A stretch of DNA of 53,980 bases. Origin: Parcubacteria group bacterium (GTDB taxonomy: Bacteria; Patescibacteriota; Minisyncoccia; Phycocordibacterales; JABMOB01). A program made the position numbers and the translations under genes. Within the stretch, counting starts at the first letter, position 1. Every line of letters starts with the position of its first letter. The stretch lies in NCBI GenBank assembly GCA_013204345.1, contig JABMOB010000002.1, forward strand, positions 1 through 53,980. Direction: 5' to 3'. Shown piece after piece: positions 1-53,980 of the stretch. A model generated the notes under the pieces. It was not told where the DNA came from. It did no database searches and saw only the letters and a list, made by a program, of their open reading frames with translations.

Positions 1-758
1 ACCCCTGCCTCCCCTGCCACAGCACGTGCAAGCAAAGTTTTTCCAGTTCCCGGCGCACCCATAAGTAAAATACCCTTTGGAATACGAGCGCCAATTTCCA
101 AAAACTTTTTTGGATTTTTAAGAAAGTCTACGATTTCAGAAAGCTCTTCTTTCGCCTCTTTTACCCCAGCGACATCTTTAAAAGTTACCCTCTGTTTTTT
201 GTCATTCGGTGAAATCATTCGCGCTTTTGACTGTCCAAAAGTAAACGCTTGCATACCCGCGCCCTTGACCTGCCGTGTCATATACCACAAAAAGAAAACT
301 ATAAATATAATTGGGATAAGAATAGGGGCTAGACTCAAAGCCCAATATCCAAAACCTGTATCACTTTTGATTTCAATTTTTACATTTCCAAGCTGAGTTT
401 GGGGTACACCATAATTGAAAAACGTTTGAGTGAGCGCGGTCGTGTCTTCTTTTTTAGAAATTTTCTTTTCACCATTTGTATAATCTATACTCAAACTCTC
501 CCCTGAAACAGTGATATCGGAAACTAGACCTTTTGTGATATCAGTAGCAAGTTGAGAAATCGGTATTTGAATATCTTTTGAGGCATTATCGGTAATAAGA
601 GAGTAAAGACCAATCAACACGAAAAAAATCAAGATTGTGGTAACAATATTAACCCAAAACTGGTTTTTATCCGGTAGCTTGCCCTTCCCACCACTATTCC
701 CACGCTTTAGAATAATCTTTAGCTTCTTTTTTCCTTTATTATTGTTGAATAAGTCCAT
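1..758 (-). CDS. ftsH: ATP-dependent zinc metalloprotease FtsH, N-terminal part (cut by window edge)
   Basis: Read by hand on the minus strand because the window edge removed it from the ORF track. ATG is at 758 and about 252 codons are visible. A lysine-rich start is followed by a first membrane segment (about residues 35-56), an extracytoplasmic domain, a second membrane segment ending in 'FFLWYMTRQ', a linker with '[16 protein letters not shown]', and the AAA Walker A 'GAPGTGKT'. This order is that of FtsH, the membrane-anchored AAA+ protease that degrades misfolded membrane and some soluble proteins. The HExxH protease domain lies outside the window. A TTGGTG-18-TATACT promoter lies upstream, with its -35 inside a long inverted repeat. 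Confidence 0.95.
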
Positions 759-790
759 ATTATGATTGAAAATCTAGTATAACAGAAATT

Positions 791-927
791 ACACCCCGAC
801 ACCAAGTTTCTTATTGTTTTTGCCCAGACTAGTTTTTATTCACCTAAACCAAACACCTTAATACATTTTATTAATTATTTTACATTAATTTTAAAAAACT
901 GGGCGATAAGAAACTTAGTGTGGGGGT
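791..927. repeat. Long interrupted inverted repeat between ftsH and the divergent kinase gene
   Basis: The left arm (about 791-826) contains 'AAGTTTCTTAT' and 'GCCCAG'. The right arm (about 899-927) contains 'CTGGGC' and 'ATAAGAAACTT'. Together they give a near-continuous stem of roughly 28 nt per side around a loop of about 72 nt that is almost pure A/T. It occupies the divergent promoter region and overlaps the likely -35 of ftsH, so it could act as a cruciform or as RNA in the ftsH leader region. The rest of 759-1055 shows no ORF. Confidence 0.7.
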
Positions 928-1020
928 AAAAAAAGTTAACTATGCAAAATGTTAGCGAGTAAATATTAAAAACTTCCCTTGTTTATGGATAACCATAGTT
1001 TATATGTCACATTGTGGGAA

Positions 1021-1055
1021 TTGAGTTGGGTGTTGAAATAATGTAAACTTGTTTT
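1021..1055 (+). promoter_or_regulatory. Promoter implying a leaderless kinase mRNA
   Basis: TTGAGT at 1021-1026, a 17-nt spacer, TAAACT at 1044-1049, then six bases and ATG at 1056. A transcript starting the usual 7 nt after the -10 begins at the start codon, so there is no room for a ribosome binding site. Confidence 0.6.
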
Positions 1056-1544
1056 ATGGATAATAAACTCATAGTTATTATAGGTATCCCTGGCTCTGGA
1101 AAAAGTACTTTGGGTAAAAAAATAGCTGAATTAAAAGGTTACACTTTTTATGATATGGACGACACAATGCCAGAACATATGAAGAATAAGATGAGAAATA
1201 AAGAACTTGTTAGTGAAGAAGAAAGGGGCGCTTATACAAAAGTCTGGTTGAAAGATTTTAGGAAACTATTAAAAAATAATTCAGTTGTCGCGAGCATGGT
1301 TATACCAAGAGAACGACAAAGAGAAATGGTGTATGAGAATTTTCCCAACGCTATATTTATAAACCTTGATATACCATTAGAAGTTTTGAAACAAAGATTA
1401 CAAAATAGAAAAGACCATTTTTTTAGTATAGAAACATTGGAAAAAGCCTTCAATAATAATGAAAAAATTCTAATTAAACATTTTGATGTTGATGCGACGC
1501 AAAGTATAAACAACGTTACTGACGATATCCTCAAATTGATATGA
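1056..1544 (+). CDS. Small P-loop kinase (AAA_33 / shikimate-gluconate kinase-like)
   Basis: 162 residues. Walker A 'GIPGSGKST' sits at residues 10-18. A 'YDMDD' acidic motif follows near residue 32 where related kinases bind substrate or Mg2+. A lid-like segment 'LKQRLQNRKDHFFS' lies in the second half. Size and layout fit the shikimate/gluconate kinase and AAA_33 group, which phosphorylate small metabolites or nucleotides. The substrate cannot be told. The stop codon overlaps the start of the histidine-phosphatase gene (ATGATGG junction), so the two are translationally coupled and a kinase/phosphatase pair is likely functional. No SD precedes it; the promoter suggests a leaderless mRNA. Confidence 0.8.
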   Translation: MDNKLIVIIGIPGSGKSTLGKKIAELKGYTFYDMDDTMPEHMKNKMRNKELVSEEERGAYTKVWLKDFRKLLKNNSVVASMVIPRERQREMVYENFPNAIFINLDIPLEVLKQRLQNRKDHFFSIETLEKAFNNNEKILIKHFDVDATQSINNVTDDILKLI

Positions 1545-2287
1545 TGGAAAAAATAGAATCAAAAGAAAATTTAAAATATAGTATCAATATAATTATTCAT
1601 CGTCACGGACCCAAACAGGACATTGACGGACCTCTCTCAGAGGAAGGCAAAAAATTGACGGGAGATTATTTTGACGAAGCTTATGAAAATATAACTATGG
1701 ATTCTTCTTCTGGTGGTATTGATATTGAATCATCTCCAATCCATAGAGCAGAACAAACAGGGCAAATATATTCAACGGCAATTAAAAGAGCGGGTTTAGG
1801 CGAGATAAAATCAAATAAAACAGATGAGAGGCTTAGTGAAGGTGGCATTGCGGAAAATAAAGATGTTTTTGATAAATTGAAAGAAAAATATCCCAAGGGG
1901 AGCGAGTGGCTTAGGGGTTGGTTAGAAATGGAATCTCGTCCAACACCTGAAATAAAAACTGGGAAAGAAGCCGTAGCAGATTTTTCAAGTTGGATTTTAG
2001 ATAAAATTTTAAGTAATAAAGAAAAAGGAGGTTATCAAGAAGTTGACGCTTTTTCCCACGGTCCAGTTATGGCAGTATTCATAATAAAATTAGAAGAAAA
2101 ACTAAAAATAAAGTTACTTCCTGATAATTGGCAGGATACAAAAATATGGAACAACGTATTAAATTATTTTTCAGGAATACACTTATGGGCAGATTCAAAT
2201 ACTCCAGACATTGTAAACTTATCCTTTGCAGATTCTAAAATAGAAATCCCAATTTCCACCTTAGAAGAATTAGCTACAGAAAAATAA
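1541..2287 (+). CDS. Histidine phosphatase superfamily protein
   Basis: 248 residues. The catalytic 'HRHG' motif near residue 20 corresponds to the RHG box of phosphoglycerate-mutase-like phosphatases. 'SSPIHRAEQTG' gives the second conserved arginine region, and 'FSHGPVMAV' near residue 185 provides the late catalytic histidine. It probably hydrolyses a phosphorylated metabolite. It overlaps the upstream kinase gene by 4 nt, so they form a two-gene operon that ends at a terminator just after the stop. Two ATG codons (1541, 1544) are adjacent; either may start. Confidence 0.85.
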   Translation: MMEKIESKENLKYSINIIIHRHGPKQDIDGPLSEEGKKLTGDYFDEAYENITMDSSSGGIDIESSPIHRAEQTGQIYSTAIKRAGLGEIKSNKTDERLSEGGIAENKDVFDKLKEKYPKGSEWLRGWLEMESRPTPEIKTGKEAVADFSSWILDKILSNKEKGGYQEVDAFSHGPVMAVFIIKLEEKLKIKLLPDNWQDTKIWNNVLNYFSGIHLWADSNTPDIVNLSFADSKIEIPISTLEELATEK

Positions 2288-2317
2288 AACCCTGCATAAA
2301 GCAAGGTTTTATTTTTG
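2288..2317 (+). terminator. Terminator of the kinase/phosphatase operon
   Basis: AAAACCCTGC-ATAA-AGCAAGGTTTT followed by ATTTTTG directly after the TAA stop: a short stem with a U-rich tail. Confidence 0.65.
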
Positions 2318-2318
2318 T

Positions 2319-2437
2319 TGTGGAGATGGCGTTATCGTTCCTTACAGGAACAGTACCCCGATTGGCTCGCCTTGCTCGGCTCAATCGGGCTTCGATTCTC
2401 GCACGAAAGCATCCCATGCTTTCTCATCTCACCCAAG
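2319..2437. repeat. Hairpin-rich spacer with a partial copy of the ssrA 3' end
   Basis: No ORF. 'GTGGAGATGGCG' at about 2320 repeats directly the ssrA 3' terminus found at about 2474. A large hairpin CCCGATTG / CAATCGGG (about 2358-2392) has a GCTCGCCTTGCTCGG interior. A third hairpin, GAAAGCATcccATGCTTTC, lies near 2406-2424. The direct repeat of the tmRNA end resembles a decayed attachment site; the hairpins belong to the palindrome style seen in many gaps here. Confidence 0.6.
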
Positions 2438-2468
2438 CAAAAACTGCCCTTTAAGGCAGTTTTGTGCT
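2438..2468 (-). terminator. ssrA terminator
   Basis: On the minus strand 'AAAACTGCC TTAAA GGGCAGTTTT' followed by TGC: an eight-base stem right after the tmRNA 3' end. Confidence 0.7.
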
Positions 2469-2472
2469 AACA

Positions 2473-2878
2473 GGTGGAGATGGCGAGAATCGAACTCGCG
2501 TGCAAGAGACCGTCAAATATGAATCTACAAAGTTTAGTGTGTTTTTTCTGCTTGACGCAGATTTCGAAAGAGTAAGTATTAAACAAACAAAACCTTACAA
2601 TTTCTATCCTCTAAGTTTCAAGAACAGATCGAGAAAATCTATTCCTTATTCCGAATATATAACATTTATGTGTCCCTATCGGACGTCGGGCCAATAAACG
2701 TCGCTTACGATAAAACGTGAGCGAAAGCAAAATCGTTGACTCCAAAATATGGAGAAACCAATGATTTAGCTCTTGTAACTAAGTTTTTTGCGCTTAGAAT
2801 TTCCATCAGATTTAGGAGTTAATGGTGCTCCACTTTGCACATATGAGAGCAAGCCTTTTGTCTAGGCCGATCATCCCC
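2473..2878 (-). ncRNA. ssrA: tmRNA (one-piece)
   Basis: The 3' tRNA-like part reads '...GAGTTCGATTCTCGCC ATCTCC ACC' and pairs with a 5' end 'GGGGATG' (GGGGATG/CATCTCC with one G-U), so the RNA is about 406 nt and not permuted. The terminal A of CCA is not encoded. A first pseudoknot is visible as GTGC..GCAC with GGAG..CTCC about 40-66 nt from the 5' end. The tag frame is uncertain: one open frame ends in '...NDFAFAHVLS' before a UAA that lies in a hairpin, and another gives '...SKRKKLSYKS' before UAA. smpB lies directly upstream on the same strand. Together they rescue ribosomes stalled on broken mRNAs. Confidence 0.93.
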
Positions 2879-2918
2879 CCAAAATACACATGTAGACCGT
2901 TAACTCTTTTCTCGGCAT

Positions 2919-3000
2919 ATATTTTAGAAAACACACATAATTTCTGGCTCGAAATTTGCTATGCTCGGCCCGTCGGCCTGCGCAATGTTTTCTAAAACAT
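2919..3000. repeat. Inverted repeat between smpB and ssrA
   Basis: ATATTTTAGAAAAC (2919-2932) and GTTTTCTAAAACAT (2987-3000) pair over 13 of 14 bases around a 54-nt interior holding GC-rich palindromes ('gctatgctcggcccgtcggcc'). It lies in the smpB-ssrA transcript and may mark a processing site for the tmRNA 5' end. The rest of 2881-3080 shows no ORF. Confidence 0.6.
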
Positions 3001-3080
3001 ACGCCCTCGACAGGGTTAATTTTTACAAACATACTTTGGGGGACTGATTTGCTATGTCAAAAAACTTTAGGAAGTTGGGG

Positions 3081-3527
3081 TCAACGATCTTTAAATTCAC
3101 GCCGAACTTCTCTTAGGGCATCACGCTTTTTTATTGTCTCACGTTTATCAAATTCTCTCTTCCCGCGGACAGACGCGATTTCTACCTTTATCTTTCTTCC
3201 TTTATTATACACCGAAATAGGCACACTTGTCAATCCTTTTTTTGATTCGATTTGAGATAGCAAAATAATCTCCTTTTTCGTCAATAGTAACCTACGATTC
3301 CTTTTTGGGTCGTAGTCCTCTGGTGTGTTTTTTGGTTGAAATGGCGCGATTTGTGCCCCGATTAGATACGCTTCTCCTCCTCGCATCGTGACATGCGAAC
3401 CATCCAACGTACACTGACCTTTTCTCAAAGACTTTACCTCAAAACCAAAAAGTTCAATTCCGGCAGTAAATTTTTCCAGAACCTCATAATTGAAAGCTAC
3501 TTTTTTGTTATAAGCCAAATTTGCCAT
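3081..3527 (-). CDS. smpB: SsrA-binding protein SmpB
   Basis: 148 residues, a normal length. Family hallmarks in order: 'NKKVAFNYEVLEKFTAGIEL', 'GFEVKSLRKGQ', 'AYLIGAQIAPF', 'DPKRNRRLLLTKKEI', and a basic C-terminal tail 'DKRETIKKRDALREVRREF' that occupies the mRNA channel during trans-translation. It binds tmRNA and delivers it to stalled ribosomes. It is transcribed toward ssrA, about 200 nt away. Promoter TTGTGT-17-TATTAT ends six bases before ATG, so the message is probably leaderless. Confidence 0.96.
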   Translation of the reverse strand: MANLAYNKKVAFNYEVLEKFTAGIELFGFEVKSLRKGQCTLDGSHVTMRGGEAYLIGAQIAPFQPKNTPEDYDPKRNRRLLLTKKEIILLSQIESKKGLTSVPISVYNKGRKIKVEIASVRGKREFDKRETIKKRDALREVRREFKDR

Positions 3528-3562
3528 ATATCAATAATAGCAGGATAATCCGCTATACACAA
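3528..3562 (-). promoter_or_regulatory. smpB promoter, leaderless arrangement
   Basis: On the minus strand TTGTGT (3562-3557), a 17-nt spacer, TATTAT (3539-3534), TGATAT, then ATG at 3527. A further TTGACT hexamer lies about 24 nt upstream of this -35. Confidence 0.55.
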
Positions 3563-3658
3563 AAATAAAAGTAATAAGTCAACTATACAAAAAAAATCTA
3601 TAGGTTAGACTGAAATCGGACGGAACACTCAAAAACAAAGAACCCAAAGGAGGGTCAA

Positions 3659-4093
3659 ATGACTCGGAAATACAAAGTCTACATCGGATGCAGTCTCACT
3701 TATGCCACGCCGGAATTCAGACAGGCTGTGGAAGACTTCAAGGACACCCTGCGCACTTTCTGCCAAGTTCTTGATTTTATGGGCATCGAAAAAAAACCCG
3801 GCCGAACAGCAGAAGACATCTATCTTCACGACATCAAGCATTGCGTCGGAAAAGCCGATCTCATGGTAGCCATCTGCGACCAACCATCCACCGGTCTTGG
3901 CTACGAAATGGCGACTCAAATCGAGATGCGTGGTAAGCCAGTTTTGGCTGTGGCACAAACAGATTCGTTGGTAAGCGATTTGATTCTCGGAATCAATGGA
4001 ACGAATTTTGAGTTTCGGCGCTACGGCAACCTTACCGAGGTTACGGCGTGGGTCAAGAAAGCACTGGAAAGCATAGCTCTCCAAGCGGCCTGA
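3659..4093 (+). CDS. Nucleoside 2-deoxyribosyltransferase-like protein
   Basis: 144 residues. It begins 'KYKVYIGCSLTYATPEF', like the beta1-alpha1 region of the nucleoside 2-deoxyribosyltransferase fold. 'KADLMVAICDQPSTGLGYEMA' matches the conserved acidic/Gly-rich strand and helix that bind nucleotide in that family, and 'RGKPVLAVA' is the next strand. A role in nucleotide salvage or hydrolysis of modified nucleotides is plausible but unproven. A strong SD (AAAGGAGGG) lies 5 nt before ATG, and a private terminator follows. GC content is clearly higher than in neighbours, a sign of acquisition. Confidence 0.6.
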   Translation: MTRKYKVYIGCSLTYATPEFRQAVEDFKDTLRTFCQVLDFMGIEKKPGRTAEDIYLHDIKHCVGKADLMVAICDQPSTGLGYEMATQIEMRGKPVLAVAQTDSLVSDLILGINGTNFEFRRYGNLTEVTAWVKKALESIALQAA

Positions 4094-4140
4094 CACCCCC
4101 TCACAATGTTCACAATCCATCTGGTACAAACAAACATCTA

Positions 4141-4174
4141 GCCCCGCCAATCAAATGGCGGGCTTTTCTTTTTT
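4141..4174 (+). terminator. Terminator after the deoxyribosyltransferase-like gene
   Basis: GCCCCGCCA-atcaaa-TGGCGGGC followed by TTTTCTTTTTT. Confidence 0.85.
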
Positions 4175-4181
4175 AAAATAG

Positions 4182-4209
4182 TTGACGACAAAAGCAAACC
4201 GACTAAACT
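4182..4209 (+). promoter_or_regulatory. Promoter of the PLD-like gene
   Basis: TTGACG (4182-4187), 16 nt, TAAACT (4204-4209), then 8 nt to ATG 4218. The ORF-track 'TTG start' at 4182 is therefore more likely the -35 box, and translation probably starts at 4218 on a leaderless mRNA. Confidence 0.6.
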
Positions 4210-4217
4210 TAATTGAT

Positions 4218-5294
4218 ATGTCGCCATTAAACTGGAAACTCTACAAAACCTCTAGTGAAGCACTAGATGCAATGCTCGAGATGTGTCAAAATGCCCACAC
4301 TTCTATAGATATGGAGCAATACATTTTGAGTGATAGTGAAATCGGGAGACAATTTATAGATATTTTAATAGAAAAAGCAAAAGCTGGCGTGAGGGTCCGC
4401 CTTCTTTGTGACCATGGAGGAAGTTCTGATTTATACAAATCCTCCCTACCGGCAAAACTTCGTAATGCCGGCGCAGAGATTAGATTTTTCAATATAATTA
4501 GATTGTGGAGACTTCGTGATTTTTCCTCTTGGTTTTTTAGAGATCATAGAAAAATACTCATCATTGACCAGAATCAGGGTATGACGGGTGGAGTCGGAAT
4601 AAGGGATGACATGAAAAAATGGAGAGATACATCTGTACTCGTAGAAGGTGAGGTCGTAGAAGAAATGTCTAATTCTTTTGAACAAATGTGGGAACAGGCA
4701 AATGAAAATGATGTGCTTATCCGCATACAGAAAGCAAGAAAGATAAAAAAGGGAAATTGGTTTATCACAAGCGCACCATATTTTAAAAAAAGATTTTTCT
4801 ACCATGAACTCCTCAGAGCAATCCGTGGAGCAAAAAAATATATCTTTCTTACCACCCCGTATTTCATACCCGACCATAGACTAATGCGTGTACTTAGACT
4901 CGCTTCCAAACGCGGTGTGGATGTCAGAATAATGATGCCGAGAGAGCATGACCTGCCGATTGTTGAATCTTGTTCACATGCTTTTTTCGAAAAACTATTG
5001 AGACATGATATAAAAATATTCCAATACACAAAAGAATTTTTGCATGCAAAGACAGCGGTTGTAGATGATATGTGGTCTACAGTCGGGAGTTTTAATCTAG
5101 ACAGTCTGAGCTTTTTTTATAACTATGAAGCAAACATTATAAGCACCGACCAGAAATTTGCCTTAGAAATAAAAGGACATTTTTTGGAAGATATGTCTCG
5201 GGCTACCGAAGTCCTACTACCCAAATGGAAAGATCGTTCATGGTTTTTGTGGATACAAGAAGTGTTTGCTCTCCCCTTCCGTCGAATACTTTAA
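4218..5294 (+). CDS. Phospholipase D-like / cardiolipin synthase-like enzyme
   Basis: 358 residues from ATG 4218. Two HKD motifs are complete: 'HRKILIID' in the first half and 'HAKTAVVDD' in the second, followed by 'GSFNLDSLS' as in cardiolipin synthases. The second domain also shows 'TPYFIPD', typical of Cls. The N-terminal membrane anchor of long Cls proteins is missing, so this resembles the short ClsB/ClsC type acting peripherally on membrane phospholipid. The C-terminus is tryptophan-rich ('SWFLWIQEVF'), which may touch the membrane. A nuclease role is less likely given the Cls-like motifs. Monocistronic; infC follows about 50 nt downstream with its own promoter. Confidence 0.85.
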   Translation: MSPLNWKLYKTSSEALDAMLEMCQNAHTSIDMEQYILSDSEIGRQFIDILIEKAKAGVRVRLLCDHGGSSDLYKSSLPAKLRNAGAEIRFFNIIRLWRLRDFSSWFFRDHRKILIIDQNQGMTGGVGIRDDMKKWRDTSVLVEGEVVEEMSNSFEQMWEQANENDVLIRIQKARKIKKGNWFITSAPYFKKRFFYHELLRAIRGAKKYIFLTTPYFIPDHRLMRVLRLASKRGVDVRIMMPREHDLPIVESCSHAFFEKLLRHDIKIFQYTKEFLHAKTAVVDDMWSTVGSFNLDSLSFFYNYEANIISTDQKFALEIKGHFLEDMSRATEVLLPKWKDRSWFLWIQEVFALPFRRIL

Positions 5295-5311
5295 ACAAAC
5301 ACTATTTTAGG

Positions 5312-5340
5312 TTGCTTTTTTAAGGCAAATATGTTAAATT
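5312..5340 (+). promoter_or_regulatory. infC promoter
   Basis: TTGCTT (5312-5317), 17 nt, TAAATT (5335-5340). The ATG at 5345 is only 4 nt past the -10, so the transcript may begin at or after it; the in-frame TTG at 5372 could then be the real start. Confidence 0.5.
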
Positions 5341-5344
5341 TTTA

Positions 5345-5881
5345 ATGTATTTAACATTTAAATCTATATATTTGAGCACCAGCGTTAGAATAAATCATCA
5401 GATCAAAGCCCCAGAACTTCGGGTTATAGGCCCAGAGGGTGAGAACTTTGGAGTAATTACCTTCAAAGAAGCCTTCGAAAAAGCGGTGTCTTTAGGTCTT
5501 GATCTTATAGAAATATCACCAAATGCCACTCCACCGGTTGCAAAAATAACAGATTATGGTAAATTTCAGTACGATGAAAATAAGAAGCAGAGGGTAGCAA
5601 AAACCAAAGCCCATGTAGTAGAAGTCAAGGTTATTCAGGTAAAAGTAGGTACTGGAGAGCATGATTTAGCACTAAAAGCGAAGAAAGCGTCTGAATGGCT
5701 AAAGGAAGGCGATCGAGTAAAAGTAGATCTATTTCTCCCAGGAAGAACTAAATACATGGATATAAAATTCCTCAAAGAGAGGATGGATCGTGTTTTGAAA
5801 CTTATCACTGAAGATTACAAAATTGCTCAAGAACCAAAGAAAAGTCCGAAGGGATTGAGTGCGATAATTGAGAGAAAGTGA
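5345..5881 (+). CDS. infC: Translation initiation factor IF-3
   Basis: 178 residues as an ORF. The IF-3 N-domain begins 'INHQIKAPELRVIGPEGENFG', with 'LDLIEISPNATPPVAKITDYGKF' as the family signature. The C-domain runs 'KVIQVKVGTGEHDLALKAKKA' to 'GDRVKVDLFLPGRTK'. IF-3 binds the 30S subunit, keeps 50S away and checks the start codon. The family usually starts only a few residues before 'VRINHQI', so TTG 5372 ('MSTSVRINHQ') is a good alternative; a non-AUG start would fit IF-3 autoregulation known elsewhere. The stop codon TGA is followed within 2 nt by a structured element leading to rpmI. Confidence 0.95.
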   Translation: MYLTFKSIYLSTSVRINHQIKAPELRVIGPEGENFGVITFKEAFEKAVSLGLDLIEISPNATPPVAKITDYGKFQYDENKKQRVAKTKAHVVEVKVIQVKVGTGEHDLALKAKKASEWLKEGDRVKVDLFLPGRTKYMDIKFLKERMDRVLKLITEDYKIAQEPKKSPKGLSAIIERK

Positions 5882-5883
5882 TA

Positions 5884-6100
5884 TAGAAATAAGGAGCTAC
5901 GGCGACTATTTTTCTAAGAAACCCTGTTAAATAGTTTTTAAATAATAATTTAAAAACTAACATTTGATAAAAAGCAGAAAATAAGTAATATTATAAGGCC
6001 TAGAAAGTTTCAAAGGGAAGGAATATGGTTCTTAAATAACATCAAATGTTATTTAACAGGGTCATTATTTTCTAAAACTCGCTACGCTCGTTAAGAAAAT
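5884..6100 (+). repeat. Structured inter-gene element, copy A (long form), infC-rpmI gap
   Basis: 5' hairpin TAGAAATA / TTTTTCTA (5884-5916) around loop AGGAGCTACGGCGACTA. Core stem CCCTGTTAAAT (5922-5932) with ATTTAACAGGG (6051-6061). Inside are hairpin 1 AGTTTTTAAAT/ATTTAAAAACT (5933-5958) and hairpin 2 AACATTTGAT...ATCAAATGTT with a loop of about 70 nt. 3' hairpin ATTTTCT/AGAAAAT (6067-6100) has loop core ACTCGCTACGCTCGT. It runs from 2 nt after the infC stop to 2 nt before the rpmI ATG. Same family and orientation as five other copies. Confidence 0.9.
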
Positions 6101-6102
6101 AT

Positions 6103-6288
6103 ATGAAAACAAACAAATCATTTGCAAAAAGATTAAAAGTCACCAAGAATGGAAAAGTCTTGGCGAGAAAAACCGGTCAAAACCATTTTAATTCAAAAGA
6201 AAGTGGCCGAAGTCAATTAGCAAAAAAAAGAAGTGTTGAATTTAAAGTTAATAATAAACTTAAAAGCCGATATCTAGTAAATCTATAA
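6103..6288 (+). CDS. rpmI: 50S ribosomal protein bL35
   Basis: 61 residues, very basic. 'MKTNKSFAKRLKVTKNGK' and 'SKESGRSQLAKKRS' follow the bL35 pattern ('MKTHKGAAKRFKVTGSGK...'). It lies in the classic infC-rpmI-rplT order. There is no SD; the start sits 2 nt after the 3' hairpin of element A. Only 1 nt separates it from rplT, so the two are coupled. Confidence 0.95.
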   Translation: MKTNKSFAKRLKVTKNGKVLARKTGQNHFNSKESGRSQLAKKRSVEFKVNNKLKSRYLVNL

Positions 6289-6289
6289 T

Positions 6290-6634
6290 ATGACACGAGT
6301 AAAGAAAGGAACGAATGCATTAAAAACGAGAAGGAATATTTTACGAAAAGTAAAAGGTTATCGTTTTGGACGTTCCACAAAAGAAAAACAGGCGCAAGAA
6401 GCAATATTCCATGCTGGAGCATACGCTTTTGCACACAGACGCGACAAGAAAAATGACTTTAGAAAACTTTGGAATGTGAGAATCAGCGCCAAATCAAAAG
6501 AACTTGGTATTTCATATAGTAAATTAATCGGAGGAATGAAAAAGAAAAACATCCTAATTGATCGAAAGATCCTCGCTCTCCTAGCCAACGAGAATCCAGA
6601 GACCTTCAAACGAATCCTCGCAAAAATAGCGTAA
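6290..6634 (+). CDS. rplT: 50S ribosomal protein bL20
   Basis: 114 residues. 'TRRNILRKVKGYRFGRS' and 'AHRRDKKNDFRKLWNVRISA' match bL20, an early 23S rRNA assembly protein, with 'GISYSKLIGGMKKKNILIDRKILA' at the C-terminal domain. In other bacteria bL20 represses its own operon by binding the leader; here the leader position before rpmI is filled by element A. Confidence 0.96.
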   Translation: MTRVKKGTNALKTRRNILRKVKGYRFGRSTKEKQAQEAIFHAGAYAFAHRRDKKNDFRKLWNVRISAKSKELGISYSKLIGGMKKKNILIDRKILALLANENPETFKRILAKIA

Positions 6635-6644
6635 GACGGATGAT

Positions 6645-6676
6645 AAAAAGCCCCTTCATTGGGGCTTTTTCTTTAT
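6645..6676 (+). terminator. Terminator of infC-rpmI-rplT
   Basis: AAAAAGCCCC-TTCATT-GGGGCTTTTT followed by CTTTAT. Confidence 0.9.
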
Positions 6677-6682
6677 CTTCAT

Positions 6683-6704
6683 ATACTACGATATATCGTA
6701 GTAT
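6683..6704. repeat. 22-bp perfect palindrome
   Basis: ATACTACGATATATCGTAGTAT reads the same on both strands. It lies between the rplT terminator and the 3' end of the beta-CASP gene; it could be an operator or a gap-filler palindrome like others in this window. Confidence 0.7.
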
Positions 6705-6740
6705 TTTACTAAATACTATTTACCAGCTACCTGTTATTGG

Positions 6741-8126
6741 CTACTTGAGCTCGTACACCTTTCCTTTTTCCGGATATATCGCATTAATTCCCACCTGATC
6801 ACGCAAGCGTTGAACTAGAAACAATGATGCTTTTGGTTCTCCCATTGCCACAAAAACTTGTTTGACAGTCTCGGCTGTACCACCCACAAACTCTACCAAA
6901 TGATCTGAGTCTTTATGTGCGGAAAAACCACTGATCATTTCAACACGCGCTCGAACTGTCACCATTTTACCATGTATAGATACCTTTTTAGCTCCTTCTT
7001 GAATCTGACGACCTAGTGTACCTACCGCCTGATAACCCATAAGTAAAATTGTGCTTTTTGGATCAGGTAAATAGTTCGTTTCATGATGTACCACCCTACC
7101 AGCATTGGACATACCGGAGCCAGCAATAATTATTTTTGGATTCGGAACAGAAAGAATAGCTTTTGAATCTTGACTTCGCGCAGTTTCTTTGATTTTTGGG
7201 AAGTTAAAAATATTATCACCAGAAGCAATTTCCTCTCTAACAGCTGGACTATAATATTTCGATATTCTTTTATATATTTCAGTAACTTTTATAGCTAATG
7301 GTGAATCCAAAAAAACAGGTACTGATTTTATCTTGTGCTCTTCTACCAAATTGTTTATTTCATATAAAATATCTTGCGTTCTTTCCAAAGAAAAAGCGGG
7401 AATAACCAAAGCGCCACCGGAAGCAACGGTTTCTTTGATGATTTGCTCAAACCTTTTCTCCCGTTCTTCTTTTGATTCATGATTTCTATCACCGTAAACA
7501 CTATCCATAATCATATAATCTGCATCGATCACAGATTCAGCATCCCTGAGAATGGTTGACGGTGAATTTCCAAGATCACCCGTAAATACAACTTTCTTTT
7601 TCGAGCCATTTTGAGGATCGGTATATGTGAATTCGTATATTGATGAACCAAGAATGTGTCCAGCATCTTTTAAATAAACTTCAAAACCATCGGCAAAAGT
7701 TTTTTTCTCATGATAAGAAATAGTTTGCCAAAGAGAAAATGCGCGGGCAACATCGTCTGCACCATATAGAGGCTCCTCACCGGTCCTTTTTGCTTCAAAT
7801 GACATTATATTCACAGCATCGGCAAGCATAAGTTCGGTAATACTTTTTGTTTCTGGAGTAGAATAAATCGTCCCAGAAAAACCGTCTTTCACCAACTTTG
7901 CTACCTTACCAATGTGGTCAAGATGAGCATGGGTGATAAATAAAAAATTGATTGATTTTGGATCATAAGGAAAAGATTTTTTATTTTCTTCGTGGGCCTC
8001 GGCAACACCCTGTAAAAGTCCACAATCTATAAGAATTTTTGTATTTCCATCATCTAAAAGAAAGTTGGCGCCAGTTACCACACCTACCCCACCCCAACAA
8101 GTCAAAGAAAGATGCCTGTTATTCAT
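6741..8126 (-). CDS. Metallo-beta-lactamase / beta-CASP RNA-processing nuclease
   Basis: 461 residues. Metal-binding 'THAHLDHIG' lies near residue 65, with later ligands 'DAGHILGS' and 'TGDLGN'. Beta-CASP motifs follow: A in 'ALVIPAFSLERTQ', B in 'IIIAGSGMSNAGRVVHH', C in 'GFSAHKDSDHLVEF'. This is the CPSF73/YSH1-like bacterial branch (KO: metallo-beta-lactamase family protein), predicted to cut RNA. It lacks the C-terminal domain of RNase J. In a genome full of structured gaps it is a plausible processing enzyme, but that is inference. The start sits just inside a 13-bp inverted repeat; 'CGGGG' before ATG may serve as a weak SD. Confidence 0.87.
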   Translation of the reverse strand: MNNRHLSLTCWGGVGVVTGANFLLDDGNTKILIDCGLLQGVAEAHEENKKSFPYDPKSINFLFITHAHLDHIGKVAKLVKDGFSGTIYSTPETKSITELMLADAVNIMSFEAKRTGEEPLYGADDVARAFSLWQTISYHEKKTFADGFEVYLKDAGHILGSSIYEFTYTDPQNGSKKKVVFTGDLGNSPSTILRDAESVIDADYMIMDSVYGDRNHESKEEREKRFEQIIKETVASGGALVIPAFSLERTQDILYEINNLVEEHKIKSVPVFLDSPLAIKVTEIYKRISKYYSPAVREEIASGDNIFNFPKIKETARSQDSKAILSVPNPKIIIAGSGMSNAGRVVHHETNYLPDPKSTILLMGYQAVGTLGRQIQEGAKKVSIHGKMVTVRARVEMISGFSAHKDSDHLVEFVGGTAETVKQVFVAMGEPKASLFLVQRLRDQVGINAIYPEKGKVYELK

Positions 8127-8230
8127 CCCCGTTAGAAAAATTTAATTTCTGATTATATGATAATACCACTTTTATATACTAACATTTTTAGATGAAAGAC
8201 TATATCAAATTTGCTGATTTTCTAACGGGG
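8127..8230. repeat. 13-bp inverted repeat flanking the beta-CASP promoter region
   Basis: CCCCGTTAGAAAA (8127-8139) and TTTTCTAACGGGG (8218-8230) are perfect inverted copies 78 nt apart. One arm touches the beta-CASP start codon; the other overlaps the stop codon of the next gene. A TATAAT sits between them on the minus strand. Confidence 0.75.
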
Positions 8231-8665
8231 CAGGTTGTTTGTTTTTTTATATTCAGTAAAAAGATACCACGATGACGCAAGAGCCCCCAAACAATCAAAA
8301 ATTATATCGGACATTGTATCTTTCCAATACCCACGAAACAAAACCGAAGTGACCCCATTTGTAACTTCAAAAATCTCCCAAACAATACCCGCGAATAGGG
8401 CCGAGAAAAGAGCGATAGATAAAAAATGTATGTATGTTCCTTTGAGGGGTTTTATATATCCGGATAAAAACAGAAACCACAAAACGACAAAAGCAATCCA
8501 AAAACCACCTAGAAAATGCACAACCATATCAAACCACCAAACATTAGAGTAGAGATAAAATTTTAGAGCAAGAATATGGAGGATGGCGACAACCAAAACA
8601 ATATATAACAAATGTCTAAAGAAAGCCGTTTTTGGTGCAGAAATTTTTTCCATAATCATCATCAT
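8222..8665 (-). CDS. Small integral membrane protein (VanZ / DUF2238-like)
   Basis: 147 residues with about four membrane segments: 'LLYIVLVVAILHILALKF', 'FLGGFWIAFVVLWFLFL', 'FLSIALFSALFAGIVWEIFE' and 'FDCLGALASSWYLF'. The polar residues within the membrane pattern ('WFDMVVHFLGG', 'WEIFEV', 'DTMSDIIFDCLGA') recall VanZ-like and YjdF/DUF2238 proteins. Function unknown. Four Met codons cluster at the start (MMMIMEK), so the exact start is uncertain. Confidence 0.6.
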   Translation of the reverse strand: MMMIMEKISAPKTAFFRHLLYIVLVVAILHILALKFYLYSNVWWFDMVVHFLGGFWIAFVVLWFLFLSGYIKPLKGTYIHFLSIALFSALFAGIVWEIFEVTNGVTSVLFRGYWKDTMSDIIFDCLGALASSWYLFTEYKKTNNLPR

Positions 8666-8693
8666 AACTTTTATTCATAAATAAAAAAACTAC

Positions 8694-8781
8694 CCCATCA
8701 CCAGAGGTCATATAGGCTTGCGCTTCGCCCAGCAAAAAATGTGCTATTCGCACACGCACTCGCCTTGGTGTTGGTGATGGG
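8694..8781. repeat. Inverted repeat with GC-rich interior
   Basis: CCCATCACCA (8694-8703) and TGGTGATGGG (8772-8781) enclose palindromic segments such as 'ggcttgcgcttcgccc' and 'gtgctattcgcac'. It lies in the gap upstream of the small membrane protein gene. A further imperfect inverted repeat (TTAATATTT..AAATATTAA) covers about 8781-8837. Confidence 0.65.
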
Positions 8782-8839
8782 TTAATATTTACAAATCATG
8801 TTTTGTTATTCCAAACAAAATCACGAGAAAATATTAAAA

Positions 8840-8861
8840 TTAAAACACCCCCGAAGGAGTG
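8840..8861 (-). terminator. Terminator of the 6S-like RNA
   Basis: On the minus strand CACTCC-TTCG-GGGGTG followed by TTTTAATTTTAA: a UUCG tetraloop hairpin and a U tract. Confidence 0.85.
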
Positions 8862-9021
8862 ACTTAAGTAGGGTCACTTGGAGATATACCCTAGTAGTAA
8901 AACTAGGTGGGTGTCCTCAATGTGTGTTCGTCTGAAATCAATTAAGTTCTCATCGGAACGACATAATATTGAACTCCCTTGATATTGCTTTAATCTAGAT
9001 AATATCCCAAATAACCCTACC
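8846..9021 (-). ncRNA. Non-coding RNA of about 175 nt, 6S-like architecture
   Basis: A promoter just upstream and the UUCG terminator define an independent transcript with no ORF. The ends pair: GTAGGGT (9020-9014) with ACCCTAC (8874-8868), then TTGG/CCAA and GATAT/ATATC, making about 16 bp of closing stem. A wide asymmetric bubble follows, with a small hairpin CCTAGT-tttact-ACTAGG on its 3' side. A terminal arm pairs ATCAA-gg-GAGTTC with GAACTT-aa-TTGAT. Closing stem, bubble with 3' hairpin and terminal arm is the plan of 6S RNA, the RNA polymerase-binding regulator. Identity is inferred by shape only; a novel RNA is possible. Confidence 0.6.
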
Positions 9022-9024
9022 TTA

Positions 9025-9052
9025 ATTATAGTCTCATTAAAAAGTAGTGCAA
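9025..9052 (-). promoter_or_regulatory. Promoter of the 6S-like RNA
   Basis: On the minus strand TTGCAC (9052-9047), 16 nt, TATAAT (9030-9025), then TAAGGTAGGG where transcription would begin near 9020. Confidence 0.75.
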
Positions 9053-9110
9053 GCGGGAAAAGGTATGCTGAATATTAAAAATAGATAACCTGCGATCCAA
9101 GGCCTGGTAT

Positions 9111-9137
9111 CTAGACTTTATAGACTTTTGACTTTCG
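9111..9137. repeat. 9-nt ACTTTAYRG repeat remnant
   Basis: 'ACTTTATAGACTTTTGACTTTCGGCT' downstream of ndk; same degenerate unit as in the ribosomal gaps at 12.6, 13.1, 14.2, 44.2 and 45.7 kb. Confidence 0.6.
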
Positions 9138-9140
9138 GCT

Positions 9141-9164
9141 CGATGGTTTATTCCAATAAACCAT
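9141..9164. repeat. Palindrome over the end of ndk
   Basis: GATGGTTTATT-CC-AATAAACCATC. It contains the ndk stop codon, so the last codons double as one arm of the hairpin. Confidence 0.65.
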
Positions 9165-9762
9165 CAAGATTCACATCATAGAGAATCTTGTCCTGAACAA
9201 GATTGTAATCCGTTAATTCATTTTTACTAAACCAATGTTTTATTTCATCTTCCGCTTCTTTTGGAGAACCAGAGGCATGAACTAAATTTCTCACGGCTCG
9301 AGTATCATTGTCGGACATTTGGTAAGAGTCTAAAACAAAATCTCCGCGGATTGTTCCAACGTCAGATGTTAAAGGTTCTGTTCCTCCAGTTATTTTTCGA
9401 ACAATTTTTACGACATGAGCTCCTTGCCAAACCATAGCAATCACTGGACCGGATGTAAGATATTTTATTAAATTTTTAAGTACTTTTTCTGTAACTTCAA
9501 AGGGGTCCGTAGTAGGAGGGGTCAAACCTTTATCCAAGTAACCTTTTATAGCTTTTTCACCAGTAATACGTCTCCACTCTGGGTCAAGGGTATAATGTTC
9601 CTCTACCAAATCTGCCGACGGCACGAACATTTTTACACCAACAAGTTTTAGCCCTGTTCTTTCATAACGTTTTATAATCTCACCAATAAGTGAGCGTTGA
9701 ATACCGTCTGGTTTTATCACAACTAATGTTCTTTCTGTTTTAGGGTGGTTCGTCGTGGTCAT
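9148..9762 (-). CDS. ndk: Nucleoside-diphosphate kinase with an insertion
   Basis: 204 residues, against about 140-150 usual. 'ERTLVVIKPDGIQRSLIGEII' opens the fold. The catalytic histidine is in 'NLVHASGSPKEAEDEI', the exact Ndk signature. Extra residues lie after 'EHY' as 'TLDPEWRRITGEKAIKGYLDKG...' and again at the C-terminus, enlarging the substrate side. It transfers gamma-phosphate between NTPs and NDPs. It follows map on the same strand after about 60 nt and could extend that operon or use its own promoter. Confidence 0.95.
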   Translation of the reverse strand: MTTTNHPKTERTLVVIKPDGIQRSLIGEIIKRYERTGLKLVGVKMFVPSADLVEEHYTLDPEWRRITGEKAIKGYLDKGLTPPTTDPFEVTEKVLKNLIKYLTSGPVIAMVWQGAHVVKIVRKITGGTEPLTSDVGTIRGDFVLDSYQMSDNDTRAVRNLVHASGSPKEAEDEIKHWFSKNELTDYNLVQDKILYDVNLDGLLE

Positions 9763-9825
9763 AATTTTTTGATAAATTTAGTTAATATGAATCACATTGT
9801 ACTACTCTCTAAAAAAATCGCCAGT

Positions 9826-10596
9826 TTATTTTGTTAATATATTTGCCTTACTTTCTGTAATAACAATTGTGTGTTCGAAATGTGCGCTTCGCCTGCCATC
9901 TGATGTGTGGTAAGTATATCCGTCTTTTGCGAGAACAACCTTGCCCGTGCCTTCATTCAACATCGGCTCAATAGCAATGACCAAACCAGGCTTTAGTATC
10001 TCACCCTCGCCTTGCTTACCCTGATTTGGCACAAAAGGATCTTCGTGGACTTTATAACCGACGCCGTGACCAGATAGACCTTCTGCATGCCCATAACCAA
10101 ATGGTTCTACAAATTTTTCTATAGCAAAACCGATATCACCAACAGTTGCTCCCCCGATCGCGGCTTTGATACCAACATCAAGCGCTTCTTTTGTAACTTT
10201 TAAAAGTTTTTTTGCTTCTTTGTCGATTTTACCAACGCCAACCGTGACTGCAGAATCAACAATAAGTCCGCCGTGAATTATTCCCATATCAAGACTAATG
10301 ATGTCTCCATTTTTGAGAATTTTTGGCTCTTCATTCGGTATCCCGTGAACAACCTCATCATTTATCGAAACACAAAGACTTGCAGGATAAGGGCGCTTCG
10401 CTCCCCACGGTTGATAATTCAAGAAGGCGGGTGTGTCACCCTTTTCTGTAGTAAGTTTACGCGCCAAATCATCGAGTTCCTTAGTAGAAACCCCTGGTGC
10501 CACTACACGAGAAACTACCTTGAGAATTTTGGCCAACCTTTTACCACCCTCTCGCAAAACTTCAATCTCTTCCTTTGTTTTTATCGTAATGGTCAT
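9826..10596 (-). CDS. map: Methionine aminopeptidase, type I
   Basis: 256 residues. Metal ligands are in context: 'DMGIIHGGLIVDSAVTVG' (two Asp), 'GHGVGYKVHEDP' (His), 'IEPML' (Glu) and 'HFEHTIVIT' (Glu). It removes N-terminal Met from nascent proteins. The ATG directly follows the adk stop codon, so adk-map are coupled. The operon ends here; infA, rpmJ, rpsM, rpsK, rpsD and rpoA, which often follow, are absent. Confidence 0.96.
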   Translation of the reverse strand: MTITIKTKEEIEVLREGGKRLAKILKVVSRVVAPGVSTKELDDLARKLTTEKGDTPAFLNYQPWGAKRPYPASLCVSINDEVVHGIPNEEPKILKNGDIISLDMGIIHGGLIVDSAVTVGVGKIDKEAKKLLKVTKEALDVGIKAAIGGATVGDIGFAIEKFVEPFGYGHAEGLSGHGVGYKVHEDPFVPNQGKQGEGEILKPGLVIAIEPMLNEGTGKVVLAKDGYTYHTSDGRRSAHFEHTIVITESKANILTK

Positions 10597-11187
10597 CTAA
10601 ATTTTCAATTTTGCGATTATTTCCTTATTAACCTCCTCGATCGTTTGTTCTCCATTTATATCTAGGAAATTATAATCAGAATTATTTTTATAAAAATTAA
10701 CTGTCGGCATTACTTCACTATCAAACCAATCTAACCTTCTTTCTATAACCTCCGGTTTATCATCTTTCCGTGCTCGTCCCAACAATCTTTTTTCTGACCA
10801 CTCCCGACTGACATTCATATAAATAATATTTGGTTTTTTTATGCTATAAAATTTAAGTGCAGAATCCAAAAGTTGCGCCTCATGAAGTTTTCTTGGTGCG
10901 CCATCAAAAATGAGATTCTCTTTACCGGTATAATTATCAAATAAATAATTTTCCCAAAGAGCCACCATAACGGATTCCGGCATAAGAGCTCCTTCATCTA
11001 GAATTTTCTTGGATAGCTTTTGGGTATAAGAATCACCTTTCACAAATTCGCGCAAAAAAGATCCCGTTTCAATATGGAGGGTTTTACAGAGATTATCGTG
11101 CTCACATAGGTGTGCGGTCAATAAATCAGCCTGAGTGCCTTTCCCGCACCCAGAACGGCCTATAAAAATGAATGTTTGTGGGTTCAT
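10597..11187 (-). CDS. adk: Adenylate kinase (short-lid type)
   Basis: 196 residues. P-loop 'GRSGCGKGT' at 10-18, NMP-binding arm 'HIETGSFLREF', 'FDGAPRKLHEAQLL' replacing the usual 'DGFPR' with 'DGAPR', and a short lid 'RARKDDKPEVIERRLDWF'. It equilibrates ATP, ADP and AMP. Position between secY and map is standard for the spc operon. Confidence 0.93.
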   Translation of the reverse strand: MNPQTFIFIGRSGCGKGTQADLLTAHLCEHDNLCKTLHIETGSFLREFVKGDSYTQKLSKKILDEGALMPESVMVALWENYLFDNYTGKENLIFDGAPRKLHEAQLLDSALKFYSIKKPNIIYMNVSREWSEKRLLGRARKDDKPEVIERRLDWFDSEVMPTVNFYKNNSDYNFLDINGEQTIEEVNKEIIAKLKI

Positions 11188-11190
11188 AAT

Positions 11191-11264
11191 TAGTCAGTAG
11201 TTAATAGTAAATAGATAGTAGTATTATACAGATTTTACTCCTTTATTCTACAAACTACTGACTA
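11191..11264. repeat. Inverted repeat in the secY-adk gap
   Basis: TAGTCAGTAGTT (11191-11202) and AACTACTGACTA (11253-11264) are perfect inverted copies, inside a run of TAGT-type repeats that fills the whole 96-nt gap. It is a third style of spacer between these genes. Confidence 0.7.
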
Positions 11265-11283
11265 CTAACTATAGACTAGTTAT

Positions 11284-12555
11284 CTAGTATTCTCTAATAG
11301 AAACCTGAGCGTCGATTTTTTTGATTAGATCAATCACAACAGAAACAACGATGAGAAGTGCTGTACCTCCGATGGCGAAAGCTGTGATTCCCGTCACTGC
11401 TCGAATAATAAGAGGTAGAACAGCGATTGCACCCAGAAACAATGCACCAACCAAAGTTAATCGAGTAAGAATTTTTGCAATATAATCAGATGTGGGTTGA
11501 CCTGGACGAACACCGGGGATAAATGCGCCACCTTTTTGAAGATTTGTAGAGATAGAATCTGGATCAAAAGTAACAGCTGTATAAAAATACGTAAATACAA
11601 AAACCAATAAGAAGTATAAAACAGCATAAACCCAACCGTTAGCGAGCAGGTCTAGAATATAAGATGAGACTGATTTGACTACGGGATTTGCAAAATTAGC
11701 AAAGAAACGCAAAATCATTTGAGGAAAAAGTAAAAGAGATAGTGCGAAAATAATCGGGATAACTCCAGCTTGGTTTACACGCAAAGGAAGATACGTTGAG
11801 ACTCCACCATAAACCTTCATTCCACGCACTCGTTTTGCATAAGTGACGGGTATTGGTCTTTCCGCTTCTGTAACAACCACCACTCCAGCAGTAACAAGAA
11901 TAATAACCACAAAAAAGGCTAGATAAACCGGAATTTGAGATGGGTCAAAAGTAAAAATAAGTTGACTAATAGTTGTCGGCAGAGTTGCGACAATACCTGC
12001 AAAAATAAGCAGAGATACTCCGTTTCCTACCCCATATTCGGTCATGAGCTCACCAATCCACATTATCAAAAGAGAACCTGCTGTAATAACAAGAACATTT
12101 ATAGTCTGATCCGTCAGACTCAAACCACCCAAAATTCCCTGACCTTTCAAAATGGCTAGAAAACTGAAAGCCTGGACAAAGGCCAGAGGAACAGTGAGAA
12201 TCCTACTATATTGGCTAAATTTCATCCTTCCCGCCTCACCTTCGTCTTGGTATAAAGCTTTGAGCCTAGGCGACATAATAGTCAAAAGCTGCATAATAAT
12301 AGAGCTTGTGATATATGGACCAACTCCAAGCATAATAATAGAGAGGTTTGAAAGACCACCTCCAGAAAAAATGTTTAGAAGTCCCAAAAATTCGTTGTTC
12401 GCCAAAAGTCCTTGGAGTTTGATAGCATCAACACCTGGAATAGGGATCGTCGCAAGTAATCTAAAAACAATCAAAGCCACCAAAGTAAATAGAACTCTTT
12501 TTCTTAAAACTTTATCCTGAAATATGAGAGCTATTTTATTTAGTAATGTTTTCAT
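11284..12555 (-). CDS. secY: Preprotein translocase subunit SecY
   Basis: 423 residues with about ten membrane segments. 'LVALIVFRLLATIPIPGVD' begins TM1. The plug region follows as 'LLNIFSGGGLSNLSIIMLGVGPYITSSIIMQLL', a strong SecY signature. The cytoplasmic loop with 'AERPIPVTYAKRVRG' and the late 'YFYTAVTFDPDSISTNLQKGGAFIPGVRPGQPT' are also classic. It forms the Sec channel in the inner membrane. It sits after rplO as in other bacteria. Confidence 0.97.
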   Translation of the reverse strand: MKTLLNKIALIFQDKVLRKRVLFTLVALIVFRLLATIPIPGVDAIKLQGLLANNEFLGLLNIFSGGGLSNLSIIMLGVGPYITSSIIMQLLTIMSPRLKALYQDEGEAGRMKFSQYSRILTVPLAFVQAFSFLAILKGQGILGGLSLTDQTINVLVITAGSLLIMWIGELMTEYGVGNGVSLLIFAGIVATLPTTISQLIFTFDPSQIPVYLAFFVVIILVTAGVVVVTEAERPIPVTYAKRVRGMKVYGGVSTYLPLRVNQAGVIPIIFALSLLLFPQMILRFFANFANPVVKSVSSYILDLLANGWVYAVLYFLLVFVFTYFYTAVTFDPDSISTNLQKGGAFIPGVRPGQPTSDYIAKILTRLTLVGALFLGAIAVLPLIIRAVTGITAFAIGGTALLIVVSVVIDLIKKIDAQVSIREY

Positions 12556-12571
12556 GAAATTTTTTTCTTCT

Positions 12572-12618
12572 ACTTTCGACTTTACTTTATAGACTTTACG
12601 GACTTTACAGGCTTTCGG
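12572..12618. repeat. 9-nt ACTTTAYRG tandem repeat, rplO-secY gap
   Basis: Plus-strand reading 'ACTTTATAG ACTTTACGG ACTTTACAG GCTTTCGGC' gives a 9-nt period of slightly different units. It fills most of the 63-nt gap and abuts the rplO stop codon. Confidence 0.75.
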
Positions 12619-13059
12619 CTATTGTATCGTTCCCCCCGCTTTCTCTATTTTTTCTTTCGCTTTAGTGGAAAGTGCGCACCCAGAAACTACAACTTTTTTA
12701 CTGATTTCCCCGCCAGAAAGAATTTTTACTTTAGGAAATTTACCTTTTTTTATCGAAATTAACCCCTTTTCTACTAAAATCTTTGGACTAATCTTTTCTC
12801 CATCTCCAAAAGCTTTTTCTATCACAGAAAGTGAAATTACTTCAAATTTTTCTTGGATAGTTCGAAGCCCAGCAATACCACGACCACGAAGTTTTGGAAT
12901 TCTTTTTATAAAATCTCTGATTTCTGGACGAGTGTTATGTCCAGCACGAGCAGTCTGACCTTTCCCTCCACGTCCAGATGTTTTTCCACGCGTACCACCA
13001 CGTCCAACCATTTTGGATTTTTTATTTTTTGTTTTTCTTTTTAAATTATGGAATTGCAT
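12619..13059 (-). CDS. rplO: 50S ribosomal protein uL15
   Basis: 146 residues. The basic Gly-rich N-terminus 'GRGGTRGKTSGRGGKGQTARAG' and 'KRIPKLRGRG' are the uL15 signature. It is preceded directly by rpsE: uL30 (rpmD), which normally lies between them, is missing, as is known for CPR bacteria. Confidence 0.96.
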   Translation of the reverse strand: MQFHNLKRKTKNKKSKMVGRGGTRGKTSGRGGKGQTARAGHNTRPEIRDFIKRIPKLRGRGIAGLRTIQEKFEVISLSVIEKAFGDGEKISPKILVEKGLISIKKGKFPKVKILSGGEISKKVVVSGCALSTKAKEKIEKAGGTIQ

Positions 13060-13084
13060 GTTTTGAATTTTTATATTTTGTTTT

Positions 13085-13120
13085 TACTTTAAGGACTTTA
13101 CGGACTTTGGACTTTGGACT
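13085..13120. repeat. 9-nt ACTTTAYRG tandem repeat, rpsE-rplO gap
   Basis: 'ACTTTAAGG ACTTTACGG ACTTTGG ACTTTGG ACTGG', with units decaying from 9 to 7 nt. A small palindrome GTTGGCAAAGCCGAC follows next to the rpsE stop. Confidence 0.7.
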
Positions 13121-13135
13121 GGTTGGCAAAGCCGA

Positions 13136-13807
13136 CTATTCTTTAACCTCTTCCTTCTTTTCAGCTTTTGCTTCAATTTTCGCACCCTGTTTCACTGGTC
13201 GTAACTGACTGAGCGCTTTTATCGCCGCTTTGGCATTATTTACTTTATTCTTTGTTCTTGAGAAAAGTTTACCATTTATATCTTTTATACCAGCAAGTTC
13301 TATGACATTTCGGACAGAACTTCCAACAAGCACTCCTCTACCCGGGGCTGGCATAAGTACTACACGAGAAGCACAATATTTTGCACTTACTTCGTGAGAA
13401 ATAGACATATTTTTTGTGAGATTTATTTTAACCATACGTTTTTTAGCATCTCGAAGAGCTTTATCAATAGAGAGAGAAGTATCTCCGGCTTTTCCCATAC
13501 CTACACCTACTGATCCTTTCCTATTTCCAGCAACAAGGGCCACACTAAAAGCAAACCTTCGGCCTCCAGTAACAACACGAGTCACCCGTCTAATACTAAT
13601 TATCTTCTGATCAAATTCTGGTTTAACACGACTTTCTCGCCTAGGGGCGCGTCTTTCGTTTTTCTTAAATCCTCGATCGTCGTTTTGGAAAGGGTTTTTT
13701 TGGGGACGAGTATCCGTGGTAGATTTCGCTGCAACAGGAACAACCGGAGTTACGTCGGTTACTGGAGTATCTACATTATTATTATTTTTTGTTGTGTCTT
13801 TTTCCAT
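13136..13807 (-). CDS. rpsE: 30S ribosomal protein uS5
   Basis: 223 residues; the conserved core starts near residue 65. The first 60 residues are low-complexity Asn/Thr/Pro/Arg and the last 20 are Lys/Glu-rich. Core motifs: 'RRVTRVVTGGRRFAFSVALVAGN' with 'GSVGVGMGKAGD', and 'PAPGRGVLVGSSVRNVIELAGI'. uS5 shapes the mRNA entry site and decoding accuracy. The terminal extensions match a trend across this cluster. Confidence 0.96.
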   Translation of the reverse strand: MEKDTTKNNNNVDTPVTDVTPVVPVAAKSTTDTRPQKNPFQNDDRGFKKNERRAPRRESRVKPEFDQKIISIRRVTRVVTGGRRFAFSVALVAGNRKGSVGVGMGKAGDTSLSIDKALRDAKKRMVKINLTKNMSISHEVSAKYCASRVVLMPAPGRGVLVGSSVRNVIELAGIKDINGKLFSRTKNKVNNAKAAIKALSQLRPVKQGAKIEAKAEKKEEVKE

Positions 13808-13822
13808 ATTTCTGTTCAGATA

Positions 13823-14173
13823 TTAAAATTCCAAACCTCCTTCCCTAGCACCATCGGCCAAAGCTTTCACTCGACCAGTATACACAAAACCTCCTCGGTC
13901 GAATACCACATTTTTTATTTTATTTTCAATGGCTTTTTTGGCAATATTTTTCCCTGTTTCTTTCGCCTTCTCCAACATTAAACCCGTTTTTACCTCTTTA
14001 GTATTAGCGGAGACTATTGTATTGCTTTTTGTATCATCAATAAGCTGGGCATAAAGAGTTGTGTTTGATTTAAACACACAAAGACGAGGTTTTTTTGCTG
14101 TTCCAAAAACTTTCGCCCTGATTTTAGCGTGCGTTCGTTCTCTTTTTAATTTTTTTGCATTTACGTTTTTCAT
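13823..14173 (-). CDS. rplR: 50S ribosomal protein uL18
   Basis: 116 residues. '[39 protein letters not shown]' and '[28 protein letters not shown]' match uL18 (5S rRNA binding) through to the usual C-terminus. The gap to rpsE is only 15 nt. Confidence 0.96.
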
Positions 14174-14190
14174 TGAATTTTATTTTGTCT

Positions 14191-14248
14191 TTACTTTATG
14201 GACTTTATGGACTTTCGGCTAGACATAGTCGGCACGGCCGACTATGTC
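14191..14248. repeat. ACTTTAYRG repeat plus a 12-bp hairpin, rplF-rplR gap
   Basis: 'ACTTTATGG ACTTTATGG ACTTTCGGC' (14191-14218) is followed by GACATAGTCGGC-ACG-GCCGACTATGTC (14222-14248), a perfect 12-bp stem with a 3-nt loop that overlaps the last codons and stop of rplF. Confidence 0.75.
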
Positions 14249-14775
14249 GTTTTCTTACCCTGCTTCCTTCGAATAACCTCATCTGCATAACGTATACCCT
14301 TTCCTTTATAAGGTTCTGGTTTTTTCAAAGCCCTAACCTGTGCTGTAAACTGACCGACGGTTTCTTTGTTTACACCCGATACAGTAATAATATTTTTTTC
14401 AGAAATAACTTTCAGATCTTTAGGTATGTTTACTTTGATTATATGTGAGAAACCGAGATTAAGTTGCAAAACATCCTCTTTTACTTCAGCTTTAAAACCA
14501 ATACCTTCCACGATAAGCTTTTTTTCAAAAGCCTTATTCACACCAGCAACCATATTTGAAATATGAGAAGAATATGTACCCCATAAAGCAGAATTTTCCA
14601 AACTTTCTCTTATTGGTTTTAATGTAACTTCTTTTTCAGAAATATTTATAGCGATTTCTCCGGTAAAATCTCTTGACATAGTCCCGAGAGGACCTTTTAC
14701 AGTAACAACCCCACCTGAATTTGTAACTTCAGTTTTGTCGGGAATCGCTATTATTTTTTTTCCTATTCGTGACAT
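14242..14775 (-). CDS. rplF: 50S ribosomal protein uL6
   Basis: 177 residues. 'SRIGKKIIAIPDKTEV' starts the first domain; the late signature 'PEPYKGKGIRYADEVIRRKQGKK' is almost the family consensus. It binds 23S rRNA near the factor-binding site. The start codon lies 2 nt after the 3' hairpin of element B, with no SD. Confidence 0.97.
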   Translation of the reverse strand: MSRIGKKIIAIPDKTEVTNSGGVVTVKGPLGTMSRDFTGEIAINISEKEVTLKPIRESLENSALWGTYSSHISNMVAGVNKAFEKKLIVEGIGFKAEVKEDVLQLNLGFSHIIKVNIPKDLKVISEKNIITVSGVNKETVGQFTAQVRALKKPEPYKGKGIRYADEVIRRKQGKKTT

Positions 14776-14777
14776 GC

Positions 14778-14924
14778 CAATTTTATATGAATGCTAATGA
14801 ATAATTAAATTGCGCGCCCTGTTAAATCCCGCCTTGCGGGATCATTCGTTGGTACGAATGATATTTAACAGGGTAGTGTTTTGCATCCACACTTTGAAGT
14901 TCGCAAGCAAACTCCAAAGTGTGG
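14778..14924 (-). repeat. Structured inter-gene element, copy B (short form), rpsH-rplF gap
   Basis: Core stem CCCTGTTAAAT/ATTTAACAGGG (14817-14827, 14863-14873) around CCCGC-ctt-GCGGG and ATCATTCG-ttggta-CGAATGAT. The flank next to rplF is a hairpin CAATTTTAT/ATTAAATTG. The flank next to rpsH is CCACACTTTG/CAAAGTGTGG with a different, self-pairing loop, making this the most divergent copy. Confidence 0.88.
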
Positions 14925-14934
14925 GCACAAGCCA

Positions 14935-15324
14935 CTACCATATTCTAAACAAAACCTCACCCCCAACGTTTTCTTTTTTAGCTTGCTTATCACCCATAAT
15001 ACCTTTTGGAGTCGTCAAAACGAGCATACCAAACCCTTGCTTCACTTTCTTTATATCCTTAGCTTTGTGATAAACCCTTCTTGAAAATTTAGAAACTCTT
15101 TCTGCTCCCTTTATTCTTGACATACCATCTTCATAAATAAGGCCAATCTCAATAAGATTTGTGATTTTTTTGCCTTTTTTTGTGACATCTTTCAAATAAC
15201 CTTCTTTTTGCAAAAGTTCAGCTATAGCGAGCTTGAGTTTTGAGTACGGCAAAAGCAAAGACTCCTTTTCGGCTTCTCCTGCATTCTTTATTCGTGTTAT
15301 CATATCCGCGATTGGATCGTTCAT
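14935..15324 (-). CDS. rpsH: 30S ribosomal protein uS8
   Basis: 129 residues. 'NDPIADMITRIKNAGEA' is the standard start; 'GFGMLVLTTPKGIMGDKQAKKENVGGEVLFRIW' is the standard C-terminus. It binds 16S rRNA helix 21 and in many bacteria represses the spc operon through a site near rplE. Here that site's normal location is lost, because rplE lies 27 kb away. Confidence 0.97.
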   Translation of the reverse strand: MNDPIADMITRIKNAGEAEKESLLLPYSKLKLAIAELLQKEGYLKDVTKKGKKITNLIEIGLIYEDGMSRIKGAERVSKFSRRVYHKAKDIKKVKQGFGMLVLTTPKGIMGDKQAKKENVGGEVLFRIW

Positions 15325-15354
15325 ATTTTGTCTTGGTAGTATCAGATTACTGAC

Positions 15355-15540
15355 TTACCATGATGATTTTTTAATTCCGGGAATTTTCCCTTCGTTGGCT
15401 AATTCTCTAAAACAGATACGGCAAAGGTCAAAGTCTCTCATAAATGCACGCTTTCGTCCACACTTAAAGCATCTTCGAACAATTCTTGTCGAAAATTTTG
15501 GTGTCTTTTTAGCTCGTGCGATTACTGATTTCTTTGCCAT
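15355..15540 (-). CDS. rpsN: 30S ribosomal protein uS14, zinc-binding type
   Basis: 61 residues, the short form. Two CxxC pairs ('CFKCG', 'CRIC') bind zinc; 'GIKKSSW' ends as in type Z uS14. It is now the first gene of a detached spc-operon half: its usual upstream partner rplE is at 42.4 kb. A strong promoter sits 30-58 nt upstream. Confidence 0.96.
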
Positions 15541-15569
15541 AAAAAAAAGCTTTTAAGAGCTTGGGCTAC

Positions 15570-15598
15570 ATACTAACAAGACCACTATAGAATGTCAA
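15570..15598 (-). promoter_or_regulatory. Promoter of the rpsN-to-map operon half
   Basis: On the minus strand TTGACA (15598-15593), exactly 17 nt, TAGTAT (15575-15570). It provides separate transcription for the detached half. Confidence 0.75.
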
Positions 15599-15609
15599 TC
15601 CAATAGTTA

Positions 15610-15800
15610 ATTTTGGCACTACGCCTTAGGTGCGGGCTATTTTAGCCTTGTGCCAAAATCCCTGCCTGCCTCGCTATACTTGGCGCAAGCAGGTACTACC
15701 AGATCAACCCTTTATACCTTAAATCACATTCCTCTTAATTTAAGCCATATTTTGGAAGAATAAAGGGGCTGTTTAAGTAGACCCTTGACAAATATGGCTA
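15610..15800. repeat. Run of inverted repeats upstream of rpsN
   Basis: TTTTGGCAC..GTGCCAAAA (about 15613-15656), CCTGC..GCAGG around a GCC-rich interior (about 15660-15692), and AGCCATATTT (15743-15752) with AAATATGGCT (15790-15799) enclosing AAGGG..CCCTT. No ORF. It marks the left edge of the 27-kb block that splits the spc operon. Confidence 0.65.
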
Positions 15801-16012
15801 TATAACAAAGACTGTACATATGGATAGAAATTGTCAAAAACCAAATAAAAGATATATGACCCAGAAATCTAATGGGTTCATTTCTGCGCTTACTACAAGC
15901 GTAGCACTTATATTTGGCCGAGATAATTTTAAGATGTCACTATTCTCCTAATACACACCTAAAATCAACTTAGAAAAATCCCGGCTAAATGGAAGTCGGG
16001 ATTTTTATTTAG
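15800..16012 (+). ncRNA. Candidate structured RNA ending at a strong terminator
   Basis: No ORF on the plus strand, yet a strong terminator ends the segment (AAAAATCCCG..CGGGATTTTT, 15979-16012). Internal pairings include CCAAATA (about 15854) with TATTTGG (about 15913), ATGACCC..GGGTTCAT, AGAAAT..ATTTCT and GCGCTT-actac-AAGCGT; some are mutually exclusive. No convincing -35/-10 pair was found, so the 5' end is a guess. It could instead be a long leader whose terminator attenuates the GNAT gene 50 nt downstream. Confidence 0.4.
15979..16012 (+). terminator. Strong terminator upstream of the GNAT gene
   Basis: AAAAATCCCG-gctaaatggaagt-CGGGATTTTTATTT; symmetrical enough to work on either strand. 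Confidence 0.8.
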
Positions 16013-16063
16013 CAAAAATGTTCACAAATTGTTCTTTTACAACTCACACAAAGGAATCTAGGT

Positions 16064-16669
16064 ATGAAAAAGAAACGTCGCTCAAAAAAGAAAGACTGTG
16101 TTATTTTTCGCAAAGGCAAGAGGGTGTTCCTCGGCCCGATTGAGCTTGAACATGTTCCCCTGCTCACAAAATGGATCAATGATCCTGAAGTGAATGAATT
16201 TCTCACCATCATCAAACCAAACTCTTCTCTCAGCGAAGAGAAGTGGGTGCGATCTTTAGGTGACAGAGAAAATGACGTCACATTTGGCATCTTTCTTTTC
16301 TCCACTGGAGAAATGATTGGTGTGATCGGTCTTCATCAGATCAACAATGTGAACGGAACTGCAACTACTGGCACGATTATCGGCGAGAAAAACCAGCAAA
16401 ACAAGGGCTACGGAACGGAAGCCAAAATGCTTCTCCTTGAGTACGCCTTCAACACACTCAACCTGCGCAAAATTTGTTCTCAAGTCTACGACTTCAACGG
16501 CAGAAGCAGGAAGTGTTTGGAGAAGTGCGGTTATAAACTTGATGGAGGTGACCCGCTTAAGGCTCATGTTTACCGTAACGGTAACTTCGTAGATTTATAC
16601 AATCTCGCGGTTTTTAAGGATGATTTCCTCAAGCTTTGGGCAAAATACAAGAAAAAGTATCTTGCCTAA
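16064..16669 (+). CDS. GNAT-family N-acetyltransferase
   Basis: 201 residues. 'GPIELEHVPLLTKWINDPEVNEFL' is the N-terminal element of RimJ/RimL-type acetyltransferases. 'IGVIGLHQINNVNGTATTGTIIGEKNQQNKGYGTEAKMLLLEYAFNTLNLRKI' holds the acetyl-CoA loop (QNKGYGTEA) and 'SRKCLEKCGYKLDG' the C-terminal motif. The acceptor could be a protein N-terminus, a sugar or an antibiotic. SD AAAGGA precedes ATG by 8 nt; own terminator; GC-richer than neighbours. Confidence 0.88.
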   Translation: MKKKRRSKKKDCVIFRKGKRVFLGPIELEHVPLLTKWINDPEVNEFLTIIKPNSSLSEEKWVRSLGDRENDVTFGIFLFSTGEMIGVIGLHQINNVNGTATTGTIIGEKNQQNKGYGTEAKMLLLEYAFNTLNLRKICSQVYDFNGRSRKCLEKCGYKLDGGDPLKAHVYRNGNFVDLYNLAVFKDDFLKLWAKYKKKYLA

Positions 16670-16680
16670 AACAACACAAA

Positions 16681-16710
16681 AAACACCAGCCCCGACCTGG
16701 TGTTTTTTAT
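16681..16710. terminator. Bidirectional terminator between convergent GNAT and M28 genes
   Basis: AAACACCAG-ccccgac-CTGGTGTTTTTT immediately before the 3' end of the M28 gene. Confidence 0.85.
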
Positions 16711-17648
16711 AATATAGTTAAAATTAATTTCTCAGCTTGTTCTAGATATTTTTCTTCAATAAGGCTTGGGGCATCTAAATCTGAGTGATAAACGGTCATC
16801 AAATGTTCAATATTTGCACCGATAGTAGAAATCTTGGAAGAATGTAAATCTATATTATCTATTGGAAAAGCGAGCTTGATTATTTTGGGATCAGTAATAA
16901 CTTCTGACGGACCATTCCCAACACAATCTACTGCGATAATTTGCTTAGCTACTTTGAATAAATTGGGGTACTTTTTTTGGAATACTCGAAAACCATGACC
17001 CCAGTATACGGGCATATCGTAGGAGAGTTCTTCATTACCATCAAAAACAAAAAGTGTGTTCTCCAGCAAAGAAGGTTTTTCTATCAAAAGTGAAAGAGAG
17101 GTAGCGACGCCAGAAGCATTATCAATGGCCCCAGGTCCGATAGAATCATAGTGAGCAAATACAATTGTTTTTGGTGATAATGAGTTGCCGACTAGAATAT
17201 GAAACGAATCCCCCACCCACCGCTCTACTTCTACCTCACCTCTGATTTTTTTTGCCAAAACAACTTTCTCTAAATTTTCCCTTGAAATAGCAACGGACGG
17301 TACAAAATAGAAATTACTCTGAGAAATTGCCTCACAGTTTGGATTGAAATTAATATTTGGTACATCAATAAGATATTGAGATGAGATTAGAGAACTTACA
17401 ATTGAATCTTTTTTATCGATTATTCCTGAAACTGTCGAACACCCCTTGCAGGGCACATCTTCTCCGTCAACATTTAGAAACGCCTTTTCTATAACCGGTA
17501 TAGTAATTTCAAATGGCTCAACCTTGTGTTCAATTTTGTTATCTTTTAATACGCGAATTATCAGCTCTGCACCTTTTTGCATAGCACTACCTTGGCGTGC
17601 TCCCAACTGCACCAGATCATTAATAAATTGTATCGATTTAAATTTCAT
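16707..17648 (-). CDS. M28-family metallopeptidase (aminopeptidase-like)
   Basis: 313 residues from ATG 17648 ('MKFKSIQFINDLV'); the longer ORF would cross the upstream terminator. 'FAHYDSIGPGAIDNASGVATSLSLLIE' holds the His/Asp zinc ligands and the 'DNASG' motif of M28. 'FDGNEELSY' gives the catalytic and metal Glu pair, 'AVDCVGNG' the next Asp, and 'TVYHSDLDAP' the last His. A PA-like insert with 'CKGCSTVSG' precedes it. No signal peptide, so cytoplasmic peptide trimming is likely. Confidence 0.85.
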   Translation of the reverse strand: MKFKSIQFINDLVQLGARQGSAMQKGAELIIRVLKDNKIEHKVEPFEITIPVIEKAFLNVDGEDVPCKGCSTVSGIIDKKDSIVSSLISSQYLIDVPNINFNPNCEAISQSNFYFVPSVAISRENLEKVVLAKKIRGEVEVERWVGDSFHILVGNSLSPKTIVFAHYDSIGPGAIDNASGVATSLSLLIEKPSLLENTLFVFDGNEELSYDMPVYWGHGFRVFQKKYPNLFKVAKQIIAVDCVGNGPSEVITDPKIIKLAFPIDNIDLHSSKISTIGANIEHLMTVYHSDLDAPSLIEEKYLEQAEKLILTIL

Positions 17649-17671
17649 ATTTTGTAACTTAATTATAATAA

Positions 17672-17702
17672 AAATAGGGCCTGATAAACAGACCCTATTT
17701 TG
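17672..17702 (-). terminator. Terminator of the unknown operon
   Basis: On the minus strand AATAGGGTC-tgtttatca-GGCCCTATTTTTATT, placed directly after the 17705-18679 gene and before the M28 start. Confidence 0.8.
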
Positions 17703-17704
17703 AA

Positions 17705-18679
17705 TCATCGAAATTGAATGACTTTCTCGGCAATCGTTCGAAACGTATTGCACAAAGAAGAATGTTCAATCTGATGATTCATAGAAAGGAGACGAGTCAA
17801 AGCTTCTGGATCGTCGATAAACACCTTGTTGCAGTAAAGCATATCCGGAGTAAGGGGCGGGACTTCTATCACAATAGGATACGCACCCATCATAGATTGT
17901 ATTATCTTCATTGTTCGCTCAAAAAGCTTTTTAGCTTCAGGAACACCGCTATCAGGATTTTCATAGGTCTCCAAGAGAACCATATCCCCAAGAAGAAACA
18001 TTGCCAAATACAATGGGTAATACCACGATGCCGGAGGTCTGTATGTGTCATCAGCATTATCCACACCATCCATAAGAGAGTCTCTAACGTCATAACCATC
18101 AACGTTTTTATAGACAAACGACGGTCTTTTGGTAGATTTGGCTAAACATTCAGCATGAAACAGAGACAGGTCAGGACAAAGATAGTCGGGTCCAAAAACA
18201 GATGCCCGCAAACCATTGTGGTAACTAATTAGATCTTTCCCATATTTTGTTTGAATACAAGAAAGAACTCTACCGGACAATTTGTCACTACTTTCAGCCG
18301 CCACATTATCAACATTGACAACGAAGTTACCTTTTTTAGACCAATATGTCCACGGCACCTTTATACGAGCTCGCTTGTCGTGATTCTCAAATACAAACTT
18401 ATCACGAACAAACTGAAGTGTTATAGGTTTCAAACCCAAAAGATTAGAACCGATATACACAGCGATATCTTCGGTGCAAATAGAAGCAATTTGTCTAGCG
18501 AGAATACTGCACACCACACCATTCTTACAAAATGGAGTGTGTTTTTCCACAATTCGAGAAAAGTCCTGCAAACCATAGGCTTTATGGGCCCATTCATCAA
18601 GGCGCTCACGAATTTTTTCTTTAATAGAACGTCTTTCCACCAAAACACTTTCAAGCGCATCTACAGTCCTGATATACAT
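17705..18679 (-). CDS. Unknown protein, 324 residues
   Basis: I do not recognise a family. The sequence is soluble, with charged N-terminal helices ('RSIKEKIRERLDEWAHKAYG'), a Cys-containing stretch ('KHTPFCKNGVVCSILARQIASIC'), a central 'ESSDKLSGRVLSCIQTKYGKDLISYHNG', and a late proline-rich 'EVPPLTPDMLYCN'. GC content is above the AT-rich neighbours. It starts 2 nt after the stop of the 93-residue gene, so they form an operon ending in a clear terminator. Confidence 0.75.
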   Translation of the reverse strand: MYIRTVDALESVLVERRSIKEKIRERLDEWAHKAYGLQDFSRIVEKHTPFCKNGVVCSILARQIASICTEDIAVYIGSNLLGLKPITLQFVRDKFVFENHDKRARIKVPWTYWSKKGNFVVNVDNVAAESSDKLSGRVLSCIQTKYGKDLISYHNGLRASVFGPDYLCPDLSLFHAECLAKSTKRPSFVYKNVDGYDVRDSLMDGVDNADDTYRPPASWYYPLYLAMFLLGDMVLLETYENPDSGVPEAKKLFERTMKIIQSMMGAYPIVIEVPPLTPDMLYCNKVFIDDPEALTRLLSMNHQIEHSSLCNTFRTIAEKVIQFR

Positions 18680-18681
18680 GA

Positions 18682-18963
18682 TCAGTTTCCTTTTGTAAGT
18701 TGTTCCAATAAGAGTTTTCGAAATTGAACACGTTCACTATCTGTGAGTTCCATTTTCTTTTTCAACACAGTTGAGACATAAAGCACGTTCTCCTTTTCAA
18801 AGACATCCACAATATGCAAACCCGTCTCGCCATTTCTATCGACGATTTTACAAATCGCCCGCGTCTCGCTGACGAGATTTTCCAATCGACTTTTTCCCTC
18901 TTTTGTGTGTGCTACCTGTATGTAGATTTCACGAAAACAATACTGAATCAAAAAACGATCCAT
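18682..18963 (-). CDS. Unknown small protein, 93 residues
   Basis: Clear SD (AAAGGAG, 5 nt before ATG). Strand-rich start 'DRFLIQYCFREIYIQVAHT' and a charged helical end 'LTDSERVQFRKLLLEQLTKGN'. No recognised domain. It is the second possible gene in an operon with the 324-residue protein and a candidate 35-residue membrane peptide upstream. Confidence 0.7.
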   Translation of the reverse strand: MDRFLIQYCFREIYIQVAHTKEGKSRLENLVSETRAICKIVDRNGETGLHIVDVFEKENVLYVSTVLKKKMELTDSERVQFRKLLLEQLTKGN

Positions 18964-18982
18964 TTATTCTCCTTTCAAAGAA

Positions 18983-19090
18983 CTACCAGCTTTCCCCTAT
19001 TGAAAAGCTGGTATGTAGTTTGGGAAGAATTATTTCCAATACACAAATCAGCCCTCCAAGTAGGAAGATGTATAGTGCGCCCAATGCCAA
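18983..19090 (-). CDS. Candidate 35-residue membrane peptide
   Basis: Below the ORF-track size limit. From TTG 19090: one strongly hydrophobic segment 'ALGALYIFLLGGLICVLEIILP', then 'SIGESW' and TAG. The last codons form a hairpin (CCAGCTTTT..GAAAGCTGG), directly before the SD of the 93-residue gene. No SD of its own and a TTG start, so coding is uncertain. Confidence 0.3.
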   Translation of the reverse strand: MALGALYIFLLGGLICVLEIILPKLHTSFSIGESW

Positions 19091-19157
19091 TATGAGATTT
19101 TTATGATTTGTATTTTAGATTGATTTTTTTTCATTTATTTTAATTAGTTAATAAAAC

Positions 19158-19190
19158 AAAACACCCCTCTTAGTTCGAAGGGTGTTTTTG
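19158..19190. terminator. Terminator, probably bidirectional
   Basis: AAAACACCC-ctcttagttcgaa-GGGTGTTTTT. It separates the unknown operon from the pseudogene and methyltransferase region. Confidence 0.8.
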
Positions 19191-19339
19191 ATTAAAGATA
19201 TGTGTCCTGTTTAGATAGATTTAGCAGACGCACCAATAACCCCCTTCGTATGAGAAGTGGTTATAATGCCAGTTATTCAATGTTATGGCTGTCTTTTTCA
19301 TTACTTATTTATACTACTACATACCCAAATCCTGTCAAC

Positions 19340-19447
19340 CTACTTCACCGCATTCAATTCCACGTAGAAAGTGGAGCCTTTGCCAGCAACGGTGGATTCT
19401 ACCCAGATTTTACTGTTTCAACATACTCTCCAATTGCGATTGCCTGA
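19340..19447 (-). pseudogene. Remnant of a histidine kinase C-terminus
   Basis: The minus strand encodes 'KIWVESTVAGKGSTFYVEL' then stop, nearly the same as 'KIWVESEGQGKGSTFFVEF' at the end of the intact kinase at 20266. Upstream the frame breaks: 'IGEYVET' continues in another frame, where 'GIVEANGG' should be. It lies just downstream of the methyltransferase stop, so it is a decayed copy of, or a fragment related to, the kinase gene. Confidence 0.75.
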
Positions 19448-20134
19448 CTAAAGTTTCTTCATGTAAGCAAGCCAATAATTTCTTTTATATGACTGCCTAT
19501 TAAACTGAGCATAGTTTGTCTTTTTGATAAGTTTCTGTATTTCAAAATACTTAGAATACACAACGACAAAATCGTCACGAGAAAAGACTCTTTCGGTAAG
19601 ATTCATATCTTTATTAATATAAGTATCATATTCTGAACCTGGGCTCTGCCGAAGTAGATTTTTTGCATTCTTATCTCCATCCTTACACAAAGCACGTACA
19701 AAAAAATGTCCATTTACCTTTAATACTCGATGAACTTCTTTCAGATAAATTTCTCGCTCTCTCTCATTAAGAGAATTGGATGACATAACATCTACAATCA
19801 AATCAAAATATCCATCATCAAAATGGTACGGAGCTCCTATATCTCCCATCTTATAATCAACCTTAATGTTCGTTTCTTCCGCTCGAGAAATAGCTAATTT
19901 AATAGCGACTAATGAGATTTCAAGACCAATAACGTTATTACCCATCTGCGCTAAATAATTTGCATTTTTACCATTCCCTGACCCTAGATCAAGAATATTC
20001 AAATTCTCTACAAGCACTTCCTCGTCTTTTCTGAGGAACTTAATATATTTTCTAAGATCACCCCTCGGCTCTTCTCCTATTTTCAAAAGTTGAGGATTCT
20101 TATATTCTCGTTCCCACGCATCTCTTTGGGGCAT
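19448..20134 (-). CDS. Class I SAM-dependent methyltransferase
   Basis: 228 residues. Motif I 'NILDLGSGNGKNANYLA', 'NVIGLEIS' for the acidic ribose contact, 'KVDYKMGDIGAPYHFDDGYFDLIVDVMSSNSL' as motifs II-III, and 'EVHRVLKVNGHFFVRAL' as the post-motif. The substrate is unknown. It lies between an intact histidine kinase and a fragment of a second one. The 130-nt gap upstream holds no ORF, only a GTAAG..CTTAC hairpin. Confidence 0.87.
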   Translation of the reverse strand: MPQRDAWEREYKNPQLLKIGEEPRGDLRKYIKFLRKDEEVLVENLNILDLGSGNGKNANYLAQMGNNVIGLEISLVAIKLAISRAEETNIKVDYKMGDIGAPYHFDDGYFDLIVDVMSSNSLNEREREIYLKEVHRVLKVNGHFFVRALCKDGDKNAKNLLRQSPGSEYDTYINKDMNLTERVFSRDDFVVVYSKYFEIQKLIKKTNYAQFNRQSYKRNYWLAYMKKL

Positions 20135-20265
20135 AATTTTAATGATTACTATGGTTTGAAAAGTAAGCCTCTCAACTTACCCGAGTTTACCCTGTTGCGA
20201 GCCCTTCCTTATAGTCAGCTGTGCCGTCTATTAGGACTTGCCTGCGACAGTGATTTGACCATTAC

Positions 20266-21885
20266 TTACTTTTTTGCAGGGAATTCCACAAAGAAAGTAG
20301 AGCCTTTGCCTTGACCTTCGGATTCCACCCAGATTTTACCTCCATTTGCTTCTACAATACCTTTAGCGAAGTATAGGCCATAACCGGTCGAGCTGACGTT
20401 AACTTTGACAGAATCTTTGCCACGACCACCTTCTGTGAATAGATGTGTTTTGTCCTCCGGAGTAATCCCTACACCTGTATCTTTAAACGAGAAAATAACC
20501 CTTCCATCAGTTCGCAACAAAGCAACCTTCAATCCACCGGTCGGTGTGTATCTTATAGAATTGTCTATCAAATTTCTAACGACATGTTTTGCAATCTGAT
20601 CCTGATCACCCACAACAGTAAAATCAGCACCTTCAGGAATATTCGTTTCAACAGAAAGTCCTTTTTCTTCGGCATCCGCTTTCAAATCAGAAACTATTTC
20701 CAAAACTGAAGTTTTCATATCAAACGGCTTCATGTCCATTTTCATTTTACCGTTCTTCAAGTCAGACGAGCTCAAAATATTCATAACCATATCTACCGCC
20801 TTTTTGGTATCTTTGTCGGCAACTTTCACAATATCTTTAACTTCTACCGGCACATCACCATAATCCCCTTCCAAAATTCCGCCAAAAACAGCTCTTCCTT
20901 TACCCAAAGCACCTTTAACCTCGTGACTAATGAAGTGTACGAGGCTCTTCAACTGCTCTGCCAACATTTCAATCTTTTCTCGTTGTTCTATCTCCTTTTT
21001 GACACTGTGAATCAAGTTGAGTCCAATGAATCCAGTCAAAATCAATGTGATGGCAACAAGAATTTGGTTTGTGCTATTTTGTATAAAGAAAAATTCTGAA
21101 CCGATAACAATAACCAAAGAAACAACAAGCGCTTGTGCACCAATCAATTTAACACTGAACGCCCTGAACTTAACGATCATATAAACAAGAAACGCCATGA
21201 ATACAGGCATACCGAACAAACCATACTGTAGAATTTTCCAATTGTCAGGATTATCAGGGTTGACCAATGATGCAATACTACCTATCAAATTGCTCCCGGA
21301 AAAGGAAAAAGAGAAAAAGAGAACACCTATGGCAAAAAGCATAACCTGACTTCTTTTTGGCTTGACCGATTTCACCATCTTCCTTATCAGGTATGTAAAG
21401 AGAAACAGAAAATTAAATACTTCTATGAAATAGAAATAATTTATAAGTGGTCCTTGTTGAGATTCGCAATTGGCAACATTGAAGCCGTATAAATTAAGTT
21501 GTGTGGGAATTAAAACAGCAAACGATAATAATATAAAACCAAAAAGCAACTTGGCCCAAAAAGGAGGAGTTTTTTTGTCAAGAAAGCTGTATGCAAAATA
21601 TAAGACTGCCATAGAAATAGAAATCTCAACAAGATTTACTATAGACCAGAAAAACATCACCATTCTACTGTCCGGGCTTACCCAAATAATTATGTCACTA
21701 GCCACCCATATTGAAAAAAGAATTCCGATTACCAACAAAAGTCTTGAGGCAAAAAGTTTCCTGTTGTTCGTAAAAACAAAAATACCTAATATCAAACAGA
21801 TAACGGCCGTTGGTATATGAGAATAATAAAGTAAATGGGGAATATCGAAGTAACAAATTTGTATATTTGAAATAAGGTTATACAT
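20266..21885 (-). CDS. Membrane sensor histidine kinase
   Basis: 539 residues. The first about 295 contain seven to nine hydrophobic segments, like the 7TM N-terminal sensor regions of some kinases. The H-box is 'HFISHEVKGALGK' (phospho-acceptor His followed by Glu). The ATPase domain shows N-box 'NLIDNSIRYTPTGG', 'FKDTGVGITPED', 'GYGLYFAKGIVEANGGKIWVES' and 'GKGSTFFVEFP'. No response regulator lies next to it in the window, so its partner is unknown. agmatinase lies 6 nt upstream, a possible co-transcription. Confidence 0.92.
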   Translation of the reverse strand: MYNLISNIQICYFDIPHLLYYSHIPTAVICLILGIFVFTNNRKLFASRLLLVIGILFSIWVASDIIIWVSPDSRMVMFFWSIVNLVEISISMAVLYFAYSFLDKKTPPFWAKLLFGFILLSFAVLIPTQLNLYGFNVANCESQQGPLINYFYFIEVFNFLFLFTYLIRKMVKSVKPKRSQVMLFAIGVLFFSFSFSGSNLIGSIASLVNPDNPDNWKILQYGLFGMPVFMAFLVYMIVKFRAFSVKLIGAQALVVSLVIVIGSEFFFIQNSTNQILVAITLILTGFIGLNLIHSVKKEIEQREKIEMLAEQLKSLVHFISHEVKGALGKGRAVFGGILEGDYGDVPVEVKDIVKVADKDTKKAVDMVMNILSSSDLKNGKMKMDMKPFDMKTSVLEIVSDLKADAEEKGLSVETNIPEGADFTVVGDQDQIAKHVVRNLIDNSIRYTPTGGLKVALLRTDGRVIFSFKDTGVGITPEDKTHLFTEGGRGKDSVKVNVSSTGYGLYFAKGIVEANGGKIWVESEGQGKGSTFFVEFPAKK

Positions 21886-21891
21886 AATATT

Positions 21892-22785
21892 TTATTCGTA
21901 AAAAGATAATTTACCCTTATCTTTCAACAACTTATAAGAAATAATATCGTAAGATAATTGAGCTGCGGCATATTGTGTCAATACATCATCCTTTATCGGA
22001 GATACTTCTACAATATCAGCTCCGACCAAATCCCTACTTTTAATCAAAGATCTGATCAGTTTCCTGGTGTAATGCCATTCCAGACCACCCGGAACTGGCG
22101 TACCAGTAGCCGGCATATGTGCTGGGTCTAAACCATCGACATCTATAGTTAAATAAACCTTTTTTGTTTTTATCGAATCTATTATAGATTTTATACTATG
22201 TTTTTTGCCTCTTCCCCATTCAAAAACTTTTAAGTTATTTTTCTTTATAAACTTGCTATCAAAAATAGAATACGTCCTAATCCCAACCTGAACAGATTTA
22301 AAACCCAATTCACAACCCCTTCTCATTGTAGAAGCATGGCTAAACTTGTCAGATGTTTTCTTGTAATCATATGTGCTATCTCTTAAATCAGGATGAGCAT
22401 CAATCTGTAAAATGGTCACGTCAGAGGGTTTGTGCAATTTAGAAATTCCAAAAAACGAGCCTATAGACACCGAATGATCTCCGCCCAACAACACAATAAA
22501 CTTATCGCTATGATTAGTATAAAAATCTTGTATTTTCTGAACCATTTTATCTGGAGATAATTTATTTAACCCCTTCAAATCATGGTGAAAAATTTTTAAA
22601 CTTCTAAAAGACTCCTCTTGCAAAAATCTGTCAAAAAACTCCAGATTACCATGTAAACATTCAACAATTGCATGCGGTCCGTTTTCCGCACCAGACCTAT
22701 AGGTAAACGAATGACCGTATGGAGCACTTAAAACTACTACTTCAGCTTCTTTTATATTTTTACAATTTATTATGGATTCAATCAT
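21892..22785 (-). CDS. speB: Agmatinase / arginase-family ureohydrolase
   Basis: 297 residues. Mn-binding motifs: 'LLGGDHSVSIG', 'TILQIDAHPDLRDS' (two or three Asp/His ligands) and 'YLTIDVDGLDPAHMPATGTPVPGGL'. 'GPHAI' near residue 37 and 'DIVEVSPIKD' at the end match agmatinase, which makes putrescine and urea from agmatine. AdoMet decarboxylase at 28.1 kb makes a polyamine route plausible. Arginase or formiminoglutamase activity cannot be excluded. Confidence 0.88.
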   Translation of the reverse strand: MIESIINCKNIKEAEVVVLSAPYGHSFTYRSGAENGPHAIVECLHGNLEFFDRFLQEESFRSLKIFHHDLKGLNKLSPDKMVQKIQDFYTNHSDKFIVLLGGDHSVSIGSFFGISKLHKPSDVTILQIDAHPDLRDSTYDYKKTSDKFSHASTMRRGCELGFKSVQVGIRTYSIFDSKFIKKNNLKVFEWGRGKKHSIKSIIDSIKTKKVYLTIDVDGLDPAHMPATGTPVPGGLEWHYTRKLIRSLIKSRDLVGADIVEVSPIKDDVLTQYAAAQLSYDIISYKLLKDKGKLSFYE

Positions 22786-22796
22786 TATATAATATC

Positions 22797-23159
22797 CTAA
22801 TTAACCGGCGTTGCTGTGGAACACTCTTCTCCGTCTGATATATTATCTGGCGTACAATAAGTAACGGTACAATCTATTTCTCCACTTTTACAAACAAGAG
22901 CGTCACAACTAGAATCTGCTGGATCACAAAGACTCACATTAAATGCCTTCTTCGTTACAACTTTATAATAATCTATATTAGTGGAACAATCTGAGTCTTC
23001 ACATGGTATATAAAAACAAGACTCTGTTTCTGGATCACAACTTGCATCTGCTGTTATTAGATAATCTTCCTCGATAACATACCTATAAAACGTGTAGCCA
23101 ATAGCGACAAGGGCAACTAAAAGTATAACCGCTAGTAATATTTTTGACTTTTTGTCCAT
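22797..23159 (-). CDS. Cys-rich membrane-anchored protein with 'MDKKSKILL' anchor
   Basis: 120 residues. A positive N-terminus 'MDKKSK' and one membrane segment 'ILLAVILLVALVAIGYTFY' would leave the rest outside. The outer part is acidic with about a dozen cysteines ('SCDPETESCFYIPCEDSDC', 'SLCDPADSSCDALVC', 'DCTVTYCTPDN'), arranged in loose repeats; disulfides or metal binding are possible. Family unknown. It shares its anchor with the protein at 26532. TATAAT lies 6 nt before ATG, suggesting a leaderless mRNA. Confidence 0.75.
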   Translation of the reverse strand: MDKKSKILLAVILLVALVAIGYTFYRYVIEEDYLITADASCDPETESCFYIPCEDSDCSTNIDYYKVVTKKAFNVSLCDPADSSCDALVCKSGEIDCTVTYCTPDNISDGEECSTATPVN

Positions 23160-23238
23160 TTGATTATTATAACAATAATTACAATGTATTCACAGAAAAT
23201 ATGAAAAGAAATAAATTAACTTTTTTCTCCATACTCTT

Positions 23239-23589
23239 TTATTCTACCACAAAATCCCCCGCTGGTGGGAAATTTTCCAAATCAACTAAAACCTTTGGAA
23301 AATTAGGTTTTTCTAGGTTCTCCCTTAAGATTGTTTTATGATATAAATCTATAGGTTCAGTAGATTTTTCCAAAACTTCAAATACTTTTTTAATATCTAT
23401 ACATTTCATCACATAGAACAAATAGTTTTCACCCTGCTGGCAATCAATAAAAGCGCTCTCAAATATTACACCCTCTTTTTTTAATGTTTGTAAAGCCTCA
23501 TCTTGTCTAGAATTTATGACTCCAGCCCATTCTTCGATTTTTTTAAGCGAGCCTTCTTTTATTTTATATTTTGCAATAAATGTTTTCAT
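23239..23589 (-). CDS. DUF6176-like small protein
   Basis: 116 residues. 'KYKIKEGSLKKIEEWAGVINSRQDEALQTLKKEGV' and 'LYHKTIL' fit the DUF6176 pattern, a small alpha/beta fold of unknown role. No signal or membrane segment. A decayed copy of its 3' end lies about 280 nt upstream (near 23850-23890), so the gene or its end was duplicated. Confidence 0.6.
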   Translation of the reverse strand: MKTFIAKYKIKEGSLKKIEEWAGVINSRQDEALQTLKKEGVIFESAFIDCQQGENYLFYVMKCIDIKKVFEVLEKSTEPIDLYHKTILRENLEKPNFPKVLVDLENFPPAGDFVVE

Positions 23590-23658
23590 ATATTTATTTT
23601 TATGGAAAAAAATGTGGTTCCGAAGGATAAGGCCTTTTCCATTTTAGAGTTAATGGGG

Positions 23659-23757
23659 TCAGCCACCATTTATACTCATCTTCTTCAAATCCTTCTTCGC
23701 AAAAACTCCCTTACCATATCTCTCCGTATCTCTAACCTCCAACTTAGGATTCACCCA
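23659..23757 (-). pseudogene. SET-domain protein fragment
   Basis: The minus strand encodes 'NPKLEVRDTERYGKGVFAKKDLKK' and then 'MSINGG' stop. 'LEVRDTxxxGKGVFAKKDLKKG' is the usual start of small bacterial SET-domain methyltransferases. The catalytic part is missing, and the frame upstream is interrupted at the perfect palindrome. A decayed gene. Confidence 0.6.
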
Positions 23758-23781
23758 TACACTAAAATTTTAGTGTATGGG
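23754..23781. repeat. 28-bp perfect palindrome
   Basis: CCCATACACTAAAA/TTTTAGTGTATGGG without a spacer, at the broken upstream end of the SET fragment. It could be an insertion scar, an operator or a hairpin; it is not followed by a U tract. Confidence 0.85.
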
Positions 23782-23847
23782 CAGGTCCATGAAAACATCC
23801 GCTTTTTGGATTCCAATCCCCCATCAGAATTCTTTTCCTCATTCATT

Positions 23848-23895
23848 ATATTTTTATTCTACCACAAAATTTACCGTTGGTGGGAAAGGTGGGAA
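23848..23895 (-). pseudogene. Decayed 3' end of a second DUF6176-like gene
   Basis: The minus strand encodes 'LKFPPFPPTVNFVVE' stop followed by AAAAATA, matching 'LENFPPAGDFVVE' stop AAAAGAG of the intact gene at 23239. Only the tail survives. Confidence 0.6.
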
Positions 23896-23903
23896 TTTTA
23901 ACT

Positions 23904-23932
23904 TTGACAGCGACACAAGCGAGATGTAATCT
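23904..23932 (+). promoter_or_regulatory. Promoter of the 24037 gene
   Basis: TTGACA (23904-23909), 17 nt, TAATCT (23927-23932). A hairpin CTTTCACA..TGTGAAAAG lies in the 100-nt leader. Confidence 0.6.
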
Positions 23933-24036
23933 TATACATAAACACTCTTTCACAGTAATGTGTTGTGAAAAGTATGTTCTTTGCAAAAGAGATCGTTTCT
24001 CTCATTTTGGGTTAATCCCAGAAAGTTTGGTGTTTT

Positions 24037-24624
24037 ATGACTGCCACAAGCATGTTGGTTCCACCAATCAGAGTGGAAAGGGGTAATGTCGCACCCTCGT
24101 CTGCGATACCGGTTCAAGGGGTTCTCAGTGAGCTGATAATCCCCGCAGTACGGGGCGAGTACTACGCCTACTCCTCCGAATTCACGGGGGAACGACCTCT
24201 CTACGCACTTTTGAAGTGCAAAGCGAACAAAGCCCGCCCAATCCCGGACGCAGAGGAGCTTGGCCGTGAAGTCAACTTCCTCTTCCTGTTCGGTAGCCCG
24301 ACCCATATCCAAATCTATGCGATCAGGGAGGCGCACACTTCTGGTCTGCTAGGCAATTCCGTTAACGGTAAATTGTTTGGCGAAACGTGGATCGCACCTG
24401 CTGAAATCACAGCCGAAAAATTCTACGAGATCCGCTCGCGTAAAGACGTGACGGCGCTGGTGAAGACCTGCGAAACTGCGTGCTCGAAGCGCAAGGTGTC
24501 CATCGCCCTGAATCAGGGAGCGGTTGTCGCCATGATGACCGATGGTGGCAAGTACGGCCTATTTGTTGTGAAGGAAATCACATCAGCATCGATCAAGATC
24601 GATGCCTGTCACATTCTGCTGTAA
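24037..24624 (+). CDS. Unknown GC-rich orphan protein, 195 residues
   Basis: No family recognised. The sequence is soluble and beta-rich with several short Cys-containing segments ('ALLKCKANKARPIPDAEELG', 'VKTCETACSKRKVSIALNQG', 'SIKIDACHILL'). Codon use is GC-rich and unlike flanking genes, pointing to transfer. It has its own promoter and a long perfect terminator hairpin. The ATG is in weak SD context; alternative Met at residue 6. Confidence 0.65.
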   Translation: MTATSMLVPPIRVERGNVAPSSAIPVQGVLSELIIPAVRGEYYAYSSEFTGERPLYALLKCKANKARPIPDAEELGREVNFLFLFGSPTHIQIYAIREAHTSGLLGNSVNGKLFGETWIAPAEITAEKFYEIRSRKDVTALVKTCETACSKRKVSIALNQGAVVAMMTDGGKYGLFVVKEITSASIKIDACHILL

Positions 24625-24648
24625 ACCCGCACGACTCATCAACAACCT

Positions 24649-24690
24649 CTGCCACCAAGGGAACACTAACCTTGGTGGCAGATTTAATTT
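24649..24690 (+). terminator. Terminator of the 24037 gene
   Basis: CTGCCACCAAGG-gaacactaa-CCTTGGTGGCAG, 12 bp, followed by ATTTAATTT. Confidence 0.85.
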
Positions 24691-24728
24691 AAGGACCAAA
24701 CATAAAATAGGTATATAATATATAAATT

Positions 24729-25715
24729 ATGAAAACAATTATTCCAGATAAATTAAAAGAGGGTGATAAAGTTATGGTGGTAGCACCTTCTGATTCTCTT
24801 AGTCTTATTTCTAAAGAAACAAGACTTATTGCAGATGAAAGATTTAGTAGAATTGGCCTGGAGTTATCTTTTGCCAAAAATGTTAATGAGCTGGATGAAT
24901 TTGATTCTTCGAGTATTGAATCGAGGGTCAGTGATTTACACAAAGCTTTTTCGGATAAAAATGTAAAAGGGGTATTTGCTGTAATTGGAGGTTTTAATTG
25001 CAACCAGCTTTTGCGTTATTTAAATTGGGACCTAATAAAAAATAATCCGAAGGTTTTTATTGGTTATTCAGACACGACCGCGCTACAAAATGCCATATAT
25101 GCAAAAACTGGGTTGGTCACATACTCTGGGCCAGCATATGTCACGTTTGGTCAGAAACTTTATTTTGACTACACATTGGAATATTTTAAAAAATGTTTAC
25201 TCAGTGACAAAGAATTTGATATTTTACCTAGTGAATCATGGAGTGACGACAACTGGTACAGAGATCAGGATAATAGAAAGTTAATCAGGAATAATGGCTG
25301 GCTAGTTATTAATACCGGCAAAGCAAAAGGAACGATTCTTGGTGCAAATATCTGCACCCTTAATCTTCTCCAAGGAACAGAGTATCTCCCAAATATATCT
25401 AATTCTATTTTATTTTTGGAAGACGACGGTGAATCAAAGCTAACAAATTTTGATCGCGACTTACAATCTCTTATCCATCTTCCGAACTTCAATGAAGTAA
25501 AAGGTGTAGTTATAGGACGATTTCAAAACGCAAGTGAAGTAAAAACCGAGCAACTGAAAAAGATTATTAAATCAAAAAAAGAATTGGATCACATACCAGT
25601 ACTGGCAAATGTTGACTTCGGGCACACTGATCCCATGATTACTTTCCCCATAGGGGGAGAAGTCGAATTGACTGTATCTGACAAAAAATCGACGCTAAAA
25701 ATGGTCAAACATTGA
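24729..25715 (+). CDS. LD-carboxypeptidase / MccF-like S66 peptidase
   Basis: 328 residues. 'LKEGDKVMVVAPSDSL' and 'RLIADERFSRIGLELSFAKN' open the family. The Ser nucleophile is in 'FIGYSDTTALQ', the Glu in 'LFLEDDGE', the His in 'FGHTDPM': the S66 Ser-Glu-His triad. Such enzymes trim murein tetrapeptides or cleave microcin-type nucleotide conjugates. The recycling role is the default; detoxification is an alternative. TATAAT lies 9 nt before ATG, with no SD. Confidence 0.9.
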   Translation: MKTIIPDKLKEGDKVMVVAPSDSLSLISKETRLIADERFSRIGLELSFAKNVNELDEFDSSSIESRVSDLHKAFSDKNVKGVFAVIGGFNCNQLLRYLNWDLIKNNPKVFIGYSDTTALQNAIYAKTGLVTYSGPAYVTFGQKLYFDYTLEYFKKCLLSDKEFDILPSESWSDDNWYRDQDNRKLIRNNGWLVINTGKAKGTILGANICTLNLLQGTEYLPNISNSILFLEDDGESKLTNFDRDLQSLIHLPNFNEVKGVVIGRFQNASEVKTEQLKKIIKSKKELDHIPVLANVDFGHTDPMITFPIGGEVELTVSDKKSTLKMVKH

Positions 25716-25767
25716 TTAAGTAAACTGGTAAGGATAATGGAAACGAGTTTTTTAATTTTTAATAGAC

Positions 25768-26478
25768 ATGTCAAATCCGATAATTCAGTTGAAATTCGAT
25801 CAAAAACTAGACCTAGAGATGGGTTGGGAATTTTATTCGGACCAGGAATTTGGTGGTTGTAATTTTTGGAAAGAACGAGCATTAGCTCACCACCCAAAGC
25901 TTTCAGAAATTGAAATGGCCAAAAATCCACATCTTTTTTTAGATCAGTACATTTCTGAATTTTACAATATTCATTCTTCAGAGATGAATGGCCTTAGCCA
26001 AAAGACACCTTTGTATCTTAGTGAATCTCAAGATCTCTTTTTTGAATTGGTTGACAAGATATTTAATCATTACCCTTGGCCAAAAAAAGAGTTCGTCGGC
26101 ATCTTTTCAATTTTTGATTTTTGTCCGCGTTTTATAGATTCAGGCAGTTTCCAAATTTTTCTTTATGATAATCGCCGTATGCAACTTTTTACTATTTTCC
26201 ACGAAATGTTACATTTCATTTTTTATGCTTATGCTCAAAAAACTTTTCCGGAAAAGTTTACAAATTTAAATACTGATGAGGGTAAATTTTGGGATTTAGC
26301 AGAAATATTTAATGCTGTGATTCAAGATACGGATGATTTCATTAAACTCCACGGCAAAATAGAGGGTATTGGTTATCCAAACCACCAAGAAATGATTATT
26401 ACTGGTAAGGATTTATGGAAAAATAATCCTAATATTAATGGGTGGATTACTGAAATGATGAAAACTCTCTCAAAATAA
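25768..26478 (+). CDS. Putative zinc metallopeptidase-like protein
   Basis: 236 residues. 'LFTIFHEMLHFIFYAYAQ' near residue 145 holds an HExxH motif with a following His/Glu-rich helix, and 'FWDLAEIFNAVIQ' about 35 residues later offers a possible third ligand (Glu). No signal peptide or membrane segment. The rest is not recognised. It follows the LD-carboxypeptidase by 50 nt on the same strand and may share its transcript. Confidence 0.6.
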   Translation: MSNPIIQLKFDQKLDLEMGWEFYSDQEFGGCNFWKERALAHHPKLSEIEMAKNPHLFLDQYISEFYNIHSSEMNGLSQKTPLYLSESQDLFFELVDKIFNHYPWPKKEFVGIFSIFDFCPRFIDSGSFQIFLYDNRRMQLFTIFHEMLHFIFYAYAQKTFPEKFTNLNTDEGKFWDLAEIFNAVIQDTDDFIKLHGKIEGIGYPNHQEMIITGKDLWKNNPNINGWITEMMKTLSK

Positions 26479-26531
26479 ACGCAGCAAAAAATATGCAGAA
26501 CTATCTTACGTATTTGAAAATATTATTCGGC

Positions 26532-26759
26532 CTACAAATTGTCGCCAGAGGTCGTGTCAAGATTTTCCTCATCAATAACTGGAGTATCAGAAGCTTGTTC
26601 TCCACCGTCCGTTAGAGCTTCCTCATCAGTGACAACTTCTTCCTCGGTATTCACCACTTCAAAATCCTGTCTTATAACAGTCTTGTAAAAAGTGTAGCCG
26701 ATTGAAGCGACAGCAACGATTATTATGACCCATAACAATATCTTTGATTTTTTATCCAT
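26532..26759 (-). CDS. Acidic membrane-anchored protein, paralogous anchor
   Basis: 75 residues. 'MDKKSKILLWVIIIVAVASIGYTFYKTVIRQDFEV' aligns with the anchor of the Cys-rich protein at 22797 (same first nine residues and 'IGYTFY'). The outer part is short, Asp/Glu-rich and disordered, with no cysteine. Function unknown. It is divergent from the ATP-grasp gene, sharing a 28-nt intergenic region. Confidence 0.7.
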   Translation of the reverse strand: MDKKSKILLWVIIIVAVASIGYTFYKTVIRQDFEVVNTEEEVVTDEEALTDGGEQASDTPVIDEENLDTTSGDNL

Positions 26760-26787
26760 TGTAGTGCTATTATGATTCTAATTATAT

Positions 26788-28095
26788 ATGAAAATACTAT
26801 TTGTCACAAATGACCTAATTGCCGGGAATCTTGCATATCTACTCACACAGGAGGGTCATGACGTGAAGCTTTTTGTCCAAGAAAAGGACCGACGCAAAAA
26901 TTTTGACCATATGGTCAAAAAAACCAACAACTGGAAAAGGGAGGTGAAATGGGTGGGTAAAGACGGACTTATCGTCTTTGATGATGCCGGCTACGGTAAA
27001 GACCAAGATAGGTTGCGAAAAAAAGGATACACGGTCTTTGGGGGATGTGAATTGGGAGACAAACTTGAAAACAACAGGGAGTATGGGCAAAAAATATTTG
27101 CCGAATGTGGTATGAAAACAGTAATGCTCAAGGATTTTGACAATATGGATGATGCAGTAATGTTTGTTAAGAAACACAAAAAGGCATGGGTGATCAAACA
27201 AAATGGACACGCAGCAAAGACGTTAAATTATGTCGGAGTATTTTCGGACGGACGTGATGTTATAAGTGTTCTGAAAAATTATCTGCAAAATAGATCGACA
27301 AACAGGGAGAAAATAACTTTGCAAAAGAAAGTTGCTGGTGTAGAAATCGGTGTTGGTAGATATTTCAATGGAAATGATTGGGTGGGGCCAATGGAAATGA
27401 ATATAGAATACAAGAAATTTTTCCCAGGCGACATAGGAACAACAACAAGCGAAATGGGTACACTTGCTTGGTATGATGACAACGAAAACAATAAACTATT
27501 CAAGGAAACTTTGGCCAAAATGAAACCCTACCTAAAAAAAATAAATTTTAAGGGTGATATGGAGGTGAATTGTATTGTGAACGGAAATGGGGCTTTCCCC
27601 CTAGAAGCAACGCCCAGATTTGGCTCACCGATAATCCATCTGCATAGCGAAATACACAATTCGCCTTGGGGAGAATTGCTCTACGCTATAGCATCTGGTA
27701 AACCTTACAATCTAAAATGGAAACGTGGTTATGGGATAGTGGTGCTATTGGCATTGCCACCATTTCCATACACAAAAAACATCAAAGGAAATCTGTCTTA
27801 CGGAATGAGTGTCCATTTCAAAAATATACCCAAAGAAAAAATGAAACACATACATTTTGAGGAAGTTTCAAAAAGACCTGCAGAAAATGTGAACGGGGAG
27901 ACATCTTATTACGTATCAGATAACAGGGGTTATGTTTTATACGCAACCGGAATGGGCAAAACTGTAGAACAAGCAAGCAAGAATACTTATAGATTAGTGG
28001 AAAAAATTATTCTTCCCAAAACATTTTACAGAAATGATATCGGAGAATCTTTCAAAACAGATCAAAAAAAGCTCAAAAAATTGGGATACCTATAA
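26788..28095 (+). CDS. ATP-grasp ligase, PurD (GARS)-like
   Basis: 435 residues. The N-terminal 'MKILFVTNDLIAGNLAYLLTQEGHDVKLFVQE' resembles the PurD N-domain. The ATP-grasp core has 'AWVIKQNGHAAKTLNYVGVFSDGRDV' (ATP-binding Lys), 'EIGVGRYFNGNDW', and 'GDMEVNCIVNGNGAFPLEATPRFGSP', where the Glu/Asn metal ligands sit. A GARS C-domain-like part follows. Without other pur genes nearby, true phosphoribosylamine-glycine ligase activity is doubtful; a related carboxylate-amine ligase is equally likely. It is convergent with the AdoMet decarboxylase gene. Confidence 0.75.
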   Translation: MKILFVTNDLIAGNLAYLLTQEGHDVKLFVQEKDRRKNFDHMVKKTNNWKREVKWVGKDGLIVFDDAGYGKDQDRLRKKGYTVFGGCELGDKLENNREYGQKIFAECGMKTVMLKDFDNMDDAVMFVKKHKKAWVIKQNGHAAKTLNYVGVFSDGRDVISVLKNYLQNRSTNREKITLQKKVAGVEIGVGRYFNGNDWVGPMEMNIEYKKFFPGDIGTTTSEMGTLAWYDDNENNKLFKETLAKMKPYLKKINFKGDMEVNCIVNGNGAFPLEATPRFGSPIIHLHSEIHNSPWGELLYAIASGKPYNLKWKRGYGIVVLLALPPFPYTKNIKGNLSYGMSVHFKNIPKEKMKHIHFEEVSKRPAENVNGETSYYVSDNRGYVLYATGMGKTVEQASKNTYRLVEKIILPKTFYRNDIGESFKTDQKKLKKLGYL

Positions 28096-28113
28096 ATGCC
28101 GAAAACAAATCGT

Positions 28114-28515
28114 TTAATAGATATTCTTGGGAGGATATTTTAGTCCCCTTTTTATAAAGTTGGTCTCAACTTCTTGTAAATCGAATTTTTGTTTGAAATA
28201 GTTTGTGATAAAATCTTTATCCAAACCGTTTTTACAAGTATAAACGTCAATACTTACAAAACCTCTCTTTGGAAAAGTATGGATACTAATGTGACTTTCA
28301 TCAATAATAACCACACCCGTATATCCACCAGGGTCTTTTTTGCCATTATCTTCGGCCCGATAAACTTCCGGATCAGAAAGTTTTTTCATCCCCAACAGAC
28401 CAGGTAACTCTTCCAAACATTTTCTAACAAGTTGTTTGTCGTCAAGTAAACCTTCGTTTCCACCATAACCGTCTAGGGTGATATGTTCACCAAAATGCTC
28501 ATTCATAATTTTCAT
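28114..28515 (-). CDS. speD: S-adenosylmethionine decarboxylase proenzyme
   Basis: 133 residues from ATG 28515; the ORF extends to GTG 28560 and a third option is ATG 28506. 'HFGEHITLDGYGGNEGLLDD' is the family start. 'VVIIDESHISIHTFPKRGFVSIDVYTC' carries the Glu-Ser self-cleavage site that makes the pyruvoyl cofactor, plus the conserved His and Cys. It produces decarboxylated AdoMet for spermidine synthesis. TATAAT directly precedes these starts, which argues for 28506 or 28515. No spermidine synthase is in the window. Confidence 0.93.
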   Translation of the reverse strand: MKIMNEHFGEHITLDGYGGNEGLLDDKQLVRKCLEELPGLLGMKKLSDPEVYRAEDNGKKDPGGYTGVVIIDESHISIHTFPKRGFVSIDVYTCKNGLDKDFITNYFKQKFDLQEVETNFIKRGLKYPPKNIY

Positions 28516-28584
28516 TATATCACTTTCTGGTATATTGCAAATAATTATATTAATGGACACAAAAAAAGAGCTTGTGGATGTAAA

Positions 28585-29091
28585 TCACACAAGCCCTTTG
28601 ACGATATTCCAGAGCCAACTTATGGCATTCATGCCGGTGAAAAGTACAAATACCCACCAGAGATTACCAACAAACACACTGCCAAGAAAGATCTTCCAAT
28701 CTCGACGACTGAGCCCGTTGTAACTGCCCTTTCGCATGTACACAGTTACAATGAACGGGTCGAATTTGATGGACAGGAGAATCATTGCGATGGGATCACT
28801 TTTGGTGAGAACCCACGCGATAATCCGGCGCATCCTACCACCCTTCGACTCTTTGAGAAGCTTCAGGGTCTCAATGCCTAGCCAGTCCTGTTTGGACCAG
28901 TCGTAAAACAGAATGGTGAGGTAACAAAGCACCAAAGAAATCAGCATCACAGCGACCGAACCCCACACTAACCCTCCGTAATAAAGAGCGAGAGGATCTA
29001 CAAAAAAATCAATCCCCCAGACCATCAGTTGGTTGGCAAGGAGGCCAACCCCAATAATTCCAATACGAGCCTTGACTGATTTAGAATCCAA
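28585..29091 (-). CDS. Small multi-pass membrane protein
   Basis: 168 residues from a TTG start with a strong SD (AGGAGGTGA, 4 nt spacing). Three or four membrane segments: 'GIIGVGLLANQLMVWGIDFFV', 'GLVWGSVAVMLISLVLCYLTILF', a middle amphipathic part, and 'FLGSVFVGNLWWVFVLFTGM'. Family not recognised. GC-richer than its surroundings. It shares a nearly identical promoter and leader with the kinase at 34742. Confidence 0.7.
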   Translation of the reverse strand: MDSKSVKARIGIIGVGLLANQLMVWGIDFFVDPLALYYGGLVWGSVAVMLISLVLCYLTILFYDWSKQDWLGIETLKLLKESKGGRMRRIIAWVLTKSDPIAMILLSIKFDPFIVTVYMRKGSYNGLSRRDWKIFLGSVFVGNLWWVFVLFTGMNAISWLWNIVKGLV

Positions 29092-29096
29092 GAGTC

Positions 29097-29211
29097 ACCT
29101 CCTTTCTTTGTTTGATTAGTTGGTTGAAATTGCCTGAAACGGCTTCAAAGGACACGAAAATCACACTGACTTTCTACTTTTTATTCTATACTATTTCCCC
29201 CAAAAAGTCAA
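29097..29211 (-). promoter_or_regulatory. Duplicated promoter-leader cassette, copy 1
   Basis: TTGACT (29211-29206), 17 nt, TAGAAT (29188-29183), then the hairpin GAAAGTCA-gtg-TGATTTTC, 'CAATTTCAACCAA' and 'CAAACAAAGAAAGGAGGT'. The same order and sequence recur at 35351-35470. Confidence 0.8.
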
Positions 29212-29285
29212 GTGCTATCGGGTTGAATCTATTTTTTAGATTTTCTCACATTTCTAAATACTTATTTGTATATATCTCAAGGTGG

Positions 29286-29876
29286 CTAGTCTTTAAACTT
29301 AAACTGAAAGAAAAATTCTTCCTTTTCAGACAAAATCTTTACGATAGACTCAAAATATTCCGCAATCAGAGGATGAGAAACCACCTTATCTTTCTTGTTT
29401 TCAATTATCTCCAAAAGCGATAGATCATTTTTTTCCCACGAGTAACCATCATCCAGATAGATGTTTAATATTGGTAGTAATTTGTCTAATGCATAAACAA
29501 AATTTGCTTCAGGCGATTCCCTTCTCTCATAAATTTCTATGAGAGAATAGATCTCTCTATTTTCAGAAAATTCTTTTTTCAATGTCTCAAGGGCTGTCTT
29601 CTCACCCTTTTTCTTATTTTTATGTTCTGAAGAAAAGGAAGAGAAATCACCTGTATATCTCTCCAATAAATCATGTACTAAAGAAAACTTAACTACGACA
29701 GAAATATCTAAATCAAGCTTTTCTTTCTCTATAACCATCCACGCAACCAAAGCAAGCTGAAAACTGTGCTCGGAGTCATTTTCTTGCCGTTGACCGTTTC
29801 TCCTCCACACTTGACGTTTTATATTTTCAAATGATCTAGTAAAGGATACTGAGTTTAATAAGTAAGTTAATTTCAT
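29286..29876 (-). CDS. HD-domain phosphohydrolase (YfbR-like)
   Basis: 196 residues from ATG 29876 (ORF to 29894). 'NDSEHSFQLALVAW' supplies the first His, 'FSLVHDLLERYTGD' the HD pair and following Glu, and 'FVYALDKLLPILN' the last Asp: the layout of 5'-deoxynucleotidases and related HD proteins. It likely removes phosphate from nucleotides. Promoter TAAAAT lies 8 nt before ATG, overlapping the divergent promoter of the neighbouring kinase gene. Confidence 0.82.
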   Translation of the reverse strand: MKLTYLLNSVSFTRSFENIKRQVWRRNGQRQENDSEHSFQLALVAWMVIEKEKLDLDISVVVKFSLVHDLLERYTGDFSSFSSEHKNKKKGEKTALETLKKEFSENREIYSLIEIYERRESPEANFVYALDKLLPILNIYLDDGYSWEKNDLSLLEIIENKKDKVVSHPLIAEYFESIVKILSEKEEFFFQFKFKD

Positions 29877-29887
29877 TAAGTTGTATT

Positions 29888-29916
29888 TTAACACAAAACT
29901 ATGCGATAGTTATGAC
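29888..29916 (+). promoter_or_regulatory. Promoter of the APH-like kinase gene
   Basis: TTAACA (29888-29893), 17 nt, TATGAC (29911-29916), 8 nt, ATG 29925: leaderless spacing. It overlaps the oppositely directed TAAAAT (29890-29885) of the HD gene. Confidence 0.55.
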
Positions 29917-29924
29917 ACCAAACT

Positions 29925-30707
29925 ATGAACGGATTTATATTCAAAAGCAACAAAAAAGATAGATCTGTTAAAATAGACGCCAAGCGTGGATCTGTGATCA
30001 AAATGATTTTAGATCCCCGTGTTCTAAAAAAAGAATATTCCGTCCAACGTTTTTTGGGCGATGCAGGTATCGCACCCAAGGTAAGGACACTATCAACTGA
30101 AAAAAGGTTTTTTGAGCAAATTTTTACAAAGCAAAAAACAAAGAACCTCGAACTGACCAATGAAAACATTAAGGCTCTTGCGCTGCTACTGAAAAAACTC
30201 CATTCAACAAAGATTCCTCGAAGTATTTTAGAATATGTTAATAATCCTTTTTTGAATCGAAACCTGTATAATCCCCTATTGGTGTGTGAAAAAATGTTAG
30301 AGAATAATAATTGCTTACAGAAAAATAGAGAGCTTTTACAGAAAAAAATGAATACCTACTTACAGATACTGAAAAAAACTTCTTACAAAGTAGGTCTCAT
30401 ACACGGCGATCTAAGGAAAGAGAACATCCTTTTGTTTGATCAAAATATTTTGCTAGTTGACTGGGAAGATTGTCGCATTGATATAACAAGTTGCGATGTT
30501 TCTCAGCTATTTTACCTGCTTGATTTTGACAATACTCAAGAGAATATTTTTTTAAAATATTACAATGAAAAATATATAACCAAAGATATCCTCACAATGC
30601 ACAAGGTCCTCTTAATCGTGTATGAGATTATATATCAAAAAGTTGTTAACGGTGTAGATGATATAGGTCGCATACACAAACTCCAAAAAGTCTTGGATCA
30701 AGCCTAA
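29925..30707 (+). CDS. Aminoglycoside phosphotransferase / choline kinase-like enzyme
   Basis: 260 residues. A protein-kinase-like fold with the catalytic loop 'VGLIHGDLRKENILLFDQN' (HGDxxxxN) and the Mg-binding 'LLVDWEDCRIDITSCDVSQLFY'. Similar enzymes phosphorylate choline, homoserine, sugars or aminoglycosides. Near PIG-L and glycosyltransferase genes, an envelope precursor is a reasonable substrate (inference). It is convergent with the HAD gene, with a 4-nt overlap of stop regions. Confidence 0.85.
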   Translation: MNGFIFKSNKKDRSVKIDAKRGSVIKMILDPRVLKKEYSVQRFLGDAGIAPKVRTLSTEKRFFEQIFTKQKTKNLELTNENIKALALLLKKLHSTKIPRSILEYVNNPFLNRNLYNPLLVCEKMLENNNCLQKNRELLQKKMNTYLQILKKTSYKVGLIHGDLRKENILLFDQNILLVDWEDCRIDITSCDVSQLFYLLDFDNTQENIFLKYYNEKYITKDILTMHKVLLIVYEIIYQKVVNGVDDIGRIHKLQKVLDQA

Positions 30708-31333
30708 TTAAGATATTTTTTCAATATATTGAGAAGTGAAGACGGACTATCCACAAGTTCTATCTTAAATCCCAATTTTTTATAAACACCAGTTTTATCG
30801 TCACAGTCATCCAACAACACTACGTCTTTATAGGTTAAGCTATTCTTTTTAAGATAATCGTCAAAAAAAGGAATGGCGTTCTGCTCGGTTTGATATTTTA
30901 CCACTTGAAGTTCATTGGAGACAAGAAAGTTATCGAAATAATTTTCAAGACCCAACGAAGAAACAGTAAACCTTCTAAAGGTATCCATATTATCAGTTGC
31001 TATAACAACACTTACCCCCATGTCTCTTATCTCCTGCACAACAGGAAGAACACGATCATTTGCAAGCCTCATATTCATACAACTTTCCTTGAGAGTACTG
31101 AGGATAATCTCATATTTAATTCCCGTTGCAAATGATATCTTTTTACATATATCCTCTGATGAGAACTTGCCAAGCATCCAATCCTTAGAAAGATTTGGAT
31201 TTTCTAAAAAAATATACTTGGTTATTTCCTTATGGTAACAATTATATGGATGATTTGGCACAAATAATTGACTCCAAAAAAGAGAATCAGATAACGTATT
31301 AAACCAGTCAATAAAAATTGTTTTGTACCCCAT
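30704..31333 (-). CDS. HAD-superfamily hydrolase
   Basis: 209 residues. Motif I 'FIDWFNTLSD' keeps the nucleophile Asp, but the second Asp of DxDx(T/V) is Phe, as in some HAD subgroups. Motif II Thr/Ser is in 'VVIATDNMDTF', motif III Lys in the following part, motif IV 'DVVLLDDCDDKTGVYKKLG'. A cap region lies between I and II. It probably hydrolyses a phosphorylated small molecule. Confidence 0.8.
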   Translation of the reverse strand: MGYKTIFIDWFNTLSDSLFWSQLFVPNHPYNCYHKEITKYIFLENPNLSKDWMLGKFSSEDICKKISFATGIKYEIILSTLKESCMNMRLANDRVLPVVQEIRDMGVSVVIATDNMDTFRRFTVSSLGLENYFDNFLVSNELQVVKYQTEQNAIPFFDDYLKKNSLTYKDVVLLDDCDDKTGVYKKLGFKIELVDSPSSLLNILKKYLN

Positions 31334-31390
31334 CTTTTACTTATTAGATTAATTATAGCATACTATGAACATACCAAGCTAATATAGAAA

Positions 31391-32089
31391 ATGTCTATAA
31401 AAAACAAAATTGTATGTTTTTCTCCTCATCCAGATGACGAACTTCTGGGTTGTGGGGGAAGTATCATAAAAGCCATAGAAAAAGGTGCTGATGTTCATAT
31501 CTGCTATATGTCATACGGTGAAACTGGTAGTCCTAAACACAACTTTGAAGACCTCGGAAAAATCAGAAAAAATGAGGCATTGAAAGTTTGTAATTTTATT
31601 GGAATCCCAACAAAGAATATACATTTTCTTAAAATCCCCGATAATCAGATAGAAGCAAGCGACTTTGGGAACTTTACACATATTATGAAAATAGTGCGAG
31701 AAGTAAAACCCAATATTGTATACCTGCCTCATATCAATGAGCAATCACACGACCATGAACAAGCGCACAAACTTGTTATGAGATTGGATATGGCAGCCAG
31801 TAATAATTTTTTTGAATTCGGAAAATCGGCGTGGTGGGTTGAAACCGTACTTGCCTACGAAGTCTGGACCCCAATGGAGAAGTATCAGTACTCGGAGGAT
31901 ATATCAAAATATCTTGATAAGAAAATAGAAGCTTTAAAAATGTATGAGTCCCAGACAAAAGAACAAGGGAATGTGTCAGATTTTATAAGCAATAAAGCAA
32001 AGTGCCTTCCTGGATATAGAGCGGCAATGACTATTGGCGAATATCGGGAAATGTTTCAGGTTTTAAGAATGCCTACCTTGTATGAATAG
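31391..32089 (+). CDS. PIG-L (LmbE) family deacetylase
   Basis: 232 residues. The zinc motif 'SPHPDDELLGCGGSI' at the start (HPDDE) and 'PHINEQSHDHEQAH' give the metal-binding His residues. The family removes N-acetyl groups from GlcNAc-type sugars and conjugates. The stop overlaps the start of the GT2 gene by 8 nt, the first pair of a three-gene operon making a modified glycan or glycolipid. Confidence 0.92.
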   Translation: MSIKNKIVCFSPHPDDELLGCGGSIIKAIEKGADVHICYMSYGETGSPKHNFEDLGKIRKNEALKVCNFIGIPTKNIHFLKIPDNQIEASDFGNFTHIMKIVREVKPNIVYLPHINEQSHDHEQAHKLVMRLDMAASNNFFEFGKSAWWVETVLAYEVWTPMEKYQYSEDISKYLDKKIEALKMYESQTKEQGNVSDFISNKAKCLPGYRAAMTIGEYREMFQVLRMPTLYE

Positions 32090-33356
32090 CGACCATATAT
32101 CAAGAAGTAAATTAAATAAATTCCTTAAACCCATTAATTTTGCTGGATACGAACGTGAAATGGAATCGATGCCAAAATCTAGTTTTTTGTTTGTTACATA
32201 TAATAGGTGTCCATACAAAAATTTTGATAGAAATCCTTTAGTTTGGGCATTCCAAAGTTTAATAAACAACCGACGTTATGAAATTAATGATTATGTTGTT
32301 ATTGATGATTGTTCTACTGATTATACGAGAGATTGTATACGATGGTTATCCAAAAAATACGATATAAAAATCAGATATTTCAAAAATCGTAGAAAAAAAG
32401 AATATTCCCATAACAGGCGTATGGGAATCTACAAAACAAAAAATAATTTAGTCTTCATGGGAGATGATGATTGTATATACGCTCCTGAATTTCTTGCTGG
32501 TAGTATGTTGACTCATTATCTACTAGAAAAAAATCTTGGTAAATCAAAAATCGCTGTCATTAATCTTCCTGCTTACGAAAAAAGCATTTACCCAAAGAAA
32601 AGTGTACAATTAGCTGACATTGGAAAGGTTTTTCTTAAAAAAACCTACTTCCGGCATGAATTTGATAAATTCCCAAAGGAATATTTAAGACACCCTCGAT
32701 ATATCAACAAAAAAGGTGACATTCTTGAACCGATAGAAGTAGATACATTCAAAGGGGTTAACTTATGCAACAAAACACTCATTCTTAATTGTGGTAACTA
32801 TATGGATTTATCGGAATGGAACTATGGATACTCGGAGCACATCGAATTATCCAGAAGAATAAACACAATGGGTTACCTTATATTTCATCAACCAGACCCA
32901 AGAATAAGTTGCATTCACTTACAATTTGGCAAAAAACAAACAAAAGACATTCTTAATAGTAGATTAAGAAATAAGAAAATCCTAGGGCTCAAATATTCTT
33001 TAGGAAAAATGGTAGATTTATCAGAAATAAACAATTTAAATACCGGCGCAAGAGATTCAGTTGAAATATTTCACTTTGTTGAGATTGGTAGTTTTTTCTC
33101 TTTTTACCTTAAAATATCAACATCTCTGGGTTTAAAATTTGCAATCAATCAATATAAATTTTTTGTACTGCAAGAAAAAGTATACCCATTCATACCTAAA
33201 TTTAATTATCTATCAAAAGAAAAACGGAAAGACATATTTTACAAAGCAATCCAAAAAGGGCTAGAGGTTAGTAAAAAACAAAGTAACAAAAAATTCAACG
33301 GAATATATAAAAAAATAATAAAAGAAACACAAAAATTATGTACTACGTTTTCATAG
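32082..33356 (+). CDS. Family-2-type glycosyltransferase
   Basis: 424 residues. GT-A fold: 'SFLFVTYNRCPY', then 'YVVIDDCSTDYTRDCI', 'YSHNRRMGIYKTKNNLVFMGDDDCIYAPEFL' with a DDD metal motif, and 'VDTFKGVNLCNKTL' near the acceptor region. There is no membrane segment. The C-terminal 150 residues are basic and not recognised. It overlaps the next gene by 19 nt, so both are co-translated. The sugar donor is unknown. Confidence 0.85.
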   Translation: MNSDHISRSKLNKFLKPINFAGYEREMESMPKSSFLFVTYNRCPYKNFDRNPLVWAFQSLINNRRYEINDYVVIDDCSTDYTRDCIRWLSKKYDIKIRYFKNRRKKEYSHNRRMGIYKTKNNLVFMGDDDCIYAPEFLAGSMLTHYLLEKNLGKSKIAVINLPAYEKSIYPKKSVQLADIGKVFLKKTYFRHEFDKFPKEYLRHPRYINKKGDILEPIEVDTFKGVNLCNKTLILNCGNYMDLSEWNYGYSEHIELSRRINTMGYLIFHQPDPRISCIHLQFGKKQTKDILNSRLRNKKILGLKYSLGKMVDLSEINNLNTGARDSVEIFHFVEIGSFFSFYLKISTSLGLKFAINQYKFFVLQEKVYPFIPKFNYLSKEKRKDIFYKAIQKGLEVSKKQSNKKFNGIYKKIIKETQKLCTTFS

Positions 33357-34699
33357 TTACCATATTACTTTTATTTTTTCGGACAGTGTACTCCACACTT
33401 CAATTACTGACTTCAATCTACTGGCTTGAAAAAAATAGACATAAGGATATATCAATACCAAATGAAGATATTCAGTTTTTCATCTTAATCCCGGTTTTAA
33501 GAGAGCAAAAAATATTAGAAAATACTGTAAATAATTTTCTGAAACTTGATTACAAAAAAACTAAGATAACTATTTTTTTAATTTCTACAGAAAAAGAAAA
33601 TCTTGACGCTCATGGCAAAAAATATTTCGGTTATACAACAATGGATTTAATAAAGAAAATAAAGAACCAAACAAACGCTATCCACAAAAAACAAATCATC
33701 AAACATATTCATTATCCACATACTACCGGCAAGATGGTAGACCAGTTAAATTTTGCTCTGGAACAAATAAACGAAACAACAAAAAAAAGGGAGGGGGTAT
33801 TTTTTGCTATTTATAATGCAGACTCAAAACCACACATTGATTCGTTTAATAAAGTTTCCGCACTTGCCCGCAACAAAAAAATAAGAGTATTTCAACAATC
33901 CTCTCTCTTTTTGAGTAATTTTTCAGACATGGAAAAAGAAAGTTGGCTGTCAGAAAAATATCTAAAAACCAATGCTGTTCTGCATAGCCGCTGGACATTG
34001 GCACATGAGATCCCGAGAATGTTACGTCAATCTTTTTTTCTTAATACATACAAAAAAAGATTTTTTCTATCTCACTGTGTTGGACATGGACTTTTTTTAC
34101 GAGCAGATTTAGTTACTGATATAGGTAAAATCCCAGATACAACAATGACCGAGGACTTGTTTCTTGGATATAATCTTTCGTTATTAGGTGAATCAATTAA
34201 CCCCGTACCTGTTCTAGAAAACGCAGAGGCCCCGAATAATTTTATCGGTGCGCTCAAGCAAAAATATGTTTGGTTCTTTGGTCCGTTAGATCATTTTAAC
34301 TATGAAAGATTTTTTAAACTTAAATATGGAACTAAAGTAAATTCGATATTAATAAAATGGTTCACATTACAAGGAATCCTACCAGCAATTGCATGGCTTT
34401 TGATGGGGTGGGTACTTATTGCCGTACTAATCTACCCAATAGTACTGGGTGATCATTGGTTGTTATTAGTGAGTATGCTAATAATTATACTCTACGGACC
34501 AATTGGATATTTATTAGTTATGATATACGCAAAAAAAATCGGACTTCTCGACGCACGGATAAGTGACTATTTTTGGATACCAGTATTTATCATACCAACT
34601 GTTTTTTTACACAGCTTACCACCAATCTATAGTATTTTTAGTAAGTCTAGAAAGTTTTTTACTGGAAAAGATCCAGACAAACCTAAAACAGAAAGATGA
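33338..34699 (+). CDS. Membrane glycosyltransferase, GT2-like
   Basis: 453 residues. One N-terminal membrane segment ('YVFIVTILLLFFRTVYSTLQLL'), a cytosolic GT-A domain ('FFILIPVLREQKILENTVNNFLKLDY', 'AIYNADSKPHID', 'TMTEDLFLGYNLSLLG', then 'KQKYVWFFGPLDHF'), and three to four C-terminal membrane segments. This layout is shared with processive synthases that make and export a polysaccharide. Together with the PIG-L and soluble GT genes it suggests a surface glycan. Confidence 0.85.
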   Translation: MYYVFIVTILLLFFRTVYSTLQLLTSIYWLEKNRHKDISIPNEDIQFFILIPVLREQKILENTVNNFLKLDYKKTKITIFLISTEKENLDAHGKKYFGYTTMDLIKKIKNQTNAIHKKQIIKHIHYPHTTGKMVDQLNFALEQINETTKKREGVFFAIYNADSKPHIDSFNKVSALARNKKIRVFQQSSLFLSNFSDMEKESWLSEKYLKTNAVLHSRWTLAHEIPRMLRQSFFLNTYKKRFFLSHCVGHGLFLRADLVTDIGKIPDTTMTEDLFLGYNLSLLGESINPVPVLENAEAPNNFIGALKQKYVWFFGPLDHFNYERFFKLKYGTKVNSILIKWFTLQGILPAIAWLLMGWVLIAVLIYPIVLGDHWLLLVSMLIIILYGPIGYLLVMIYAKKIGLLDARISDYFWIPVFIIPTVFLHSLPPIYSIFSKSRKFFTGKDPDKPKTER

Positions 34700-34741
34700 A
34701 CAGATAATAAAAATAGAAGGAGATTTTTTAAAATACCCCTT

Positions 34742-35350
34742 CTACTGTAGCTTGCCAAATCGTCGGATAATTGCCAAAATTTCTTCCTGAACAATGTCAG
34801 ACTCGGTATTTGCATCAACTCTTACGAATTGGTGACTTTTTGTGGCTTCGTTTCGGAAGAAATCCGTTAAATACGTATTAAATATCCGATCGTAAAAATG
34901 TGGTAAAAATCTATCCCTAAAATGAGCGATGCGTTTCTCAAGTTCTACCTGGGATACATCCATAAACACAGTAATGTCAGGTTCAATTTTATGGAAAGAC
35001 AACCATAGTCTCTCGACATCTTTGTAGACGGCGAGGCCTGTAATGTGTTGCGCTGCGAACTCAAAACCAAGGCAACTTAGATAAGTACGATCAACCAGAA
35101 CGATTCCTTCTTGATCGTACCGATCATTTTCAAGATCAACCAAGCGCCGTTTTTCAATATCTATAAAAAATTTTGCTGCCTCCAAGTTTTCCACACATGA
35201 ACGTGGTGGAAAACTTGGGGGAAAAAGATTCAGTAATTTGACATAATAACCATACTCATTCACAATTCTAGCCTTCAAAAGATACGACAAACGGTGGATC
35301 ATTGTTGTTTTTCCAGCACACACAAGACCATCAAATCCAATTATAAACAC
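34742..35350 (-). CDS. Deoxynucleoside / thymidylate kinase-like P-loop enzyme
   Basis: 202 residues from GTG 35350, chosen because AGGAGG lies 5 nt upstream; the longer ORF runs through the shared leader. P-loop 'GFDGLVCAGKTT', 'LVDRTYLSCLGFEFAAQ' (DR motif of the dNK/TMPK group), 'DITVFMDVS' and a lid with 'KRIAHFRDRF'. It likely phosphorylates a nucleoside or nucleotide. GC-richer than its neighbours. Confidence 0.75.
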   Translation of the reverse strand: MFIIGFDGLVCAGKTTMIHRLSYLLKARIVNEYGYYVKLLNLFPPSFPPRSCVENLEAAKFFIDIEKRRLVDLENDRYDQEGIVLVDRTYLSCLGFEFAAQHITGLAVYKDVERLWLSFHKIEPDITVFMDVSQVELEKRIAHFRDRFLPHFYDRIFNTYLTDFFRNEATKSHQFVRVDANTESDIVQEEILAIIRRFGKLQ

Positions 35351-35470
35351 AGAAACCTCCTTTCTTTGTTTGGTTGAAATTGCTCGAAACGTCGGGAATA
35401 GATTCAAAGAGCCTGAAAATCACACTGATTTTCTACTCCTTATTCTATACTATTTTCCCCCCAAAGTCAA
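35351..35470 (-). promoter_or_regulatory. Duplicated promoter-leader cassette, copy 2
   Basis: TTGACT (35470-35465), 17 nt, TAGAAT (35447-35442), hairpin GAAAATCA-gtg-TGATTTTC, then 'CAATTTCAACCAAACAAAGAAAGGAGGT'. The stem differs from copy 1 by one G-U/A-U change and stays paired. Confidence 0.8.
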
Positions 35471-35738
35471 TGGTTTGAGAAATGGCCTATTTATTGATTA
35501 CCCCACCCAATCCGTTATGATACAGATATTTGAAAATCAAATACTTATCAAAGTGATTCAAAAAACTCAAAATGAGTGGTAGTATAAGTGCAACAAAAAA
35601 GCAGTTCATGGTTGGTTAAATAAACTACCCTGTGACAAAGACAGCAGGGAAACGAGTTATACCACAAAGTTGTTGGTAAGGGCATGTTTTTTATAAAGTT
35701 TCTGGCCTTAAGTATTTCCGTAAAAGAACCGAAGGTGG

Positions 35739-35744
35739 TAAAAT
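35739..35744 (+). promoter_or_regulatory. -10 box of the Nudix gene
   Basis: TAAAAT, six A residues, then ATG 35751: leaderless spacing. The -35 region is weak. Bases 35471-35738 show no recognisable feature. Confidence 0.4.
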
Positions 35745-35750
35745 AAAAAA

Positions 35751-36221
35751 ATGACAAAGAAATTTACTGACGAAGAATACGCCGCAATACTTCCCAAAAA
35801 ACAAGTTGGAACGGCAGTTTTGTTTTTTAACACAAAAGGAGAATTGCTTATTCTAAAACCAGATTACAAAGACGGATGGCTTGTCCCAGGAGGATCAACC
35901 GATAATGATGAATCCCCCCTCCACTCGGCTATTCGAGAAACAAAAGAAGAGATTGGGCTCGATATTACCGAATTACAATTAGTAGGGATATACTATGGGC
36001 CTAGAAAGGGAGTTTTTACAGACTCTCTAAAATTTATTTTTTCAGGAGGCACTATTACTGATAACCAAATAATGCAAATAAAATTACAAATAGAAGAATT
36101 GGAAGAATACATTTTTGTTTCTCCAGAAAAGGCAATACCCCTATTGTCTCCGAGCTTACAGAAAAGCATACCCGCATGCTTAGAAGCCCTAAAAAACAAT
36201 ACCGTTGCGTATATTGAATAA
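35751..36221 (+). CDS. Nudix hydrolase
   Basis: 156 residues. Nudix box 'GGSTDNDESPLHSAIRETKEEIGL' (GX5EX7REUXEEXGU, with Asp/Glu positions kept). 'DGWLVPGG' precedes it. It hydrolyses a nucleoside diphosphate linked to another group; the substrate is unknown. One of two Nudix genes in this block. Confidence 0.9.
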   Translation: MTKKFTDEEYAAILPKKQVGTAVLFFNTKGELLILKPDYKDGWLVPGGSTDNDESPLHSAIRETKEEIGLDITELQLVGIYYGPRKGVFTDSLKFIFSGGTITDNQIMQIKLQIEELEEYIFVSPEKAIPLLSPSLQKSIPACLEALKNNTVAYIE

Positions 36222-36493
36222 AAAAAATCGGAATCCCCTGCTGGTGCAAACATCGCAATACGTTTTTGGAAAGATTATTCTCATTTTTATAATTTTTACC
36301 TGAAAATCAATAACGAAGCGGAGCGAGTAGCTTTTAGGCTATTTTTGGTTTAATATAGATAACAACATGATAACCTCAAAAACTATCACTACTTGGTCCA
36401 GTTTTATTTAAAACGAACACACTGTTTCGTTTAGTTTGATTTACGTTAATTAGAAGAAGAAAGTCTCATAACTCAACCCAAAGGAGATCTCTC
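36222..36493. other. Non-coding gap upstream of the NlpC/P60 gene
   Basis: No ORF. It contains AAACGA..TCGTTT around 'acacactgt' (about 36411-36432) and the palindromic filler 'cgaagcggagcgagtagctttt'. A clear promoter could not be set; an SD AAAGGAG ends the region. Confidence 0.5.
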
Positions 36494-37102
36494 GTGACTT
36501 ACTGTGCTGTCGGAAACCGCTGTGCTGTTGATTTTACAGATTTACAACTCACAATCCCCCCAGATAAATGTCTAGAAATTCTTAGGCAAAAAGGGTTTCG
36601 AGAGATTAAAGTTAATCTCGTAGAACTCGCCCGTAAATGTGTCAGCGTTTCAAAATATCGGCGAGGTGCCAGACTGGATGAATCACCACAAGTGTTTGAT
36701 TGCTCAAGTTTTATAAAGTGGCTTTACGGCCAAAAAGGCATCTGGTTGCCACGCCGTGGGATACAACAAAGAGAGTTTGGCGTTCCGGTAAACCGCGAGA
36801 AAATTAAGGCTGAAGACCTTGTATTTGTCTCTGGTTATATTGATTACTACTCCACAAACCCTAAGGACGGTGTCGGGCATATCGGTATAGCTACTGGTGA
36901 CGGGACAATTATTCACGCCGCCAACAGCAAGTTGGGTGTAATCGAAAGTTCTTTCGAAGATTTTGTGAGCAAGGGGTTTAGAGGAATAAGACGAATTGTC
37001 CCAGATGGACACCTTGTCCATACACTCATTACCCCAGACGAACGCGGAGTAGAATGGTCTGACGATATTCGCTGGATTATTCTCCAAGAACCGCGAAAAT
37101 AG
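36494..37102 (+). CDS. NlpC/P60-family peptidase
   Basis: 202 residues from GTG 36494 (SD AAAGGAG, 8 nt). Catalytic Cys in 'VFDCSSFIKWLYGQKGIWLPR', His in 'GVGHIGIATGDGTIIHAAN', and the third polar residue in the following segment. Such enzymes cleave murein stem peptides. No signal peptide is visible, which is unusual for a wall enzyme and raises the chance of a cytosolic or amidase role. GC-richer, single gene with its own terminator. Confidence 0.85.
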   Translation: MTYCAVGNRCAVDFTDLQLTIPPDKCLEILRQKGFREIKVNLVELARKCVSVSKYRRGARLDESPQVFDCSSFIKWLYGQKGIWLPRRGIQQREFGVPVNREKIKAEDLVFVSGYIDYYSTNPKDGVGHIGIATGDGTIIHAANSKLGVIESSFEDFVSKGFRGIRRIVPDGHLVHTLITPDERGVEWSDDIRWIILQEPRK

Positions 37103-37113
37103 TTCTTTGCATC

Positions 37114-37148
37114 AAAAGCCCACGACCCAAAATCGTCGGGCTTTTTTA
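37114..37148 (+). terminator. Terminator after the NlpC/P60 gene
   Basis: AAAAGCCCACGA-cccaaaa-TCGTCGGGCTTTTTT. Confidence 0.85.
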
Positions 37149-37193
37149 TTTAATCAAAAAAAGAAAAAGCTAAAAATTATTGCTGTTTGTTTT

Positions 37194-37835
37194 TTAAACA
37201 AACAAAGATGCATCAACAGAAACTAGTTTAGACGCTGATGTCTCTGGATGTTTTTTTAAATATTTGTCCACTAGATCGTACCCCAGAGTATATCCAGTCC
37301 AACGTGGTATTTCGACAGGTTTTGAACCAAAAAACCATAGATTATTATCATATGTAGGTTTGTTCCACTCTTGCACAGCCTTTTTCATAAATATTTTCTT
37401 CTGTTCAGGAGTCAATGCGCAAGAATAGGGTGACGGTTTTGTCCTACCAACTACTTCCATAGCAAAACGATCCGCTAGTCCTTCAAAAACGAGTGCTTCA
37501 AGCAAAGTATCACCCTCTACAGATTTCTGCCAGCGAATTGTGTGATGAAATTCATGGGAGAGAATGAATAAAAGTTCTTCTTCGAGAGCTTTCTTAAAAT
37601 TCACATGTCTAGGGTTGAGTGAAATAAAAATTTGATTAGCATTAGGTGTAAAACCACCAATACCGCCTATTTCATCGATAGTTCCTCGCGGATTATCATA
37701 AAATACAATATCCACTTCTTTAATAGGCAACAATTTTTTAACTATATCAGTAGTAGATTGGGCTGTTGACCTCAATTCAGATTCATAAGGCTGTAAATCT
37801 TTTGAGGCAGTAAGAATATGAAAATCGATAGACAT
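37194..37835 (-). CDS. DUF2268-like putative zinc protease
   Basis: 213 residues. 'LFILSHEFHHTIRWQ' contains HExxH, and 'LLEALVFEGLADRFAMEVVG' supplies the downstream Glu, as in DUF2268 proteins. 'DIVFYDNPRGTIDEIGGIGGFTPNANQIFISLNP' matches the preceding conserved strand. No signal peptide. Role unknown. Confidence 0.8.
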   Translation of the reverse strand: MSIDFHILTASKDLQPYESELRSTAQSTTDIVKKLLPIKEVDIVFYDNPRGTIDEIGGIGGFTPNANQIFISLNPRHVNFKKALEEELLFILSHEFHHTIRWQKSVEGDTLLEALVFEGLADRFAMEVVGRTKPSPYSCALTPEQKKIFMKKAVQEWNKPTYDNNLWFFGSKPVEIPRWTGYTLGYDLVDKYLKKHPETSASKLVSVDASLFV

Positions 37836-37878
37836 AGAGGGATTATAACATTTATTTTATATAAGTAATTTTGATACT

Positions 37879-37907
37879 CAGACATTATTCAGAACTTTTG
37901 ATACAAT
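37879..37907 (+). promoter_or_regulatory. Promoter of the histidine phosphatase gene
   Basis: CAGACA (37879-37884), 17 nt, TACAAT (37902-37907), six bases, ATG 37914: leaderless spacing. Confidence 0.5.
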
Positions 37908-37913
37908 TAAGAA

Positions 37914-38447
37914 ATGATTTATTTTGTAAGACATGGTTTAAGTGAAGCAAACGTTAAAAAGGTTTTTGCTGGTCAGAAAGATGATTCTTTACTAACTGAA
38001 AAAGGCAGAGAGCAGGCAAAAGAAACTGGAAAAGAAATTATTACAAGAAAGCTTTTGATCGAAAGGATCGTTTCCTCACCATCCAAAAGAGCGCTCGAAA
38101 CAGCGGAAATAATAGCGAGGGAAATAAATTTTGATATTTCAAAAATAATTATCGATGATCGCATTACTGAATACGATATGGGAAGTCTTTCGGGTACACC
38201 GTATAATGTAATTTCATCCTCAATTTTGGTGACTGCTGAAGGGACAGAGAATCCGCAGGTTTTCTGCAATCGTATTTGTTCTTGTATAAAAGAATTGGAT
38301 AAATTACATGGGAATACTCTAGTAGTAAGTCATGGCGGTGTAGGCAGAATGTTGGAAACAATTAAAGAAGGTAGAAATGTCGAATTGTTTTATGACACTG
38401 CAATTTTACCGAATGCCTCAATCACTGAGGTTAATTGGATAAAATAA
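37914..38447 (+). CDS. Histidine phosphatase (phosphoglycerate mutase-like)
   Basis: 177 residues. 'IYFVRHGLSEANVKKVFAGQKDDSLLTEKGREQA' is the classic RHG start; 'SSPSKRALETAEIIA' and 'TEYDMGSLSG' follow; 'TLVVSHGGVGRML' gives the second catalytic His. It probably acts on a small phospho-metabolite such as alpha-ribazole phosphate, a sugar phosphate or a nucleotide. Confidence 0.92.
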   Translation: MIYFVRHGLSEANVKKVFAGQKDDSLLTEKGREQAKETGKEIITRKLLIERIVSSPSKRALETAEIIAREINFDISKIIIDDRITEYDMGSLSGTPYNVISSSILVTAEGTENPQVFCNRICSCIKELDKLHGNTLVVSHGGVGRMLETIKEGRNVELFYDTAILPNASITEVNWIK

Positions 38448-38504
38448 GAAGAGATTCCGTTAATGCGAGAGAGGTATTCTTGGAGAAATAGATTTTATTT
38501 TGAT

Positions 38505-38945
38505 TCATGAAGCTGTACCTGTTTCCCAAAAATCATTATTGTTTTTGATGCTATCGAGAATATCTTTAACCGACTTTTGTGGTTTGAAATTTATTTTTGA
38601 AAAATCTTCCAGCGAGACCCACTCGAAAGCTAGATGATTCTCTTTTGATTTTATGTTGCTGTAATCACTCAGTTTTGTCAGATAAATGTAGAAAACTTCA
38701 TCGTATTTTTTACCCCCTTTCTCATACGCATTCCTTACTTCAGCAACTTTTTTCAAATCCGTGTAATTTTGTCCGATTTCTTCCATCAATTCTCTATCCA
38801 AAGCAATTTCAGGTGATTCACCATCTTCAATATGCCCTCCGGGTAAAAAGTAATGCCCTCCGCCTAGCAAATTTTTACAAAGCAAAATTTTGCCGTCTTT
38901 TACTATTAATGCTCTGACAATTCTTTCTAATTTTATTTCCAACAT
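38505..38945 (-). CDS. Nudix hydrolase
   Basis: 146 residues. 'IERIVRALIVKDGKILLCKNLLGGGHYFLPGGHIEDGESPEIALDRELMEEIGQ' holds the Nudix box (GX5EX7 R/D ELXEEXGU; the Arg position is Asp-Arg). It follows the small kinase gene by 1 nt, so they are co-transcribed. Confidence 0.9.
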   Translation of the reverse strand: MLEIKLERIVRALIVKDGKILLCKNLLGGGHYFLPGGHIEDGESPEIALDRELMEEIGQNYTDLKKVAEVRNAYEKGGKKYDEVFYIYLTKLSDYSNIKSKENHLAFEWVSLEDFSKINFKPQKSVKDILDSIKNNNDFWETGTAS

Positions 38946-38946
38946 A

Positions 38947-39429
38947 TTAATTTCTAATTTTACTCAATATGATTTCCACCGTCTCCTCCGGAGTTTGTTC
39001 GGAATTATCAACCACCTCTCCAAAAGCTGGAGAATGTATGCCAATTTTGTAATGATGTTTTATCCTTTCTTGTTCTGAATCTTCCAATTCCCTGTTTCCT
39101 CTGTTTGTGAGTGTTTTTTCAAGTTTTGGTGCGAGAGTGAAGGTGTAAATTTGGGTATTAAGGTCTTTTAGACCATCTATCAGAAAATTATAATTTTTCT
39201 CTGATAAAGGATACGGGACAACTACATTTAGTCCCTCTTTTGAAAAATTCCTAGCTATAGAAACAGCGTTCTCAAGGTTTATTGATATAGATTGATCTAT
39301 TGGCATCCAACCAATCATTTCTCTGAGCGCATCAATCTCTAAAAGTGCAGTATTTGGCAACTTTTCTACCAAAAGTTTTGCAACGGTACTTTTACCAGCA
39401 TTTATTGATCCATTAAGTAATATAATCAT
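38947..39429 (-). CDS. Small P-loop kinase (AAA_33 / adenylylsulfate-kinase-like)
   Basis: 160 residues. Walker A 'GSINAGKST' at 7-15, 'LLEIDALREMIGW' for substrate or Mg2+, and a lid-like 'LTNRGNRELEDSEQERI'. It resembles the kinase at 1056 in size. TAAATT lies six bases before ATG, again a leaderless layout. It is paired with a Nudix hydrolase, as the other is paired with a phosphatase. Confidence 0.8.
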   Translation of the reverse strand: MIILLNGSINAGKSTVAKLLVEKLPNTALLEIDALREMIGWMPIDQSISINLENAVSIARNFSKEGLNVVVPYPLSEKNYNFLIDGLKDLNTQIYTFTLAPKLEKTLTNRGNRELEDSEQERIKHHYKIGIHSPAFGEVVDNSEQTPEETVEIILSKIRN

Positions 39430-39474
39430 ATTTATAATTTAACAAATATACACAGAAAAAGCCCCGAAATAGAA

Positions 39475-41271
39475 TTATTCTTGAACAAAACCTTTTACCT
39501 GTAGATTCCAAAGTTTTTGATATATTCCTTCATCTTTAACAATCAGTTCTTCATGTGTACCGTCCTCAACTACCTGGCCATCGTCCATAACAATAATACG
39601 ATCCATTTTGCGGATTGTTGAGAGTCTGTGGGCAATAATAATCGTAGTACGTCCTTTCATAAGAGTGTCCAAAGCATCTTGAATCAGTGCTTCGGAATGA
39701 GAATCTAGACTTGAGGTAGCTTCGTCAAAAATAATTATTGGAGCGTTTTTCAAAATAGCTCGCGCGATAGCAACACGCTGGCGTTCTCCACCGGAGAGCT
39801 TGATACCCCGCTCGCCGACAAACGTCTCGTATTTCAGCGGTAAATCTTCAATAAAATCGTCGCAGTGTGCCAATCGTGCAGCTAGAAAAACCTCTTCGTC
39901 GGTAGCATCACGCCTACCGTAACGAATATTTTCCATGAGTGTTCGATGAAACAATATAGGGTCTTGTGGCACAAGACTAACATTTAAACGAAGACTGTCC
40001 TGCGTCACTTTGGAAATATTTTGCCCGTCAATTGAGATTTTACCCGATGTCAAATCGTAAAAGCGCAAAATGGTTCTGACAAAAGTCGTCTTACCAGCGC
40101 CAGAATGACCCGCGAGGGCTATTTTCTGACCTGCTGGAATAACAACATTAACATTATCGAGAACTTTTCGTGTTTGATTGAAATTGAATGTAACATCCTT
40201 GAACTCTATCTCACCTTTTTCGACCATCAGAGTTTTTGCACGTGGAATGTCTTTTATTTCGTACGGCAAAGTGATTATTTCTACCAGCTCCTTTGCGTCC
40301 GCCATACTCTCATAAATGTTTCGAATTATTCTATTTAGACCCCAAAGATGACCTGCTAAATCTATAATATACACCTGTATCAAAACAAAAGTACCTATAG
40401 TCATAAGGCCCTTACCCCAGAAAAAGATAGCATAATAGAAAACGAAAAACTCTACAGCAACTATAAATAGCGCCTGTATAGCGTCGGCGATTTCTCCCAT
40501 TCGCCAAGAAAATAGAGTTTTATTGGCCTGATCGCCGGTAATTTCCTTGAAAGAGTCTACTTCTCCTTTATATCCAGTAAAAAGGGTGACGGTATTGTGA
40601 TTGGTGATACTATCTGAAACAAACCCTGTAGTGCGCGAGTCTGCGGCGGCGGCACTTACATCATACTTCATTTTCCAACGAGAAAACAAAATACTTATTG
40701 TTATTATACCAACAGCCCAAGCAATAATTATCCAAGAAATAATCGGTAACTCTGTCCATGTGACAACAACCGAGATAACGATGGTCACAAAAAGAGGGAT
40801 GACATTAAAAACCATAGTGTCGGCCAACTTGTCATATGCCCTAGCAAAACGGCTGATTCGCTGGACAAGACTGCCTCCAAAATTGTTTGCGAAAAAATTG
40901 TAGGAATGGAGCATTAAGTAATCAAAAGCGTTCTGTCTCAAACGTGCCATTACTTTTGCGGCAGTTTTATTGTGCAAAAACATACCAACCCTAATCACAA
41001 GCCATCTTATAGCGTTTAAAAGTAGAATAAAATAAATGATGTATATAAGAGTAGGAACTGCAATTACTTTGTCTCCGACCTCACCCAAAATATCAAAAAA
41101 CTGCTTATAGAGAAGGGGTATAAGGGCATTTATGATGGGCGATATCGTAAAAGCAATAAAACTAAACCAAAACAGCACTCGGTGTGGACGAACCCCATCC
41201 CAGATTTTCTTTAATATAAGCCCTGTTGAAACGTTATTTTCACTTTTTCCGATCATAATAGAAAACATCAT
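39475..41271 (-). CDS. ABC exporter (MsbA/multidrug type), fused TMD-NBD
   Basis: 598 residues. Six membrane segments lie in the first 330 residues ('VLFWFSFIAFTISPIINALIPL' to 'FFWGKGLMTIGTFVLIQVYI'). The ATPase shows Walker A 'GHSGAGKTT', Q-loop 'SLVPQDPILF', signature 'LSGGE', Walker B 'IIIFDEATSSLD' and 'IAHRLSTI'. It would work as a homodimer exporting lipid, peptide or drug. Substrate unknown. Start could be Met 1 or Met 2. Confidence 0.95.
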   Translation of the reverse strand: MMFSIMIGKSENNVSTGLILKKIWDGVRPHRVLFWFSFIAFTISPIINALIPLLYKQFFDILGEVGDKVIAVPTLIYIIYFILLLNAIRWLVIRVGMFLHNKTAAKVMARLRQNAFDYLMLHSYNFFANNFGGSLVQRISRFARAYDKLADTMVFNVIPLFVTIVISVVVTWTELPIISWIIIAWAVGIITISILFSRWKMKYDVSAAAADSRTTGFVSDSITNHNTVTLFTGYKGEVDSFKEITGDQANKTLFSWRMGEIADAIQALFIVAVEFFVFYYAIFFWGKGLMTIGTFVLIQVYIIDLAGHLWGLNRIIRNIYESMADAKELVEIITLPYEIKDIPRAKTLMVEKGEIEFKDVTFNFNQTRKVLDNVNVVIPAGQKIALAGHSGAGKTTFVRTILRFYDLTSGKISIDGQNISKVTQDSLRLNVSLVPQDPILFHRTLMENIRYGRRDATDEEVFLAARLAHCDDFIEDLPLKYETFVGERGIKLSGGERQRVAIARAILKNAPIIIFDEATSSLDSHSEALIQDALDTLMKGRTTIIIAHRLSTIRKMDRIIVMDDGQVVEDGTHEELIVKDEGIYQKLWNLQVKGFVQE

Positions 41272-41320
41272 ACCTTAAAATTAATAAAAATCCCACGAAC
41301 ACGTTGTCCGTAGGGATTTG

Positions 41321-42289
41321 TCAGCAAGCTTTTTTTCGCCGCCGACCTCTGAACCGAGATGGGTCAAGCCCAAACTTTGCCCTCAACTTGTTTAGAGCGA
41401 TTGTTTCATACTGTCTAATTCGTTCGCGCGTGACACCACCATATTCGGAGATTTCTTTCAAAGAAACCGAGTCGCCATTAGCCAAACCAAATCTATCTGA
41501 CAAAATCATTTTTTCCAAATCTGTCAGATCTGTTTTGGGGTCGCGACAAGGTTGTTCCAAAAAATCCCAAAGCATATCTACATCTTCACGTGCAATTACC
41601 AAGCCAGGTAGAGACGCACCTTCTTGAGGTATACGACTTGCCATCGTATCATCAGTTTTTTTATTCTCTTTGTTGTAAGAAAATGGAACTCTAAAAACTG
41701 CTCGCACCACGGAAACTGATGTTTTTAAGTAATCAGCCAATTCTTCCAAAGAAGGCTCTCGTCTCAGTTCCTTCAGTAAATCTTTTCGGGCACTTTGACA
41801 TTTTGTCCCAAAGCCACAAGGAACGCGTATCATCCTTTTTTGTTCGCTTATTTTTCTTACAATAGCCTGCTTAATCCACACAGAAGCATACGTAGAAAAT
41901 CTCACATCAAACTTACTGGGATTAAACTTCTCTGCGGCTCGAACTATTCCAAACATACTACCTATATGCATCAAATCAGTAAAGCTGAGAAAATTTTGTG
42001 TCTTGTAATATTTTTTAGCGATTTTAAACACCAATCTCATATTACAACGGATCAATTCATCTCTAGCGGCCAAGCTAGTAGATTCACATTCATGGCTTTG
42101 AAACACAGTGATCAATTCTCGCTCCCTCTTCTTGGAAAGAAGTGGGTGTCTACAAAGTTGACTTATATACCTTGTGCTAACATCATTGATAGAATTTGAA
42201 GGTTTCTTCGAGACTTTTTTCTGTTTTTGCTTATCTACGATCTTAGACCTTTTAGCCTTTTTTGAGACATTTTCCATCCCTAACCCCAT
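41321..42289 (-). CDS. Sigma-70 family RNA polymerase sigma factor, divergent
   Basis: 322 residues. Region 1.2 'DVSTRYISQLCRHPLLSKKRERELI', region 2 'RCNMRLVFKIAKKYYKTQNFLSFTDLMHIGSMFGIVRAAEKFNPSKFDVRFSTYASVWIKQAIVRKIS', region 3 'PSLEELADYLKTSVSVVRAV', region 4 'SLKEISEYGGVTRERIRQYETIALNKLRAKF'. Region 2.2 deviates from 'DLIQEGNIGL', and 2.4 has 'YASVWIKQAI' for 'YATWWIRQAI', so promoter choice may differ from the housekeeping sigma. The N- and C-termini are very basic. It lies next to the right edge of the spc-splitting block. Start at Met 1 or Met 5. Confidence 0.88.
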   Translation of the reverse strand: MGLGMENVSKKAKRSKIVDKQKQKKVSKKPSNSINDVSTRYISQLCRHPLLSKKRERELITVFQSHECESTSLAARDELIRCNMRLVFKIAKKYYKTQNFLSFTDLMHIGSMFGIVRAAEKFNPSKFDVRFSTYASVWIKQAIVRKISEQKRMIRVPCGFGTKCQSARKDLLKELRREPSLEELADYLKTSVSVVRAVFRVPFSYNKENKKTDDTMASRIPQEGASLPGLVIAREDVDMLWDFLEQPCRDPKTDLTDLEKMILSDRFGLANGDSVSLKEISEYGGVTRERIRQYETIALNKLRAKFGLDPSRFRGRRRKKAC

Positions 42290-42349
42290 GTGTTGGTTTT
42301 TTGTTGTTTGTTAAAAGAACGCCCTAAAACAGCTTATACTTGTGACATT

Positions 42350-42372
42350 AAAAAGTCTAGCGACTTAAATGT
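42350..42372 (-). terminator. Possible weak terminator after rplE
   Basis: On the minus strand AAGTC-GCTA-GACTT followed by TTTAATG; only 5 bp. It may end or attenuate the tuf-to-rplE transcript before the sigma gene. Confidence 0.35.
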
Positions 42373-42396
42373 CTTACCGAGTTTAGAATATTTTTA

Positions 42397-43017
42397 TTAG
42401 GCAACGTCCTCTACTTTTTCCGGCTTAGGCTTTCTGTCTCTTTTCTTTTTCTCTTTCTTGGTAGCTTCTTCTGCTTCAGCTTTTTTGAAAGGAAAACCTA
42501 GGTGATCAAAAAATGCCCGAGCCTCATCTTTGTTTTTTGCGGTAGTGACTATAGTGACAGCTAATCCAAAAACATCTTTGAGTTCTTCGTCTGTTGTTTC
42601 TGGAAAAATCGTGTTCTCACGAATACCTAATGTATAGTTACCCATAGGATCAATTCCTTTTGAAGAAATACCTCGAAAATCTTTTGTTCGTGGAAGTGCG
42701 ACGTTTATAAGTCTATCCAAAAAATCATACATTCTTTTCCCTCGAAGGGTTGTCTGGAAACCTACAGGATCACCCTCTCTAACCTTGAAAGTTGCGATTG
42801 AAACTTTCGCACCCTTTTTTGCGGCTTTTTGACCTGTAATTTTGGTCAATTTCTCAGCGACAAGATCAATTTTCTTTTTGTCTTTGAATGAGCCGACACC
42901 AGAAGAAACAACCAACTTTACAATTTTTGGTGCCTGCATTTTGTTGGTATAACCTCGAGTGGCTTTTAGAGCCTCAAATGCTTTGTCGTTTTTTTCTTTT
43001 ATGGAAATTGTTTTCAT
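42397..43017 (-). CDS. rplE: 50S ribosomal protein uL5
   Basis: 206 residues; 'KIVKLVVSSGVGSFKDKK', 'LTKITGQKAAKKGAKVSIATFKVREGDPVG' and 'RDFRGISSKGIDPMGNYTLGIRENTIFPE' are uL5. About 25 Lys/Glu residues are added at the C-terminus. It is the last gene of this r-protein run; rpsN, its normal neighbour, lies 27 kb away. Confidence 0.96.
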   Translation of the reverse strand: MKTISIKEKNDKAFEALKATRGYTNKMQAPKIVKLVVSSGVGSFKDKKKIDLVAEKLTKITGQKAAKKGAKVSIATFKVREGDPVGFQTTLRGKRMYDFLDRLINVALPRTKDFRGISSKGIDPMGNYTLGIRENTIFPETTDEELKDVFGLAVTIVTTAKNKDEARAFFDHLGFPFKKAEAEEATKKEKKKRDRKPKPEKVEDVA

Positions 43018-43022
43018 ATTTT

Positions 43023-43328
43023 TTACAAACTAACTCCGCTTTTCTTGCTAACCCTTATATTCTTTCCGTCAACATTTTTTATTCCTACACGGGAAGGCTT
43101 ACCGGTTTTTGGATCAACGATCATTACATTTGAAACATGTATAGGTAAAGCTTTATCAACAATCTGACCCTTCTGATCACTTTTGGTCGCTTTTTTATGA
43201 ACCTTTTTAACATTTACACCCGCAAGAAGAATTTTATTTTCTTCAGGAAAAGCTCTCAAAACTTTACCTGTTTTGCCTTTATCCTTTCCGGTAATCACTA
43301 TTACATTGTCATCTTTTCTGATTTTCAT
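43023..43328 (-). CDS. rplX: 50S ribosomal protein uL24
   Basis: 101 residues. The KOW motif 'DNVIVITGKDKGKTGKVLRAFPEENKILLAGVNVKKVHKK' and 'VMIVDPKTGKPSRVGIK' fit uL24, an assembly initiator. ATG lies 2 nt after the 3' hairpin of element C; no SD. Confidence 0.96.
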   Translation of the reverse strand: MKIRKDDNVIVITGKDKGKTGKVLRAFPEENKILLAGVNVKKVHKKATKSDQKGQIVDKALPIHVSNVMIVDPKTGKPSRVGIKNVDGKNIRVSKKSGVSL

Positions 43329-43330
43329 AT

Positions 43331-43543
43331 ATTTTCTTAACGAGCAAAGCGAGTTTTAGAAAATAATGACCCTGTTAAATAACATTTGATGTTATATGGG
43401 CAAAATCTTCTATTCTCTCTGTACTCTTTGTATATTACATATTACTCATTATTAGTTTTTTATCAAATGTTAGTTTTTAAATAATAATTTAAAAACTATT
43501 TAACGGGGTGTGAACATTATAGTCGCTCCGCTCCTTAATGTTC
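43331..43543 (-). repeat. Structured inter-gene element, copy C (long form), rplN-rplX gap
   Basis: 5' hairpin (minus strand) GAACATTA/TAATGTTC (43543-43512) with loop AGGAGCGGAGCGACTA. Core stem CCCCGTTAAAT/ATTTAACAGGG (one mismatch), hairpin 1 AGTTTTTAAAT..ATTTAAAAACT, hairpin 2 AACATTTGAT..ATCAAATGTT with a long loop. 3' hairpin ATTTTCT/AGAAAAT with loop core ACTCGCTTTGCTCGT. It overlaps the first base of the rplN stop on one side and ends 2 nt from the rplX ATG on the other. Confidence 0.9.
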
Positions 43544-43914
43544 TACACTACTTCTGGGGCTTTAGAAATTATTGTTTGGAAACCTAATTCTGCAATTTCT
43601 CTAGGAATAGGACCGAAGATTCTACCTGCGATAGGTTCATTTTTCTCTTTTTCTAAAATAACAACAGCATTTTCATCAAAACGAATGTACGAACCGTCTT
43701 TCCTTCGAAAAGGAACTTTTTGTCGAACCACAACGGCACGTAAAACATCTTTCTTTTTTACTGTTTTTCTAGGTTGAGCTTTTTGAACAGACAAAATAAC
43801 AAAATCTCCAATACGAGCATATCTCTTTTTTGAACTACCAAGAACCTTAAAAACCCTACCGATAGTTCCTCCAGAGTTGTCAGATATTTTTACAATAGAT
43901 TGTGGTTGAATCAT
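43543..43914 (-). CDS. rplN: 50S ribosomal protein uL14
   Basis: 123 residues, standard length. 'MIQPQSIVKISDNSGG' and 'RAVVVRQKVPFRRKDGSYIRFDENAVVIL' with 'RIFGPIPREIAELGFQTIISKAPEVV' are uL14 throughout. Confidence 0.97.
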   Translation of the reverse strand: MIQPQSIVKISDNSGGTIGRVFKVLGSSKKRYARIGDFVILSVQKAQPRKTVKKKDVLRAVVVRQKVPFRRKDGSYIRFDENAVVILEKEKNEPIAGRIFGPIPREIAELGFQTIISKAPEVV

Positions 43915-43918
43915 GTTT

Positions 43919-44188
43919 TTATATTACTTTAAAATGCTTGTCTTTTGATATTGGAGCGACTTCAACAATACTCACAGTTTCACCTTCTTTTTTTGTATTT
44001 CCAGTATCGTGTGCTTTATATCGTTTGCTTACTTGAAAATATTTACCGTATTTAGGATGCTTCACAAAACGGTTCACGGATACAACGATCGTGTCTTTCA
44101 TTTTTGTGGACACAACCTTACCCGAAAGAACCTTACCTTTTGAAGATGTCGGTTTCTCTGTATTTTGTTTTGTTTCTGTGTTTTTCAT
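43919..44188 (-). CDS. rpsQ: 30S ribosomal protein uS17
   Basis: 89 residues. 'LSGKVVSTKMKDTIVVSVNRFVKHPKYGKYFQVSKRYKAHD' is the uS17 core with 'GETVSIVEVAPISKDKHFKVI' as its C-terminus. A short polar tail of about 15 residues leads the sequence. The rplN gene follows by 4 nt. Confidence 0.96.
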   Translation of the reverse strand: MKNTETKQNTEKPTSSKGKVLSGKVVSTKMKDTIVVSVNRFVKHPKYGKYFQVSKRYKAHDTGNTKKEGETVSIVEVAPISKDKHFKVI

Positions 44189-44193
44189 GTATT

Positions 44194-44245
44194 TAACTTT
44201 ATGGACATTATAGACCTGTCTGCCGCGCTCGGCACAGGCAGGCTT
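44194..44245. repeat. Repeat remnant and hairpin, rpmC-rpsQ gap
   Basis: 'AACTTTATGGACATTATAGACC' is a decayed ACTTTAYRG unit pair, followed by a GC-rich hairpin (CTGTCTGCCG..CGGCACAGGCAG). Confidence 0.55.
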
Positions 44246-44248
44246 TGG

Positions 44249-44452
44249 CTACTTCTTATTCAATTCTGTCAAAATCCTAGCAATATCTTTTCGCAAAGCT
44301 TTACCCTCTTTTACATTTCTAGTCTTGCTCCCAGCGATACTGAAACGAAAATTCTTTAAAGCGACCCTCTTATCCTCAAGAGTTTTGACCAATTCGTTTT
44401 CTTTTTTATCTTTAAATTCTGACATAACATTTGGTAACCTATCATTAATCAC
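44249..44452 (-). CDS. rpmC: 50S ribosomal protein uL29
   Basis: 67 residues. 'LVKTLEDKRVALKNFRFSIAGSKTRNVKEGKALRKDIARILTELN' follows the two-helix uL29 pattern. An upstream in-frame Met at residue 10 (MSEFKDKKENEL) is an alternative and more typical start. Confidence 0.92.
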   Translation of the reverse strand: MINDRLPNVMSEFKDKKENELVKTLEDKRVALKNFRFSIAGSKTRNVKEGKALRKDIARILTELNKK

Positions 44453-44475
44453 CCACTATTTCAAGTGCACAGACC

Positions 44476-44901
44476 TTAAAACATATCTCTAGAAATCACC
44501 TTGGATTTTACAGGTAATTTTGTACCTGCCTTCCTCAAAGCTTCTCGGGCCACCTCTTCTGTGGCGCCGTCGCACTCAAAAATGACCCTCCCTGGCTTTA
44601 CGGGGACATGGTAACCCTGTGGGTCACCTTTCCCTTTTCCAAGCTTCACCTCGGCTGGTTTTGCTGTGTATGGCATATCTGGGAAAATTCTAATCCAAAT
44701 CTTTCCTGTCTTACCAAGAGTCCTAGAAAGAACTTTTCTGGCAGATTCGATTTGATTTGATCTGATTCTAAAAGGAGTTGTTGCTTTTAGACCAAATGAG
44801 CCAAAAGCAAGAGTTGTGGCACGGGAAGCAACTCCAATTTTATTTGGATTCTTTCTCATTGTGTGCCATTTTCTATGTTTTACTTTCTTTGGTAGTAACA
44901 T
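44476..44901 (-). CDS. rplP: 50S ribosomal protein uL16
   Basis: 141 residues. 'MLLPKKVKHRKWH', 'FGSFGLKATTPFRIRSNQIESARKVLSR' and 'GKIWIRIFPDMPYTAKPAEVKLGKGKGDPQGYHVPVKPG' identify uL16. The usual 'RMGKGKG' is 'KLGKGKG' here and 'HRGRMKG' is 'KWHTMRKNP', small changes in normally very conserved rRNA contacts near the peptidyl-transferase centre. Confidence 0.96.
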   Translation of the reverse strand: MLLPKKVKHRKWHTMRKNPNKIGVASRATTLAFGSFGLKATTPFRIRSNQIESARKVLSRTLGKTGKIWIRIFPDMPYTAKPAEVKLGKGKGDPQGYHVPVKPGRVIFECDGATEEVAREALRKAGTKLPVKSKVISRDMF

Positions 44902-44910
44902 GTTGGTAAA

Positions 44911-45579
44911 TTATACTTTCGGTTTATCATCAAAAATATCTCCTTTGTATATCCGAACTTGGATACCAATTTTTCCATAGGCAAGACGTGCTTCATATCG
45001 GGCAAAATCAACATCCGCACGAAAAGTCTGAAGAGGGACACGTCCTTTCTTCAACTTTTCTTTTCGTGACATATCCGCACCGCCAAGACGTCCCGAGAGT
45101 TGGATCTTTACACCCAAAACTTCTTTATTTGCCATAACTTTTTCTACTGCCTGCTTTACAACCCTACGGAAAGGCATACGTTTTTCCAAACCTTCAGAAA
45201 CCATCTGAGCTACAATGGAAGCGTTTGATTCTGGGTATCGAATCTCTTTGATATCGAGCTTAACTTCCTCACTACAAGAAAGACCTCCCCTTTCCAACAT
45301 CGCCATAATGTCATTTTTGAGTTTGACCGCACCTTCACCGTTCCGACCGATAAGTATGCCGGGGCGGGAAGTTTCTATGATAATTCGAAGAGTTTTTTGG
45401 CTTCTCTCCATTTCAATATTACTTATAAAGAAACCTCGGAATTTCTTTTCTAAATATTCACGTAGAAGTACATCACTTTTTAGAAATTCTTTATACTTTC
45501 CTTTTACACCAAACCATCGAGATTTCCAATCTCTAATAATTCCTAATCTATGTGAATATGGGTGGACTGTATGGGACAT
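44911..45579 (-). CDS. rpsC: 30S ribosomal protein uS3
   Basis: 222 residues. 'HPYSHRLGIIRDWKSRWFG' starts the N-domain, the KH motif is 'PGILIGRNGEGAVKLKNDI', and the C-domain has 'GVKIQLSGRLGGADMSRKEKLKKGRVPLQTFRADVDF'. It forms part of the mRNA entry helicase. Confidence 0.97.
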   Translation of the reverse strand: MSHTVHPYSHRLGIIRDWKSRWFGVKGKYKEFLKSDVLLREYLEKKFRGFFISNIEMERSQKTLRIIIETSRPGILIGRNGEGAVKLKNDIMAMLERGGLSCSEEVKLDIKEIRYPESNASIVAQMVSEGLEKRMPFRRVVKQAVEKVMANKEVLGVKIQLSGRLGGADMSRKEKLKKGRVPLQTFRADVDFARYEARLAYGKIGIQVRIYKGDIFDDKPKV

Positions 45580-45603
45580 GGATAATTAATTTAAAATTAC
45601 AAA

Positions 45604-46029
45604 TTATGAATTATCAATTTTAGCTTTTGATTCTTTTTTCGAAGCTGTTTTTGTTTTTGAATCTGACTTTACAGACTTTACAGACTTTGCACTTTCGACT
45701 CTCGGTTCGAGCACGACCGAGATATGGCTTGTTCTCTTGCGCATAGGATGAGCTCGTCCACGAGATGCTGGAAGCCTTCTATATAAAATAGATCCGCCAT
45801 CTACTCTAATTTCTTTTATAAAAAGATTTGAAATATCAATATTTAAATTTTTTGCGTTTGAAACAGCTGATTCTATAAGACACTTCAGCGGAAGACCCGC
45901 TTTTTTGTCCAGAAATTTTAGAGACTGAATCGCAACATCAACTTTTTTCCCTCTAACAAAATTGGCAACAACACGAACTTTTCGCGGAGAGTGTCTATAA
46001 TTTTGCAATGTTGCTGTAGCTGTGCTCAT
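45604..46029 (-). CDS. rplV: 50S ribosomal protein uL22 with a repeat-derived tail
   Basis: 141 residues. The core 'RHSPRKVRVVANFVRGKKVDVAIQSLKFLDKKAG' to 'GRAHPMRKRTSHISVVL' is uL22 (exit tunnel). After about residue 112 comes 'ESAKSVKSVKSDSKTKTASKKESKAK'. The 'KSVKSV' part is encoded by the same ACTTTACAG 9-nt repeat that fills non-coding gaps in this cluster, so the tail likely arose by read-through into such a repeat. Confidence 0.95.
   Translation of the reverse strand: MSTATATLQNYRHSPRKVRVVANFVRGKKVDVAIQSLKFLDKKAGLPLKCLIESAVSNAKNLNIDISNLFIKEIRVDGGSILYRRLPASRGRAHPMRKRTSHISVVLEPRVESAKSVKSVKSDSKTKTASKKESKAKIDNS
45664..45697. repeat. 9-nt ACTTTAYRG repeat inside the rplV coding end
   Basis: 'ACTTTACAG ACTTTACAG ACTTTGC ACTTTCG' on the plus strand; the reverse complement is read as KSV-KSV codons of rplV. 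Confidence 0.75.
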
Positions 46030-46052
46030 AAATTTAATATGGTATGTTTGTC

Positions 46053-46397
46053 TTATTTTTTGGCTTCTGCTGTAGTTGTTTTTGCAGCTTGAGCACTAGC
46101 GATTTCACCCTCTTTCTTTTTCTGCTCCAAATCCTTCTGCATTCGTCCTCCATGTTTGATAAATTTGCGAGTTGGAGAAAATTCACCCAATCGATGACCA
46201 ACCATATCTTCCGAAACTAGAACTTCTATAAAATCCCTACCGTTGTGCACTCCAAATTTAAAGCCAACCATCTCAGGGGCAATCTGACTATCGCGCGCCC
46301 ATGTTTTAACAACACCAGCTTCCATAGCCTTTTTGCCTTCTATTTTTTTTAGAAGTTTTTCGTAGACATATGGGCCTTTTTTGGACGATCGTGTCAT
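46053..46397 (-). CDS. rpsS: 30S ribosomal protein uS19
   Basis: 114 residues from ATG 46397 ('[16 protein letters not shown]'), the family start; the ORF-track start adds 22 unlikely residues. '[49 protein letters not shown]' is uS19. About 25 Lys/Ala/Glu residues extend the C-terminus. Confidence 0.96.
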
Positions 46398-46503
46398 AAA
46401 ATATAGAAAACAGCTCCATACGAGCGTGGATAACATACTAAACGAATTGGCTAAATAAGTCAACGCCTATGTAACTAAGCCATAAAAAAAACCGAATGAA
46501 CCT

Positions 46504-46531
46504 TAAAAAGCGAGATTATCCTCGCTTTTTT
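46504..46531 (-). terminator. Terminator-like hairpin within the operon, rplB-rpsS gap
   Basis: AAAAAGCGAG-attat-CCTCGCTTTTT with a U run on either strand. It would end or attenuate transcription between rplB and rpsS, an unusual place. Confidence 0.65.
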
Positions 46532-46532
46532 A

Positions 46533-47372
46533 CTACTTCTTTCCAACCTTTCTTCTAGAAACAATAAGTTTGTTTGAATATTTTTTAGGTCGGCGAGACT
46601 TCTGACCTTTTCCAACAGGCTTACCCCAACGAGTCTTGGCGCGTCGCAAACCTCTTCCAGATCGTCCCTCACCTCCTCCATATGGGTGATCAACGGGGTT
46701 TTGGGCAGTACCACGAACAGTAGGGCGGATTCCGAGCCATCGACTTCTTCCAGCCTTACCAATATTCACAAGACGATTTTCTTCATTTGAAACTTCACCA
46801 ATAGACGCCCAAGCTTTTTCTGAAATTTTTCTTACCTCAGTTGAGGGTAGTTTGATATCTACATAACCAGCATCTTTTGCGACTACTTCGGCGTAATTTC
46901 CCGCAGAACGTCCAAGTTTTGCCCCTCCGTTTGGTTTTACCTCAACATTGTATATAAAAGTTCCTACTAAAATTTCTTTTAATTGCAATCGATTACCTGG
47001 TTTGATAGGAGCTTTTGCTGATGTTATGAGCACATCCCCAACCTTTACACTTTTTGGAAGAAGTATGTATCTTTTTTCGCCATCAGCGTAATTAACCAAA
47101 CTGATGAAACCTGATCTGTTTGGGTCATACTCAACAGTCTTCACAGTGTAAGGAATGTCTATTTTATCAAATCGAAAATCAACAGCTCTCCACATTCTTT
47201 TGTGACCACCCCCTTTGTGACGAGTCGTAATACGTCCAAAACTGTTTCTACCCACAGATCTCTTGAAACCACCGGTCAGAGATTTTTCTGGATTTTGTGA
47301 AGTAATAACGCCCCTATATGAAATAGTCGTAAGGTGCCTTCGTGATTTACTTGTTGGTTTATAGTGCTTCAT
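46533..47372 (-). CDS. rplB: 50S ribosomal protein uL2
   Basis: 279 residues. 'YKPTSKSRRHLTTISY', 'GGFKRSVGRNSFGRITTRHKGGGHKRMWRAVDF', 'GRSAGNYAEVVAKDAGYVDIKLPSTEVRKI' and 'VRGTAQNPVDHPYGGGEGRSGRG' (with the key His of the PTC-proximal loop) identify uL2. It starts 2 nt after the 3' hairpin of element D, without SD. The gap to rpsS (46398-46532) has an AAAAAGCGAGATTATCCTCGCTTTTT hairpin at about 46504-46530, on the minus strand a terminator-like structure inside the operon. Confidence 0.97.
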   Translation of the reverse strand: MKHYKPTSKSRRHLTTISYRGVITSQNPEKSLTGGFKRSVGRNSFGRITTRHKGGGHKRMWRAVDFRFDKIDIPYTVKTVEYDPNRSGFISLVNYADGEKRYILLPKSVKVGDVLITSAKAPIKPGNRLQLKEILVGTFIYNVEVKPNGGAKLGRSAGNYAEVVAKDAGYVDIKLPSTEVRKISEKAWASIGEVSNEENRLVNIGKAGRSRWLGIRPTVRGTAQNPVDHPYGGGEGRSGRGLRRAKTRWGKPVGKGQKSRRPKKYSNKLIVSRRKVGKK

Positions 47373-47374
47373 GG

Positions 47375-47586
47375 ATTTTCTTAACGAGCATAGCGAGTTT
47401 TAGAAAATAATGACCCTGTTAAATAACATTTGATTGTTATATGGGTAAAATATTCTATTATCCTCATACTCTGTGCGTGTTACATATTACTTATTTTTGG
47501 TTTTTTATCAAATGTTAGTTTTAAATTGCTATTTAAAACTATTTAACAGGGTGAGTAAAATATAATCACTCTGTTCCTTATTTTAC
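47375..47586 (-). repeat. Structured inter-gene element, copy D (long form), rplW-rplB gap
   Basis: 5' hairpin (minus strand) GTAAAATA/TATTTTAC (47586-47555) with loop AGGAACAGAGTGATTA. Core CCCTGTTAAAT/ATTTAACAGGG, hairpin 1 AGTTTTAAAT..ATTTAAAACT, hairpin 2 AACATTTGAT..ATCAAATGTT. 3' hairpin ATTTTCT/AGAAAAT with loop core ACTCGCTATGCTCGT. It overlaps the rplW stop codon and ends 2 nt before the rplB ATG. Confidence 0.9.
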
Positions 47587-47975
47587 ACCACCTCAATTTT
47601 ATCCTCTTTTTTCAAATAAACGTACGCTTTTTTTATACCTGACTTTGTACCACGCTTGCCTCTTACAAAAACACTCTTCTTGGGTGTATTTACAATATTT
47701 ACACGTACAGGAGTTACTTTATACATTTCGTGGACAGCTTGTGCAACAGATTTTTTATTTGCCTTTTTTGTAACCTCAAACACATGTACGTTTTCTGACT
47801 CAGATTTAAACGACGCTTTTTCAGTAATACGTGGACGAATAATAACAGTCTCTGTTCGACTTTTGACAGTAGCTGTAGATTCTACAACTGTAGGTTTTGA
47901 CGCCACAACAGCAACTTCTTTTACTTCTTTAACCACGTCAGCCTTTGTATTCTTTTTTCTTCCTAAAAGTGCCAT
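47583..47975 (-). CDS. rplW: 50S ribosomal protein uL23
   Basis: 130 residues; a variable tail of about 43 precedes the core 'VIIRPRITEKASFKSESENVHVFEVTKKANKKSVAQAVHEMYKVTPVRVNIVNTP', which is uL23. It docks trigger factor and SRP at the tunnel exit in other bacteria. Only 1 nt from rplD. Confidence 0.95.
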   Translation of the reverse strand: MALLGRKKNTKADVVKEVKEVAVVASKPTVVESTATVKSRTETVIIRPRITEKASFKSESENVHVFEVTKKANKKSVAQAVHEMYKVTPVRVNIVNTPKKSVFVRGKRGTKSGIKKAYVYLKKEDKIEVV

Positions 47976-47976
47976 G

Positions 47977-48759
47977 TTATTTTTGTTTGCTTTCTATAAA
48001 TTTTAAAGACTCTTTTGGTTCAGAAATAACAAGATATTTATACTTTAGAACTTTAATGGGATTTAGATTGCGAATTTCTTGAACTTCCATATTACCAAAA
48101 TTACTAAAACTTTTTTCAACCGCCATATCTTTTTTGGAGATAGTTATGAGAGTGGAGTTTGTTTTCTTGCCTACAATTCCACCAAAACCTTTTATTCCTT
48201 TTAGAAATGACAGAGTTTCTAGGGCTTCTTTTGTTTTTGGTTTAACAAAAGTTAGAGAGTCTATAAAAAGAATTTCCCCATCACGATATTTTTTAGAAAG
48301 AATCGTGAAAAGCGCCATGGCTTTCATTTTTTTGTTTACTTTTTTATCAAAATTTTTGTCGTTTCTTGGACCGTGAGTGACACCTCCTCCAACCCAAATA
48401 GGTGACCGCGTAGAGCCGTGACGAGCACGTCCCGTACCTTTTTGCTGCCATGGTTTCTTACCACCACCTCGCACATCCGCACGACTTTTTGTATGAGCGA
48501 TAGCGTTTCTTGCACTAGAGAGTAACGACTGCACAGTCTGATGAACAAGGTCAGCATTCCATCTCAAACCAAAAATGTCTTCTGGCAAAGTTATCTTTTC
48601 AACCTCCTTACCTTTTTGATCGTAAACAGTAGCTTCCATTGTGGTAGCCACCTTTTTTTCAACTTTTTCGCTTTTTGGAATTCCTTCAGATACAGGTGCT
48701 GCCTTTTTTGCTCGAGCAGAAGTTGTTGGAGTATTCTTTTTTACAGTAGTCTTTTCCAT
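47977..48759 (-). CDS. rplD: 50S ribosomal protein uL4
   Basis: 260 residues; the first 45 are a Lys/Ala/Thr tail. Then 'YDQKGKEVEKITLPEDIFG', 'HTKSRADVRGGGKKPWQQKGTGRARHGSTRSPIWVGGGVTHGP' (the tunnel loop) and 'LNPIKVLKYKYLVISEPKES' identify uL4. In other bacteria uL4 represses the S10 operon via its leader. Confidence 0.96.
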   Translation of the reverse strand: MEKTTVKKNTPTTSARAKKAAPVSEGIPKSEKVEKKVATTMEATVYDQKGKEVEKITLPEDIFGLRWNADLVHQTVQSLLSSARNAIAHTKSRADVRGGGKKPWQQKGTGRARHGSTRSPIWVGGGVTHGPRNDKNFDKKVNKKMKAMALFTILSKKYRDGEILFIDSLTFVKPKTKEALETLSFLKGIKGFGGIVGKKTNSTLITISKKDMAVEKSFSNFGNMEVQEIRNLNPIKVLKYKYLVISEPKESLKFIESKQK

Positions 48760-48768
48760 ATAATATTT

Positions 48769-49380
48769 TTAACCTTTGATTTCTACCAAAGTCCCCCTTC
48801 TCCCTGGAATTGCACCACTAATCAAAATTTTATTGTTTACAGCGTCTATCTGCAAAACCTTAAGATTCTTTACTGTGATATTATCGCTACCCATTCGGCC
48901 AGGCATACGCATTGCTTTTGGAACTTTGTTTCTAAGTCCTCCTCCGATAGATCCCGGCTCTCTTTCTGAATGTTTTTGACCATGACTTCTTGGGCCACCT
49001 TTGAAACCGTGTCTTTTAACAACACCTTGGAAACCTTTGCCTTTTGAAATAGCAGAAATAGACACAGTATCGCCTGTAGCAAAAACTGAGGATTCAATTT
49101 TATCACCAACATTTGAAATAACGTCTTCTTCTTTTAATCTGATTTCTTTAACCTTAGCGAAATTACCCAGAGTTTTGAAATGACCTTTTTGTGCTTTATT
49201 GATATTTTTTTCGTGACGTTCGCCAAAACCAACCTGCACAGCTTTGTAGCCATCTTTTTCCTTGTCTTTGACCTGAACAACCACAGCGGGAGTTATCTCT
49301 ATAACGGTTGCAGGAAAACTACGGCCTTCGTCATCAAAGACCTGTGACATACTCAATTTTTTACCAAAGATAAATTTCAT
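48769..49380 (-). CDS. rplC: 50S ribosomal protein uL3
   Basis: 203 residues. 'KKLSMSQVFDDEGRSFPATVIEI', 'GKGFQGVVKRHGFKGGPRSHGQKHSEREPGSIG' and 'GRMGSDNITVKNLKVLQID' are uL3. It begins 6 nt after the 3' hairpin of element E; no SD. Confidence 0.97.
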   Translation of the reverse strand: MKFIFGKKLSMSQVFDDEGRSFPATVIEITPAVVVQVKDKEKDGYKAVQVGFGERHEKNINKAQKGHFKTLGNFAKVKEIRLKEEDVISNVGDKIESSVFATGDTVSISAISKGKGFQGVVKRHGFKGGPRSHGQKHSEREPGSIGGGLRNKVPKAMRMPGRMGSDNITVKNLKVLQIDAVNNKILISGAIPGRRGTLVEIKG

Positions 49381-49386
49381 GTGATT

Positions 49387-49592
49387 GATTTTAAAGGAAT
49401 GTAATGACTATTAAAATCATCACCCTGTTAAATAACATTTGATTGTTACAACAGGAGTGCATTCCTCTTACATAACCGTAAGTCCTACATACTACTTATT
49501 TTTGATTTTTAATCAAATGTTGATTTTAAATTATTATTTAAAATCATTTAACAGGGTAACTAAAAACATAGTCGCTCCGCTCCTTGTTTTTG
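49387..49592 (-). repeat. Structured inter-gene element, copy E (long form), rpsJ-rplC gap
   Basis: 5' hairpin (minus strand) CAAAAACA/TGTTTTTAG (49592-49560) with loop AGGAGCGGAGCGACTA. Core CCCTGTTAAAT/ATTTAACAGGG, hairpin 1 GATTTTAAAT..ATTTAAAATC, hairpin 2 AACATTTGAT..ATCAAATGTT. 3' hairpin GATTTTAA/TTAAAATC with loop TAGTCATTACATTCCT, close to the reverse complement of the 5' loop. Hairpin 1 differs from copies A, C and D by paired changes. Confidence 0.9.
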
Positions 49593-49593
49593 C

Positions 49594-50001
49594 TTACATT
49601 ATCTTCACGTCTATATTTACCCCAGACGGTAAACTCAAATTTGTGAGTGATTCAATGATCTTTTGACTAGGGTTCAATATATCAATCAACCTCTTGTGGA
49701 TTCTCATCTCAAATTGTTCTCGCGCATTTTTGTAGACGAAAGCAGAGCGATTAACTGTATATTTTTTAATACTAGTAGGAAGAGGTATCGGACCAAGAAC
49801 CTTGGCATCATACCGAAGGGCTGTGTCGATTATTTGCTTCACAGATAAATCAAGTATTTTGTACTCATATGCCTGAACACGTATACGAAGTTTTGAAATA
49901 CCCTCCTCTTTTGAGACGGTTTTCACTTTTTTGACACGCGGCGCCTTTGCTCGTACTGAGCCTGTCGAAGTATCTTTTTTTGTTATAGTTTCTTCAGCCA
50001 T
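49594..50001 (-). CDS. rpsJ: 30S ribosomal protein uS10
   Basis: 135 residues; about 33 lead residues rich in Lys/Val/Thr precede 'KLRIRVQAYEYKILDLSVKQIIDTALRYDAKVLGPIPLPT', the uS10 core ('FEMRIHKRLIDILNPSQKIIESL' follows). In other bacteria it also acts as NusE in antitermination. It follows tuf through element F. Confidence 0.97.
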   Translation of the reverse strand: MAEETITKKDTSTGSVRAKAPRVKKVKTVSKEEGISKLRIRVQAYEYKILDLSVKQIIDTALRYDAKVLGPIPLPTSIKKYTVNRSAFVYKNAREQFEMRIHKRLIDILNPSQKIIESLTNLSLPSGVNIDVKIM

Positions 50002-50005
50002 GATT

Positions 50006-50134
50006 GATTTTAAAGGAATGTAATGACTATTAAAATCATCACCCTGTTAAATCCCGCCTCGCGGGATCATTTGCTGGTGCAAATGATATTTAACAGGGTA
50101 AGGAAATTATAGTCGCTACGCTCGTTAATTTTCC
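50006..50134 (-). repeat. Structured inter-gene element, copy F (short form), tuf-rpsJ gap
   Basis: 5' hairpin (minus strand) GGAAAATTA/TAATTTCC (50134-50102) with loop ACGAGCGTAGCGACTA. Core CCCTGTTAAAT/ATTTAACAGGG around ATCATTTG-caccag-CAAATGAT and CCCGC-gag-GCGGG. 3' hairpin GATTTTAA/TTAAAATC with loop TAGTCATTACATTCCT, identical to copy E. It starts at the base after the tuf stop and ends 4 nt before the rpsJ ATG. Confidence 0.9.
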
Positions 50135-51334
50135 TTACGCCGTAATTTTTGTAACAACTCCGGCACCGACAGTTTTACCTCCCTCTCGTATAGCAAATCG
50201 CATCTTTTCTTCCATAGCTACAGGAGCGACAAGCTTAACTTTGAATGTAATTGTGTCTCCAGGCATAACCATTTCAACTTTTTCAGGAAGAGTCACATCT
50301 CCAGTAACATCCGTTGTTCTAATATAGAACTGTGGTTTGTAACCAGTAAAGAATGGAGTGTGTCGTCCACCCTCTTCTTTCTTCAAAACGTAAACTTCTG
50401 CATCAAAGTCTGTGTGAGGAGTAACGGATCCTGGTTTTGCCAAAACCTGCCCTCGATGAATTTCTTCTTTTTTTGCACCTCGGAGCAAAATTCCGGCGTT
50501 ATCTCCAGCCATACCTTCTGACAAAGATTTGTTAAACATTTCAATACCTGTAACTGTAGTTTTTGTTGTGGGTTTGATACCAACAATCTCGATATCTTCA
50601 CCGACCTTAATTCGCCCTCTTTCAATTCTTCCTGTAACAACAGTTCCTCGTCCTTCAATAGAGAAAATGTCTTCAACCGGCATAAGAAATGGCTTATCTA
50701 GGTCTCTTTCTGGTATAGGAACATATGTGTCCAAAGCATCCACTAATTCAAGGATTTTCTTTGACCATTCGTCATCATTATCCTTAGATTCAAGAGCTTT
50801 CAGAGCTGAACCTCGAATAACAGGAGCTGTTTCACCTTCAAAACCTTGTTTAGTCAAAAGCTCTCGAACTTCTTCTTCAACCAAGTCAATAAGCTCCTTA
50901 TCAGGAACCATATCGCATTTGTTTAGGAAAACGAGTACTTTTGGCACACCAATCTGTCTAGCCAATAGAATATGCTCTCGAGTCTGTGGCATAACACCGT
51001 CAGTAGCGGCAACAACCAAGATTGCACCGTCCATTTGAGCAGCACCGGTGATCATGTTTTTAATATAGTCTGCGTGACCTGGGGCATCAATGTGCGCATA
51101 GTGACGAGCATCTGAAGAATACTCGTTGTGAGAAAGGGCAATGGTAATACCTCTTGCCTTCTCTTCTGGGGCTGAGTCAATCTGATCAACTCCTTTAATT
51201 TTTACATCCTTACCCGCTCTCTGCAATACACTCAAGATTGCGGCGGTTAAAGTAGTCTTACCATGGTCAACGTGGCCGATTGTACCGACGTTAACGTGTG
51301 GCTTTGACCTATCGAAAACTGTTGCTTCTGCCAT
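50135..51334 (-). CDS. tuf: Elongation factor Tu
   Basis: 399 residues. G1 'GHVDHGKT', switch I '[12 protein letters not shown]' (the common 'GITINTAHVEY' altered), G3 'DAPGHADY', G4 'NKCD' and domains 2-3 to '[17 protein letters not shown]'. It carries aminoacyl-tRNA to the ribosome. First gene of the run into rpsJ. A promoter about 165 nt upstream and a structured leader precede it. Confidence 0.98.
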
Positions 51335-51490
51335 ATATTTTGTAACCTATCTAATGATGAGAGTTCAGCGCGCGAGAACTTTGTTGAACTCCAACAACCA
51401 GCTAGATTTTTAAAATTAAACTAATAAATAAAATTACCAATTATTTTTTCGTGCACAAACCAAAAACTAGGTAGGCACAAAAAGCAATAG
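51335..51490 (-). promoter_or_regulatory. tuf leader with competing hairpins
   Basis: About 155 nt of untranslated leader. On the minus strand AGTTCA..TGAACT (51390-51362) and TTGTTG..CAACAA (51397-51381) share bases and cannot both form fully, which would allow switch-like control. No U tract follows either, so translation or processing control is more likely than termination. Confidence 0.45.
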
Positions 51491-51495
51491 AGGCA

Positions 51496-51525
51496 ATGAT
51501 AGCAAAGATTGTATGGCTACGTCAA
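51496..51525 (-). promoter_or_regulatory. tuf-S10 operon promoter
   Basis: On the minus strand TTGACG (51525-51520), 18 nt, TATCAT (51501-51496). Confidence 0.7.
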
Positions 51526-51608
51526 GCGCCTAAGTATATTGCAAAAAACCTTTGGCTAATTTATTATTTCATCAGAATGGAGTACAAATTTTTACAAAGG
51601 GCCTTAGG

Positions 51609-51890
51609 ATGATAGAACCCACCGGCAAGACAAACATTCCTCTGGTAATTCAAATACGTTCTCAAAACACATTGCGAAATCCTCACGATTTGATACAGGC
51701 AGCATCCAAACATATGACCGAAGCGAAGAAAAATCAGCAGTCATGTCATTTAGGTTTTGGAACAGCGACAGCAAAAGCCTTCAATCAGTTTGTGGGGGTG
51801 TTGATAGAACAAGACTGGGAAGTAAAACCGGGAAAACAACATCGGGAAATAATCTTGACCCCACCGGCAAATACGATTCGTTTATCGTGA
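51609..51890 (+). CDS. Unknown small protein, 93 residues
   Basis: Start at ATG 51609, which has AAAGGGCCTTAGG before it; the ORF track begins 57 nt earlier without support. 'NIPLVIQIRSQNTLRNPHDLIQAASKHM' and 'FNQFVGVLIEQDWEVKPGKQHREIILTPP' suggest an alpha/beta fold. No family recognised. A single gene with its own terminator, in the GC-richer SD-led style. Confidence 0.65.
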   Translation: MIEPTGKTNIPLVIQIRSQNTLRNPHDLIQAASKHMTEAKKNQQSCHLGFGTATAKAFNQFVGVLIEQDWEVKPGKQHREIILTPPANTIRLS

Positions 51891-51921
51891 CAAGAGCAAT
51901 AGAGTGACACTTGAAAGCAAA

Positions 51922-51955
51922 ACCCCAACCGACAATATCGGCTGGGGAATTTTTT
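51922..51955 (+). terminator. Terminator after the 93-residue gene
   Basis: AACCCCAACCGA-caata-TCGGCTGGGGAATTTTTT. Confidence 0.85.
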
Positions 51956-51995
51956 ATCCAATCTAAATCATCTCTTGAAACAAGGTGAAAAACCA

Positions 51996-52514
51996 TTAAA
52001 AAAGTGCTACCATAGCTACCGTCCAGATAATAGTTATAACTGTAAAAATCATTGCGTGACGTAGAGCTTTGTATTTTGCATCGGCAACACAAGCTAGGTT
52101 ATGAGAATTACCGTGTGTTTCACGAATAAATTCTTGCGGAGAAAGCTCACTTGCCTGTTCTACATATTCTTCATGAGAAAAAGTTGCAATGTCTTTGAAA
52201 AATAAAAGATTTTTCTTTTTTGACAAGGAAGTTCTTGGATATACTACTCTAATTATGAATTTTAAAGTAATAACTATCATGATCAAAGAAAAGGCAAATA
52301 GAAAAACCCACAAAGAATGACCGACTCCTATAGTAGACTTCAAGGTGTTCAATCTAGACAACAATGCCCCCGTGACAATACCCAATACACCAAGAACGCC
52401 AACAGCTTTTGTATCGGCTTGTTTTATCTGATCTGCAATGTTTGTAGAAATAAATTTGGCGAAATCAAAAAGCGTACGCATGTCCTTTATATCTTTTTCG
52501 TTTAAATTATTCAT
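51996..52514 (-). CDS. PycTM-like (DUF5706) membrane protein
   Basis: 172 residues. 'ISTNIADQIKQADTKAVGVLGVLGIVTGALLSRL' gives an amphipathic helix with the 'AD.KA' feature leading into TM1. 'LWVFLFAFSLIMIVITLKFIIRVVYPRT' is TM2; after a 60-residue loop, 'VADAKYKALRHAMIFTVITIIWTVAMVAL' is the last TM. This layout matches the Pycsar effector TM domain. In defence loci it opens membranes on cyclic nucleotide binding, but no cyclase lies beside it here, so an immune role is only a possibility. Confidence 0.65.
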   Translation of the reverse strand: MNNLNEKDIKDMRTLFDFAKFISTNIADQIKQADTKAVGVLGVLGIVTGALLSRLNTLKSTIGVGHSLWVFLFAFSLIMIVITLKFIIRVVYPRTSLSKKKNLLFFKDIATFSHEEYVEQASELSPQEFIRETHGNSHNLACVADAKYKALRHAMIFTVITIIWTVAMVALF

Positions 52515-52633
52515 AACAAAAGTATAACAGAGAAAAAATATCTATGCCTGCTTTAATGTGTATAGAACAATCCGAAGCAAGGTTTGAGTTTCTATCCAAG
52601 ATTTTGTTTTAGATGAAAGTAAGAATGACTTAC

Positions 52634-53980
52634 TTACCCATCTACTAAACCTATTTTCTCCAATCGGGCTTGTATTCCGCCTCTTTTCCTACCAAATGTT
52701 TCCATTAATTTGGAGATCGTCACATTTTTATTAAAAAGTTCCTTTAGTTTTTTATCCTCTTCCGGTGACCACCTGCGATATGCGTTAGGATGTTTCTCTC
52801 TTATTTTTTCAAAACCATTTTTAAGAGAAATCTTCGTCATTTTACTCACCTTTTTTCTTGAAGTAATCTTACCGCCAAAAGCAGTGATAAAATTACTATG
52901 CATCTTTTCAAGTTTTTCTATGGGTATATCCAAAAAAGCTTTCTCTGCTTCAAGTGATGCACTTCGAAAGGCTTCGTCTTTTGCAATAATATCTGGATGA
53001 ACCTTAAAGGCCATCGCATTCCATCCCAATATATATAGCCCGGACAACCTACGTACGCGAGAAAGAGCTACGTATCCCTGTCCGTACTCAAAAACCTGAC
53101 TCAAATCCATCACAGCAGCATCCATACTCATACCTTGGCTTTTGTGCACAGTAATGGCCCAAGCAAGACGAAGCGGCACTTGGGTGATACGTGCGCGGAT
53201 TTTACCATTCTCCTCCACACTCCATTCCATCGGCTCCACAATAATCCTCTTACCATCTCTCGTTTCAACAATTGGATAACCATTTAGCCCTCCAAAGCCG
53301 GTTACAATCCCCAAAGTACCATTTACAAAACCTTCTTTTGGATTATTTTTTGTAAACATTATCTCTGCACCCTTTTTCAATGCAAGAGTTTCGGGCGAAA
53401 GACAACCTTTCTTGAGCACTGCAACAAGAGCGGGAGGACCATCAGAAATTACAGCGAAGGATTGCTTTGTCCCTTTTATTTTTTCTAATCTTTCTTGATT
53501 TACCATATCAACATCCATATTATGAGAAAAAAGTTTGGGAATATTTGTCGGCAGAGAATTGCTAGAGACTTTTCTTTTGGAAATAGAAACTAAATGTTCC
53601 TCATCAAAAGTATCACTTCGTATTGCCGATAAAATTTTTAGAAAGGCGCTATCGTCTTGACGATACTGCTCACTCAAATAACATACCACTGGATTTGCTT
53701 CTAACCACGCAGGTGAGCCATAGGCAAAATCGGCATGGTCCAACTCTATAAGCGCAATTTGTGGATCTTCATCAGTGTTTTTCTTGACTATCGGTGGTAA
53801 TTGAAAAAAATCTCCGACAAAAATTACTTGCAAACCACCAAAAGGTTCTCTGTTCTGTTTCACTTCTTTACATATAGCATCCACCATCGTAAGCATATTT
53901 GGAAGAAGCATAGATATCTCATCTATAATCAAAACTTTTGCTCTACGAATACGTTTTGCCACATATTCATTACTTGAGAT
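52634..53980 (-). CDS. Pif1/RecD-like helicase, N-terminus cut by window edge
   Basis: About 448 residues are visible; the frame stays open to the window end, so GTG 53962 is not the real start and the Walker A lies outside. Walker B 'VLIIDEISML', motif III 'VIFVGDFFQLPPI', then 'YLSEQYRQ', 'LRLAWAITVHKSQGMSMDAAVMDL' and 'GYVALSRVRRLSGLYI' are Pif1 superfamily 1B motifs. A C-terminal part 'YRRWSPEEDKKLKELFNKNVTISKLMETFGRKRGGIQARLEKIGL' looks like a Myb/HTH-type DNA-binding add-on. It would unwind DNA, including G-quadruplex or R-loop structures. Confidence 0.9.
   Translation of the reverse strand: MSSNEYVAKRIRRAKVLIIDEISMLLPNMLTMVDAICKEVKQNREPFGGLQVIFVGDFFQLPPIVKKNTDEDPQIALIELDHADFAYGSPAWLEANPVVCYLSEQYRQDDSAFLKILSAIRSDTFDEEHLVSISKRKVSSNSLPTNIPKLFSHNMDVDMVNQERLEKIKGTKQSFAVISDGPPALVAVLKKGCLSPETLALKKGAEIMFTKNNPKEGFVNGTLGIVTGFGGLNGYPIVETRDGKRIIVEPMEWSVEENGKIRARITQVPLRLAWAITVHKSQGMSMDAAVMDLSQVFEYGQGYVALSRVRRLSGLYILGWNAMAFKVHPDIIAKDEAFRSASLEAEKAFLDIPIEKLEKMHSNFITAFGGKITSRKKVSKMTKISLKNGFEKIREKHPNAYRRWSPEEDKKLKELFNKNVTISKLMETFGRKRGGIQARLEKIGLVDG

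What the first reader, a model, noticed from the sequence alone, without database searches (positions are those of the whole stretch)
45664..45697. A gap-filling 9-nt repeat is translated as KSV repeats in rplV
ACTTTAYRG units fill the gaps rplO-secY, rpsE-rplO, rplF-rplR, rpmC-rpsQ and the region after ndk. The same units occur within the coding end of rplV, giving 'KSVKSV'. This catches a non-coding repeat turned into protein sequence and suggests how the terminal Lys/Ser/Ala-rich tails in this ribosome arise.
Basis: seen in the sequence. Interest (0 to 1): 0.65.

Follow-up and report, generated by a model that had tools for sequence, protein, structure and literature searches.

The report
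Mobile-element ends translated into ribosomal protein
A short DNA repeat that fills gaps between genes in a tiny Patescibacteria genome is also read as protein inside uL22 and at least four other core proteins, and it matches the inverted ends of small gene cassettes carrying a four-helix-bundle (23S intervening-sequence) protein, so selfish DNA seems to be reshaping core proteins.

Summary
Confirmed: ACTTTAYRG occurs 10 times in the window (2.1 expected), in the five gaps named and inside rplV (45666-45695), giving AKSVKSVKS. It is not a plain 9-mer but a directional element: AGTC, then AAAGT words stepped 7,9,9, often preceded by a hairpin. The same element lies in frame in KsgA, TsaD, TrmD and Fpg/MutM of this genome. 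At the rplV-rpsC junction, distant relatives show it in the gap only (L054), straddling the uL22 stop with an inverted partner in the gap (G116), or as a short in-tail form (L056). Capture is supported, but 38 of 42 junctions carry no clear copy, so it does not explain Lys/Ser/Ala-rich tails in general.

Of 13 such genes in 13 families, 11 have AAAGT arrays on both sides; 0 of 17 other PF05635 genes do (p=1.4e-6). Other clades carry other words. This genome holds one matching cassette (contig C15). Best reading: the 'filler' is gene-less ends of PF05635 cassettes, sometimes co-opted as protein. Movement itself is not shown. New variant of a known kind.

The parts
45604..46029 (-). rplV (uL22) ORF, 141 aa, with the captured array in its C-terminal tail
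   Evidence: ORF list; Pfam PF00237 at residues 6-108
45666..45695 (-). Array AAAGTGCAAAGTCTGTAAAGTCTGTAAAGT, translated within AKSVKSVKS
45696..45700 (-). AGTCG lead of the element
   Evidence: same lead in gap copies
45701..45721 (-). Hairpin CTCGGT..ACCGAG directly upstream, inside codons for the conserved ISVVLEPR
   Evidence: fold; may be partly native coding sequence
12584..12615 (-). Array in the rplO-secY gap
13086..13115 (-). Array (steps 7,9,9) in the rpsE-rplO gap
14193..14215 (-). Array in the rplF-rplR gap; perfect hairpin at 14222-14248
9115..9135 (-). Array after ndk; perfect hairpin at 9142-9165 overlapping the end of ndk
44196..44215 (-). Degenerate array in the rpmC-rpsQ gap, after a CCTGCC/GGCAGG palindrome

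Best explanation
The repeat is the terminal array of a small selfish element. In full form the element is a cassette: an AAAGT-word array, a PF05635 four-helix-bundle (23S intervening-sequence/S23) gene, then the same array inverted; as RNA the arrays can pair with the gene in the loop. Shortened copies without the gene (single arrays, or inverted pairs with a tiny centre) sit mostly in gaps between genes. Some landed in, or became joined to, coding sequence where a loop or tail tolerates them and the frame avoids the TAA that one frame of the unit contains. In uL22 one copy lies at the 3' end of the gene and is read as AKSVKSVKS. Shown: the identity of the array, its presence in several proteins, and its clade-specific link to PF05635. 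Inferred: that it moves, that the PF05635 protein recognises the word, and that the tail is a tolerated passenger.
For: Same 7,9,9 layout in rplV and in gap copies. In-frame copies in KsgA, TsaD, TrmD and Fpg loops, host families confirmed. Gap-only, straddling and in-tail states at the rplV-rpsC junction. PF05635 genes are flanked by inverted repeats (median score 20.5 against 10 for 404 control ORFs, p=2e-11) made of short-word arrays; word similarity follows protein similarity across genomes (p=5e-4 upstream, 0.0025 downstream). In the clade of this genome's C15 copy 11/13 genes in 13 families carry AAAGT arrays on both sides against 0/17 other PF05635 genes (p=1.4e-6). A variant word occurs in 9/13 genomes with the clade and 15/105 without (p=6e-5).
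Against: No empty/filled polymorphism in close strains, no target duplication and no enzyme were found. Array-rich G089, G105 and G017 lack a detected gene of the clade. Net growth of the loops (about 9 aa TsaD, 6 KsgA, 17 TrmD, 7 Fpg, read) does not equal a clean insertion. Operon genes also tend to have flanking structure; 8 of 26 PF05635 genes did not exceed the control 95th percentile.
Confidence: 0.7

Rival explanations
1. The arrays are ordinary short tandem repeats, expanded by slippage or spread as regulatory sites like the intergenic TAACTGA repeats; PF05635 cassettes merely inserted into gaps that already held them.
For: Short intergenic direct repeats with occasional copies in ORFs are known (PMC4679880). 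Arrays exist in genomes without a detected gene of the clade.
Against: Mixed 7/9-nt steps in a recurring order at unrelated sites; inverted orientation on the two sides of the gene; word specific to the protein clade across 13 families.
Confidence: 0.17
2. The rplV array is a chance product of a lysine-rich tail or of in-frame codon duplication and has nothing to do with the gap repeats.
For: Lysine-rich uL22 tails match a loose AAAGT pattern by composition (L042, L048, L049).
Against: The exact AGTCG + 7,9,9 layout matches gap copies; the first step is 7 nt, not a multiple of 3; the same element is in four other proteins; G116 has the inverted partner in the adjacent gap.
Confidence: 0.06
3. 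The KSV tail is a conserved functional extension of uL22 and the DNA repeat was derived from it.
For: Most relatives have a basic tail (median 26 residues past the conserved part).
Against: Tail sequence and length (3-89 residues) are not conserved, and the nearest relative G004 has a different tail without the array. Dozens of non-coding copies exist.
Confidence: 0.03

Closest known systems
23S rRNA intervening sequences (IVS) encoding S23/IVP protein (PF05635), e.g. Coxiella burnetii (PMC4990558)
   Same: PF05635 gene inside a stem of inverted repeats; described as a selfish element; the Coxiella IVS also has tandem heptamers upstream of the ORF.
   Different: Here the cassettes lie between protein genes, not in 23S rRNA; ends are multi-copy word arrays specific to the protein clade; gene-less copies are spread over the genome.
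Rickettsia palindromic elements (RPE; PMC10969869, citing Ogata 2000, 2002)
   Same: Selfish repeats found in frame inside many unrelated protein genes.
   Different: RPEs are about 150 bp with a conserved peptide; these are about 30-50 nt, and the reading frame and strand differ between hosts.
Intergenic TAACTGA direct repeats of Beggiatoaceae (PMC4679880) and related short tandem repeats
   Same: Short words in gaps just outside genes, ribosomal operons included, sporadic across lineages, a few inside ORFs.
   Different: Composite 7/9-nt layout, inverted pairs, and a link to PF05635 genes.
MITEs
   Same: Short gene-less copies with terminal inverted repeats next to a gene-bearing relative.
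   Different: No transposase and no proven target duplication; ends are word arrays.
Avd of diversity-generating retroelements
   Same: PF05635 resembles Avd in sequence and structure (PMC10053308).
   Different: No reverse transcriptase or template/variable repeats were looked for or seen.

Membership tests
IVS/S23 (PF05635) elements | Encodes a PF05635 protein | tested here: met
   C15 cassette: PF05635, 118 bits. Solo arrays, including the rplV copy, have no gene.
IVS/S23 (PF05635) elements | Ends are inverted repeats that form a stem around the ORF | tested here: met
   predicted fold of the C15 cassette
IVS/S23 (PF05635) elements | Located within 23S rRNA | tested here: not met
   The loci read lie between protein genes
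IVS/S23 (PF05635) elements | Excised from RNA by RNase III | not testable with these tools
   needs RNA data
Rickettsia palindromic elements | In-frame copies inside unrelated protein genes | tested here: met
   rplV, ksgA, tsaD, trmD, fpg
Rickettsia palindromic elements | About 150 bp with a conserved encoded peptide | tested here: not met
   Arrays of about 20-40 nt; different frames and strands give different peptides
MITE | Terminal inverted repeats without a gene | tested here: met
   Inverted pairs in G000, G089, G004, G054, G116, G077; many copies are single arrays
MITE | Target-site duplication | tested here: inconclusive
   Flanks read by eye; no consistent duplication and no empty site to compare
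MITE | Parent element with transposase | tested here: not met
   The gene between such ends is PF05635, not a transposase
Simple tandem repeats / TAACTGA type | Uniform unit in head-to-tail copies | tested here: not met
   Mixed 7- and 9-nt steps and a fixed AGTC lead
Diversity-generating retroelement | Reverse transcriptase with template and variable repeats | not tested

The most novel reading that the evidence does not exclude
A large family of mobile elements in Patescibacteria: PF05635 cassettes defined by clade-specific short-word terminal arrays, recognised by their own non-enzymatic four-helix-bundle protein and moved by host or borrowed enzymes. Their gene-less copies would make up much of the spacer DNA and be recruited again and again into loops and tails of universal proteins.
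Probability: 0.45. Interest if true: 0.88.

Novelty: new variant of a known kind. Interest (0 to 1): 0.72.

Why it matters
What 23S intervening sequences and their S23/IVP protein are for, and how they spread, is an old open question (PMC4990558). A clade-specific link between PF05635 proteins and short-word arrays gives a concrete candidate recognition sequence that can be tested by binding. It also offers an explanation for odd filler repeats between genes of streamlined genomes, and shows non-coding selfish DNA becoming part of a ribosomal protein and tRNA- and rRNA-modifying enzymes.

Tried and rejected
LeuRS of this genome was first counted as a sixth captured protein and then dropped: G030 has a similar LQFKVSK; G004 LeuRS does carry a full array. 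A copied-arm idea (the palindrome arm next to the array is an inverted copy of host sequence, as TsaD, KsgA and rplV suggest) is left unexplained: upstream hairpins are enriched in this genome only (mean -9.3 against -5.0 kcal/mol, p=9e-5), not in G004, G017 or others, and in G089 they lie on the other side. A terminator role for the hairpins was rejected as general because they also lie inside genes. Counting KSV-like tails by pattern alone was rejected because lysine-rich tails match by composition. The array-rich G089 against its congener G005 (0 arrays, 0 PF05635 genes) fits the idea, but the genomes were partly chosen for having arrays, so I give it no weight. Literature searches for a PF05635/short-array link found none in the held library. 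One Pfam call failed on coordinates and was repeated.

Full report
The window is contig C12 of a 756-kb Paceibacteria (Parcubacteria-type) genome for which no relative of the same genus or family is held. The repeat is real: 10 ACTTTAYRG matches against 2.1 expected, in the five gaps named and inside rplV at 45666-45695. Genome-wide there are 20 exact double units and none of the reversed control.

The unit is more than a 9-mer. On the AAAGT strand, copies read (T)AGTC + [GA]AAAGTC + AAAGTCYRT + AAAGTCYRT + AAAGT, with steps 7,9,9 recurring. Many copies in this genome carry a short, often perfect hairpin of variable sequence just upstream of AGTC (mean -9.3 against -5.0 kcal/mol background, p=9e-5; no excess downstream). 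The rplV copy has all three parts: hairpin 45701-45721, AGTCG, array. The 7-nt first step shows a DNA-level element and not a codon duplication.

It is translated elsewhere too. Besides rplV, the element lies in frame in KsgA/RsmA (reverse orientation, NFTDFMDFKLSTG), TsaD (MVKNRKSKVHKV), TrmD (AQSKAYKVYKVRKV) and Fpg/MutM (RVKSRKSIKSIK); Pfam confirms the host families. Alignments with relatives place each in a loop that varies in length. In another family, G004 has the same word in TsaD (YKVKSKKSK) and LeuRS (KVVKSIKSVK), and a different word, CCTACAACCT, in the same KsgA loop (TYHLPPTTYNLPLTTYNLQ). G078 has AATACGAAGCACGAAATCCGAAA in the same TsaD loop. Tolerant loops thus seem to be reused by different words.

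Among 42 distinct junctions, L054 has the array only in the gap. G116 (L022) has one array translated as KKSIKSKVHK at the end of uL22 and its inverted partner right after the stop; the two pair in a predicted -20 kcal/mol hairpin. L056 has a short in-tail version (KSVKS from AAAAGTGTAAAGTC). G016 and G101 tails contain another word (KSEARNPK). Most tails show none, so the general claim about Lys/Ser/Ala-rich tails is not carried. These genomes belong to different families: the same junction was hit in several lineages, and no single recent event was caught.

What the repeat is. Some arrays are inverted pairs, and two such pairs (L154 in this genome, L136 in G116) enclose a gene of PF05635, the 23S rRNA intervening-sequence / S23 four-helix-bundle protein. 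A search of 20 genomes found PF05635 genes in 14. Most of those read have an array of some short word upstream and its inverse downstream, and the word differs between genes: TAGTCATTAGT, GTAGGTTGTAGG, AGCTATAAGC, GATTAAGG, AATTTTTAATT, GTAACGTGTAAC, AAAGTC. Inverted-repeat scores exceed those of 404 control ORFs (median 20.5 against 10, p=2e-11; 18 of 26 above the control 95th percentile). Word similarity follows protein similarity across different genomes (upstream p=5e-4, downstream p=0.0025).

The decisive test used mostly genes not seen before. Of PF05635 genes at least 53% identical to the C15 copy of this genome, in 13 families, 11 of 13 have two or more AAAGT upstream and two or more ACTTT downstream; of 17 less related PF05635 genes none does (p=1.4e-6). 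A variant word, AAAGTTYATAAAGT, occurs in 9 of 13 genomes that carry the clade and in 15 of 105 that do not (p=6e-5); in this genome its only match is beside the C15 cassette. Folding predicts that the C15 arrays pair around the ORF, as in rRNA intervening sequences. The rplV-rpsC gap word of G105 (AGCTATAAGC) matches one of its own cassettes (L306), so the link is not limited to one word.

Mechanism. Best reading: PF05635 cassettes are selfish elements ended by word arrays; gene-less copies populate gaps, and some become coding when frame and fold allow. The movement step is not shown: there is no empty site from a close strain, no proven target duplication and no enzyme. Net loop growth in the four internal cases does not equal the element length, so host sequence must have been lost with or after the insertion. 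Three array-rich genomes (G089, G105, G017) have no detected gene of the clade.

Known relatives. Rickettsia palindromic elements are the precedent for selfish DNA read in frame (PMC10969869). TAACTGA repeats of Beggiatoaceae are the precedent for gap words that sometimes enter ORFs (PMC4679880). The Coxiella IVS is the precedent for a PF05635 element with inverted repeats and tandem heptamers (PMC4990558). PF05635 resembles Avd of diversity-generating retroelements (PMC10053308). I found no paper in the held library joining PF05635 genes to clade-specific gap words; subscription literature was not searchable.

Noticed in passing
window 43349-43465 and 47389-47500: A stretch of about 110 nt (..CCCATATAACA..TCAAATGTTATTTAACAGGGTCATTATTTTCTAAAACTCGCTWTGCTCGTTAAGAAAAT) is nearly repeated just upstream of rplX and of rplB.
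   Followed up: no
window 45581-45620: The end of rplV and the rplV-rpsC gap read GATAATTCATAATTTGTAATTTTAAATTAATTAT, resembling a second filler word (AATTCATAATT type); the last residues IDNS of uL22 come from it.
   Followed up: partly
window 44215-44243; L154, L171, L281: A CCTGCC..GGCAGG palindrome recurs directly before AAAGTC arrays in this genome and in G017.
   Followed up: no
L302, L321, L322, L324 (G101 contig C9): Four PF05635 genes with different words lie within about 16 kb of one contig.
   Followed up: no
L203 (G116 trmD) and L213 (G089 trmD): The TrmD loop holds other repeat words (AGAGTCAAGAGACAAGAGTC with an inverted CTCTAACCTCTAAACTCTC inside the same gene; GGAAACTTGAAACTTGAAAC), suggesting further captures.
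   Followed up: partly
L247-L270 (G089): In G089 many arrays come as inverted pairs around a short palindromic centre starting RRATACA, with strong downstream hairpins (mean -13 kcal/mol).
   Followed up: partly
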